Shown: positions 1 through 64,000 of the stretch, one piece after another
How positions within the stretch are numbered: the first letter of the stretch is position 1
How the letters are laid out: each line of letters begins with the position of its first letter
NCBI RefSeq assembly: GCF_010093595.1
Contig: NW_022985444.1
Coordinates: 1-64,000 of the forward strand
DNA: 64,000 nt
From: Mytilinidion resinicola
Taxonomy: Eukaryota; Ascomycota; Dothideomycetes; Mytilinidiales; Mytilinidiaceae
Direction: 5' to 3'
Position numbers and translations under genes: made by a program
The notes under the pieces: generated by a model
Told to the model about the DNA's origin: nothing
The model's input: the letters and a program-made list of their open reading frames with translations, nothing else
Databases searched by the model: none

Positions 1-95
1 CCCTAACCCTAACCCTAACCCTAACCCTAACCCTAACCCTAACCCTAACCCTAACCCTAACCCTAACCCTAACCCTAACCCTAACCCTAACCCTA
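1..95. repeat. Telomeric repeat array (CCCTAA)n
   Basis: About sixteen uninterrupted CCCTAA units start at the first base, so the window begins at the left chromosome end (C-rich strand reading inward). The array stops at a partial unit just before CGTTTCC. CCCTAA/TTAGGG is the usual telomere repeat of filamentous fungi. Confidence 0.98.
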
Positions 96-685
96 CGTTT
101 CCTTCTTACTTCTATACTCTACTCTAAACATCCACTGCCGCCGCCTTTCCCTAATCCTACACGGGCACCTACCTACCTCCCTCTTTTAAAAATAAACTCT
201 TTTAAACTTTTACTCTATACTTAACACTTGCTTTCTTATCCTACTTTAAACATTTGCTGCCGCCGCCTTCCTTTAACCCCACACGGGCACCTACCTACCC
301 CCTCTTTAAAAACAACCCCTTTTAAACTCTTACTTTATACTTAACACCTGCTTTCTTGTCCTACTTTAAATATTCGCTGCTGCCGCCTTTCCTTAACCCC
401 ACACGGGCACCCACCCACCCCCTCTTTTTAAAAAACACCCCTTTTAAACTCTAACTCTACGTTTCCCTCTTACTTCTATACTCTACTCTAAACATCCGCT
501 GCCGCCGCCTTTCCCTAATCCCACACGGGCACCCACCTACCCCCCCCTTTTAAAAACAAACTCTTTTAAACTTTTACTCTATACTTAACACTTGCTTTCT
601 TATCCTACTTTAAACATTTGCTGCCGCCGCCTTCCCTTAACCCCACACGGGCACCCACCTACCCCCCCTTTAAAACTCTAATAAC
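96..685. repeat. Subtelomeric ~121 bp tandem repeat with 364 bp higher-order period
   Basis: The core AAACATNNGCTGCCGCCGCC recurs at about 126, 248, 368, 490 and 612. Each copy is followed by a CACACGGGCAC block and a TTTAAA-rich spacer. Copy 1 matches copy 4 best and copy 2 matches copy 5, each 364 bp apart, so three basic units make a higher-order unit. The leading block CGTTTCC..CTACTCTAAAC also repeats 364 bp apart (96 and 460). The array ends where the helicase pseudogene begins. Confidence 0.9.
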
Positions 686-689
686 CCTA

Positions 690-3600
690 AACTTCCTATC
701 TCCTAACCTGCTCTATAAATCTAATAAATCCCCAACATATTCGATTTAACTCTAATCCACCCTATTGAACCTTCCCGCCAAACTATTATAACACGCTCCC
801 CTAATCCCCGTTGCTGCCTTCTTTCCACCCCCCTTTTTGCATCTCCTCCTTAATAAAATCTCTAAACTCCTTGGGATACCGCACCTACACTGCGTACACC
901 GCTGCTGCCAATACTCCCTTATACTAACACTTTTTTCCCCTTTGCTTCTGCTACCCTCCCCGCGTTATATCCTCTTCGTAACTTGCGTAAACCCCCTGTA
1001 GCAATCCGCACTCCCAACACCCTAAAAACGGTGCCCACAACGTTTTCGCCCCCTTCCCTTGCGCCTCCTTTATTAGGTTTATCTTTTCTCGAAACATCTT
1101 AATTGCTACCCGAATATTCTCTACTTCCGGCTTATCGCAATGCTAAATATCGTGCCCCTTACTCCTTTCCTCCTATGCCCAATATTGCTGGCAACCTACT
1201 TTCTACTGCTCTATTAATTTAACTAATCTGTCCACCTCTAACGCTTCTGTTAACTGTAAACTTGCCTCTCCAATTGCTTGTGCCTTTCGAACCAACAACT
1301 ACTGCTTAAATTCCACTCTCTCTGCAACCGCCTTCTTTTCCATCCGGGGCGTTGCTGGTAGTACCCCTAACACGCTGTCTGCTGTGGTAACGCCCTATGC
1401 ATTATCGTCGGGCTTATCGGCGTCCTTAATTGCAACTGTCGTGCTGGCGCGTATATCCTAATTAATCGAAACAATCTTATCTATGTCCCTGTTGGCGACT
1501 ACTATATTAGTTATTGCTTTGGCTTCTATAACTGCCTCCTCTTTATTAACCGCTACCCCTAAACGCGCTTAATATTGCTAATATCTCTGTTCCCCCTCTT
1601 TGTATTCTACTCGCTTTTAGTTCCTATCTATTGCACCGTTAATTATCTTTCTTATATAACCTCTACCTATAATAAATCCCTGTATTTCCTTCTTAACGTC
1701 CTTTCTAAAATCCTGCTTATGAACAACACCCCTTTTATCTGTTCGGAATCCGTGCATAATTATTGCTTTACTCTTCCGCCCATCACGCCCTGCCCTTCCG
1801 CTCTCCTGCGCGTAATGCCGCATTTTTCGAATTGTTCTAACGTGCACTACCGCTCGAATTATTAGCGCATTAATGCCCAACCCTAATGCGTTTATAGCCG
1901 TGAACACCTGCTGTCGCCCTTTAGTTAACTGCTTTACCAACTTGCTCTTCTCCTTACTGCTTCCTATATTTTGGTGGAAATAAACGCACTCTAAAACTTC
2001 TGCCAATCGAATTGTCTTCTTTACTGTGTTGCAATATATAATTACCTGCCCCCCCGCGTGCTTCTGCTTTAAACTTTCTACCAACTTAACAACTGCGTTC
2101 TCTTCCTGTTGTATATTGTATTGTTAAATACGGTACATAATATTTTTCCGCGTTGTTGGCCCCCGAAACCACTGGCATTCTTCCCTGGCTGGTAACCCCA
2201 TTAATCGAATAAATTCCTCCTCTTCTCGGGGCTGGATTATTGCTGTTAAATACACTAACTGCGTTTCTATTATAACCAAATTCCTTAACGCTAATATCCT
2301 GCTCCTCCACCCGCCTACTAAATCCAAAATTACGTGGTATTCGTTAATTATAATCCGGTCCAACCGTCCTATCGACCGCTGTCGGTTAATAAAATTGCCA
2401 AATGCCTCCCCAACCGCCGACTCCGGCGTGACCAACACGACCTGCGCCCATTCTTGCGGACTTTAACTGTTCTATTCAACGCAACTAATGCCGGCTTTAT
2501 TGCAACGGCTTTTTATGTCCTCCTGTAACAACACCAATAGCACAACTACTACTGTTACGCCTGTTGAACACAATACTGGCAATATAAACAACACGCTCTT
2601 ACCTCCACCTGTGCCTATAATAGCAACTACCGGGCTTTTATAGTGTATAATAGCCTTTAATACTAGTCTCTGCACGCCCTAAAATTCGGCCTTTTCGCCT
2701 ACTAACGCTTTTAACTGCTGCTCTATATCTACTAATCTTATTATCTTCCACCGTTAATATTCCTCCTTAATAGCCTCCTTTCTGTCGGCTGCCGCACGGG
2801 TTCCTTTCTTCGGCTTGGTCTGCATCGCGCACGGGAACTGCAAAAACCGATGCCACTCTATGCTAACCCTCCGCAACTGTGCCCTCCTTGCCTTAGTGCT
2901 AAATATCGACTCTGTAATTAACCGACCGTATATTCCCCCTCTAATCCTGGATCTATAGCCGGTCTAGATATCGAATACTTTGTCTTTGTTATCCGAATTA
3001 TCCTTATCGCCCTGCACCACCGCCTTTACAACTGCCTTGGAATTAATATATTAACAGTATATAGCCTTAGTGCCGTGTCTCCATACTATAATATTCAACT
3101 TAACCCCTATCCATCGCAACAACGCTCCTTGCAATGCCATCTTTAAACGGTTGGAATTCCATTTCTTGGGTAATAGGACTATATTCTTTCCCCCTTTATC
3201 CTCGGCGATGTTTTCGGTTTCTTCTATTGCTTTGCATTCTTCTTCTCCTTACTCTTTATCCTTCTCTTTATCCTCCTTTTCTTTGTCCTTTTTATCTTCT
3301 GCGCTTGCTATATTATTAATTTGAACCCGCCTCCGCTTCCTCTATAGTATTGTCCAACCCTTTTCGGGCTCGGGCTCCCATATAAATAGACTGATCTCTG
3401 CTGGTTAACCGCCCTATACACTCTCTAACCTCTGCTAAAATAGCAACACCAACCATAAATAATACACCACTAATTCGCCCACCGCGCGTGGCAAATATCG
3501 GTGGATAACCTTAGCCTTTCCACTAACTCCTATGCCTTTGTAGTATGCCGTTATATATACCACTAACCCGTCCTTAATAAAAATCCCCCTACTATCGCTA

Positions 3601-5812
3601 TTCGGGCTGTTTTAATGCTGCACTGTTATTAACTCTGTTCCACGCGCTGGCAACCCACCCGTTATGTGCACCAACGCTGCCAAATACTGCCGGAATACTC
3701 GCATCGCTCGTGTATACTTCTTGATCTCCTTCCCCTTCCATGCTAACCCTTGCTTGCCTTTTGCTGCTATAGCGGCTGCTAGGTTGCTGGCTCTAATATT
3801 AATAAACCTCTCCCTAATCTTCTGCTCCTGGCTAACCCGATTACTTAACCACCTCTTTCCATGCACACCCCCGAATCCTAACTCTTAATTTCGCGGGTTC
3901 TTAATAAAACTCCATCCTAACTGTTGCTCGGCTGGGTTATCTACTAAATGCGCCCAATTAATAGCTGGCAATGCAACGGCTTCCTGTCCACTTAACGGCC
4001 CCTGCACAACTTAATTAACCTCTTCTAATAATAATAAATCCCGGTGCAACTCGACCCGGGCTGTCTCTACTAACCCGTGGACTATTAAACGCAACTAGGG
4101 CATGCTGAATTGAATATTACTATACAACAATATATTGTCCATTTACTTAATTACGCCCTCAGTATTAGTGGTGTACCGGATCTTTATCCTATACGCCTTC
4201 AACCGCTGCAACTAATCCACAGGGTGCGGCATTCCGCTATATCGAACCAATGTTATAAACCGGTCTGCTATCTCTTGCACAAATTCAAAATGCGCCGGCG
4301 CTATTTCCTTGGCGTTTTTCTGGCTGAAATGCTCCTTCTATTGTATATCCGCCGCGCGCTTTTTACGCATTTTTATAGCCTGATATAAAACCAACATGCG
4401 GGATATATTAACAATAGCTACAATCTTAGGCGTGTATATTAACGCGCTTTCCTAACCGCATTGCTGGCTAATACCTAAAACGGCTATACCGCTAATTAAT
4501 GCGCTGGTGTACTTGTTGTCCGTGAACGGGTGGTCTAACAACGCTAACATAAATGCTAAAACGGCCTCCTCTAACCTTTCTTACTCCTCCTTGTTAATTA
4601 CATAACTGTTGTTGCTATTACTGCTATCGTTGCTAATATCACTATTATTGCTATCCTCCTCTTTATCCTGCCCTACTATTATCTTAATCTTTGCCAATGC
4701 TAACCCCTGTTTGCCTATTAACCTAAATACTGGCCTCTAGTTCTAGATATCGCCCTTGCTCTCCGACTCTTCTATCTCCTTGCTGCAAATCGGCTCTATT
4801 CTGCGGGTTTTCCAAACGTAACGGACAATAGCTAACCAATACGCGCTGTATTTAACTATTATCTTGCCTGTCTGGCGTGCGCTAAACGGCTTCTTGTTTA
4901 TTTCGTTGCCGGTTTCACGTTAATTAATGTAATTTATAGCTGCTAATCCAACCACGCTGGCTTTAGATGCTTGCTGCGCCTTCTAAATTACCATCTCAAC
5001 TGCAAAACATAAATTGGCCAACGCTCCCTCTCTCTTCTCGGGCTTGCGCATTAACAACTCTAACCACTCGCTATCTAATCTCTTTAAATGCTTTGCCTAT
5101 CCGGCGCGGTTTAACCATACATTAACCTCGAATTAGTTGTCATCGGCCTGGATCTAACTGCTCGCTTCCTTGTCGGCTCTCTTAATATTAATTGTTGCCT
5201 GTGTAAATGCGGCCTCTAATGCCTCCTGGATGGGATTCTTCTATTCTTCTCTCTCGGCGGCTGGGTTGTGCGCGTTTACCTGGAACAATCGGGCTAACAA
5301 CGCCTTGCTGCTGAATTTCTGGCAATACACGCCAACTTCCCACATCTTTGCCCGCTGTATAATGCTCTGCTGCCTTTGGTAATAACGTCCTCGCTTTTGC
5401 AGATTCTCCCACCTATGCTCCTTCTTATAATAGGTCTATATATTCTGCAAACCGCGCACTATAGCTCTACACGGCTGGTCGTTTTTATAGGTTCCTAAAT
5501 ATTTCAATCCGTTATGCCAAATAGGTAAATACGGCACGGGTTTAGCGGTGGGTGCTGGGAAAACAACCTGCCTGTCGTTCTAGGCCCAATCTTCTATATC
5601 TGCTACGGCCTCTTATATGGATTTTCGTGTTGCTGATGTTAATTCCTGGTAGTGCTTAGTTAAATGCATTTATAACTGCGTCTTGGTGATGCTGTGGCTA
5701 CAAACTCGGCAAACTACGATGCGGTACTGCGGGATATACTCGAAAATTCGGGTGAATTGTTCTATGGCGTTTAATACGATTGCTATAATAATTGCTGTAA
5801 CGGATTCACGGT
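690..5812 (-). pseudogene. Telomere-linked RecQ-like helicase (TLH type), RIP-inactivated
   Basis: A long decayed gene reads toward the telomere. From its 5' end (about 5812) it encodes a C2H2-like finger with C-x2-C and H-x3-H (5640-5720), a region ending in a G-L-P-A-R-G-T-E-L motif (3620-3680) as in fungal telomere-linked helicases, and a RecQ core. The core has Walker A GTGGGKS (about 2610), a motif II box reading NEYH instead of DECH (about 2340), a YLTA motif (about 2240) and motif VI QESGRAGRDG (about 1790). A C-terminal C-x2-C segment lies near 1000-1060. Many in-frame stops are TAG/TAA where CAG, CAA or TGG is expected, consistent with RIP. Such genes are typically the last gene before fungal telomeres, as here. 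Roughly 1,700 codons fit the span; the exact ends are uncertain. Confidence 0.85.
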
Positions 5813-6478
5813 TTAATATAATAATAGGATAATGGAATATTGGATAATAGATAATTAATAAACGTGTTAATCGCCGTGTTAATAGCGGCCGGACGTGCTT
5901 TTAACTACTCTCACCGCTACTTAGACCCTTCCCAACGCCTCCTGCTCTTAGCCACCTGGATTGTTACACCCGTCACTTAACCATGCATCTGGGGGATCTA
6001 TCTACGACCTTGCGTGCCTGGGTGCAACTGGTGGCATAGTGGGTCCTGATTTCCGGGTACCTAGGGCTTGCAAATAGCTTGCAACGACTACATCTATTAC
6101 GAACTTTGGGTACTTAACTACCCTTCTACGTTCGCGCCTTAACTGCGATCGCTGCGCACGGCCATAAACATCATCACAACCCTAACTACCCCAACGCGAC
6201 GACGACAACATAATCCAACGGTCGCATCGTTAATCCGAATGGTGCATTTAATGCGCAATAGTCGATAACTTGCCTGCAGCGTTGGAACCAGCAAATTCGG
6301 TTGGGGTTTGCCATAGTATGATTTGATTTTCGTTTCTAAATCATATCGTTGCAGCGCACGGTTCAGTTTTAAATCATAATGTGGCATATGCCACGATATG
6401 TTTTACCTATGGGTTGATAGGGGCTATATAGTTCTAGAACTCTATATAGCTCTAGGCGTGGATTAATTAGAACCTCTA
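5813..6478. other. Spacer between helicase pseudogene and first retrotransposon
   Basis: No recognisable gene. A minus-strand frame of 82 codons (6139-6387) matches nothing I know. Base composition is less TA-rich than on the right. Near the right end are short palindromes, GTGGCATATGCCAC (about 6381-6394) and an imperfect one centred on TTCTAGAA (about 6424-6450). They could mark an element boundary, but no LTR was found here. Confidence 0.5.
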
Positions 6479-6489
6479 CTTAGCCTTCC

Positions 6490-7900
6490 GCCTGTTAAAC
6501 TCTTTTATAGAGAGCACTATAATCTATATTAATAAGTATAGGGTTGCTATAAAGAAATAAAAGGCGATATTAGACCAGCTATATACTAAGTATAATAAAA
6601 TAGATAAAAAGATTACTACCTTAAAAACTAGCCTTAATTAAGCAAATATTAACCTCTAAGCTACTAAGTTGCATGCGTATAACCTTTAATAATAACAACA
6701 GTCTAACCCTGCTATTAAAACTTCTAAAAAACCCGTTTATTTTAATAAAAATAGACAGCGCGATAATAATATTAACTATTAGCGGATAAATAGCGGGGCT
6801 AAAGAACAGTCCTCTAGCAGGCCTAACAACTACAATTATAGCAATAATAGCTACGCTAAACTAGAATATACTCCACCTAAGGCTACTATATATATTAGCA
6901 GCAACTAGGCTTATTACTTCTCCTTTCTATATAGTAAGCATTGTAATAACTAATATTATAATAACAGCAGCTACTATAATAGCTGCACCCTGCTATATAC
7001 TTAGCCTCCGTTATTAACTTCTTTACGGCCTAGCTACTGCTAGCTAGACCCAGCTATATTTAATAGAATAGACGTCGATAGCTACCCTATCTAGCGTAGT
7101 AAGGTTCTTGCTAAAATTCGCTATATATACCCCGATAAAACGGACAACTTTAAGCTTAATTATATTAAAAGCGTTTTAGCTAGTAAACTATTTAAGCGGA
7201 TATAGGTATAGCGCCGCTAATATATTATTTATAATAAGACTAAGGCTCTACGCTTCTTAGATAAGGGCTACAGCGAGTATAATATTAAGGCTAAGGCCCT
7301 TATACAGCTTAAAACTCTCTATATAGGTACTAACTTATTTACTATTTTCTATAACCGCTTCCTTAATATTATTAGCAACCTTAACTACGGGTAAGTAGAG
7401 CTTATCTACTAGTTCTATAAGCAACTTATACTATACTTATAATCTAAACTAGTTAATAGTATTATATATCACCGTTTTAATAATTTTATATAATATATCC
7501 GTACCTTAGATATATAAAATACTGCTTTCCAACAATCTAAGCAATATAATACCCTTATATTCTAGCCCTATTAGACTACTGCGTTATCTATAACAACGGC
7601 TACTTAATCTACTTATAGCCGCGGCCGCGGCCGTAGAGAATACTTATCTACGCCTACGCCAGGAACTACTACTATAACTACCGGTACTATAACTACTCTA
7701 AGCGCCCCGCGCATCTATACTATTATAGCTGCACTTAGTACTAAGCAGCGCCTATAAGCTATAAAGCTAGAAAATAAGCTAGCCTATATCCGGAGTATTA
7801 GTAAGCTCTCTCTAGAGGATAAAAAATAAACTTATTAAGCCGGTGCTTATAACTATTACTATTGCGTCGGCTATTACACTACTAATAATAACTATTCTTT
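6490..7900 (+). pseudogene. G1 gag remnant
   Basis: Conceptual translation gives a gag-type capsid stretch around 7060-7460, including A-L-I-Q-L-K-T-L-Y-I-G-T and F-Y-N-R-F-L, followed by a low-complexity Arg/Gly-containing region (7615-7640). Near 7850-7910 a zinc-knuckle-like stretch has tyrosines where cysteines are expected, as G-to-A changes of TGC/TGT would produce. It is not translatable. Confidence 0.65.
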
Positions 7901-8199
7901 TTAGAACTTTTCTATTTAGATAACCAGCAGTTTTCCTTTCTGCGCTACTAATACTATATTTTCCGGCTAGGAAAACAAGTAGTTCTTAAGTATAGTTGCG
8001 CCTAAGAACCCCTTATAATTAATTATAAAAATACCCTATTATCCACCCTATTATTAACCCTATTATCTACCTCCTATTCTATACTAGCTTTTTCTAAGTG
8101 CGGTAACTTAGTTTCTACTTTAGATAACCTTCTATATAAAAAGGCCCGGAAACTGCGTAAGAGCTATTATAGGGGCACTAAATATAGAACACTAAAAAA

Positions 8200-10640
8200 G
8201 TATAGGATAAAAAGGACTGTAAAACCTCTTCTATAGCTTAACACTTTCTTTTAGCTATAGGAAGTACTTAAGTATATTAAGAATAAGAAAAGTTAGCCGG
8301 AACTTTATATTTCCGCAACGGTAATTACCTATACTTAGTATAATATTATAAAGCTCTAGCTAAAAAAAGGTAGTTAGTATTTGCTTTTTTATTCTATAGT
8401 TTTAGACAGTAATTAAACTATTTACACTTATTCTTTCTCTAATAAAAGTGTAATATCCTCTTTTATTAATCGATTATTTACGCGCAAATATAAAATTTAT
8501 TAAATTCCTTTTAATTTACCTTATTATCTTACCTATATTAATAACTCCAATTCTTCCTAGTCTATTACTTATACCGTAATTACTAATATTACTATAGGTT
8601 CTTATATAGAGCAGCTAGTCTGCTATATTACTAACTTAGAATATATACTTATAGTTCTAGGAACTAACTAGTATAAAACTTATAACCCGGAAATTAACTT
8701 TATTAAGAAAAGCTTTTATTTCTATTAATTATAGTATTATAATCTTTACTATTACAGCAATAGTATACCTGTAAAGATCTATTATAAAAGTGCTGTATAG
8801 CTTGCTAGACTAGCTAAGCTTTAGTTTATATTCTTATTCGCGATATCTATTAGTCCGATAGAACGCTATATTTAACGCGCTAAGCCTAAAAACCTTATTT
8901 AGATCTATAGACCGGAGTTTATACCTATACCAGACGACTTCTTATTTAATACGCCCGCGATCGGGCATATTATTAGCGTACTGGAGGACGATAGCACGCT
9001 TAGACTCCACGCCCTTTTTATTAACAAATATAACAAGTTTATAAAGAAACGGAAAACGTATTTACCTAAGAAGCTCTACGCTTGCCTAGATAAATACTTC
9101 CACTTCTAGATAAATATATAGTCTAGATAGAAGGTAGAAAACCTTTCCTTTTACCGGGAATATAATTACGCTATTTTTTTATAACTAGAATCCTTTTTAC
9201 TAAAATAGAAAACCTGTACTATATTAGAAGAAAAGAACTATATTATATATAATAAGCTATAGAAGCTGCTTAGTAAAAGCTTTATTAAAAATAGTAACTT
9301 TTCTATATATATACTAGTACTTTTAGTTAAAAAACCGGACGGAATATACCGCTTCTATATTAATTACTAAGGCCTTAACGCTATTATAGTTAAGAATTAG
9401 TACCTAATTCCTATTATCTAGGAAACGCTTAATCGCCTTAGTAAGGCTAAGTAGTATACTAAGCTAGATATTATTTCCGCCTTTAACCGCGTATATATTA
9501 AACTAGGAAATAAATAGAAGACAGCCTTTATTACGCGCTACAGCATATTTTAATTAAAAGTCTTAGAATTTAGTATATATAACGGTTCCGGTATATTTTA
9601 GATATTTATTAATAATATCCTATATAAATACCTTAATAACTTCTGTTCTATATATATAGATAATATACTAGTATTTACTAATAGAATAGAAAAAGAATAT
9701 ATTACCTATATTTAAAAGGTACTTAATTAGCTCTATAAAGCCGGCTTATATCTCGATATTAATAAATATAAATTCCTAGTTAAGCGTATTAAATACTTAG
9801 GCTTTATTATTATAACTAACGGCGTTAAGATAGATCTAGAGAAAGTTAAAGCTATTACTAAATAGGCTTCTCCTATATACCTTAAGAATATCTAAGCCTT
9901 TTTAGGTTTAGCTAATTTCTATAAGCGTTTTATATAAGGTTTTTTATAGCTATATTAACCGCTTACTAATCTATTTAGAAAAGGACTAAATAGCCGCTTC
10001 CGTTTTAAGTAGATAATAAATTGCTAGAAAGCTTTTAATAACCTTAAAACCGCGTTTACTACCGCGCCTTATTTTAAATACTTTAATCTAAACCTAAAAT
10101 TACGTATTAAAACGGACGCTTTAGATTATATAGCTGTAGAAGTCTTTTTTTAGCTATATAATAATAGAATATAGTATTCTATTGCCTACTACTTATATAA
10201 AATAATACCGGTAGAATATAATTATAAAATCTATAATAAGAAGTTGCTTACTATTATCCTTATCTTTAAGAAATAGGAGCTATAGTACTAGGGTAATAGA
10301 TATTAGAACCCTATTTAAGTGCTAATAGATTATAGAAATTTACTATACTTTATAACTACTTAATAACTTAACTAGTAATAAATACGCTAGCTATAGGTTT
10401 TTTCTAAAATTAACTACGTTCTTATATATCGGCCTAGCCGCCTTAGAATAAAACCCGATAGCCTTATACGCTGTAGCTAAGACCTTCTATAATCCGATAA
10501 TAATAAGCGCTTTTTATTTTAATAATAAACCGTGATTAAAATAAAAAACCTTAAGGCTGCTATTTCTAAAAATCTATACCTTTAGACTATAGGCGTTATA
10601 AAGGCCACCTATAATAAGCCGCTTTATAAGCTAATTTAGG
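8200..10640 (+). pseudogene. G1 pol part 1: protease, reverse transcriptase, RNase H
   Basis: The reverse transcriptase is recognisable at about 9240-9950. An alternative-frame-free reading gives Y-I-D-N-I-L-V-F near 9650, a mutated form of the catalytic YIDDILVF box, preceded by a thumb/palm region with LVKKPDG near 9330. RNase H follows (about 10060-10400). Stop codons TAG and TAA occur every few dozen codons, mostly where CAG, CAA or TGG would fit. The frame runs into the left end of Fot1 copy A. Confidence 0.8.
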
Positions 10641-10649
10641 AAGCCTATA

Positions 10650-12489
10650 ATATATTCTATAAGTAAGCCGTCTACCTAAGCAAGCCGTCCACTTTATTAT
10701 AAAAACGCGACGCGTTAACTTCTAACTACTATGCGTCGACAACACAACGTGCAATTAATACAAAATAAAGGTCGAATATGCATGGCTATCGCAGCAATTA
10801 ATTAGCAGCAATTTAAAAGCGAACGGCGCGCTATTACGACATATAACGTACCCAGAAGCACACTTCGAGATCAACGCGCTGGAACAACCCTACGACGCGA
10901 TTCTAAGCCTAATTCGAAGAAGCTTTCTAAGCTGGAGGAATTAGTTGTTGTTCAATATATACTCGACCTGGATTTGCGAGGATTTCCGCCCAACCTGTAT
11001 ACTGTACGAGAGATAGCCAATAAATTACTCGCCGAGCGCGCCGCCGGCTATATTGGCAAGAACTGGCCAGAGAACTTTATTAAGCAAACACCTAAGCTTA
11101 AAACATAATTTAATTAAAAGTATAATTGTTAGAAAGCTTTATATAAGGATCTAAAGGCAATTAGCAATTAGTTTAAGCTTATACGCAATATAAAAGCAAA
11201 GTATAGCATTCTAGATAAAAATATACACAACTTTAATAAAGCTGGCTTCTAAATAGGCGTTATTTTAACTAGCGTAGTTGTAATAGGCTCTAAGCAGTGC
11301 AATTATCCAAAATTAATACAGCTAGGCAATCGCAAATAGATAATAATAATCTAAGGAGTTAATGCCTGTAGATAGGCTATCCCGCTATTTATTATCTTTT
11401 CGGGTAAGTACTACCTCTCTATATAGTATAAGGGTAATAATATACTACTAGACTAGGTTATAGCAGTAAGTAATAATAGCTAGACGATAAATAAGCTTAG
11501 TATTACCTGGCTGCAGTATTTTAATAAGTATATAAAGGATCGCACTATAGGTATATATTAGCTGCTAATTATTAATAGCTATAAGAGCTACTGCTTGCTT
11601 AAATTTAAAGAGATTTGTAAGGAGAATAATATTATTACTCTCTATATACCAGCGTATTTATCGTACCTGCTGCAGCCGCTTAATATTAGCTACTTTACGC
11701 TGTTAAAAAAGGTATACAGGCGCTAAATTAAGGACTTAATACGCTACTATATTAACCACGTTATAAAGCTAGAGTTCTTACTAGTATTTAAAGCAGCCTT
11801 CTATAACTTAATTATAAAAAGCAATATTTGCGCAGGCTTTTAAGGCGCAGGCCTTATACCGCTTAATCTAGAGGCAGTGCTCTTAAAGCTTAATATTCGG
11901 CTTTATATACTATCGCCTCCTGCTGTAGTAGAGGCTTAATAGGAATTAAAAACACTAAGCAACGCTTATAAGCTAGGCTCTTAATTAGCTTTAATTTATA
12001 ATTATATTTAAAGGTATTAAAATAGCTCGCCTACAGCAATTCTTAATGCGCTTAGCAGCCTTTTTAAAAGTGCTACAACGATAATATATTAAGCCACGCT
12101 ACTGCGTAATATAGTTGCCAGCCTTTAAAAGGTAAATAAAGCTGCTATAAAGCGTAAAGCGCGCAAAAAAAAGCAGATCTAGAAAGAAGGAACTCTAATA
12201 ATAGAAGCAGGCTCTTAAATAGCTGCTTAAAGGCTTAATAAGAACGCCTAAAGTAAAAGGCAGTAAGGCGGGGCAGATTTTAGCGGGAGCGCGCGGCGCT
12301 ATAAACGCTGCGGCGAGCTAGGGCATAATATTCGTACGTGTAAAAATAATACAGAGGTTGCTGTAGATTAGGCTATAAGTTATATATAGTTAATATCTAT
12401 TAGCGTTGTAGAGCAATTAACGTTTAAGGCCGGTTTTTATAATAAAGTAGACGGCTTGCTTAGGTAGACGGCTCGCTTATAGAATACGT
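10650..12489 (+). mobile_element. Fot1/pogo-like DNA transposon, copy A
   Basis: The element is bounded by TA target duplications (10648-10649 and 12490-12491) and ~55 bp terminal inverted repeats. The left TIR begins ATATATTCTATAAG and the right one, read inward, ACGTATTCTATAAG. Each TIR contains a doubled module, AAGYRAG plus a six-base core (here CCGTCT/CCGTCC) plus AC. Length is 1,840 bp, normal for Fot1-type elements. It sits inside G1 pol. Confidence 0.9.
10731..12424 (+). pseudogene. Fot1-like transposase of copy A
   Basis: The frame opens with ATG at 10731. Its first 125 codons are nearly clean and give an N-terminal helix-turn-helix region (CENPB/Tc5-like) with the typical K-L-E-E-L-V-V-V-Q-Y-I-L-D-L-D motif near 10925 and G-K-N-W-P near 11060. 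Downstream (11100 on) the DDE region is heavily RIPped with many stops. The C terminus, in the same frame, carries a zinc knuckle, R-C-G-E-L-G-H-N-I-R-T-C (12306-12341), as in this Fot1 subgroup. The 5' 370 bp are much less mutated than the rest. Confidence 0.85.
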
Positions 12490-12491
12490 TA

Positions 12492-14120
12492 ATATAGATA
12501 AGTTAGCTTTTAAAAACAGCGGTAATAATCTAAATAACCCTTTAGATAACTACTTTATCTATTATATTATAGCTTTAAAGCTATAAAGTAACTATAAGCT
12601 ACTATATAATATCCTAAAAAATAAGCGTGTCTAACTTTTTATAAGCAAATTAAAGGTTATTAATAGCAGACTATAGGTCTATTATAAAAACTCTAGATAG
12701 TTATTTATTTCTTAGTTAGCAGCTTTTTAGCTCCGGATTATACAGCTAGGCTATAATTATACTAGCGTAGGCTATAAAAGCTACGCGGACTACCTTTAGC
12801 GTATATAACCTAGCTACTACTAGCCCTAGTTTACTAAATTAATTATAACGTATATTAACGCCTGCCAGCGTTGCTATAATATTAAGCCTTCTAACTTTGC
12901 TAAATAAGGCTTCCTATATTCCTTACCCGTCCTACTTTATTACTAGCGCAATATTACTATAGATTATATTATCGACCTTTCTATCTATAAGTATTACAGC
13001 CGTAAATATTATTATATACTTGTTATAATTAACTAATTCTTAAAAAAACATTACTTTTTTACTATTACTTTACTAAAAGTAGATAAGCTTATAAAGGTCT
13101 ATTTCTAATAGATCTACTAACTTTATAGCTTACTAGCCTCTATTACTAGCAACTTAGGCACGTAATTTACCTCCGAATTTTAGTAACACCTTTACTATTA
13201 GTTATAATTATTACTTAATATATCTACCGCCTTTTACCCTAAAACTAATAGTTAAACGGAAATCGCTAATATAGATATAAAGAAGTACTTACAGGTATAT
13301 ATATAGTATATATAAGATAACTAGTATAACTTACTACCCTCTATAGAGCTTATTACTAACACCTACGTTTTAGCTATAATAGGCCTATCCCCCTTTTTTA
13401 CTAATTACGGCTATAATCCTTACTTAGAGCTTAAGCCACCTGCTGCTAATAATAAAAAGGTATCTAAGAATAAAGAAGTTAAGCGCGAGCTAGCTAATAA
13501 TCTAGCTTAATACCTTAAAAATATTAAAATTTACCTTTAAAACTGTATTATATAGGCTTAGGAAAAACAGGCTTACTAAGTAAACTGCCACTATAATACT
13601 GCGGTAGATATACGCGTTAATAATATAGTCTAGCTTAACGCTAAGAATATTAAGCTAGACCGCGCTAAGAAAGCCCTTAATAATAAGTTTATAGGCCTTT
13701 TCCGGGTAAATAAGGTTATTAATCACGGAGCTACGTTCTAACTAAACCTTCTATCGGATACTAAAATCTATAATATTTTCCACCTTTTACTCCTCCGGCT
13801 GGACACTTCTAATCCTATTAAAGGCCAGGACCAGCCTAAACCTATACCTCTACCTAAGCTAATCTAATAGGATAATAATAATAAGCCTGTTAAAAAATAG
13901 ACAGTTACCTAAATTATTAACTTATAAATCTAGGATAATAATATATAATATAAGGTTTACTATATTAGTAGTATATAACTGTATAAATACTGGCAACTAT
14001 TAAAAATTATTAAAGGTTACCTAAATAGAGTCTTTAATTTCTATTACTATAACCCTTAAAAACCTAAACTACTAGCTTATTTTATTAAACTAAAGAACTG
14101 GGCACTACCTACTTAGTAGA
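12492..14120 (+). pseudogene. G1 pol part 2: integrase and chromodomain
   Basis: After insertion A the G1 frame resumes. It contains the end of the integrase zinc finger (A-C-Q-R-C near 12862), the catalytic core (I-T-I-D-Y-I-I-D near 12955, then T-E-I-A-N near 13260, and S-P-F-F-T-N-Y-G-Y-N-P near 13390), the GPF-type module (G-L-F-R-V near 13695) and a chromodomain-like tail (about 13890-14110). Stops are spread throughout. The family differs in sequence from G2/G3. Confidence 0.8.
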
Positions 14121-14351
14121 ACTACCGGAATATTACTATATTATTGCAATAGTCTAACACACCCTAAAATCCTGCGCCGCCGTTAGATAGTAGAATTAAT
14201 TCGACTAAAAACGCCTACCTGCATAGTTTTATTAGCATACTCTACCTATATATAAAGCTATACCTATATTAGCTATCTACTATATAAGTTTATATAGTAA
14301 GTTTCTTTTTATATTTATATCCTTATAAAAGCTTAGTTCTTAAAAAAAGGG

Positions 14352-14575
14352 GTATATATTATATTATTTCTTAGTATTCTTTTAGTAGTTATTAAGGCCG
14401 CAGGTTATTATATACACGGACGTTATATAATCGCGGGCTAAGGGTTCTTCCGCCGCCCGGGGTTCTGCCGGCGCGCGCTTAACTATATAGCAGGCTTATA
14501 GCCAGAGCTTTTCTTCTCTTTATACAACCTTATTAATAGTAATATAACCTTTTTCCGGCCATAGACCTAATATTA
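14352..14575 (+). repeat. Probable 3' LTR of G1
   Basis: A purine tract (AAAAAAAGGGG, about 14342-14352) precedes a ~220 bp segment that starts TATTATATTATTTC and ends CCTAATA just before G2 gag homology resumes. It includes an unusually GC-rich stretch (14450-14480). Start and end are inferred from the purine tract and the jump to G2 sequence; no partner LTR was found for comparison. Confidence 0.5.
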
Positions 14576-14599
14576 CCTATTAGTTAGATAAATAGGTAA

Positions 14600-17385
14600 T
14601 AGAGTACTATTTAGTATAGAGAAAAAAAGGATATACTATTACTATAATAAGGAATAAAAAGTATAATAGTAATCCTATAAGCAACTACTATGCGAATATA
14701 GAAATTAAGAGTATAAAGATTAACTACCTATTAGAAATAGATAAGGTGTTCTAAATAATTAAACTGTAATTAGAACTCTAAACTAATATACCTAAGCTAT
14801 AAAATAATAGTAAACCTAAGTTACCAGATATAGAAGTACAGGTTATTAGGGTTATAGCTATATATAAGCAAAGCGTAAGAGAAATTCTTATATACCTAAA
14901 TAAGGGATAAAAAGTATAAGAAGCTAAAAACGCTACAGCAGGCGCAGAGCTAAAAGAACTAGCTAGTTATAAGTTCCTAAAAGTAATAGGAAAAGTTACT
15001 AAATAACTTATTAAAGAAAAAGAAGTAAAAATAGCCGCAGCCGCTAAAATAATAATAACAGCAACTATTAACGCAGAAACACGCGCAAAATTAGATATAT
15101 TAGAAGGTAAAAGCTATAAAATCTAGTAAGAACTAGATAATAAATTACCTATTAAAAATAGTAAGGAATACTATAATAGTAATAAAAACTGTAAACTAAA
15201 AGTATAGTTTAGTAATAGGGAATTTAGTATTAGGGTAGAATAAAAACTACTAAAGCTATATAGAAGATAAATAGAAATTAAAATCTATAGGGTATTATAC
15301 CATATTAGTAAAATAGGTGTTTATAATAAGGAAGACTAATAGCTAAATATAGATTACCCGCTTTATAGATAGATATTTTAGGTATTATATATTAAGAATA
15401 AATACAGTAAGTATATAATATATAAAAAACACTAAAAATAGTACCTATACTAAATAAGATATTATATTATTATATAACTAGTATTAGTTAAGGAAATAGA
15501 ATACTATATTATAGGTAAAAAAAATAAACTTATAGAAGTAGCTACTATAGTTCTAGACCTTTAGTACCTAATAGACTATAGAAAAGGTAAGAACTAGTAA
15601 ATATACTACTAGGACTTATATCTAGTATATTGCGAAATAAAATATATAAACTATTAGCTATAAAAATAGCTAAAAAACAAAAAGGCGCTTATATAACAGG
15701 ACGGCTAGAGCGGCCTAGAATAAGGTTCTACTAAGCAGCCACGGATAAAGCAACGCAAACTGCGACTATCGCCACTTTAGTAGGAAAAGCCTATATTATA
15801 AAAAAAGAAAAAAGCCTAGCAACGCAGCCTAACTCTATTCCTATTTAGAACTATAGATATATAATACTATTAGTTAAAATTAGTAGAAACCTAGTAAAAG
15901 CACTGCTAGATAGTAGTATATAAGGAAATTTTATATCCTATAACTTTATTAGGAAAAACTAGATCCCCTAGTAATAGAAAAATAGACCCTATAAACTATA
16001 TATAGTAGATAGTACACTTATATAGCACGGCAGCAGGTAAGTAACTATAGAAACTTAACTAAGTATTATATAGATTAAAGAATACAGAGAAACTATTAGT
16101 ATAGATATAACTAATATAGTAAGGTATAATATAATCTTAGGTATACTATAGCTAAAACAGTATAACTCCTAAGTTAATTAGAAATCTAGTAAAGTAAGGA
16201 TTTAACTAGAAAGTAGACTAAAAGGCACCCCGCACTAGAATAAGCCTAAGTAAAAATAAGATATTAATATAGATACCTTATAAGGTAAGCACGCCTAAAG
16301 AAAAAAATAGGCAGTAAGCTAATAATAGCCTAGACCTATAGGTAACCGGCAGCTAGCTAAGATAATAAAAGCACTAAATATACCAGAAAAATATAATAAA
16401 TTTAGAGGAATCTTTATAGAAAAGGTTTAGAATATATTACTAAAGTACTAAACCTAGAATTACTATATTCCCCTAGTACTAGGCAAATAACTATAGTTTA
16501 GACTAATCTATTTACTAGCCTAAAGCGAGCTAAAAGTGCTAAAAGAATACCTAGAAAAGAACCTAAAGTAAGGATTTATTAAACTATTAAAATTACCTAT
16601 AGGTTACTCTATAATATTTATTCTAAAACCTAATAGTAAGCTACGCCTTTATATAAACTATAGATAACTAAATAAGATTATAATTAAAAACTGCTACCTA
16701 CTACCTTTAATTTCTAAACTTAAAAACTAACTATATAAGGCTAAGTACTTTATAAAAATAGACCTACGCAAAGAGTACTACTTAATTAGGATTAAGAAAG
16801 GAGAAAAATAGAAGACAGCTTTTAGAACTTAATATAGATACTTTAAATATATAGTAATACTATTTAGGCTTACTAATACACTAGTAATATTCCAGGCGGT
16901 AGTTAACTTAGCACTAAGGGGCTACTTAGATTAATTTACAGTAGTATATCTTAATAATATCCTTATATACTTAGAAATACTAAGCAAGTATAAAATATAT
17001 ATATAGAAGGTACTTAAAAGGCTTAGGAAATATAACTTTATAGTAAACCCGGATAAGTGCAAGTTTTATAGGTAAAGGGTAGGATTTCTAGGATATATTA
17101 TTAGTCCAGGACAGATTAAAATAGAAGAAGGTAAGGTGTCCTCTATTTAAAAATAGCTAGAACCCGCAAATTTAAAGAAACTGCAGTTATTTCTAGGGTT
17201 AGCTAATTACTATAGGCAGTTTATTAAGGGCTATTTAAAAATTATAGAGCTACTTACAGAACTTATATAAAAGGATATTAAATACTAATAAACCCTAGAA
17301 GCGCAGAGTATATTTAATAAGTTAAAGGTATAGTTTACCTTAAAACTAGTATTAGCAATTTTAATCTATAGCAACTAATTACTAT
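14600..17385 (+). pseudogene. G2 gag, protease and reverse transcriptase remnant
   Basis: Gag-like sequence covers 14600-15700. An aspartic-protease-like stretch with A-L-L-D-S-S followed by G-N-F-I lies at about 15895-15940. The reverse transcriptase spans about 16500-17020 with V-V-Y-L-N-N-I-L-I-Y near 16943, a mutated YLDD box (both Asp to Asn by G-to-A). RNase H begins at about 17260 and is cut at 17385 by copy B; its continuation lies inverted, starting at 22498 on the minus strand. Confidence 0.85.
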
Positions 17386-17459
17386 TAACGTACTTTATAA
17401 GCGAGCGGGCCACCTAAGTAAGCGGGCCACTCTATTACTAAAACGCGCTCTGTTAACTT

Positions 17460-19280
17460 TTAACTATTATACCTTAATAATATAACGCGCAACTAGTCTA
17501 AAGCAAAGGCCTAATATACCTAGCTATCTTAGCAATTAATAAAAACCAAATTTAAAGCGAGCGATAAACTGTAATAACCTTTAAAGTCCCTAGAAGCACG
17601 CTTTAATAACAACGCGCCGGAACAACCTCCTAACGCGATTGCGAGCCCAATTTAAAGAAGCTTATAAAGCTAGAGGAATTAGTTATTATTTAATATATAA
17701 TTAACCTAGATTTAAAAGGATTTGCACCGCAGTTAAGCGCTGTATAAAATATAGCTAATAAGCTGCTAGATAAGCGCAGTACCGGCTAAGTTAGCAAGAA
17801 TTAGCTATATAACTTTATTAAGCGGACTAATAAGCTTTAAACACGGTTTAATTAAAAGTATAACCGCTAGAGAGCTTTATATAAAAATCTAAGGATTATT
17901 ATACTATAGTTTAAGCTTATACGTAATATAAAGGCGAAGTATAGTATTATAGATAATAACTTCTATAACTTTAATAAAACCGGCTTCTAGATAGGTGTTA
18001 TTTTAATAGGAGTAGTTATTACAGGCTCCGAAAAATAAAATTAACTAAAAGCTATATAACTAGGCAATTACGAGTAGGCTACTATAATTAAGGCTATTAA
18101 CGCTTATAGGTAGGTAATTCCGCCGTTTATTATCCTTACGGGTAAGTACTACCTCTCTATATAGTATAAGGGCAGCAATATACTGCTAGACTAGGCTATA
18201 GCAGTAAGTAATAATAGCTGGATAATAAATAAACTTAGTGTTATATAGCTGCAATATTTTAATATATATATAAAGGACCGCACTATAGGTATATATTACC
18301 TGCTTATTTTAGACGGCTATAAGAGCTATAACTTGCTTAAATTTAAAGAGCTTTACAAGGAGAATAATATTATTACGCTATATATACCGCCGCACGCTTT
18401 ATATCTATTACAGCCGCTTAATATAGGCTGTTTTGCGCTATTAAAAAAAGTATACGGTTGCTAAATTAAGGATTTAGTGCGTAACTATATTAACTATATT
18501 ATAAAGCTTAAGTTCCTACCAGCTTTTAAAGCAGCATTTAATAACTTGTTTATAAAGAGTAATATCTGCGTAAGCTTTTAAGGCGCTGGCCTTATACTGC
18601 TTAATCTAGAGGCAGTACTTTTAAAGCTTAATATTATACTTTATACGCTGTTGCCTGCTACTATAGAGGCTTAATATTATACTTTATACGCTGTTGCCTG
18701 CTACTATAGAGGCTTAATATTATACTTTATACGCTGTTGCCTGCTACTATAGAGGCTTAATAGGAATTAAAAACACTAAGTAATACTTTTAAGCTAGGCT
18801 CTTAATTAGCATTAATTTATAATTATATTTAAATATATTAAAATAGCTCTCCTACTATAATTCTTAAGTTGCTTAATTTACTTATTAGAGGCGCCGAAGT
18901 ATAAATATATAGGGCTATATTATTACGTAATTAGGTTATAAGCCTTTAAAAGGTAAATAAGGCCGCTATAAAGTATAGAGAGCGTAAAAAAAAGCAAATT
19001 TAGAGGTAAAAAGTTCTAATAAAAGCATAGGGCTCTAAAATAATTGCTTAAAAGGAAGCTAATAAATAAATTAAGGGCGAAATGCGTTAAAATAGGAGGC
19101 GCCCGGGTAGAAGTACACGGCAGCAAGCGCGCTATAGGCGCTGCGGCGAGATAGAACACAACGCTTATACGTGTTAAAAAGATAAGGAAATTGTTATAGA
19201 TTAGACTGTAAGTTATATTAAGTTAATATCTATTAGCGTTGTAGAGCAATTTATATTTTGCATCGCGTTTTAGTAATAGG
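17460..19280 (+). pseudogene. Fot1-like transposase of copy B
   Basis: Translation is alignable with copy A throughout: helix-turn-helix region near 17640-17800, DDE region near 17900-18600, C-terminal zinc knuckle R-C-G-E near 19138-19170. It has stops in every domain and the 43 bp triplication just after the DDE region. It cannot be translated. Confidence 0.75.
18628..18756 (+). repeat. 43 bp unit in three perfect tandem copies inside copy B
   Basis: Units start at 18628, 18671 and 18714, each ending TATAGAGGC. Copy A has the equivalent sequence once (about 11890-11940). The three copies are identical even though the surroundings are heavily mutated, so the triplication arose after most of the RIP. 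Confidence 0.9.
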
Positions 19281-19325
19281 GTGGCCTGCTTACTTAGGTA
19301 GCCCGCTCGCTTATAGAGTATATTA

Positions 19326-22300
19326 ATACCTTTATTATTTCTATAAATGCGCTATTATAGGCGAACTAAGCTATTAGTAGTAGCAATACCTAATTATTCT
19401 ACCTGTAATTAATATAGTATTATAGGTACTATTCTAAAGTTTAATTAAGTTTTTCTATTTACCTATCCGTCTAAAAGTAAAATGCTATAAAAAGCTTATA
19501 CTTTATTCCTAGTTATATAGTAAGGGTCTGCCAGAATTTTAATATAAAAAGCTTATTTTAGTTTAAAATTATCTTCTAGAGTAGCCTATAGTTGCTAATA
19601 ATATACTTTAAAAATATATAGACTAGATCTTCTACTATTAATACTTTTTAGTAAGGGATAAAGTAGGTATATTTAGTTAATTGGTCCGTAATTACTAATA
19701 TTATATTATACTTTATACCTATTATAGGTTTAATAGACTATAGTAGCTTAACTATAAAGTTCTATATAATAGATTTCTATACCTTTTCCGGTATAGAGGA
19801 ACTCTTTATTAGCCTGTATAATATAGGTAGTAAGCGAGTTGCGCAGGTAAGTAAGTTGCGCACTTTTTAACTTTTTTACAACGCGACACGTTATAACTTA
19901 ATAACGTATAGAAATACTAGTAGTATAATAGCTCTGCAGGATTAAAAAGTATCTAAAGTACGTTTTTTATATATTTATAAGTTATACCTAGGCTGTTTAT
20001 AAAGCTTATAGCACGCTAAGGCCTACCGGCTAATACCTAATTACGTGTTACCTTAACGCGTTTTACTCTCTAGCTGCTGCTTAATATCCTTTTAAGTAAT
20101 AATATCCTCTTTTTCTACTTTTATTAAGGTGCCTTACTTTTAGATCTGTTTCCTTTTATATTATTTACGCCTTATAGCGGCCTTATTTACCTTTTTAAGT
20201 CTAGAAACGCAATTACGCAGTAATACTAGCTTATAGCCTATTACCTTACTACCCTTTTAAAGCTAATTAAGTAACTAGATAATTAATATAGGAGAAGAAT
20301 TCTAATACTTCTATATTTAATTATAAATTAGGATTAATTAAGACCTTAGCTCGCGTGTATTATTTAGTGTTTTTAATTCCTATAGGGTAATATCTATAGT
20401 AATAGGGGTAGGTATCTAAAGCCTAATATTAAGCTATAATAGTACCTTATCTATATTATATAGGATTAGGCCAGCGCCTTAAAAGCTTATATAGATATTA
20501 TTCTTTATAAATAATATATTAAAGGCGGCTTTAAAAGCTAGTAAAAACTTAAGCTTAGTAATATAGTTAATATAGTTATATACTAGGCTATTAACCTAAT
20601 ACCTATACGCGCGCTTTAATAGTAAAAAGTAACCTATATTAAGTAGCTATAGGAGGTACAATAAATATACTAGTATATAGAAAGTATAGATATTATTCTT
20701 CCTATAGATAGCCTAGAACTCGAGCGATTTATAGCTTTTATAGCTATCTAGAATTAATAGCCGGCGTGCGCCTGCTATTTTCCCTTTTATATACCTATTA
20801 AAGTGCCGCAGCTATATAATACTAAGCTTATTTATTGTCCAGCTATTATTACTTACTAAAATAGCCTAATTACTAGGTATATTATTATCCTAATATTAGG
20901 CAGAAAGGTAGTACTTTAAAGATAATAAATAGCGGGATCGCCTACCCAGCAGTATTAATTCCTTGGATAACTGTAGCCTACTTATAATTGCCTAGCTATA
21001 TTGCTTTTAGTCGGCCGCGCCTTTTAGAGCCTGTAATAATAAGCTATAATAATATCCTGCCGAATAGAAAGCTAGTTTTATTAAAATTATAGGTGTTTTT
21101 ATTATAGATACTATATATAGCTTTAGTAAGCGCTATTAGGTTAAACCAGCCTCTAATAATTATAGAATTCTTATATAAGGCCCTCTGCTAGTTATATTTA
21201 ATTAAATCGCGTTTTAAGGCTAGGTGTCCGGTTAATAAAGTTCCTTAGCTATTTCTAGCTAACCTGGCTAGCGCCGCGCTTAGTAAGTAGTATATTTGCT
21301 ATATCGCGTATAGTATTAAAAGTGGGCGCAAACCTACGCGTATTTAGGTCTAGTATATATCTAATAATTACCTCTTTTTTAGTTGCAGTAAGTTTCTTTA
21401 AATTAGGCTTATAATCGCGTTATACAGGCTTTCCGGCGCGTTAGTCGCGTAGTATAGATTTAGGGACATTATATAGTAATATAGTATACCGTGTACTAGG
21501 AATCTATATAGAATTAATAGATAAAATAGTAAGGAAAAGGTCTTTTTTATTATATAGTAATAGATTTATTATTAGTAGAGCTATTATAGTTAATAGAGGT
21601 CGTATTGTAAAAAGTTAAAAAGTGCGCGACTTGCTTACCTGCGCGGCTTGCTTACCACCTACGTTAGTATATATTATACTAACTTATTTTTTATATACTT
21701 ATATTTATATATAATTTTTTCTATTAGTTTCCGGAGTTTAAGGAAATAGAATATTCTTGCAATTCTTTCCTATATTTTTTCTACTTCCTAGTGCCTATAC
21801 ACCGGTATACTATAGAACTTTTTAATAAGCTTTTTTTATAGGGTTTTAGGTATAAATATCTTATTCTATAAATATCTTATTCTATAATATAATAATACCG
21901 TTTTAGATTTCCCTTTACTTTTAATTTACAGGTTTAAGGCGCATGCTTTACTAGTTATAACCTGCTAAATCCCGGCTTTCCTAATTATTTTTCTATACTG
22001 CCTTAATTTGTTCTTTCTACCTATTATCCTTAGACCGGTAAGTAGCTACTGCTTGCGTATAGTTAAATTTAAAGGTTTCTAGACTTTTCTTCCTAAATAT
22101 AGATTACCTGGCTTTTCCAGCTCCTTTTATATAGTCCGGCCTTTAGCTTAATATATTTATATAAGCGTCTTTAGATCCTTTTTAGTATATAATCCTAAAG
22201 TTAAAGGTTTTTAGTTTCTCTAACTATTTTACTTATCTTCTATTTAACTCCTTAGTTATAGTAAAGTATATTAGATTTTTATAGTCTATATATACCTATA

Positions 22301-22498
22301 TTATATATACTGCTTTTTTAAGGTAAACTTTCTACTAGCTAAATACTTCTACTATAGCTAGCAGTTCCTTATTATAGATATTATAGTTTAGCTTAGCTAG
22401 GCTTAGCTTTTATAAGTAGAATGCTATAAGGTGCAACTTCCTTTATTTATCTAGTTAGTTAAGCATCGCTCCTAATACTTTATCTAATATATTACTTC
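19326..22498 (-). pseudogene. Inverted G2 segment: RNase H and integrase
   Basis: Read on the minus strand from 22498, the sequence continues G2 RNase H (A-F-Y then E-L-L-A-I-V-E, near 22440-22360), then the integrase zinc finger and core. Fot1 copy D (19821-21664) interrupts it. Resuming at 19818, it ends at 19326 in the integrase. It aligns with G3 at about 54280-53460 and 53460-52965. The opposite orientation to flanking G2, with inverted Fot1 copies at both ends, implies an inversion. Confidence 0.85.
19821..21664 (-). mobile_element. Fot1/pogo-like DNA transposon, copy D (second subfamily)
   Basis: The element is bounded by TA (19819-19820 and 21665-21666). TIRs start ATATAGGTAGTAAGCGAG (left) and ACGTAGGTGGTAAGCAAG (right, read inward) and hold the doubled module with core TTGCGC. 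Length is 1,844 bp. A RIPped transposase reads on the minus strand: the N-terminal side is near 21400 and the conserved C-terminal stretch before the zinc knuckle near 20180-20240. It lies inside the inverted G2 segment. Confidence 0.88.
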
Positions 22499-22500
22499 TA

Positions 22501-24350
22501 ATATACTTTATAAGCGAGCGGGCCACCTAAGTAAGCGGGCTACCCTATTACTAAAACGCGATATAAAATATAAATTGCTTTACAACGCTAATAGATATTA
22601 ACTTAATATAACTTGCAGTCTAATCTATAATAATTTCCTTATCTTTTTAATATATATAAGCGTTATATTCTATCTTACCGCAGCGCCTACAGCACGCTTA
22701 CTACTATATACTTCCACCTGGGCGCCTTCTATTTTAACGCATTTCGCCCTTAATTTGTTTATTAGCTTCCTTTTAAGTAATTATTTCAGAGCCCTATACC
22801 TTTATTAGGACTTCTTACCTCTAAATTTGCTTTTTTTTGCGCTCTCTACGCTTTATAGCGGCCTTATTTACCTTTTAAAGGCTTATAACCTAATCGCGTA
22901 ATAATATAGCCCTATATATCTATACTTTAGCGCCTTTAATAGGTAAATTAAGCGACTTAAGAATTGTAGTAGAAGAGCTATTTTAATATATTTAAATATA
23001 ATTATAAATTAATGCTAATTAAGAGCCTAGCTTAAAAGTATTACTTAGTGTTTTTAATTCCTATTAAGCCTCTATAGCGGCAGGCAACAGCGTATAAAGT
23101 ATAATATTAAGCTTTAAAAGTACTGCCTCTAGATTAAGCGGTATAAGGCCAGCGCCTTAAAAGCTTATACAGATATTGCTTTTTATAAATAATTTGTTAA
23201 ATACTGCTCTAAAAGCTGGTAGGAACTTAAGCTTTATAATATAGTTGATGTAGTTGCGTACTAGATTCTTAATTTGGCGACCGTACGCTTTTTTTAACGG
23301 CGTAAAACAGCCTATATTAAGCGGCTGTAATAGATATAAAGCGTGCGGCGGCATATATAGCATAATAATATTATTCTTCTTATAAAGCTTTTTAAATTTA
23401 AGTAAGTTATAGCTTTTATAGCCGTCTAAAATAAGCAGGTAATATATACCTATAGTGCGGTCCTTTATATATATATTAAAATATTGCAGCTATATAATAC
23501 TAAGCTTATTTATTGTCCAGCTATTATTATTTACTACTATAGCCTAGTCTAGCAGTATATTGCTGCCCTTATACTATATAGAGAGGTAGTACTTACCCGT
23601 AAGGATAATAAACAGCGGGATTACCTACCTATAAGCGTTAATAGCCTTAATTACAGTAGCCTACTTATAATTGCCTAGTTATATAGCTTTTAGTTAATTT
23701 TATTTTTCGGAGCCTGTAATAACTACTCCTATTAAAATAACACCTATCTAGAAGCCGGTTTTATTAAAGTTATAGAAGTTATTATCTATAATACTGTACT
23801 TCGCCTTTATATTATATATAAGCTTAAACCACAGCGTAATAATTCTTAGATCTTTATATAGAGCTTTCTAGTAGTTATACTTTTAATTAAACTGTGTTTA
23901 AAGCTTATTAGTCCGCTTAACAAAGTTATATAGCCAATTCTTGCCAACCTAGCCGGCACCGCGCTTATCTAGCAGCTTATTAGATATATTTTATACAGCA
24001 CTTAACCGCGGTACAAATCCTCTTAAATCTAGGTTAATTATATATTAAATAATAACTAATTCCTCTAGCTTTATAAGCTTCTTTAAATTGGGCTCGCAAT
24101 CGCGTTAGGAGGTTGTTCCGGCGCGTTGTTATTAAAGCGTGCTTCTAGGGACTTTAAAGGTTATTACAGTTTATCGCTCGCTTTAAATTTGGTTTTTATT
24201 AATTGCTAAGATAGCTAGGTATATTAGGCCTTTGCTTTAGACTAGTTGCGCGTTATATTATTAAGGTATAATAGTTAAAAGTTAACAGAGCGCGTTTTAG
24301 TAATAGAGTGGCCTGCTTACTTAGGTGGCCCGCTTGCTTATAGAGTACGT
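22501..24350 (-). mobile_element. Fot1/pogo-like DNA transposon, copy C
   Basis: The element is flanked by TA (22499-22500 and 24351-24352), with TIRs of the copy B type (core CGGGCC). Length is 1,850 bp. The best open stretch of its transposase is 23157-23363 (-), which gives the end of the DDE region: Y-M-P-P-H-A-L-Y-L-L-Q-P-L-N-I-G-C-F, then K-K-A-Y-G-R. It is inverted relative to copy B. Confidence 0.9.
22560..24290 (-). pseudogene. Fot1-like transposase of copy C
   Basis: Read from the right, the helix-turn-helix region lies near 24110-23960, a DDE-type core near 23860-23250 and the zinc-knuckle end near 22690-22650. One stretch of 68 codons (23157-23363) is free of stops; the rest has frequent TAA/TAG. 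The match to copy B is close except for the 43 bp triplication, which is absent here. Confidence 0.8.
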
Positions 24351-24352
24351 TA

Positions 24353-24690
24353 TATTAAAATTAAACTATTTAAAATACAGAATATTATTAGCCTAGTAAA
24401 TTATAAGCTTAGGCTATTTAATAGAATAAAAATACACCCGGTTTTCTATATATTACTACTAGAACCCGTACTACTTAATACTAAGCTAGAAAATAATATT
24501 AAGGTTAATAATAATAATAAATATATAGTTAAGCAAATCCTAGATTCCTAATAAAATAGTTAGGGAAAAAAGTACCTAATTAAGTAGAAAGGATATAGCA
24601 CTTCTAAAAATATATAGGAACCGGTTAAAAGTTTAGTAAACTATTAGGAACTCCTGTAGCAGTTTTACTGCTAGAATTTAGAATAGCCTA
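24353..24690 (+). pseudogene. G2 integrase end and chromodomain
   Basis: Conceptual translation gives I-K-I-H-P-V-F-Y-I-L-L-L-E-P (about 24425-24470) and a chromodomain (K-Y-I-V-K-Q-I-L-D-S, then K-G-Y-S-T-S near 24525-24610), as in chromovirus pol. Compared with G3, about 240 bp of integrase C terminus (G3 52965-52735) are missing at the copy C junction. The ~700 bp up to the LTR match the G3 3' noncoding region. Confidence 0.82.
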
Positions 24691-25394
24691 GAATAATAGC
24701 AATATTACGCTAGCTAGCTAGAAAGGATCTAATAGATTAAAGAACCCGGCAGAACTAGATACCTTAAAGGAAAGCGAGGCTTCCCTCTTAATATACTTTT
24801 ATTCTTTCTGCTTAGCCTTTTTTTTAATTATCTTCCTTAAGCTTTTCTAGAGTTTTAAAGCCGTAATATATTATCTCTTCTCTATACTTATATAGTAATT
24901 CCTTTTAGAAATCTAGGTAATTAAGCTTTACTATAGCTGTCTTTAGAACTGTATAAATTTCTAACTTTTTATAATAAAGTTTATCCTTTTTATAAAACAG
25001 TTTTTACCCTATAAGGATTAGTAAAAAAACAGATATATATAATAGTAGACTATACTAACTTATAGGTAGATACTAAAATGCCGGCGATATTATAGTTTAA
25101 TTATTGCGCCCGAACGTAGGCCGTATAATAATTAGAGTTAAATATAGAAACTATACAGAATAAACCCTAAAACTTGCACTAGGAATAAGGTATAACTTTT
25201 AAACTAAATATATTAATATAATCTATAAGTATAAAACAGCTTTTTTATTTCTTAGCTTTTAAAGTATTAGATATTATAAAAAAAGAAATAAAATAGCATA
25301 ACAACAGCCTAATAAGTAGGGCATCGCCAGCTATTTATCTAAGACCCTACTATAGAAATACTTTTAGGCCGAAAGCTTTAAAAGGGGGAATAAG

Positions 25395-25890
25395 TATTAT
25401 AACCTATAATATAAACTATCTAAGCGCAGAGGTACTTATAGAGATAAGTAGATAGATTAAGTTAATTATATAGGACTAGGTTATAGAACTAAAAGGGTTA
25501 TATATAGAATATATAGGGATTCTAGATTCCCCTATAAACTACTAGTAGATAAAAATAATCTAAAAATAGAGTATTATAAAGGCAAGGCTATATAAAAGCT
25601 TAAGGCTATAAGCTAGAAAAGCGCTTAAAAAGCTTAAGGATATAAGCTAAATAAGTAATAGGTTTCTTAGAATAAAGCTTTTATATATAAAAACGCTCCT
25701 TTATATAAATAGGAACCTTATATTTAACTTAAGACTTTAATACTACCTATTAGAAGTAATAACCCTGTCTTATACCTAAGATTAATCTTACCTTACCTTT
25801 TAAAGACTATTATATCCTAATAATAACTTAACCTATACCCTGCCTTAGTATATAGCACTTAGAAGGTATAGAAGAGATAACCTATTTATA
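25395..25890 (+). repeat. 3' LTR of G2
   Basis: The LTR is preceded by a polypurine tract AAAGGGGGAA (25381-25390). It starts TATTATAACC (an RIPped TGTTACAACC) and ends AACCTATTTATA. It aligns along its length with the two 529 bp LTRs of G3 (reverse complement) and with the less mutated LTR at 62709. Directly after it the hAT sequence begins. Confidence 0.85.
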
Positions 25891-26635
25891 CTAGCAGGAT
25901 AGCTATTACAGCAAAATATTGCATATTTATATTAAACGCAATCCTTTCTCTAAGCCTATACCTACTTTTCTACCTTAAACGCCCTTTATATATATATCCG
26001 CATAAGATTATAAGCGCTTTAAGCTCTTAGTTAAGCCCTCTATAGAGCCTGTTAACAACTTCTACACTAAGTATATATAAACCGCCCCTCTTGCAGCTAG
26101 CTAGGTGCGCGCCGGCGTATTACTAGACAATTTTCTCGCTGTTAATAATATAATTGTATAGTGGAATAATTAATATTATACTTAGCCGGACCTTGCCCGC
26201 TTTATATTAGACGTCCTTGCCGTACCGCCAATAAGCGATAAATGTAAGAGGCTATTCAGCAGCGCATCTATATTGCTGGATAAGCGTAGGAGACGCCTTG
26301 GAATAGATATAATTGAGGCAAATGAGTGCCTACGGTTATCCTACGGCCCTCAGCCTACGGATGCATTTGATGATGCAGAGCACGCCGCGTCGCTTAGTGC
26401 ATCGCGAGTATTACCAGCCTCGTTGGCCGAGCAGGCGGAGAAGCGATTGAGGGCATCACAACGCGAGGAAGCAAACGCCATGGCCGACGACGGCGACAAC
26501 GAGGCGCTGTCGGAGCAGGAACTACGTGAGGCCGAAGAGGAGGCTATATTAGAGGGCCCTGCACCACCTACTAATGTTGTAGATGCAGATAAGGATAATA
26601 TAGTGTTGAGTGATGGCTCGGGATCGCAATTTAGG
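25891..26635 (+). pseudogene. hAT transposase C-terminal part (dimerisation domain)
   Basis: Frame reading into the clean stretch at 26273 gives the hAT C-terminal dimerisation motif, S-D-K-C-K-R-L-F-S-S-A-S (about 26228-26263), where most hAT proteins have ..SDECER.. (E to K changes by G-to-A). It is followed by a Lys/Arg turn, R-L-G-I-D-I-I-E-A, and an acidic tail ending with a stop at 26636. Upstream of 26190 the frame has stops and is cut off by the G2 LTR, so the N-terminal half and DDE core are missing. From about 26270 onward there is almost no RIP. Confidence 0.8.
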
Positions 26636-27078
26636 TAGTAGGTTTGGTCACTTCTCACCCTCAACTTAGCCCACGCTAAGCTACTTTAGGCAATATACTC
26701 GGCTTCAACACCTTACAAATCACTAGCGTGGAGCCCCTGTAGCTCCTGGAGCTCCATAGCGATTCCGCTGGGTTGGAGTGGATTTGAGGCCAAACCCAAC
26801 CCGCTCCAGTCCAGTTCCTTCACTGACAGCTGGCAGGCTGCCCAGGTGCCATTGCCACTTCCTAACCGCCGCATACACCGTTAAGCTAAAATAAGAATAG
26901 AAGAATATCCTACAGCCTCAGCACTTGGAAACTTATAAGAGTTCGTTACAAATACTGCTTTAGAAAGTCCGTTAAGGAGATATCACTTTCATACTCTCAC
27001 ATCCCTCCCCTCGGGTCTTCACTATCCCTTCCATTTTCGATCCCTCGTATTCTCTCCATTGTCAAGAGATCTAAGAGC
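26636..27078. other. hAT 3' end and spacer
   Basis: No gene. The sequence at 26725-26860 is rich in GGAGC/GCTCC blocks and a partly self-complementary GGGTTGGAGTGGA..CCAAACCCAACC segment, plausible as hAT subterminal repeats. I could not fix the terminal inverted repeat or an 8 bp target duplication. Beyond about 26880 the sequence is ordinary single-copy DNA. Confidence 0.5.
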
Positions 27079-28306
27079 ATGAGGGCTGATCTATTAGCCT
27101 ACAATGGCAGAGGCTTTTCTTTTGGAGTCCAAGAAGTCTGTGCTAGCATTAATCAGACCCTGAATTGCAACGTTTCATTTATGGACAACTCGGATATCGC
27201 AGCGAAGTTTAGCGGCCATAGTAAGATCAAGACAGACGCGGGCATTGCGGGCCTTGGAGTAAGTCTTCCCACAATTCCTTCGCTGCCAGCTAGCCTTTTA
27301 AACTAGGGTCCTAACTCTACTCGTCGCGATTAGATTTACATCGCGCTACTTGTCCAAGTCTTCGGAATTCTCTTCCTAGCTATTATCTTCGCCTTATGGG
27401 ATATTCGAGGCCAAAACAGACGTTCGCACTATCAGCTGCTCTTTGCCTTCTCAGACATACTCACAATTCAAGACGTCGTATACATACTCAACTGTATCCT
27501 GACTGGGAATTGTGACTTGACGACCTATCACTACTTCGTTGCGCTGGACTCCTTACTTATCTTCTGCTCCACCATGGTGCTATTCTTCGTTACCTCAAGA
27601 CATCACTACTGGCAAACCCTCAGGGGGGCGGTCCGATTCTTGGCCACTCTCACCGTCTTCTGCATACTCAGCATCTTCATAGGTTACGAGACATTCAGAC
27701 ATTGGACAAGCGCTCTCCCGGACTGAAAGGCCCCAACACTCAGTAATAACGACAGTACCCTCCTTACTCCCCGTATCTTGTTTCCTAGACCCCGATTTGA
27801 TCAGCCGCGCGGAATTCAGAAATCCATATGCCTCGAACTAAACCACGACCGACACTCAGCTAGAGCGAATAGGACAACCTGTTAAAACTTGCACGCTTCC
27901 CGAAATCTGGATATTTTGGATCTTGACTCTGTGTTTCGTTCTAGGAGCGACGACGTGCTCCTGCCTGGCTTCGCGTCCGCTTAAAAACCAGCAATCAGAG
28001 AAATCAAGGAAGTATTGGCCGATCATGTGGCTTACCCTCGCAGTTTGCATCGTCACCGACGTATTCTGTGCATGGTATATCGGAAGTCTTAGAAGGTGGG
28101 CCAGCAAATCGGGATGGCTGGAAAACGGCGAGGAGGGTGAGATGTCTCCTTTCAGCCAGCTGATGGCTGTCTTGATATTAGTGGGTTTTGCCTTCGCTTT
28201 GATCGACCATGTACCACTCAGAGGGGTCAAGAGATATGTGACTATTGCTAAACGTCGCGGTTACGCAAGGGTTTGGCTTCCGCAAATCTGGGAGATGCGC
28301 GTATGA
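27079..28306 (+). pseudogene. Multi-pass membrane protein gene, decayed
   Basis: Starting at ATG 27079, one frame gives an extracytosolic-looking N terminus with an I-A-G-L-G-V motif (near 27245). Two in-frame TAG codons follow (27304 and 27331), then at least two or three strongly hydrophobic segments to a TGA at 27724. A second frame (about 27750-28306) continues with more membrane helices (W-P-I-M-W-L-T-L-A-V near 28020; L-M-A-V-L-I-L-V-G-F-A-F-A near 28165) and a short basic tail. The pattern resembles fungal uncharacterised polytopic proteins with a conserved GLGVR-like motif. Stops plus a frame change argue for a pseudogene; unusual introns cannot be fully excluded. It is not RIPped to saturation. 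Confidence 0.55.
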
Positions 28307-28606
28307 AATTCTTTCTTTACTTTTTCTATTTTGTGTCACCACTTTTGGATTTCTTTGTTCTTGTCCTTCTCTGTTCATCTTACCATCAATTTTCTTTTGC
28401 CTTCCGTGTGCGTATTTGATGTTTTTTCATGGCCTATTCAGCTTGGCCATAGCTCAGGTTGAACCACGAGCAGCTCAATTACCTAAACGGGAAAGTAAAA
28501 TGCTACTGCACAGATTTCGGTGTTGTACTATATGCTATAGAACGAATGGATAAACCAAAAGATGATCAAGCCGATTTCCAGTAGCTGCATTATCCTAATA
28601 AGCCTG

Positions 28607-30258
28607 ATTTTCTACGATCCTCACACCCCTTTCCCCCGCAAGCACCAACTGCACCCTCCCATCATTATCAACCACCTTGACCAGATGCTGCAACGCCTCC
28701 AACGTCTGAATCCCCGCAGACGTATTCTTGAAAACTCCCTTCTCCTTCCCGAGTGTCTCCGACCCCAGTGCTAGGACCTCTGTACTCGTGTGCCAGCTGC
28801 TCGAAGTCACGCGCCCATATCGGACACTATAAACGCCACCCAAACAGAAAGCGAAAGCACGACGTACGCGAGTAAGATGGCGGTGGAGAAGAACGTGCCC
28901 GCCGGCGAGCGGATATAACAGTATGCGTAGCCCTGCACGTCGGTGTCCATGTGCATTTTTAAATACCGGGATTGCTGTGCGGGTGGGATATCGTATGCAT
29001 TGGTGCCGTGGTCGAACGCGCGCTTAGGACCAAGATACGCCACCAATTAGGGGTGTAGCTGTCCGTGGCAGTGTTGAAGCCTTTGACTATGCCTTGCACC
29101 GCAGCGTGGGGATCCGTCCGCGCCATGCCGCTTGCGATGAGGAAGGAGAGGGTGGCCTCGATCTGGAATGGGAATGCGGATCAGTTGTTGGTTGTTGGGT
29201 CCCAAGGCCCGATGGTAGTCATCATTTTCTCAAAGATGGTGGTGTTTAGGCCTTGAATGGTTGGGTTGAGGTCGTTGAGCCAGCTTGTTTGGAGGAAGGC
29301 TCGCAGGCTGGTAGGTGAGAGGTTCTTGAGGGGATTGTGGTCAAGAGTTACTGTGATTTCGCTTGTGCTAGAGTACCTCCCTGTCATGTATTCAACAGCG
29401 ATAGAGCATCCAACTGCGATGAGATCGGCTGAAGGAGTTTTGGAGAGCGTGACGAGAGCTGCTGCGTTATAGCCGCCTGAAATGTCAAGATCGGAGATGT
29501 TTTGTGCACAGACCCAGTTGCTGCTGCCATCAGTCCAGTGCACTGTCGACCGGGTGTTGGTCGCGGAGTCGTTTTTGACCCAGGCTTCTATCGCTTCGTT
29601 ACCGCATTGCGCCGTTGAATCGTAAGGCAAGTAGTCCAAATTGACCTGTGGGAAAGGGACACAAGCCCGGGTCGTGCCAGAATCGACCCTTGGACTAATA
29701 CTCTACATTCGAGTGATCCTAGAGCCGCGAACGCCCTCCCGCGGACCCGGAAGCGTAAGCCCAAAAGGAGCTAGCTATATATAGAACATGTACTACTCTA
29801 GCATGTGGCATTTGCACAAGCGAGCTCTTCTCAATTGGCGGATTGTGGATCCCGGAAGGCTGGAGGCTGAAGTATGGCTTCAAGGTAAACTTTTTCGCAG
29901 GTATTGAGATCGAATCGTAAGGTGCAAGAGGACTGGGCACCCGCCAAGGTAACTCAGACGTGATTCTTGGCTGGTCCGAGAAGTAGTAAACCCGTAACCA
30001 GTCGCCTATGGATTCCCAGCCTGCAGACGGGCAATAGTCGTTTCCAACATAGTTGCACGCGAGGGTTGGAAGTGTACTTATATTGAAAATTGGAGGGGAA
30101 AGCCGGTCCATGGTTATATTGAGCCAGATATTTGTGCCTCCTGCTGGCCAGTAGTCTAGCTGAGGTACAAGCAGTGTCTCCAGAGCACTCGCCTCACGTA
30201 GCTGGAATATGCACTTGGCCGCGCCCCTTGTAGATCTGGAGGATAGTGTCGAGAACAC
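28607..30258 (-). pseudogene. Large fungal membrane-anchored protein gene, decayed
   Basis: Four successive minus-strand frames form one protein-like series: 30258-29719 (ectodomain with S-P-P-I-F-N-I-S-T and D-Y-C-P-S), 29639-29181 (many N-x-S/T sites), 29046-28807 (Y-L-K-M-H-M-D-T-D-V-Q-G-Y-A-Y, then a transmembrane helix ending S-V-W-V-A-F-I-V) and 28790-28607 (S-S-S-W-H-T-S-T-E-V-L-A-L then N-T-S-A-G-I-Q-T-L-E). The order ectodomain, single helix near the C terminus, SSSW..NTxAGI tail matches a widespread uncharacterised ascomycete family. Frames change at least three times with stops and no convincing splice sites, so I call it a pseudogene. The N terminus is missing or unresolved. Confidence 0.6.
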
Positions 30259-30973
30259 TTCATCATACTTCTATAAATCCTCGTAATTTTTTGGTGCATG
30301 CTTTGGACGCTTGTCTCATCCACAGGAAACTCCTTGTGCAACACTTCCCGTTCCTCAACCAAAGCCTACCCACGACCACCTCAGAAATGGCTTCTTATCC
30401 CACGGACATACTCCAGCTTTTCGCCTTAGAACCGCATGCTCCGGACTTGTGGTAGATGTCCCGACTTTATGTTTCCTCTCTATCTCCGCCCGGCCCTGTC
30501 ATCCATGAAACACCACAGTGAGCCGTTCCCCGCTCGGCTTGGTCCACAAAATGGTGCAATCCCGTGATGCTATTCTACGGGCAGCATGTGCGTTGACTTA
30601 ACTCAACAACTTTTTGATGAAGCGTACCTTAAATCTTTGCGTTCCTGCGCTACTAGTCTAAAGTACCAACCGCTGCTTGGCTAGCAAACTGTAGACTTGT
30701 AGAGCCCTTCTATTTTTAATATTGGGTAGCATATCCTTGCTCAAACGATTTGCGCCTTGCACTATTGTAATTGGTTCGCTCGGCTTATCGTCAGTGTGAT
30801 TGGTTCCCTCAGGTTTAGTAGCGGCACATCAACCTCAACTGGGCAGACCGCGCGTCGTAACCTTTTCTAAGTCGCCACCCTTCGCTTATAACTTGCTGTT
30901 CTCCTCACAAGACTGTATGATTTTTCTTCACATTATCTAATCGAACGCCTTGTAATCCATTGTTGAAAGCATA
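30259..30973. other. Intergenic region upstream of the dehydrogenase
   Basis: Small overlapping frames on both strands show no domain. It lies between the divergent decayed membrane gene and the dehydrogenase and probably holds the dehydrogenase promoter. No clear TATA box or operator was picked out. Confidence 0.5.
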
Positions 30974-32105
30974 ATGGGTAGCACCATTTCACAGATCTTC
31001 CCGCCGAAGCCTAAGTTCACGGAGAAAAATCTCCCGAGCCTCGAAGGAAATGTGAGTCCACCTGCCTTGTGGAACTGAAATCAGAACCCAGATTGGGAGC
31101 TGACTCCCCCGCTTCACAGGTCTATATCGTCACAGGCTCAAACACAGGAGTGGGCAAAGAGCTCGCTCAAATGCTGTATTTGAAGAACGCCAAAGTCTAC
31201 ATAGCAGCGCGATCCCAAGAAAAAGCAGAAGCAGCCATCAAGGACATAAAGAAAGCCGCACCAAATTCAGAAGGCTTACTAGTCTTCCTGCACTTAGATC
31301 TCAATGACTTAACCACGATCAAAGCTTCAGTCGACGAGTTCCTGGCCGCCGAGACCAGGCTTCACGTTCTCTTCAACAACGCAGGAATCATGTCGCCGGC
31401 GGCGGACTCGCCCAAAACTGCTCAAGGTTATGAAATCCACTTGGGCGTGAACTGTGTCGGTACCTTCCTTTTCACGAAACTTCTTACTCCAATCCTCGTC
31501 GCGAGCGCAAAGACCGAGGCCCCGGGGATCGTCCGTGTGGTTTGGGTATCATCTAGCGGAACAGAAATAGCTGGCGTGAAATCGCTCGGACTGAACCTCG
31601 ACAATCTAGACTATCACATCCCAGCGGAAGGCATGATCAAATATGCGTTGAGTAAAGCGGGGAATTGGCTCCACGGCGTCGAGTTCGCGAAGAGATACCA
31701 AGCCGACGGCGTTGTGAGCATCCCGCTGAATCCTGGGAACCTAGCATCAGACCTTTATCGGCAACATGGACGGTTGTTCTCGATTTTCGTGGCGATGATA
31801 ACATACCCTCCGATTAACGGTGCCTGGACGGAATTGTATGCTGGGTTGTCGCCAGAGATTACGCTGGCAAACAGTGGAAGCTGGGGTAAGTGCTCACTAC
31901 CATTGTTTGCGACATTGACGCCAAGGAGCACGGTTCGCTGACTAGCTTTCAACCCCTAGTCGTACCTTGGGGTCGCATCTTACCGATTCGAAAAGACCTG
32001 GTTGCTGCAACGAAGAGTGAGGCGGAGGGCGGGAACGGAAACGCGGCGAAGTTCTGGGATTGGACGGAGGAGCAGATCAAGCCGTACCTTTCATCTCAGA
32101 AGTGA
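30974..32105 (+). CDS. Short-chain dehydrogenase/reductase (retinol dehydrogenase-like)
   Basis: NAD(P)H-dependent oxidoreductase of the classical SDR superfamily; substrate unknown. Three exons fit: 30974-31051, 31120-31885 and 31960-32105. The introns of 68 and 74 bp have GT..AG ends (GTGAGT..TTCACAG and GTAAGT..CCCTAG) and keep frame, giving 329 residues. The coenzyme motif TGSNTGVG is at residues 31-38, NNAG at 112-115, the catalytic Ser in VSSSG at 170-172 and YALSK (Tyr201, Lys205) as catalytic pair. Length and the FPPKPKFTEKNLPSL-like N terminus are typical of fungal SDRs annotated as retinol dehydrogenase-like or WW-domain-oxidoreductase-like. All key residues are present and there are no stops, so it looks functional. 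It is the nearest intact gene to the telomere. Confidence 0.92.
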
Positions 32106-33045
32106 GTGAGGAAGTCGGGAACCAAGATGTGCGGAGCGTGTGTGCTAGTAATGATATTCAAGGACTATGGATGGCGGAATTTTAAAGTTACACATTTAAT
32201 TCAAGCTTTTGGTAATCTCTTGGAGTACCCCTGATACTATGGTGATCCTAAATAGCTCGCTTGATCCAAGAACATGACTGCCAGAGTCTGCAGAGCTAGA
32301 GCCTACCGCCAACATGCTGATTTGCTCTTTCATTAGTACGCGAGGCTAAAAGACGACTGTGCGCTCTATGAATAGAGTTAGTATTTGTCATTAGCGATGA
32401 TCAAGAATGTACCTCATTCGGCTTTCTCGCGATGTTTCGACGTTTGTTGATTGGCTGAATTGGAGTGACGAATGATGATTGTGGAGAATTAGTCGACGCC
32501 AAAAAGACAGCGCAGGGTTTCATTTGTCGTCATACAGCGTTGAAACAGCTATCTAGAGTAGAATGATGTATGGGGAATAGACGAGGCTGAAAACAAGGTT
32601 CACTGGGCAATCCGAGAGCACACAAGAGCGCTCAAAGTTAGTTTCAAACGGCAGAGAACAGTCGTAACGTATACAAGACTAGATATGCTCACTCAATAAC
32701 TCTATTATCTTCATATGGAGAACGAACTTAGACTATCTATGTTTCTAGGAGACTTTTACGTGGCGAATTGTTTGTGGGAGGAGCTAATCTGCGTGCCCTA
32801 GAACCTTGGGTGTTCAGTGATTGTCAACTGCGCTTTGGAGTGCTTTAAGGAATCAAGCTGTAGCAAGTAAGCACAAGATATGTCATGATTGAGGTGTGAT
32901 TACTTTACCAGATTATTCAAACCCGACTCCATACTGCCGACATGCTTTCTGCTTCCCATTGATGCTAGGAGATCCATCTAAAGAAGCCCTTCTTATTCCC
33001 GTAAGAGTTAAGGAAATCCATTAGGAGGTCCGCAATCACGGGTTG
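32106..33045. other. Intergenic, no gene seen
   Basis: Convergent spacer between the dehydrogenase and the minus-strand cysteine-module gene. Neither strand has an open frame with recognisable content, and I see no repeats, RNA genes or transposon ends. Confidence 0.6.
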
Positions 33046-35402
33046 TTACCTCACCCATCTGAGGTCTGGAGATGTATACCGACCAGGCTCGCCACTATCC
33101 AGTGTCAAGCGACCATACCATCCACCTTCAATGTCCCGAATCAGAGTTTCCAAATGCTCGATTTTCGGCTTTAACACTTTTTCCCACGCTTCCGCTGTGT
33201 AATGTCGAGCGTGCTGTGATATACCTTTCAGTTCATCATAATCTGGCGCCCACTCCTCTTCATTCCACCATGATGGGTACATCGCTGCAAAGCGACCTTC
33301 CTCTGTTTGGCGCCAAAGACGTATCAGCTCCGTCCGCAGAAGCTTTATCCGCTCCCTAGGGTGAATATCAGCAAAGCGCACTTGACCCTTCGTTGTTGTT
33401 GGACCTGCGGTGGCGGAACGTGCTGCTGCGGAGGAGTCAATGGCTGCTGCGGAGGAGTCAATGGCTGCTGCACCTGCTGATACGGAGGCTGGACCACATC
33501 TTGCGATGCGACTGGTTGCTGCTATACGTGTTGTGGCTGTTGCCCTTGCTGAGGCGGAGGCTGTCCAATTTCTTGCGACGCATCTGATACATAGTGGACC
33601 GGCTGCTGCTGTACGGGCCGTGGCTGGCACATGTATTGACGCGGAACTTGAGCCGTTTTTAGTGGTGGAGTCAGTTGACGCTCGACGGACTGGCACCGAG
33701 CCTTCGCAATCATGGCGCGAGTACTGAGAACATTCGCTCGGACGAGATCTTGTGATTGGTCAATCTGTCCTTGGGCCTGCCGCCGACAGGTGGAGAGAAA
33801 AGACAGAAGGCGTTCTACGTTTCGTGGGACTGGTCTCCGTGGTGGCACGAATGCAAACGCCCCAGAGCAACTAGGTGGAGGAGCGGCCGCACTGCGCTGA
33901 GCAGCGTGGCTATGAGCCTGCTGAAAGGTCACATTTGGCGTCAAATGTGGTCCTAGTCCCTCTAGAGGGAGAGACAACTGTCCGGGGTAGACAGGATGTG
34001 GTAGATATCGAGAAGTATTTGCTAACAGACCAGCCGTTATTGGAGCTAGAGGCTGTCTAGTAGTTTGAGCAAAAGAGGCTTTGGGTAGAGCTAGATGGCC
34101 TGCAAGAGTAGCATCGGGAGCGGCAGCGTTTGGCTGCCGTACTTGAACTGGAGTTGGAGACCGAGTCGAAATCACCACAGCCTCTACAGGAGTAGCATTA
34201 GGAGCGGCAGCATTTGGCTGTGGTACTTGCATTGGAGTTGGCGACCGAGATGGAATCGCCACAACTTCTCCAAAAGCAGCAGGAGGAATGGCAGCATTTG
34301 GCTGGGGCTGGGGTACTCGCACTAGAGCTGACGACCGATATGGGATTTCCACAAGCTGGCTGCTCATGCGTCGTTGATGGCACTGGTTGCATGAGCCCAC
34401 CATCCAACGTTCTTGCCCCTTCTCTTGACGAGTGAAATCGATGCGAGGTCGCTTCTCGCACTTATACACTTCCTCAGGTTCCGGCGGTCTGTCAGGTGGT
34501 AGTCCCGCTTCCCCGCGCTGTCTCCGCACCTGTACTCTCGCACGTCGTCTTGCTTGGATCTGTAATCGTTTCGAGTCTTGAAGCACTCTTGGGGATTGGC
34601 GCGTATGTTCACTGTTAGGTGGCGTGTGAGACGCAGCTGGGTCTAGGTGGCCATCCTCAGAGTGGCTATCATCCTGGTGGCTATCCTCTCCACGGAGGCC
34701 CTCTGAGTGGCTCTCTTCCGCTTGGCTCTTTCCTCGACGGCCATGCTTCATCAATGCTGTCCGCGCATTCTTTGCCTTTCCCTTCAGTTTTTGCTTCTCA
34801 AGCTGAATCCGCCGACGAACCTCCCTACGATGCTTATTGACTTGTTTCGCACATTGGTTACATTCTGGGTGTTCGAGACCCTTTCGCCTGAACTCACGTC
34901 GAGGCTTACTGACACCGCATTGTCCGCAATTCCTGTCAGAGCGTTCATTCCGCGACTGACGAACTGCTCTCAGTGCTGCTCGTCGAGGTTGGGGTGTTTC
35001 CGGAGGGTTTCCAACGCTATCTACATGGCTGGAAATGGGAGGAACAACCTGCTCGGGTGTGGCTCCCGGGGTAAATGAAGACAGGCGTGCGAGAGAATTG
35101 GCGGTATTGGCGAAGGACGGAGGTTCTCCAGGCAGTTGGGCTGAAACACCAGGTTCTGTATTGCCTTGGCCTGACTTGGGCTCCACTGATTGGGGTTGAC
35201 CTCCAGGTCTACGTCTCGGGCCGGACTCTGGGGGTTGGGGCTTTTCGTTGTACTGCTGGTTCCAGCAGGGATTGCAAGTGGAGAATGTTTCCCCATTTCG
35301 CGAAAAATCGGAATGCGGCCGGTGCCATCGACAATGCCTGCAGAAGGGCCACGACTCCGGTTCTGATACAGGGGTGGCACTTGTGGATGTCGAATCTGAC
35401 AT
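33046..35402 (-). pseudogene. Protein with three zinc-finger-like cysteine modules, 3' end frame-shifted
   Basis: The first ATG with a clean frame is at 35402; the frame stays open for 626 codons to a TAG at 33522. Three Cys modules are visible: F-C-R-H-C..F-S-T-C-N-P-C (about 35350-35270), N-C-G-Q-C..P-E-C-N-Q-C (about 34935-34840) and Y-K-C-E-K..S-C-N-Q-C (about 34470-34375). Each is a Cx2C or C, then an F near a basic turn, then Cx2C, reminiscent of Stc1-type or related zinc ribbons (resemblance only). Between them lie basic and Pro/Gln-rich tracts with internal repeats (SPTPxQVxQPNAAAP, 34270-34120). After the TAG the same frame continues Gln/Pro-rich, and a second frame (about 33380-33046) gives a well-formed helical C terminus, with R-L-W-R-Q-T-E-E-G. 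An intron or a nonsense plus frameshift must link them; I could not fit a clean intron. Confidence 0.5.
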
Positions 35403-38279
35403 GACGGTGGTGTGTGTGGTTGTCGAAGGGGGGTGTGCATTCGTAGTGTTGTTGTCATCAGTGCGAGCGGCGCTATAAATACTTGGGCGGCTCGTAGATT
35501 TTGTTTTGCTCACCACTCGCCCCTAACTGTGGTGAATGCAATGGGTCGCAGTGAATACTGTTGGAGAGTAGTAGACGCTTGTCCAGCGTGGTGATCACGA
35601 ACTTGTATCTAGCTCGTTTATTGTTAGTGAAAAGATCAAGAGGGGGGAGTTTCATACCTGGAGGAGCCTAACACCTGATGTCACGACGACAACCTTAAAC
35701 GTATCTAGACCTCTGCCCTCACGGCAGCTTTGTTTTGCTTAGGACGAAGTCTTGTCGAGGGAACCTAGGTATTGTGCGACCGTTCTATGCAATAAGGGCA
35801 TCGTAAACGTAATCTACTGAGGGGTTTGACTGGCAGTGATTGCCTCCTCTCAGGTAAAGACTTCGATATGGGACTGGGCATTTCCTCCTATTTTCGAAAT
35901 CTTAGTTAAAGTCCCCAACGGCATTATTAGGGCTGGACACAGCAGTAGCACATAAGTCGGTACACTCGTTTTTGCCATAACACTCGAACTCTTTTCTAAG
36001 TTTCGATATGTCGAATACCCGACACTGCGGTCAGATGATCTTTTTCAAGTGCTGGATTACAGGCTATTACGTGCTGTCTACAAATGACCAACTTGTCCGA
36101 ATATCTTTCGATACGCCAGGACACTTCGGACAGCGACAACTGAATGTACACAGACTTTGGTCTAGAAAGTATACCTTCTGGGCTACCTGGCGCAATCCTG
36201 ATCCACTTCTACCCATCAAGCTGCGTTTCGGCGAGGGCTGGTGAATTGCGGCGGGCATTCTAGCTTCGACAAGAGTTTGGTGTGAAGGCGGATATAGTCA
36301 CTGGATGATCATATGTATTAGAGGCTCTGATAGGGATGAAGTGATGTCAAGAGTCGGGGACGATGGTAAGTGGACGGGATAAGGTTTGGGCGACGACGCG
36401 ATGTAAGGGACTAGGACTCGCACGTGACATTGAAAATCAATCCTTACTTTAGGGATTAAAAATACGGCGAGGTGAGTATGATGCTCTGATAGGCATCTTT
36501 GATTCTGTGCTATGGATGAAAAAATGGTCTTAGTCCGTAGGGTCGATGATTTTGATGCAGGCACGTGACTTAGGGACTTGATATGGCGTACATTGAGGAA
36601 GTCGAGCTAAAGCGTACTCGAGACGGCTTCAAAAGGTCTGGAAATAGCCAAGTTTGTATCTTCCGTAAAAAATTGACATGAAGGGCGCCACTGCTCTTTT
36701 AAATCGTTCCCACAGCCGTTGATGTCGAAATAATCTCCTCCGCTCGATAGCACTTCCTGACGTATCATGACGATGATACCGGCATGTCCCATGCCGCTTG
36801 CCACCGTAAACCTGATTAATGCGAAGGAGCGAAGCAGGCAGCCCACTGAAGTATGGCAAAGGAACGTCTTCGTTGCCTTCTTTTCATCTAGCTCGTTTTG
36901 CTTCCACGGAGCCTCGTATCCCTCCATACTTCGGCCCTTTCATCCAGCTCGCGTTGCATGATGTTTTCTCTAGGGCTGCAGCACTTCTCGTCGTCTTCTT
37001 CCTTAGCGCCATATCTCGACTTCGGTGAGCTTCAGCCAAGGTACGCAGCTCCACAGGCTGAGTATCTGTCATCGGCAGATGAGGCGTTGCGAACACGCTA
37101 TCGTCTGGAGATTGTGGAACTGTAGCAAACAACCAGGGCATATTCGAGAAGGGCATCTAAGTTTGGGTCAAGCGGATGGGAGATCGAAACTTTCCCACAT
37201 ATCGAGACATTCTAGTACCTGGTTACTGCCTAATAACTGATGAGACTCCGCTGTGTTGGTAGTCATCTCGACACATAGGCTACGTGAGAGATGGCCATCT
37301 CCCACAGCTTCAAGCCGCCGAGGACTGGGCCGACGCTTCCGACAACCTCCCCAGAACCGTCAAGCAGACGGCAATAGATCTCGCTGTACTTCCAGCGTTC
37401 TTGATGTTTCTCGACGAATGCGACACCAAATTCCAAACACGGTTCTGGGATATTACATTGATGAGTATCGAGATGTACCTCCAACATCTGGTCGAGGGCC
37501 TCATTGCTGAGAAGATCACCACGAAAATTGTTGCAACATTGCCTGAGGGTCAGTCATGTTTGATCGTAAACCACACAGCTGAGGTGATGTATGCTAGCAG
37601 GTTGATGACGGAGAGCAACCCAAGCCTGTTCCTGAAGGGATATCTGGAGAATGTGATGGCAAAGTACAATGCACGAGAAACTTGAGGATAAGAGGGTATT
37701 CAAGAAAAACCACAGTGATTACTAGGGAAAGATGGTCGACTAGATGTCTAAACCCGCTAGGGTATATCATATTGGAATGGAGTCTGCGAGCCGGAGAGCG
37801 CGGTGGATACCTAGACGGCGGACGAAGGCGGGCCGTTTCGTGGCGGTCGACAGATCGCCTAGAATATTTGCTCTTAATTTCCTTTCATTAGCAACATTTA
37901 TTGCTGGCATGCGACGACTCTTGATCTGCTTTGCGGACTTTCCCTACAAAGGTGAATTTGTGAGCGGGTGCCAGGGGAAGCTCTAGGGATACTTCGCAGG
38001 GCTCAATGCAGCACGATATCACCACGGGGCTCCTTACAAATAGGGAGTTACTAGATCAATGCTTTAAGATGTATGAACTGCTAACGTTAGTGATTATGTA
38101 CTTGAAGGCCGTGACGTTAGTTAATAAAATACGGAATGCTGAATAATCGCGGAGCTTGTAACTAACTAGTTACAAAGTAACATCCCATTTTCATACAGGT
38201 CGTGAACTTCAACGCCGCGTCTCTCTACCTACATCATCACTTTTCTTCGCTAGCGAAGCCTCGATGCGCCACTCTCTGG
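35403..38279. other. Long intergenic region with only weak open frames
   Basis: The longest frame is 37284-37685 (+, 133 codons). The opposite strand at 37263-37487 is also open and looks about as protein-like, so neither is convincing. A minus frame at 36607-36927 shows no domain. CACGTG boxes occur near 36421 and 36562. Composition is normal and not RIPped. It may hold an older decayed gene around 36.6-37.7 kb. Confidence 0.4.
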
Positions 38280-39719
38280 ATGCGCGCCATTCATAGCCCC
38301 CTCCTTCGAAAGTCCGTCTGTTCAACATGGCATCTTCGACCGCTTCTCGCTGCGCAATGGCTCTGCTCCCTCCATCGCGATCATGTCCGCGGCTTCAGCC
38401 TCTACAAGCTCTCCCGGGCGAAAACAACACTCGGAACGCACGGTGTCAAAGCATACACGCCCTTCCGGCCGCCTCAGCTGTCTGAAGACATGACTGTCCT
38501 CCTATCCGACAAGCGCAAAGGACAGACACAGACAGGCGAGCAGCAAAAACCAGACTCCCTATTGAAGCTTGGGGACACACTCACCGTGTCCAAACTCGAT
38601 GAAACGATCACCCCGGGCTCGTTTCTGCTGCCAAAGGAAACTAACTCGGGTTGGTCAACCTGCTGGCAGACGCCTGATCCCAACCTTACATCGCTACAAT
38701 ACGAGCTGCGCGAGCTCGAGCCTGCCAAGCCGACGAAACCGAAGAAGAGGACACAGGCATATGCAGAAATACAGCTCCAGTTCACGTCACCGGTCTCGTA
38801 TTACCATACTCGCCTACGCGCCGCCGCCCTGTTCCTCGAGCAAAATCGAATCGTCGAGATCCACGTCCGCGTCCCGAACCAAGCCCTTGGGAAGTCCGTC
38901 GGAAAAGACAACAACACCAGAAACGATGCCGCATTTGAATGGTTCTGGAGCACCAGACCCCATCTCTGGCCTAGCATCATGCTGAAAGCGATGCCGAAGG
39001 GGACATACTTCAAGATCAATCCGTATATTGGGAGGAATGAGGTCGCCTGGGTCTTCGCATGTTCACGTCCAGAGGAAGGTGACGGAAAAGCATCGTCGCC
39101 GCGATCGAATTCCACGATAAAGGTCGAGAAGATGCGACAGAAACAAGAAGCGCTGGACATGGAGGGCAAAGGAGTACCTGCAGCACCCGAGCGAAAGGCG
39201 ATCATAAGGGTAATCAAAAAGCGGATGAGGGATGGAGAAGAGCTCACCGAAGCAGATATCCCCTTGTGGTACAAGGCCACATGGAGGTCAGGGATGAAAC
39301 GCCGAGCACAAAAACGTGAAAAGATGGAAGCGCGCATCATAAAGAAGCTCAAAACGTTGGAGGAGAGAGAAAATCGGATGGACGCATCGAAAAGCGTCAA
39401 GGATGCGAATGTGGACAGAGCGGGAGTGGGACTATCGCGGAATGAGACAGGTCAAGGACAAGAACCCCTGGTGAGGTTCACGAAGGAGGACAAGACGGCA
39501 ACTAAGGGCGTGCAGGGGATTCAGAATGGCGAAAAGGAGATTGAGGCAGTACGTATTGCGGCGGAGAGGCTGCACAAGGGAGTGACTGAGGAGAGGAAGA
39601 TGGCAATGAAGAGCGTAAAGGTGATCCAGGATGGCGAAAAGGAGATTGAGGCGTTGCGTATTGCGGCGGAGAGGCTGCGTAAGGGGGCGACGAAGGTGAA
39701 TGGAAGTCACACGCCCTAG
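38280..39719 (+). CDS. Basic protein with mitochondrial-type leader, possibly IF3-like
   Basis: The frame is open from before 38202, but the first ATG is at 38280, giving 479 residues. Residues 1-50 are rich in Arg/Leu/Ser and lack acids, as in mitochondrial presequences. Around residues 165-205 the stretch A-E-I-Q-L-Q-F then L-R-A-A-A-L-F-L-E-Q-N-R-I-V-E-I-H-V-R-V has the beta-helix-beta pattern of the C-terminal domain of translation initiation factor IF3 (inference from pattern). The second half is highly charged and probably coiled coil. It ends in two near-identical ~38-residue repeats (about 39490-39590 and 39610-39705) built around Q-x-G-E-K-E-I-E-A and R-I-A-A-E-R-L. One exon, no stops. 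The role is unproven; a mitochondrial ribosome or translation function is the best guess. Confidence 0.6.
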   Translation: MRAIHSPLLRKSVCSTWHLRPLLAAQWLCSLHRDHVRGFSLYKLSRAKTTLGTHGVKAYTPFRPPQLSEDMTVLLSDKRKGQTQTGEQQKPDSLLKLGDTLTVSKLDETITPGSFLLPKETNSGWSTCWQTPDPNLTSLQYELRELEPAKPTKPKKRTQAYAEIQLQFTSPVSYYHTRLRAAALFLEQNRIVEIHVRVPNQALGKSVGKDNNTRNDAAFEWFWSTRPHLWPSIMLKAMPKGTYFKINPYIGRNEVAWVFACSRPEEGDGKASSPRSNSTIKVEKMRQKQEALDMEGKGVPAAPERKAIIRVIKKRMRDGEELTEADIPLWYKATWRSGMKRRAQKREKMEARIIKKLKTLEERENRMDASKSVKDANVDRAGVGLSRNETGQGQEPLVRFTKEDKTATKGVQGIQNGEKEIEAVRIAAERLHKGVTEERKMAMKSVKVIQDGEKEIEALRIAAERLRKGATKVNGSHTP

Positions 39720-40649
39720 ACAGCTTGAGGGAAGGTCCAAACTACTGATATACTATCTCATCTCCTCTCATGAAGCGATATCAAGCAAATCGATACCCGC
39801 GGAATCAGATCAACTGCGAAATGCTTTAAACTTTACCATACCAGCCATCTTCCGTACCCCCTTCGGTCATCTAAGCATGGAAAGAGCACGTACTGAGGTT
39901 GTATCACTGATTCTATCTTGCACCAAAACATTTCTCACCAGAATGAGGGTTTGCAGGAAATCAGATGACGAAATCGATTCAATCCGATGCACACGCCTAG
40001 ACGAGAGGCGTTATGACAGCCCACATGGTACGAAATCCTAATCAGGAAGAGAGCCTTTGCGTTATAGACTAGAGGTAGGTGCGTCACATGAGTCGCGTTG
40101 CGCTTTACCATGATTTGTCAGTGTGGCGTCCCGTGAAAACGCAGATATCGCGCGCCGCCTGGTCATCTAGACTAAGAAAATCAGAAGCAACTCGAGTTAA
40201 TACTCTCCAATCATCATCATCTAGAAGAGTATTGCATGTAAGACTGAAAGTACATTGAACACTAGAGAAACGCAGAAGAGACCAGCGACGTATTTTCCTT
40301 GTATAATTCCCTAGCCATCCCGCCGAATCCGAAACGTCTTCGTCTTCTCAGCGACCACGACCCTGCTAACGTCCAGGACGGTAGACGCATTCACTCTCAC
40401 AGACCTCGAGCAGTAGTAGTCATTCTCCGCCATCCTCCTACGTATGGGGCCACGCACCCTAGAATTTCGCCCGAATCTGCCCCAGAAGTCTCGATCAGCT
40501 CATCTATCCCTCTGCGTATATCCAGCTCCGTGCTCCTATGAAGTGCTCAGCCTCCTCTTCGAAAGCACTCCCTCGTCAAGATTGTACCCTTCATAAGAAA
40601 GCAGCGGGCATTTTTGCATTGATTACAACTACGATACAATCCCTTCTAT
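39720..40649. other. Intergenic, no gene seen
   Basis: Convergent spacer between the preceding plus-strand gene and the tyrosinase. Short frames on both strands carry no recognisable motif, and no repeats or transposon ends were found. Confidence 0.55.
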
Positions 40650-41909
40650 CTAGACGTACATATAACAGTACTCATTCCCGACCGTCAGCATCGCATGCCC
40701 AATTGGCAAATCCCCTCCTGCCGGCGCGCCCATCCTCATCACGCTCTCTAGCGTTGCGTCCTCACTCGGCGGCACATTCGCTACTGTCACCGTCCCATCC
40801 AACGCGCCCCTTCGCCCTCCGATATCCTGTCCCTGCCAGATCGTCCACAGTCGATCAATCTGGGCATGGTGCAGGAAGAACAGTGGCTCGTTAGGCGAGC
40901 TGTACGTGTCGCCACCGTCGCCACCGAGGAAGTTGTGTCCGCTGATGTGTACGCCTGTGGGATGCTCCAGCTGTGGCCGGAACTCGACGATGGACCTCGT
41001 CCGCAAGAGCGAAGCGATGGCCTCGTATGTCATGTTGCCTGTGACGGAGGGTTGATGGAAGTCGCGCTTTAGACAGCGGGGGTTGTACTGGGTTCCGAAC
41101 TTGTTGTTTGGGATATCGTTGTACGATGGAGACACAGGACCGAGATGGAGTGTCATATCTGCAAACGGGCCGTCCTTGACGCAGCCGCCCCCTGTGCCCG
41201 TGACGCGTGGAACAGTGACGCCTGGGGCTGGGAGCCCAACCAAGGGTGAGGTTGCGTTTAGGTGATGTGGGATGTATTTGCCGTTTGATCCAAATGCGGC
41301 GGGACCGGGACCGAAAACGGGGCTCGAAGTCAGGTTATTGGAGTGCCGCGCCCAATCCCAGTAGGGAAGGTATCCACTGTACCCGCACTCGTTTCGTAGA
41401 GCTTGCTCCCAGGACCAGATGAATTGCCGATGCCAGGGGAGCAGCAGGCCGGAGAGGTGGATGAAGTTGGTGACGTTGATGTGGGCGTAGACAAAGTCGT
41501 CAAGACGGTTGCGGGCGCCAGGGGCGAGGGAAGAAGGCGTGAGAGAGGGGAGAGTAGTCATGCATTTGACGGCGGAGATATAGGAGAGACGTTCCGGGGT
41601 CGAGAGGTCATCCCAGGGCCGGCGGACTACGACATTTGATGTTGTGCAGGTGGAGTAAGGATCGTGATGGAGGAAGGACTGCGTGTTCGACTCGTAAGTC
41701 TTTTGGAAGTCCGAGACGACAGATTCGACGTTTGAGGACGTGGCTTTGGAAGTGGGCTTGGGGCTGGGTCTGGATGACGAAAAGAGCTTTTGAAAGGCAG
41801 AGACGAGGAACGAGGAGTGTGCGGACTCGCAAACCAGTGCTGGCGCTGCCGATGAAAATCCTAGGAAACAGAAAAGCGTCCCAATGATGCTATAACGAAG
41901 AACCAGCAT
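40650..41909 (-). CDS. Secreted tyrosinase (type-3 copper monooxygenase)
   Basis: A single 419-codon exon with ATG at 41909. Residues 1-21 form a signal peptide (hydrophobic core, cleavage likely after SSA), so the product should enter the secretory pathway. The central tyrosinase domain has the CuA histidines His143 (YAHIN), His151 (IHLSG) and His160 (PWHRQFIW) and the CuB histidines His321 and His325 (VHISGHNFLGG) and the HH pair 347-348 (FFLHHAQIDRLW). PYWDW and several N-x-S/T sites are also present. Tyrosinases oxidise phenols to o-quinones, in melanin or secondary metabolite pathways; the substrate is unknown. It ends YCYMYV without the long C-terminal shield domain of larger fungal tyrosinases. 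Everything needed appears intact despite the transposon-rich surroundings. Confidence 0.95.
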   Translation of the reverse strand: MLVLRYSIIGTLFCFLGFSSAAPALVCESAHSSFLVSAFQKLFSSSRPSPKPTSKATSSNVESVVSDFQKTYESNTQSFLHHDPYSTCTTSNVVVRRPWDDLSTPERLSYISAVKCMTTLPSLTPSSLAPGARNRLDDFVYAHINVTNFIHLSGLLLPWHRQFIWSWEQALRNECGYSGYLPYWDWARHSNNLTSSPVFGPGPAAFGSNGKYIPHHLNATSPLVGLPAPGVTVPRVTGTGGGCVKDGPFADMTLHLGPVSPSYNDIPNNKFGTQYNPRCLKRDFHQPSVTGNMTYEAIASLLRTRSIVEFRPQLEHPTGVHISGHNFLGGDGGDTYSSPNEPLFFLHHAQIDRLWTIWQGQDIGGRRGALDGTVTVANVPPSEDATLESVMRMGAPAGGDLPIGHAMLTVGNEYCYMYV

Positions 41910-43327
41910 CTTAGGTAGATAACGAATCGCAAGCCTGAAAGTATTGAACTAGCATGTAGATACTGGGTCCCGGAACGGACTCTGGGATGAAATCATTCGA
42001 AACATGAGGGCGCGAGAAGAAGTGTCTTAGAGCTTATATGAGGTCAAGCATTACCGGCTTCATCTGAGCCTGCGGGCTTCTCAATGGAGTCGCAAAGTGT
42101 GCTAGTATACTAGACTTCCAGATGGAGTAATAGCCGGACTACTCCTAGAAACATTCACGAGTGTCGCTATAAAGGCAAGAGTTCAGTAGATCGGCGCTCA
42201 GACTCTCCAATTGGTCCATCGGTGCCCGAGACGGTGGATATCCCGGGCATAGATGGCTTTACTCGATTCGCTCCTCTGTGGGGTTTTTATTATGGAAGCA
42301 TTACTAACGGGCTCCGTAGATTGCTTGTGGGAGGTGAAGCTGACCTGTGTGTATGAGCGTATCACGTGCGAATTGATGTACAAGAGGAGAGGCGGAGGCG
42401 AAACTGCGTGATCTCGAGGGGCAATGTAGCTCCCGATGGTTCGCAGAGTTCATATGAACTCAACTAATGGATTGCCTAGACCATGAAACTGCTCGTAAAG
42501 TTTGTTGGGTCTATATTCCGAAAGACGAAATGACCTACGCGGTGGTGCTTATCACGTAGTTCCCAGGCAATAATACATGTTCCGGCAGGACTGCAATCTC
42601 GACCAATAGATCCAAGCCCACAGAAAGATCCCGAAGTATTCCATCCATACTGATGGATAAACAGGGTCATATCATCTTCGAAAGCTCGGACTAGTCCCGT
42701 GCGAGCGTGTTTGGCAGCGCCTTCGTTAGCCGTGATGCTTCCAAATTCACAGAATTCGCGCTCTCCTGCTGCCCATCTAACAAACCTTCACCGACCGCCG
42801 CATTGCGGCTACGCTTTCGAATGAAGCCTTCTTGCTTGGATGCTATTACCGTCGGTGTGCTGTTTGACGGAGTACGTATTCTTAGCCAGCTAGCCTACGG
42901 AGTATGGTACGGTTAGCTCGGCTACCTTGATATAGAACACGGTTCCTATACTTAGCCCTCACAGTTCTACGGTACGGCTACGTAAGCCTCCACACACACA
43001 GGGTATATATACGGCGTACGTAGCCTAGATAGATGCTCATCCAATACATCACTTACCTCGTTCAATGCATTGTTTCACCTCCATCCTCACTGTTCTCCAA
43101 CCTCTAGCTAACCTCTCGTGATGCGCTCACCGAACATCAGCTCCCAGCTCTATCAACTTTTGACGCAGCAAGCTTAGCGAACCCACCTCCGAAATGCTAG
43201 ACGGGTAGCGAGTTCTAGCGCTCGGGCGAGAGAGGCGTGCGTTGTTCGGCGTACTCCCTTCCATTCTACTCGCTCATCTCCAGCACCATCTCTCTCGTCA
43301 CGAAAACCATTACGATCAATCGATTCT
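41910..43327. other. Intergenic: tyrosinase promoter and upstream region of RNase H-like gene
   Basis: This divergent spacer has no protein-like frames. A GGGTATATATACGG box near 43008 lies about 310 bp before the ATG at 43328 and could be a TATA element for that gene. CACGTG occurs near 42364. The right part (42880-43020) is rich in short TACGG/CTACG words. Confidence 0.45.
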
Positions 43328-44034
43328 ATGTCTTCTCATACTCCCGCCGCCATGGATGCAGAGAATCAATATCTAGACAGCCACCCACTGACGTTAGCTC
43401 AGCCTGAAACTGGCATGCAGCGCGTAGCTCGAATGGCGGGAGAATTGCGTCGAAGCAAACGTCAAGCGCGCGAACTTGCAAGAGCTGCAGATCCTGATCA
43501 CCAAGCTCGGATCCTCGCAAAGCGCGCTCAGAGCTTCGACCCGGAGCGTCAACGCATTAAGGAGGCCCGTAAAGCCCGCCAGCGTGAAAGAGCAAAGGAT
43601 CCCCAGCGCGCGAAAAGTAAGGCTATGAAAAAGGTCTACCGCAGCGAAGCAAAAGAAGCGCCCAAGAATCGCATACGAGTTTCATGAAGGCATCATCGGT
43701 GTCGGTCTACAAAAGCGCAAGTTTGCTGGTCAAATCATCGACACCGCGGAAGACTCCATCAACCAATCTCTCTTATACGAGAGCTTGCCGCCGTCGCAGC
43801 GAACCGAGATCCTCTTCTGGACTTGGTTCCGTCCACAACAAAATGCCACGTCCTGGCGTCATGGGCACTGCTATCGTCCGACAGAACCCAATCAACTACA
43901 ACTTCCTCGCAACTGAGTTTCCCCTCGGCTACAATGTCGGGGAGTCTGCGGACGCTGAGATCTTTGCCATCACTGCTGCGTTGGGAATGGCTTTGGACTT
44001 GGTGCAGCAGGGATTGAGAGCCCCAGTCGTCATA

Positions 44035-44074
44035 ACGTCCCTCGCTACAGGTCGAGAAACACCCCGCGCCGAGA
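44035..44074 (+). repeat. Left terminal inverted repeat of the NLR element
   Basis: Forty bases starting ACGTCCCTCGCTACAGG and ending GCGCCGAGA. They match the reverse complement of 48774-48813 at 37 positions; all three differences are transitions. Confidence 0.9.
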
Positions 44075-44858
44075 AATATAAGGGGTACTTCAACTTCAAG
44101 CAACTTAAAACTGCGTACATGTTCAGATTCGCGCCAAGTCTATATAAGTTATACGCTATAGCTAGTCCTTAACATTGATTAGCCTTTCTTTTGAAAAATT
44201 ACGTCCTGCATCGTCGCCTGCGTCCTCATTTAGAGAGAGCCTTAATTTCTAGCGAAACAGACTTCCATTCCTATAGAACCACTATTAAGCTCTTACTATT
44301 CTACAATACCTATAAACAGGGTTATCTAAGCCAAAGAATCTTCCTATAATACTTGAAAATCACTATTAGCCTTATATATATTATAGGGCGCATTTTCACA
44401 CAAGATTGCCATCCCTATCGGTACTTCCAACCCTAGCGATTTCCAATCTCGGCTAGTTTAGGCTAATTCTATATTACTTACATTAAGATTACGATGTAAT
44501 TTACAAGTTATATAACATGCTAAGCTTGTAGCTTCTGGTTAGTTATGTATATAGCTGTGCTTAACGCCCAAAATTAAGAGAGACTTAGCTCGGCAAGTTA
44601 TAGCAACTGCCAGCCTTACTCCGCCACGCCCAATATGCAGCCACGCCCAGCCCTCTTTTATACTATTGTTCTGCGATATATTCTTCTATCTTCTAGTCTC
44701 CTATAAAGGCACCCACCTTGACAATAATAACCGCGGCTCTCGACAGCGCCAACTCCTACCCTTTACGCGTGGATGAACAGCGGTGCCTATATTAATCATT
44801 TGCGTTTAGCCCCCCTATCTCAGCTTACTGCTAACCTATCGACCCTCCTCACGTTGCG

Positions 44859-47800
44859 ATGCGGCTCCTCCAGCGCGGTGATAAAAACAAGCTTAGCTTC
44901 ACTAAGGACCTAGTCGGCGACAACGAAGTCCCGCCTTACGCAATACTCTCGCATACCTAGTAAGAGGGTTAAGAGGTGACCTTTAATAACTGGATAAATG
45001 GCCGCACGAAGAGCAAGGCAGGCTATAACAAGATCCTGTTCTGCGCACAGCAGGCTGAGCGCGACGGGTTATACTATTTTTAGGTAGACACCTGCTGCAT
45101 TAATAAGGCAGACCACGTTAAGCTTTAGAATACAATTAACTCTATATTTCGCTGGTACTAGAATACAGCTAAGTGCTACGTCTATCTGTCGGACGTGTTA
45201 ATAACAAAGCGGAAAGCTTGCAGCAGCAGAAGCTTTTAATTTTCCTGGGAGCCAGCTTTTCGAGTGAGCCGATGGTTCAGGCGGGGTTGGACCCTATAAA
45301 AGCTCCTCGCGCCGCGTTCTATCACGTTCTTCTTAGAAAAGGGCAAACCTCTAGGTAATAAGCAAAGTCTAGAGCAGTAGATCTATAAAATAACAGGCAT
45401 CGCTATTAAAGCCCTCTAAGGCATGTCTCTGCTTAGCTTTAGCATTAATAAGCAACTACTATAGGCAAAGAACCGTTAAACAACACGCAAAGAGGATAAA
45501 GCATACTATCTACTTAGTATTTTTGGCATCTTTATACCACTTATCTATAGTAAAGGAGAAGATAACGCATTTAGACAGCTCCGAGACAAGATTAATAAAG
45601 CTACGGATAATCTTCCAGCACAATACCTTTCTAGGTTGCCAACTGCCGAAGGCGCTTTCTTTAACTCCCGTATAGAAGAACATAACTTAATATACCTCCC
45701 GAATATATATACTAAGTTACTGCGTTATATATATAGCTGGGCAAACGATAAAAACAGCAAACTAATATTCTGGCTAAATAGCGCGGCAGGCACAGAAAAG
45801 TCTACAATTGCGCGTACTATTGCGCGGGCCTTCGCCGACTAATAATAACTAGGAGCCAGCTTCTTCTTTAAGAGAGGCGAGGGGAAGCGCAGCAACGCTA
45901 CTTAATTCTTTACTATAATTGCTATATAGCTAGCTTGTCGTGTATTAGAGTTAGGACCTGGAATTAAGAAGGCGATTAAAGCTAATCCAGCTATATATAA
46001 GAAGACTCTAAAGGATTAATTTAAAAAGCTAATCCTCCGTCCACTTTTAGAAGTAGTATATTCACCAGCCTTAGTACTACTTGTTGTAATAAACGCGTTA
46101 GATAAATACGAGCAAGATAGTAATATATAAGTAATCTTCTAGCTCCTTTTATAAATAAGGGATTTTAAGTCGGTATTATTACGGGTTTTTATAACAAGCT
46201 AACTAGAACTGTATATCCGCCTAGGATTTAAATAATTGCCTAATAGTATATTTAAAGACCTAATCCTGTATAAAGTTGTAAAACAAACAATTTAATATAA
46301 TATAAGCGTCTATTTCGAGTATAAACTTAGATAAGTATAGGAAGAACAATTATTATCTTTAGGTTGGCCGAGACCGGATTAAGTTAAAGCGCTAGTAGAA
46401 TAAGCAGTTCTACTATTTATCTTTACTGCTATAGCATGTTAATATATTAGCGATTGGCGTAATAATCCGAAAAAACGCCTAGAGATTATCCTAGGGTATT
46501 AGAAGGTAAAAGTCTTAAAACTTAACGCAATATATCTCTCTATACTTAATTAGCTATTCGATAAAAAAGATAAGGAAGATAGAGAGAAATAGGTATACAA
46601 GTTTCGGGATATTATAGGAAGTATAGTAGTACTAGAAACTCCACTTTCTACTATATTACTTGCTCGCCTTCTTTATATATCTAAGGATAATATTAGTTGC
46701 TAACTAGATTTCCTATACTCTATTCTATATATACTAAACCGCGATAATATACCTATACAGCTTCTACACCTATTATTCCGCGAATTCCTTATTAATGCGT
46801 TAAAAAAGGAGAAGAGCCTGTTCTAGGTAGATAAGAGGGCGATATATAAAAGGTTAGCGTTTTATTGCCTTTAACTTATATCCGGCCCTAACGGCCTACA
46901 ACAAAATATATACAACTTATAGCCTAGGACTTTAAGAAGTAAGGTTAATAAAGGAAAAATTATAACCTACCTATTGCCTAAGTTGTAGTATACTTGCCGT
47001 TACTAGGTGTATTACCTTAAGTAGAGCTAGCGTTTTATTAGTAATAAGGCTACTGCAGATATATTCCTTTAGAAACACTTCCTTTACTAGCTTAAAGTAA
47101 TAAGTCTAATTAGAGATATAAACAAATATATTTCCTTATTAGAAACACTTTCTACGCTAGTTAAGGTAAGGCTTCTACTTTTTCTAATATTTTATTATAC
47201 TAACGTGCAATATAGGTATTAAATAGTGCTCTTTCTGCATTTCTCTATAACGCTTAATAATTTACTCTTTAATTCCGATATATACTCTAAGATGCTCCTC
47301 TATAAATATATTCCTCGGCTCTTATATTTGCCCCAGAAGCAAGTATAGTACGGAAAGCTTTTGTAGACGAAATGCCAGGGTGGATTAAGTTATTGTTAAA
47401 ACGGGAAGACGACTGGGATGCTTGCCGCAGCGTGCTCGAGGGCCATACCTCCTGCGTCAACGCCGTCGCCTTCTCGCCAGACGGCCAGCTGGTCGCGTCC
47501 GCCTCTCACGACAACACAGTGCGGGTGTGGGAGGCGGCGACGGGGTCGTGCCGCAGCGTGCTCGAGGGCTATACCTCCTGCGTCAGCGCTGTCGCCTTCT
47601 CGCCAGACGGCCAGCTGGTCGCGTCCGCCTCTCACGACAACACAGTGCGGGTGTGGGAGGCGGCGACGGGGTCGTGCCGCAGCGTGCTCGAGGGCCATAC
47701 CTCCTGCGTCAACGCCGTCGCCTTCTCGCCAGACGGCCAGCTGGTCGCGTCCGCCTCTCACGACAACACGGTGCGGGTGTGGGAGGCGGCGACGGGGTCG

Positions 47801-48103
47801 TGCCGCAGCGTGCTCGAGGGCCATACCTCCTGGGTCAACGCCGTCGCCTTCTCACCAGACGGCCTGTCTATCCAAACAAATGGCGGTGATATTCTCTTGC
47901 ATGTTCCTACTACGCCATCGCCCTCGTTCCAAAGAGCGCGGCCGTCTCATATCTTTGTACAAGACCAGTGGATTTCTTTGAACCAACAGCAGTTGCTATG
48001 GCTTCCTTTTGAATATCGACCGACTTGCGCTACAGTTAACAGAAACGCAGTCTTTTTAGGGCATTCTTCAGGTCGTACTACGTTCCTTAAATTTCGTATA
48101 TAG
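44859..48103 (+). pseudogene. HET-NACHT-WD40 NLR gene (HNWD type), RIPped outside the WD40 block
   Basis: From ATG 44859 the frame gives an N-terminal HET domain: R-L-L-Q-R, P-P-Y-A-I-L-S-H-T (about 44932-44958), G-Y-N-K-I, V-D-T-C-C-I (about 45090) and C-Y-V-Y-L-S-D-V (about 45175). In the same frame follows a NACHT NTPase: a Walker A reading A-G-T-E-K-S-T (Gly to Glu, near 45787) and a Walker B reading V-V-I-N-A-L-D-K-Y (near 46087), where VIDALDEC is usual. Many TAA/TAG stops occur. After a frame change the C terminus is WD40: 3.5 repeats of 42 residues at 47431-47866, then a clean tail to 48103. This architecture is that of the het-d/e-like family controlling heterokaryon incompatibility and immunity in fungi. 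All visible core substitutions are G-to-A or C-to-T. Confidence 0.88.
47431..47866 (+). repeat. WD40 repeat block, 126 bp period, GC-rich
   Basis: Units start at 47431, 47557, 47683 and (partial) 47809. Each encodes 42 residues with G-H-T-S, A-F-S-P-D-G-Q-L-V-A-S-A-S-H-D and T-V-R-V-W. Copies differ at only a few bases (Y for H and S for N in copy 2, W for C in copy 4). The block is far more GC-rich than the rest of the gene and has no stops. Confidence 0.95.
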
Positions 48104-48773
48104 GCCTTGTACACACTTTCTCTATCTTATTATATATTTCTTTACTAATCTCTATTTTATAGAGGGGGCCGGGGAGCAGCAAGTATTTATATTATAAGAG
48201 GGACACCTAGAATCTTCTATGCTGATTAATATAACCTTCTATAACTATTAGCGACAGAAAACGCACGAGATATAAGTAGCAATGCACACAGCCTAGCAGC
48301 TAAAAATAGTCAACACGTGACTATTTATAGACGTATCTAGAAGAGTGCCACACGGTTAGGTATAGCATTAAATACAATACAATATGCTTATTATCCAGCG
48401 TATTATTATGTAAACACGCCAGCTCTCCACGCCAAGACATTCTTAAGGCTACTTTGCACGGATAAATTTGGAGCGCATATTCCTAGTGGCTAAGCTTCTT
48501 TAAATTATAGATCTATCTTTTCTTATAACAGAACTATTATTTACGTACTCCGAAATTTCAAAAGGCGTTAATAGCTGTTGTGCAGCAGGGGTGGAAACCT
48601 AAAATTGTTCTAGATGCTGTGAACAGAACGATTAACGGTATGACCAAAACTGTCGTATTTTTCGTACTAAAGACTGGTCCCTAGAAGGAAAATATTCCAA
48701 GAAAAATAATTCATTAACTATGGCTTAATAGAGTCGCGAGGAAAGGAGTTAAGATGCCTAAACAATAGGTTCA
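48104..48773. other. 3' noncoding part of the NLR element
   Basis: AT-rich sequence between the WD40 stop and the right inverted repeat. No gene, transposase motif or further repeat was recognised. The part next to the right TIR (about 48540-48720) is less mutated than 48110-48500. Confidence 0.5.
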
Positions 48774-48813
48774 TCTCGGCGCGGGGTGTTTCTCGACCCG
48801 CAGTGAGGGACGT
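48774..48813 (-). repeat. Right terminal inverted repeat of the NLR element
   Basis: Read inward it begins ACGTCCCTCACTGCGGG. It is the partner of 44035-44074, and the outer end is followed by the TA target duplication. Confidence 0.9.
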
Positions 48814-49782
48814 TACTCTCTGATGTCGGTACGACGCTAGAGAACATTCAGTATGGTGATTGGTGGCAATTGGTCCGTTAAAATCGACGCGATGGGCTTT
48901 GGAAGATTTGTATGAACGAGCAGAAATGTTGGCAGCAGCCGGGATAAAGTGGACGTTACGATAGGTCAAGAGACATGAGCACGGAGTAAAAGGAAACCCC
49001 GCTGCCCATACGGCGGCGGACCAAGCGGTTAAGAAATCCAGAGATCGCTTTAAAGAGCAGATTCTAGAAGGTATAACAGCCCTGCCACTCAAGTTGCTGG
49101 AAGCGGACACAGAGTTCAGAGTGGAGTTCTTCTTTCGTGCGCAAAGACAGTTAATGGTCAACGGAGCGTATATCCATGTATGTCTGGTACTGGAAGGTCA
49201 TCCAGGCCAGATTTTAGTACAAGACTAGGTTAGATAATGGCGGCTAGGTGTTAATGTAGAGGCTTAAGTGGGACGGGTGAGTAGCTCAAGCACTGGAAAT
49301 AATGTTTCCATCAATCGGACGACGGAAATGTGCACAGTTTGAAGATGAAGGAAACTACAGATGTGCTTAACAAAAGTTTCCGCGGCGCTAAAATAGCGTA
49401 AAGCCACAAAACGCCACCAGAATTCCTTACCAGACAGTACCCTCCTGTTTTCTCATACAAACGCGTCTGCAGAGGCACAACTCGGCGTCCTCAACCCCCG
49501 AACCTGATTTTTTGAGGCTCTATACACTAGCTAGCAAGGTAATATCACCAGATTCTGTGGTGTTGCAGTTCTAACAAGCCGTGTAGGTGCCCGAGACACC
49601 CCTCCGCGACTCCGACGTTCATTCGCACGCAGCGTCTCTGTCATATTCCTCGCCATACAATCGAGCAGGAAGGCAAGCAGGAGGACTATATTCGTGATCT
49701 ATGACGTCAATTAGTCGCCAAACATACGCTTTTTGGTGACCTTCCTGCCGCTCCGTCGTAGGCCTTGCTCAGCAGCAGCTGT

Positions 49783-49939
49783 AGCAGCATCTGTAGCAGC
49801 ATCTGTAGCAGCATCTATAGCAGCATCTGTAGCAGCATCTATAGCAGCATCTGTAGCAGCATCTATAGCAGCATCTGTAGCAGCATCTGTAGCAGCATCT
49901 ATAGCAGCATCTGTAGCAGCATCTGTGGCAGCATTTGTA
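49783..49939 (-). repeat. 12 bp minisatellite encoding (Ala-Ala-Thr/Ile-Asp)n
   Basis: About 13 units of AGCAGCATCTGT/AGCAGCATCTAT on the plus strand. In the transposase frame they read AATD or AAID. The two forms differ by one transition (ACA to ATA on the coding strand, a CpA to TpA change). Repeats of this kind are prone to slippage. Confidence 0.95.
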
Positions 49940-51053
49940 GCAGGCGTAGCTGTAGCAGGCGTAGCACGCTGCGGTGCTGCACGCCGCGGTGCTGCACGCC
50001 GCGGTGCACCAGGCAGCTCGTACGGCAGCGCTGTCGACGTAGCTGCAGGATCGCCTGCCTGGAAAGTGACCGTTCGAGCACTTGTTTTGGCTGGCCTGCC
50101 ACCTGTTTGTGATGCTTCGCCCGTCTTGAATATGGAAGGCCCGCCCGAGGCCTCTTCTGCTGCCCGCTCTCTGTGTCGCCGTAGTCTTGATTGTGGTGAT
50201 GCTTGGCGCGGGTGGTGAGGTTTCTTGTGTGCCGATTTCAATCTCCTCATCGTCCTCAACGTCTATCCAGTCGTCTGGTCTTATCAAACGGCGAGGTTTC
50301 TCGCTAGCGCCCTCTCTATATTCATTGCCTCCTTCTAATCTAATAATCTCTTGAATGTGACGCGGTATTCTCTTAATCTAAGCCTGAATCCGCCATTGCT
50401 CTATATCTCGCCAGGCTCGCCGCTATACTCGGGTTCCAACCGCTTTAGAAGAAGGCGCACCCTTCTTAGTAGTTATTTGCTTTATATAAGGCCAGGCGGG
50501 CTTAATTATATTAAAATCTGGTAAGTTTAGACACTAAAGAAGCCGCTTAACCTTAGCTAATTTAAATACAGTTCCTTAGTGGTAATAAGCATGCGTAGGA
50601 GCGCAATTTTCCTAGATAACTGTTCCTGGCCTCTTTTAGGCGTATTCTAATGCAAAAGGTAACAGCTTAGGCTTAAGTATATACTTTATATAGCAAAACT
50701 AGTCTATGCTAGTACCCCCTACTTTTATAAGTTTGCTATTATTTTCTATAAACCTTTATTAAGGTTTCCTGCCTCTATAGTTATATATTGCACTAAAACA
50801 GCCTATATAATTATTAAGCTCCTATTTTTACTTTATAGTAGGCTTAATAGCCGCGTTTATTTCTTCTAATTTATTTTTAGCTTTATAATGCTCCTACGCA
50901 GTCTTAGTATTCTAAATATAGTAAGGTTTTTTCTTATATAAGAATTAACCCTAGAATATAAACTTTTAATAGCCCTTTTAGCGCGGGCAGATAGTAGACT
51001 TATTAAACCTTTTATTAGCTCTATACTATACTTTATATCCTCTATAATAGTGC

Positions 51054-51582
51054 TATAACAGGTCGTTTTTTCTATACCTTCTAAGTGTTATATACTAAGG
51101 CAGGGTATAGGTTAAGTTATTATCGGGGTGTAATAGTTTTTAAAAGGTAAGGTAATAATTAATTAAGATATAAAACGGGGTTATTACTTTTAATAGGTAG
51201 TATTAAAGTCTTAAGTTAAATATAAGGTTTCTATTTATATAAAGAAGCGTTCTTATATATAAAAGCTTCGTTCTAAAAAACCTCTTACTTATATAGCTTA
51301 TAGCCTTAAGCCCCTTAAGCGCTCGCCTGGCTCGCTTTCTTAAGCGCTTGCCTAGCTTGCTTTCTTAAGCCCTTTAAGCTATTACATAGCTCTATTCTTA
51401 TAATATCCTATTTTTAGATTATTCCTATCTACTAGCAGTCTATAGGAAAATCTAGGATTTCTATACATTCTATATATAACCCCTTTAGTTCTATAACCTA
51501 GTTCTACGTAATTAGTTTTATCTGCTTACTTATTTCTATAAGTGCCGCTATGCTTAGTTAGTTTATATTACAGGTTATAATA
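51054..51582 (-). repeat. 3' LTR of G3
   Basis: 529 bp. Starts TATAACAGGTCG and ends ACAGGTTATAATA on the plus strand. Same length as the right LTR and alignable along its whole length. A purine-rich tract on the minus strand (about 51583-51605) precedes it. Confidence 0.9.
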
Positions 51583-52419
51583 CTCGCTCCCTTTTCTAAG
51601 GCTTTTAGCCTAAAAGTATTTCCGTGGTGGGGTTTTAGATAAGTAGCTGGCGATGCCCTATCTATTAGGCCGTTATTATACTACTCTATTTCTTTTTTTA
51701 TAATATCTAACGCTTTAAAAGCTAAGAAATAAAAAAGCTATTTTATGCTTGCTAATTATATTAACGCGTCTGGTTTAAAAGTTATACCTTATTCCCGGTG
51801 CAAGTCTCGGGGTTTATTATATATAGTTTCTACACCTAACTCGAATTATTATACTGCCTGTGTTCGGGCGCAATAATTAAACTATAATATTGCTGGTATC
51901 TTAGCAGCTGCCTGTAAGCTATTATAGTCCACTATTATTTATAACTATATTCTATCTAACTTTTCTAAAGTAAAAACTACCTTATAAGAAAAAGCAGTTG
52001 CGCGCGGAGAAATCCGCCGCTTGTGCTGCTTTTTATATTGCTATAGCAAAGATTAAACGCCTAGAGTTCTAAGAGGAGTTGCTATATAAGTATAGTAAGA
52101 AGATAATATATTATAGTTTTAAGACTCTAGAAGAGCTTAAGAAAAATAATTAGAGAAAGGCTAAGTAGAAAGAATAAGAGCATGCTAAGCAGGAAGGCTT
52201 ACCTTCTGCCTTAGAAACTGTTAGGTATTCTTCTTTTTCTTAGGGTGTGCTAGGCACTGCTAGCTATCTTTTCTATTGCTATATATTCTAATTATAAAGC
52301 AGTAACACTCGGCCTTCGGATTTCTTTAGTCTTTCCTAGTTAGACGGTGCGCTATTGCTGTTTTTTTAGGCTATTCCGGATTTTAGCAGTAAAACTGCTA
52401 TAGGAGTTCCTAATAGTTT

Positions 52420-55400
52420 GCTAAACTTTTAACCGGTTCCTATATATTTTTAGAGGTGCTGTATCCTTTCTACTTAATTAGGTACTTCTTTTACTAACTA
52501 TACTATCGGGAATCTAGGATTTACTTAACCTTATATTTATTATTATTATCGACTTTAATATTATTTTCTAGCTTAGCGTTAGATAGTGCGGGTTCTAGTA
52601 GTAATACGTGGAAGACCGGGTATATTTTTATCCTGTTAGGTAGCCTAAGCTTATAGTTTACTAGGCTAATAATATCCTATATTTTAAATAGTCTAATCTT
52701 AATATAGTCTAACTTTATACTTAGTTGTTTTATTTTAATATTTTTATAGAGTAGGCAGACTCTATCTCCCCTTTTAAAGGTTGGTGCAACACTCTAGTAT
52801 TAATTATAATATCTTACTAACCTTAGCGTTAGGAATTAGATATCTATTAAAAGCTATTTCTATAGCTCTTTAATATTTTCGACTAATAGTAGTGCCTTTT
52901 AGGCCCTTATACTATTAAGTTAGGGTTCTTAATACGCCTCTAGATTAAAACTATAGTTTATAAAAAAAGGTAATACCTTTATTATTTCTGTAGATGCACT
53001 ATTATAGGCGAACTAGGCTATTAGTAGTAGTAATACCTAATTATCCTATCTATAATTAATATAGTATTATAGGTACTATTCTAAAGTCTAATTAAGCCTT
53101 TCCGTTTACCCGTCTATTTAAGGGTAAAATGCCGTGGAAAGCTTATGCTTTGTTTCTAGTTATACAGTAAGGGTCTGCTAGAATTTTAATATAAAAAGCT
53201 TATCTTAGTCTAAAATTATTTCCTAGGGTAGCCTATAGTTGCTAATAATATACTTTAAAAAAGCGTAGGCCAGATTTTCTGCTATTAATACTTCTTAGTA
53301 AGGAATAAAGTATATATATTTAGTTAGTTGGTTTATAACTACTAATATTACGTTATACTTTATACCTATTATAGGTTTAGTAGACTATAGTAGCTTAACT
53401 ATAAAGTTCTATATAATAGATTTCTATACTTTTTCTAGTATAGAGAAACTCTTTATTAGTTTATATAGTGTGTATTATACCGGCTTATTCTTTATATATT
53501 TGCATTTATATATAATTTTCTCTATTAGTTTCCGGAGTTCGGGGAAATAGAATGTTCTTGCAATTCTTTCCTATATTTTTTCCACTCCTTAGTGCCTATG
53601 CACTAGTATACTGTAGAATTCCCTAATAAGCTCTTTTTATAAGGTTTTAGGTATAAATATCTTATTTTATAAGGTAATAATACTGTCTTAGATTTCTCTA
53701 TATTCTTAGTTTATAGGTTCTAGGCGCAAACTTTGCCAGTTATAACCTGCTAAATCCCGGCTTTCTTAGTCTAGTTTCTAAGCTGCCTTAATTTATTTAT
53801 ACTACTTATTATCCTCGGACCTATAAGCGGCTGCTGCTTGCGCGTAGTTAAATTTAAGGGTTCCTAGACTTCTCTTTCTAAGTATAGATTACCTGGTTTT
53901 TCCGGCTCCTTTTATATAGTCCGGCCTTTGGCTAAGTGCATTTATATAAGTGTTTTTAGATCCCTTTCGGTATATAATCCTAAAATTAAAGGTTCCTAGT
54001 TTTTCTAACTATTTTACCTGTCTCCTATTTAACTCCTTTATTATAGTAAAATATATTAGGTTTTTATAGTCTATATACACCTGTATTATATATACCGCTT
54101 TTTTAAAATAAACCCTCTATTAACTAAATACTTCTACTATAGCTAGCAGTTCCTTATTATAGATATTATAGTTTAGCTTAGCTAGGCTTAGCTTCTATAA
54201 GTAGAACGCTATAGGATATAACTTTCCTTATTTATCTAGTTAGTTAAGTATTGCTTCTAATACTTTGTCCAATATATTACTTTTAATAGTAACTGGTTTC
54301 TATGGATTAAAGATTACTAATACTAGTTTTAAGGCGAATTGTGCCTTTAACTTATTAAATACGCCCTGCGCTTCTAAGGTCTATCTATACTTAATATCCT
54401 TTCTAGTAAGTTCTATAAGTAGCTCTGCAATTTTTAAGTAGCCCTTAATAAACTGCCTATAGTAATTAGCTAACCCTAGGAATAACTGTAGTTCTTTTAA
54501 ATTTATAGGTTCTGGCTATTTTTAGATAGAAAATACCTTGCCTTCTTTTATTTTAATCTGTTCTGGACTAATAATATATCTTAGGAATCCGACTCTCTGC
54601 TTATAGAACTTGTACTTGTCCGGGTTTACTATAAGGTTATATTCTTTAAGTTTTTTAAGTACCTTTCGCATATATATCTTATATTCGCTTAGCGTTTCTA
54701 AGTATATAAGGATATTATTAAGGTATACTACTGTAAACCAATCTAAGTAGCCCCTTAGCGCTAAGTTAACTATTGCCTGGAATATTACTAGCGTATTAGT
54801 AAGCCTAAACAGTATTACTATATACTTAAAGTATCCGTATTAAGTTTTAAAAGCCGTCTTCTACTTTTCTCCTTTTCTTATCCTAATTAAATAGTACCCT
54901 TTATATAGGTCTATTTTTGTAAAGTACTTAGCCTTATATAGTTAGTTTTTAAGCTCGGAAATTAAAGGTAATAGATAGCGGTTTTTTATTATAATTTTAT
55001 TTAACTATCTATAGTCTATATAAAGGTGTAGCTTGCTGTTTAGTTTCGGGATAAATATTATAGGGTAACCTGCAAGCAATTCCAATAGTCTAATAAATCC
55101 TTACTTTAGGTTCTTTTCTAGGTATTCTTTTATTACTTCTAGTTCGCTCTAGGCTAGTAAGTAGATTAGTCTAAACTGCGGTTGTTTGCCTAGTACTAGG
55201 GGAATATAGTAATCCTAAGGTTAGTACTTTAGTAGTATATCCTAAACCTTTTCTATAAAAATTCCTCTAAATTTATTATATTCTTCTGGCACGTTTAGTG
55301 CTTTTGCTGCCTTAGCTAGCTGCTGGCTGCTTAGGGGTTTAGGCTACTATTAGCTCGCTGCCCTGTTTTTTTCTTAAGCTTTCTTACCTCTTAAGGTATC

Positions 55401-57110
55401 TGTGTTAATATTTTATTTTTGCTTAGGCTTATCCTAGCGCGGGGTGCTTTTTAGTCTACTTTCCGATTAGATTTTTACTTTACTAGACTTCTAATTAACT
55501 TAAAGGTTGTGCTTTTTTAGCTATAGTATACCTAAGATTATATTATATCTTACCGTATCGATTATATCTATACTAATAGTTTCTCGATGTTCTTTAATCT
55601 ATATAACACCTAGTTAAGTTTTTATAGTTACCTGCCCGTTGCTATATTATATAGGTATGCTATCTACTATATATAGTCTATAAGGTCTGTTTTTCTATTA
55701 CTAGGAGATCTAGTTTCTCCTAACAAAGTTATAGGATATAAAATTTCCTTGCGCGCTACTGTCTAGCAGTACTCTCGCCGGGTTTCTACTAATTTTAACT
55801 AATAGAATTACGTGTCTGTAGTTCTAAATAGGAATAGAGTTAGGCTGTGTTGCCGGGTTCCTTTTTTTCTCTATAATATAGGCTTTTCCTACTAAAGTAG
55901 CGATGGTTGCGGTTTATATTCCTTTATTTTTAGCTGCTCTATAGAACCTTATTCTTAGCTGCTTTAGCCGTTCTGTTACTTAAGCGCCTGCTTGTTTTTT
56001 AGCTGTTTTTATAGCTAATAGTTTGCATATTTTATTTCGTAGTATACTAGACACAAGTCTTAGTAATATATTCGCTAGTTTTTACCTTTCCTATATTCTA
56101 TTAGGTACTAAGGGTCTAGAACTATAGTAGCTACTTCTATAAGTTTATTTTTCTTACCTATAATATAGTGCTCTGTTTCCTTAAACAGTACTAGTTACGT
56201 AATAATATAATATTTTATCTAATATAGGTACTATTCTTAATATTTCTTATATATTATATACTTATCGTATTTATCTTTAATATATAATACCTAAGATATC
56301 TATCTATAAAGTAGGTGGTTTCTGTCTAGCTGTTTATCTTCCTTATTATAGACACCTATTTTACTAATAAAGTGTAATACCCTATAGATCTCGATTTTAG
56401 TTTATTTTCTATATAGCTTTAGCAGTTCCTGCTCTAGTTCTATACTAAATTCTCTGTTGCTAGACTACTTTTCTAGTTCGCGATTTTTATTACTATTATA
56501 ATACTTCTTACTATTCTTAACAGGTAATTTATTATTCTATTTTATCTAGATATTGCGGCTTAAGCTTTTAAATATATCTAATTTCGCGCAAGTTTCTGCG
56601 TTAAGGGTTGGCGTTGTTGTTGTTATTCCTGCGGCTGTAGCTATTTTTTCTTCTTCTTCTTTAATAAGTTGTCCGGTATCTCTTCCTATAGCTCTTAGGA
56701 ATTAGTAACTTGCTAGTTTTTTTAGCTCTGCGCCCGCTGTAGCGTTTTCAGCTTCTTGCGCTTTTTATTCTTTATTAAGGCGTGTAAAAATCTTTCTTGC
56801 GCTTTATTTATACGTGGCTACAACTCTATTAACCTATGCTTCTATATCTAGCAACTTAGTTTTACTGTCGGTTTATAGCTCGGGTATATTATTTTAGGGT
56901 TCTAATCGCGGTTTAATTATTTGGAACGCTTTATCTATTTTTAACAGGTAATTAATTTCTATACTTTTAACCTTTATATCTGCGTAGTAGTTATCTATAA
57001 AGTTGCTGTTATACTCTTCGTTTTTTATTATAGTAATAGTATATCCCCTTACCCTTTATATTAGATAATACCCTATTACCTACTTATTTAACTAATAGGT
57101 AAAGCAGTTA
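52420..57110 (-). pseudogene. G3 gag-pol, RIPped
   Basis: Minus-strand reading: gag from about 57110, aspartic protease with L-D-S-S-A-Q-G-N-F (about 55775), reverse transcriptase (about 55150-54650), RNase H (about 54330-53900), integrase (about 53850-52740) and chromodomain (about 52740-52420). All domains are in the order expected of a chromovirus. Stops TAA/TAG occur throughout, so no product is possible. It serves as the collinear reference for the rearranged G2. Confidence 0.85.
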
Positions 57111-58217
57111 TTATTATAGCACGCGGTCTATAATATAGAATTGTGGCGGTTTATATTTAGCTTTACTATAACTACTACTGTTTAGGTGTTTTTAGAGCAC
57201 TTACTTACGAAGTATTCTTATTCTCCGTATAATAGGTATACGCCGCTGCGCTTTCTATCTTGCCTCTCTTTATTAGTAATTAGTCTACCCTTTTAGTTAT
57301 TGCGTTATTTTGCAATATTAATCTCTATATAATCTCCGTAGTTATAGTTAGTTACTCTTAGCTTTAGTCTGGCTAGTTAGGCGTAGAAATAAAGTCCCTT
57401 CTTATCTGCCCGTTCTAATTATTGTTTATACTATTAACTATTAATCCGTATTACTATTTCCTTAAGTTTATAGAGTATTAAAGGCCTCTTACCTTATATA
57501 ATTTTATTCTTAATATTTTCTTTAAGACCTCTATAGTATTATACTTATAGAGCTTTATCTTCCTATAATAGCTTAGACGCGATTTATATAAATTCTAAAG
57601 TATAGCGGCTAGTTAAGCCCTTTTGCTTTAGAACTACTATTTTCTATTCTACTGTCCGTTTTTTATCGGTGTCTCTAAAGGTTATTTAAAGTGCTAACTT
57701 AAAGTATCCGTAATTGCTAAATATAATATTAGTTTCTAGTTTCCAATTATCTGCGTCGGCGTTGCCGAGCCAGTCTATAAGTATTAGGTTAAACTAGTTA
57801 AACGCTTTTTTCTTTAAAAAGGTGGCTGCTATACAGACCTTATCTAATTTAAATTCGAGGTTGCTTTAGTTTATGCGCAGGTATAACCTTATCTGCGTTA
57901 TAAACGCTTATAAAGCTCCTTTTTTACTAGTAAACTTTTTAGGTTTGTTTATTTTATAGCCTCTATAGCTAACCGCTTTACTAGTAGTAAGCTCTTTTTA
58001 AATAGTCTAGAAATTTCCCTATAAGGCTGCAATCTTTTTATCCTTAGTATTACTAGCTTCTTCTAGTACTTATAGCCGTGTAAGCAATACCTGTATACGT
58101 GTTGCTACCTTAGGTATAGTTAGAGTTAGTCTAGTAGTTATACTACCTAAAGGGGTTAGTAGGGCTATTTTAATTAATTGTTTATATACAACTCCTTTAA
58201 TATAGCGGTGTTTAAAG

Positions 58218-58746
58218 TATAATAGGTTGTTTTTTCTATACCTTCTAAGTATTATATACTAAGGTAAAGTATAGGTTAAGTTGTTATTAGGGTGCAATAG
58301 TTTTTAAAAGGTAAGGCAATAATTAATTAAAATATAAAACGGGGTTATTACTTTTAATAGGTAGTATTAAAGTCTTAAATTAAACACTAGGTTTTTATTT
58401 ATGTAAAGGAGCGTCCTTATATATAAAAGCTCCGTCCTAAGAAACCTTTTACTTATATAGCTTATAGCCTTAAACCCCTTAAGCGCTTACCTAGCTCGCT
58501 TTCTTAAGCGCTTACCTAGCTTGCTTTTTTAAGCTTTTTAAGCTATTATATAGCTCTATTTTTATAATATCCTATTTTTAGATTATTCCCGTCTACTAGC
58601 AGTTTATAGGGGAATCTAGGATCCCTATATATTCTATATATAACCCCCTTAGTTCTGTAACCTAGTTCTGCGTAATTAGTTTTATCTACTTACTTATCTC
58701 CGCAAGTACCGCTGCGCTTAGTTGGTTCGTATTACGGGTTGTAATA
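58218..58746 (-). repeat. 5' LTR of G3
   Basis: 529 bp. Starts TATAATAGGTTG and ends ACGGGTTGTAATA on the plus strand. Differences from the partner LTR are mostly C/T and G/A, as RIP would create after insertion, so LTR divergence cannot be used to date the insertion. Confidence 0.9.
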
Positions 58747-59668
58747 AGTGCCTAATAATAATAGATATTTTATTACTCTAAATTATATTCTTCTAGTTCT
58801 TTAATATCTAGTATTAGTAGTTAAGGCACTACTATAAGCGCTTCTTTTTTATTTACTTTTTAAGGCTAGGTTTTTTTATAGGCTTTATTTTCCGTATTTT
58901 TAAATAATTTCTTAGGATTTGCTATACTATTTAGTGCAAGATTTTAATACTTAGCTTAGCTACTAGTTAAGTAGTATTTAATTTTCTACTATACTAATCC
59001 TTTTAAATAAGCTTATTAAGCTTTATAATCTTCCTAAAGGTTTAAATAGTAGGCCGGCCAGATTTAGAGCTATTCTTAATATAGGTATTAAGAATTTTAG
59101 GGTTAGAAGAATTCTATTCTTAAGCCTCTGCCTTTTTCTAAAGATCGCGAATAGTAGTATCTGCTAGGCCCGTAATTTTACTGATTTCAGCAGTAGGAAT
59201 TCCGAGTCTTTAACGTAAGGGCCTGCGCCCGAGTAGCAATGTCGTGATTTAATTTAGGCATGAAAAATAAGTGTTGTAGTGTATTGCGGTGTTGGAGGGG
59301 TTTCTTAGCACTAACGTGGCAGATTTTCGCCGCTAAAACAATAATCCGCGGCGCTAGCAGGGTATCCCCTTGCTAGCGCCTCCTTAGCGCCGCGGAAACT
59401 TTTGTTAAGCACGTCTGTACTGCTTGGCGTCTTCTTAGCCTCGCATGGGCGTCAGGGCTAAGGGGGTCAAACTTTTAGAACAGCTAAAACCACGCCGCTT
59501 TAAAAGCGGTCCGTGATCCCGCCATGTAAAGCGCCTCTGGGCGGAGGCCATCTGAATTAATCAACGAGACATCAAATTCAGCTCATCTCGATTGCGGAGA
59601 GAAGATGCTACTTGATCAACCATTAGTATTGTCTGGTCTGCGGAGCTCTAGCCTTCGAGACGTTTGAA

Positions 59669-61484
59669 TCAAACTGCTTTCTCGGTGGCTAGCTCGTACT
59701 GCCTCCAGATAAGTCCCTCTGGAAGAACTTTCCACTGCAGTTCATCATCCAGCAAGTCTTCCATCTTAGCCCACTCGGCCCTCACATGCGCAACTTTCTC
59801 ACTGTTCCTTGGCACGATCCTAGCTAGGAATGGTTTTGGCAGTACAAACAGGCCCTCGGTCAGGTCATCAGCATCTGGCGTTATCTCGTTGCCGTTGTCA
59901 TCAAGCGCCTTTTGGAAGTCGAACGCCCAGAGCAGCCGCGAGATGGCGAGGAACAGCGACCTCTCAGCAATATGCATACCCTGGCACAAACGTCTACCTG
60001 CGCCAAAGACGAAATGATCGCGAGCCGCTGCGTTCCCGTTGCTGGCTGCTTCGGCTGCAGTTTGGTTGTCATGGGCGTAGCGGGAGGGGTCGAAGCGTCG
60101 TGGATCCGGATGGCGCTTGGGGTTCATGTGAATGGCCCAGACATTCCACATCACCCCAGCGCCCTTTGGAATCTTATAGCCCATGTAATCATCGTCGCGA
60201 ATCACAGCATGCGGAACTCCAAGGATATCCGTTGGCATCCAGCGCATGCTCTCTTTTACGCAGCCGCGAATGTATGGCAGGTTTGGTTCGTCATCCATGG
60301 TGGGGAGACGGTCCCCGCAGATGCTGTCAAGCTCTTCCTGTGCCGCTTTCATAACCTCTGGAAACAGTATCATCGCCTGCACGAAGCCAACCAGTGTTGC
60401 GGCTGTCGTGTCAGAGCCTGCCTCGAGGAGCGAGCCGCTAACATAGCCGGCGAGGTCATCAGAGAAATTCTCCTCATCTTGGGCTCGGACTAGGTCGAGA
60501 CAAAAGCATGGCTGGGCGTGAGTTAGTTGCTAACGCGTGTTGAATGTGCCAAGGCAGGCACTGGGACAGAAAAGAGGAGATGCGCACTTTAGCCGTGCCT
60601 TTTTTGATGGCTTTCTTGACATTCATCCAGTGACCAACGTACAGCTCCCTCTCTTTTTGGTGCAAATTCTTGGCGTATTTGCGCAGCGGAACTGTGAAGT
60701 CAGGCAAAATTCGAAGGAAGGGAAATAGATCAAGCAGTGCAGCAGTCTGGGTGCCGGTAACCTCGCAGAATTGTTCGAACCCCTGATGGAAAAGTCAGCA
60801 AGCGGCCGATTACGTGTGTAGGGCCCTACCTACATGGAAGAGTTGCTTCAACTTCGGGTCATCAATGCTAGTTGTGCGGAAACCAAACACCATCTGAGTG
60901 GTGAGGGAGTTCGTATACCGCCGAATGTGATTGATGAAGAGATTCGGTGTGTCCAGGAAGCCAATGAGCATGGCCTTGTTCTCAAGGTCCTGGTAAGGCA
61001 CGTAAGTTCTGGCCGCCTTGATGTTTAAGTTGTTGTGGACTATCTTGCGAATCATGCGCCAGGTTTCGCCATATTCCTGAGGATGTTAGCTGAGGATATC
61101 TAGATGCTACGACTCGAAAAAGATCACTCGACATGCCATTAGCAGCATACGTAAACCGCCGCTCACGATCTGGCCAAGATACATGTCTGGACGCGACGAG
61201 TAGATAGCACTCCGCTTATCTAGCAGGTCCTTGATGGCCTGATCAGAGGAGAGCACGATCATGACCTTGGTCCCCAAAATGAGCGAGTAGACGGGGCCGT
61301 ATTCTTCAGCCCATTTCTGGAATTGGAGATGGGCCTTGTCCTTCGGCATCAAGTGAAGATTCCCTATCAGTGGCCACGTTGGCGGCCCGGGAGGGTAGCC
61401 AGCGGGTCTACGGCCGACCTTGCTAAGCCGGTACGCAATGAGAGCCGTGAGGGCGAGGATGAAAGCGAGATAGGAGACGGGCAT
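59669..61484 (-). CDS. Cytochrome P450 monooxygenase, four exons
   Basis: Exons 61484-61128, 61076-60834, 60782-60588 and 60511-59669, with introns of 51, 51 and 76 bp (GTGATC..CTCAG, GTAGGT..ATCAG, GTGCGC..GCCCAG) all in phase, give 545 residues. An N-terminal membrane anchor (residues 1-20) is followed by the proline-rich hinge YPPGPPTWPLIGNLH. The I-helix AGSDTT is at 296-301, ExxR (ESMR) at 352-355, an FDPSRY-type PERF segment near 404 and heme-binding FGAGRRLCQG with the ligand Cys441. All conserved residues are present with no stops, so it should be an active ER-bound monooxygenase. The sequence style recalls fungal secondary-metabolism P450s; the substrate is unknown. It stands alone, 250 bp from the Tc1/mariner end. 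Confidence 0.95.
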
Positions 61485-62708
61485 GATGGCGGGCTTCAGT
61501 GTGCGCACCGATGCTGGCAGCAAAGGGAATAGAGTACGGGCAGCCACATCAACTAAAAGTGATCCATGCTCGAGAAATCTAGCATCAAGGCATGCTTCCC
61601 GTTCTTCTCCGAGAACTTTCCAAGGACTCTTGGAGACAGGTGGGGTTGTGGGGTGGGCGAATGCAGTGCAGCGTGCAGGTGGTAGTACGTACATGATGCG
61701 GAAAGGAGGCTTCCGCATGTCAGCACTACTTCCGCGGCGAAATCACTGCTCAAACAATGCAGATTTCCTTCAAGTGGTAAGCGTATGACAAGCTTTCTTT
61801 ATCATAATGCTGTGGTTGGTTCCTACGGGAAGACTGGCACGCTGGTCCCTTACACCAACTCCTGCGCGCGGGGGTTACATAGTGCAGACCCACTATCGGC
61901 TCCGCTTCCCAGCGCCTCGCGTACGGCTCCGTAGTCAATGGGCCAGTCTGCTGGAACCCTCCCAATGCCCTTGCACGGCTTTGTCATACTGCAGGGTAGA
62001 GTCAATTAAGGTTGGTGGAAGTTCAAGGAGCCTCCGTGGATCAATACCAAGCTCGCACGGGGCATGAAAACAGGAAACTAACCACTCGGGAGCTTTGCAT
62101 AGCTGCACGTAAGGCACCAGAACGAGCTGGTGGTGAGATATTGACACGGGCCGGATGCAGCCACCGGCACAACTGCTTTCCCGTGCGGCGGGTTCCTTTG
62201 CGGCAAAGCGGGAGGGCAGAAGCGAGCTCCACGAGTCGCGCGGCAGTGCTTCCCCGTACTTTGCAAAGGTACGGCAAGTTACTTTTGCGGCACAGCGGGA
62301 GATGCGAGCCCTAGCCCTCCCTAGACGAGTCGGGCGGCAGTGCTTCCCCGTATCCGCCCCACAGACTAGAAGGCGTGCGTTCCGGCACAGCGGTGTGGCG
62401 GGGCAGAAACGAGGTCTTACTCTCCTAGGCCACCCATCTGCGACCTAAGAGAGCCTCTTGAACGCCTCCTGGCCACCGTCCGCGAGTCGTGAAAGAATCC
62501 GAGTCTGCATCTTGTTCGCTCAATCTGCAGGCTTACTACAGATGTAACTGGCCATGTACCTGGCAGACGAGGTCATCACGGCCCTACACAATACGCAAGA
62601 GCTACATCTACCATAATGATCCTTCCAAAGGGCGCGAACGGCTCCACTTAGTAATTCCTGATCGAAACATGTGTTACGGCTGCCCTCTCGCTGAGGCTTT
62701 AGGCTGTT
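61485..62708. other. P450 upstream region and spacer
   Basis: No gene recognised; many short frames on both strands overlap and are not protein-like. GC-rich and not RIPped. It contains the short tandem repeat at 62190-62410. Confidence 0.5.
62190..62410. repeat. Degenerate ~90 bp GC-rich tandem repeat
   Basis: CGAGTCGSGCGGCAGTGCTT..CCCGTA occurs at 62232 and 62326 (94 bp apart). GCGGCAMAGCGGGAG-type blocks occur near 62200, 62287 and 62382. About two and a half units; function unknown. Confidence 0.7.
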
Positions 62709-63127
62709 TGTTACAACCCGTAACACGAACAGCCTGAGTACTGAGGTACTCGAGGAAACAAGTAAGCAGATTAGATTGATTACGCAAGATCAGATCACGG
62801 GACCTCGAGGAGCGAGGGCTGGCCGTATAGGAATCTTGGATTCCCCCACGGACTGCTGGTGGATGGGAACGATCTAAGAATAGGAGCATCACGGGATGAG
62901 GGTCACGTGATGGATCGAGCAGCTCGTGGCGAGCACGACGAGCTAGCTTGTGGGATTAAGAACAAGCGGATAAGCATAGCTCGCTGGCTTATAGGCGAGC
63001 CTATAAGCACACTTATTTATATAGATAGGAACCTTATATTTAACTTAAAACTTTAATACTACCTATTAAAAGTAGCTCTATTTTAAACCTAAAATTAATT
63101 CTACTTTACTATTTAAAATCTATTATA
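62709..63127 (+). repeat. LTR of the G2/G3 family, cut by G4
   Basis: It starts with the unmutated end TGTTACAACCCGTAACACG and follows the G2/G3 LTR for about 420 bp. The first ~290 bp are GC-rich and essentially unmutated; from about 63000 the sequence becomes TA-rich. It ends where the G4 LTR begins. No gag or pol of this family is attached on either side, so it is a solo or truncated LTR. Confidence 0.8.
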
Positions 63128-63395
63128 TATTACGGTCTCGGGCGGCAGGATTGCCCTAGCTAGCTTAGGTAAGTAAGTAGAAGTAATAACTAAATTTACT
63201 ATATATTCTATAATACACGGCAGGCAGGCAGGTTAAATAATAAAATATAGCTTAAGAAGCTATAAAAAGGCAGGGCAGTAGTTAGTAGGTATACTTCTGC
63301 TAAGGCTTGTATAGGCCCTTATAATAAGGCCTCTTACCGGGTCCTAATATTATATATTACGCTATATAGTAAGCTTTACTATTTAAGCCGTAATA
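63128..63395 (-). repeat. 3' LTR of G4 (268 bp)
   Basis: Eight-base terminal inverted repeat TATTACGG/CCGTAATA, preceded on the minus strand by a purine tract AAAAAAAGGAG (about 63400-63412). The length is short but within the Gypsy range. It holds the internal repeat GGCAGGCAGGCAGG near 63223. Confidence 0.65.
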
Positions 63396-63409
63396 GTACT
63401 CCTTTTTTT

Positions 63410-63855
63410 ACAGCTAAACTTTATTAAGGCCTAAAAACCGGGCTTTTTAGGGTAATAGTAATAGAATAACCGGATAGCTTCCTTAGTATATTCTAGATAG
63501 TTAGCGGGCTCTTCTATAACTTTATTATATCCGGTCTACTTTACTATATACTTTAGGCGGAGGCGGCTATAACTATAACACTTCTATTAAAAGTTAATAA
63601 CTTCCTTAACTTCCTACTTCTCTAAGCCTTCGACTTTAACTAGTAGTAGTAGTTTTTAACGCTGGCCGGGCAGCGGATTATTTACAGCAGGTTTTAGTAA
63701 ACTAATATAGAAAATATTATAGTTGCGTATATTTTCTAGTAAAGTTAGGCGGTATATATAAGGGCTAATAACCTTTTCTACGCGGAATAGTTTAAAATTC
63801 TTCTAATCTAGCTTTTTCTAGAAGCGGAGGGTTTTAATATTTTTAGTATTTAACT
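63410..63855 (-). pseudogene. G4 integrase C terminus and chromodomain remnant
   Basis: The minus-strand translation shows N-T-K-N-I-K-T-L-R then F-R-V-E-K-V-I-S-P-Y (the GPF-type module, about 63840-63750), S-L-L-K-P-A (about 63695) and a chromodomain-like W/K-T-G-Y tail (about 63560-63520). TAA/TAG stops interrupt it. The upstream part lies beyond the Fot1-like insertion, outside the window. Confidence 0.75.
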
Positions 63856-63856
63856 A

Positions 63857-64000
63857 ACGTATTCCACTACTAAGCCGGCCAAACTACTAAGCCGGCTACT
63901 TTTCCTTAGCACAACTAATACTATATGCGCGCAGTTAATTTATTCGCAACCAGCTATAGAACTTATATACAATATACTTAGATTAGATTTAGAAAAAGCT
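63857..64000 (+). mobile_element. Left end of a Fot1/pogo-like element, copy E (third TIR subfamily or fourth core)
   Basis: After TA (63855-63856) the sequence starts ACGTATTCCACTACTAAG and shows the doubled TIR module with cores CCGGCC and CCGGCT. About 60 bp further an ATGCGCGCAG start (near 63935) resembles the transposase start of copy A. The window ends before the right TIR. Confidence 0.7.

Follow-up and report, generated by a model that had tools for sequence, protein, structure and literature searches.

Positions 44035-48813 of the window (the whole 64,000-nucleotide stretch analysed) hold a single broken NLR gene between inverted ends flanked by TA (Table 1). The ends agree at 39 of 42 positions when the TA is counted; when the two 150-bp end regions were shuffled 100 times by mononucleotide, the highest score of any ungapped 40-mer was 25. 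The gene keeps the order HET, NACHT, WD40. Pfam recognises NPHP3_N, a NACHT-type domain, at 45735-46199 (E 3e-16) and WD40 in four stretches (E 3.5e-49), and HET is placed by alignment. The Pfam score of HET in the window copy is under the cut-off (13.4 versus 22.5 bits), and its assignment comes from 320 tblastn columns aligned at 46% (E 8e-77) with an intact protein at C3, which itself matches HET at E 1e-14. Many stops ahead of the WD40 frame make the window gene a pseudogene. Its decay is that of RIP, with a composite index of 0.73 in the element, the WD40 stretch excluded, versus -0.60 to -0.99 in three 300-bp segments leftward. Positions 47400-47900 are unaffected (composite index -0.18, GC 0.68). 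WD40 units are likewise RIP-free in NWD pseudogenes of Podospora, where the accessible text of PMC1805685 attributes this to exchange with active loci. The window is subtelomeric and has a telomere-like repeat at base 1.

Table 1. Features of the window element and of other members of the family that shares its ends
Feature	Position	Strand	Basis or remark
Left TA, target duplication	44033..44034	.	
Left terminal inverted repeat, 40 bp, begins ACGT	44035..44074	+	37/40 to right end; recurs in genome
Left arm common to other members	44035..44533	+	Alignment to C10, C17, C16, C13, C38 copies
HET-containing N-terminal part of broken NLR gene, RIP-mutated	44859..45809	+	tblastn with intact C3 HET-NACHT protein
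NACHT-type NTPase region and following NLR part, RIP-mutated	45627..47207	+	tblastn, C3 NACHT protein, 48%, E 5e-151
Open frame, four WD40 units, RIP-free	47372..48103	+	Pfam; units 1-3 122/126 alike, fourth truncated
Right arm common to other members	48386..48813	+	Shared with other copies
Right terminal inverted repeat, 40 bp	48774..48813	-	37/40 to left end
Right TA, target duplication	48814..48815	.	
PNP_UDP_1 + NPHP3_N + ANK	C11:1409803-1414800		Pfam
PNP_UDP_1 + NPHP3_N + ANK	C1:1172032-1178960		Pfam
PNP_UDP_1 + NPHP3_N	C14:39789-46270		Pfam
TPR, NB-ARC just under cut-off	C15:1104137-1109011		Pfam
HET-NPHP3_N, open 797-aa frame	C3:2361733 to about 2366530		Pfam
PigL_N (SesA under cut-off) + NPHP3_N	C3, end at 1285609, opposite end not found		Pfam
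Ses_B, NACHT/NB-ARC under cut-off, TPR	C29:19838-28988		Pfam
TPR only	C4:1877796-1883143		Pfam
TPR only	C10:1587470-1597584		Pfam
HEAT repeats	C7, end at 183701		Pfam
NACHT-WD40 parts in pieces	C17:1104495-1120091		
Without NLR, no ORF of 110 aa or more	C14:449957-456845		
Without NLR, 1.1 kb, nothing inside	C10:1465897-1467038		
Without NLR, ANK only	C23		Pfam

TA target site duplication and terminal inverted repeats are marks of the Tc1/mariner-pogo (Fot1-like) transposons, of which the window element lacks a third, a DDE transposase of its own. Tblastn with two family transposases as queries found no match inside it at E 1e-3, and we therefore class it as no more than a non-autonomous member of the family defined by its ends. 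The first-pass annotation had described these 40-bp ends with TA on both sides, and one het-d/e-type NLR gene with no recognisable transposase between them, and both descriptions are borne out. Its further proposal, a host RNase H domain that rejoins on removal of the element, is not confirmed. The joined flank has no RNase H match in Pfam at E up to 10 or among PDB sequences, which gave two weak alanine racemase matches only, and its single protein match is probably the window locus itself. The joined frame stays open for 21 codons beyond the join and then meets a stop, and the stretch of flank that by eye resembles an RNase H motif sits in a different frame. The DNA of the left flank is single-copy in this genome, which therefore, as far as searched, offers no paralogous empty site for the window insertion. 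With no Pfam, PDB or independent protein match and single-copy DNA, this flank was dropped as proof of an empty site.

An empty site does exist for the closest sibling, C10:623106-627493, which has the same NACHT-WD40 region and in which the HET part was not found. Between the NACHT region and the right end, a span of 3.2 kb, the two copies are 87% identical, and their left 500 bp match at 74%; within the 3.2 kb they differ by 374 substitutions, 302 of them transitions and 178 in RIP context. They are collinear to both ends, and their flanks are unrelated. The sibling splits a dispersed repeat of about 220 bp, the halves of which (622986-623105 and 627494-627600) overlap by TA only. Nine other copies of this repeat (89-92%) continue through the C10 junction, and the six that were fetched have a single TA at the join versus two at C10. 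Since intact copies carry one TA, the sibling inserted precisely and duplicated the TA, a demonstration that applies to the sibling and does not extend to the window copy.

The ends, accompanied by TA, recur throughout the one genome searched (47.1 Mb, 44 contigs), which excludes the earlier proviso that they might be found only here. Their 25-base core occurs at 16 sites with at most three mismatches, and a related end pattern at 62 sites versus none for the reversed-pattern control. The left 426 bp have at least 41 matches and the right 428 bp have 26, self included in each case, with three of the similarity searches having scored part of their candidates (40 of 104, 150 of 260 and 40 of 63), so that the counts are lower bounds. 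Merging the core, left-arm, right-arm and end-pattern searches yielded 100 distinct ends, including the window's two and counting both ends of one element separately. Among end pairs 0.8-17 kb apart, 17 are convergent and three divergent; three of the convergent pairs (C2:479524, C15:370239, C28:86085) were not read as sequence, and another (C10:1459337-1467038) overlaps the 1.1-kb copy. In eight elements the two ends agree at 30-39 of 42 positions, TA included, and the flanks (84-100 bp) of 10 elements have no mutual similarity at E 0.01. The C11 element has TG instead of TA on its right. Nested insertions are frequent in elements of this family.

Members with the same ends or arms carry a DDE_1 transposase at C7, C22, C29 and C8. 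With fragments merged, the C7 piece matches 22 genomic loci at an identity of at least 49%. Between C7 and C22 the arm and the transposase form a single aligned block of 1,582 columns at 82%; the same order is found at C29 with an unaligned gap, and at C8 a different arm type is followed by a nested insert and then by the transposase. The C22 and C20 proteins match DDE_1 at E 1e-20 and 1e-32, with HTH_Tnp_Tc5 under the cut-off. No recognisable end with TA was seen at C22, and the far end was not found at C7. C29:19838-28988 is one TA-flanked unit that holds a transposase broken by stops and an NLR gene on the opposite strand. The NLR element at C4 retains an N-terminal remnant of the transposase on the same side, and this suggests a descent of NLR-only copies from composite transposase-NLR ones. 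Loci of this linked group have an NLR binding domain no more than 5 kb away more often than other DDE_1 loci do (5/22 versus 3/138, p 0.0013). DDE_1 of any group occurs within 8 kb of the 100 ends 14 times inward and six times outward, partly through nested elements.

These units might instead be moved by another Fot1-like transposase, from a group with 50-bp TIRs starting TAACGTAATCC, the linked group merely nesting in them, a reading to which we give a minor chance. That group also starts TA-ACGT; an open 576-aa frame with its own TIRs (C14:1289339-1291066) lies inside a family copy, a further nested element with 48-bp TIRs lies at C31, and the linked transposase is differently placed or oriented at C13 and C20. 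Against it stand the single block of arm and linked transposase shared by C7 and C22 and the surroundings of the C7 transposase, where, two palindromes aside, no inverted pairs were found but short, weak ones of at most 17 nt. Moreover, 6 of 22 linked-group loci are situated on the inner side of a listed end and no more than 3 kb from it, a count that excludes the C22 arm, found only by fetching sequence. For other DDE_1 loci the figure is 3 of 138 (p 2e-4), and C14 and C31, which make up two of the three, are nested with TIRs of their own. We infer that the linked transposase is the mover of these units.

Candidates for transposase-bearing members were rejected at C14:1288823 and C31:308552, where the DDE_1 gene belongs to a nested element with its own TIRs of 50 and 48 bp, respectively. 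The DDE_1 match in a "2,118-aa frame" at C4:1870989 is an artefact from a run of N.

Cargo differs among members of the end-family, which carry NLR-type genes of HET-NACHT-WD40, PNP-NACHT-ANK, PigL_N-NACHT, SesB-TPR and NB-ARC-TPR design. As the first-pass annotation led one to expect, NLRs also lie inside other pairs of ends spaced 3-8 kb apart. Seven of the 17 convergent pairs have a listed binding domain between their ends, and three more (C4, C10:1587470 and C29) have TPR NLR-type genes there, seen on reading the sequence, the first two with no NPHP3_N or NB-ARC match among those listed. The C7 HEAT-repeat protein was left uncounted as a proven NLR, no binding domain having been seen and the far end not found; a BTB-like ORF noted by eye at C27:557501 was excluded from the counts, its far end likewise not found, and a Clr5-like N-terminus noted by eye at C23 has no Pfam match. 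Of the 100 ends, 28 have an NLR nucleotide-binding domain on their inward side at a distance of up to 8 kb and three have one on their outward side; for up to 4 kb the figures are 23 and two. Per locus, 21 of 132 NLR loci are reached inward from ends, where 12 of 121 NPHP3_N and 1 of 25 NB-ARC rows were omitted as second fragments or overlaps and one pair was merged.

This inward excess (28 versus 3), with the 17 convergent versus three divergent pairs, makes it improbable that an ordinary TIR family merely brackets the NLRs, having inserted on either side of them in unstable AT-rich or subtelomeric regions where both accumulate. Such bracketing would fit the 72 ends whose inner 8 kb contain no NLR binding domain, the subtelomeric position of the window and the commonness of nesting. 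It is at odds with the collinearity of the window and C10 copies up to both ends amid unrelated flanks, and was already disfavoured by the empty site, since the C10 unit entered the repeat as one piece. It is highly improbable that the HNWD copies arose by segmental or ectopic duplication of a single NLR locus instead of by transposition. Copies without both ends do exist (C29:82314-84516, pieces in C16 and C13), but the window/C10 homology stops at the inverted ends, the flanks differ, and for the C10 copy there is an exact, TA-flanked counterpart with the site empty.

In our view the element at 44035-48813 is probably a degraded, non-autonomous member of a Fot1/pogo-like family (Tc1/mariner superfamily) whose recurrent cargo is fungal NLR genes, moved by the transposase of its members. 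The DDE transposase would come from other members, some of them holding transposase and NLR together, and would recognise the ends of about 40 bp that start with ACGT, with their arms of about 400 bp, moving the enclosed DNA into TA sites. NLR genes would thus travel as passengers, alone or with the transposase, and such movement may be what multiplied them. Repeated copies would then be killed by RIP, as in the window copy, while WD40 units may stay clean through exchange with live genes. The first-pass reading of a TA-duplicating DNA transposon, non-autonomous and with an NLR as cargo, that would be moved by a Fot1/pogo-type transposase is favoured by the recurrent ends, the C10 empty site and the linked DDE_1 genes. 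We infer, as it did, capture of NLRs by a transposon; its single NLR captured once gives way to an end-family with many NLR designs, some accompanied by transposase. More tentatively, and with some doubt on our part, NLR genes may be not chance passengers but a standing second gene of the transposon lineage. Full members would then be transposase-NLR pairs, module exchange between common ends would assemble and spread receptors that RIP prunes, and the NLR may serve the element.

As far as the accessible portions of the sources go, each known system shares part of this picture. The Fot1 subfamily of pogo-like Tc1/mariner elements (PMC7325037) has in common the TA duplication, the TIRs, the DDE_1 transposase of linked members and a fungal host, and differs in the arms of about 400 bp, the recurrent NLR cargo and the missing transposase of the window copy. 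Podospora anserina het-d/het-e (HNWD) genes share NACHT-WD40 architecture, near-identical WD40 units and RIP-killed pseudogenes with RIP-escaping WD40; transposon ends around them are not described in the part of PMC1805685 consulted, whereas here the gene lies between such ends. A hAT element that captured and amplified a histone H3 gene, with the copies inactivated by RIP (PMC6710886), is likewise a case of DNA-transposon amplification of a cellular fungal gene and of RIP, in another superfamily and with one housekeeping gene, in contrast to the many NLR designs, several with open frames, in one end-family here. Starships with HET/NACHT cargo (PMC9594970) are also fungal mobile elements bearing HET/NLR-type genes; they are very large and use a DUF3435 recombinase, whereas the present units are mostly 4-10 kb. 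TA duplication, TIRs and DDE_1 linked to some members argue for a class other than Starship. By title and abstract, none of the matches listed from the open-licence PMC literature reports a TA-type TIR family with NLR cargo, and the main text of the survey PMC4986451 contains neither "transpos" nor "inverted repeat".

An NLR-carrying transposon family would supply a means by which fungal NLR repertoires grow and are reshuffled under RIP. The dead window copy suggests a route by which immune-receptor-type genes spread around the genome, and the travel of non-self recognition genes as mobile units becomes testable. If there is such a family, TA sites are expected to be polymorphic for the presence or absence of NLRs. 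When C10:1587470-1597584 is excised in silico, a BCS1-like AAA ORF joins in frame over 58 codons, an observation that we regard as supportive only.

Members of the end-family, the transposons with terminal inverted repeats and ~400-bp arms related to those of the window element, lie on contig C10 in a gene and in a repeat. Removal of the element in the BCS1-like AAA gene leaves the host frame open for 58 further codons, and the closest relative of the window element (C10:623106-627493) splits one copy of a MITE-like repeat, numerous copies of which are near-identical. The arms of several family copies keep similar putative open frames (~125 to 141 aa).

Features of the family and further elements and genes (C, contigs of this genome; L, fetched stretches with their own coordinates)
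Feature	Contig position	Stretch position	Remark
Family element	C10:1587470-1597584	L014 2-1483 and L015 from 1541	in 3' part of BCS1-like AAA gene
Dispersed repeat, ~220 bp, MITE-like		L059-L064	31 further matches in genome
Arms with putative open frames		L057 133-555; L049 90-464; L055 146-526	
Fot1-like element	C14:1289336-1291186	L043 736-2586	nested inside family copy
Linked-group transposase and HET-domain ORF	C20:193391-195899	L068 991-2265 and 2687-3499	head to head
HEAT-repeat open frame, 668 aa	C7:186868-188871	L048 3368-5371	strand opposite to C7 transposase

The Fot1-like element on C14 has perfect 50-bp TIRs and an open DDE_1 frame of 576 aa. The C20 transposase belongs to the DDE_1 group contiguous with family arms at C7 and C22; no family end was recognized near this transposase/HET-domain pair. 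Repeats of the C7 HEAT frame are spaced at 99 bp and show high internal identity.

Within the window element, WD40 units at 47400-47900 are free of RIP in a gene that RIP has killed; they are near-identical, neighboring units matching at 122/126 positions. RIP-free WD40 units in a dead gene have likewise been reported for Podospora NWD pseudogenes (PMC1805685). To the right of the element, a short GCAGCATCTGTA-like unit is tandemly repeated (49770-49960). The window starts with a telomere-like CCCTAA repeat (1-95) and contains AT-rich blocks at ~7-26 kb and 51-59 kb, where the matches listed include DDE_1 at 11343, 18078, and 23232.
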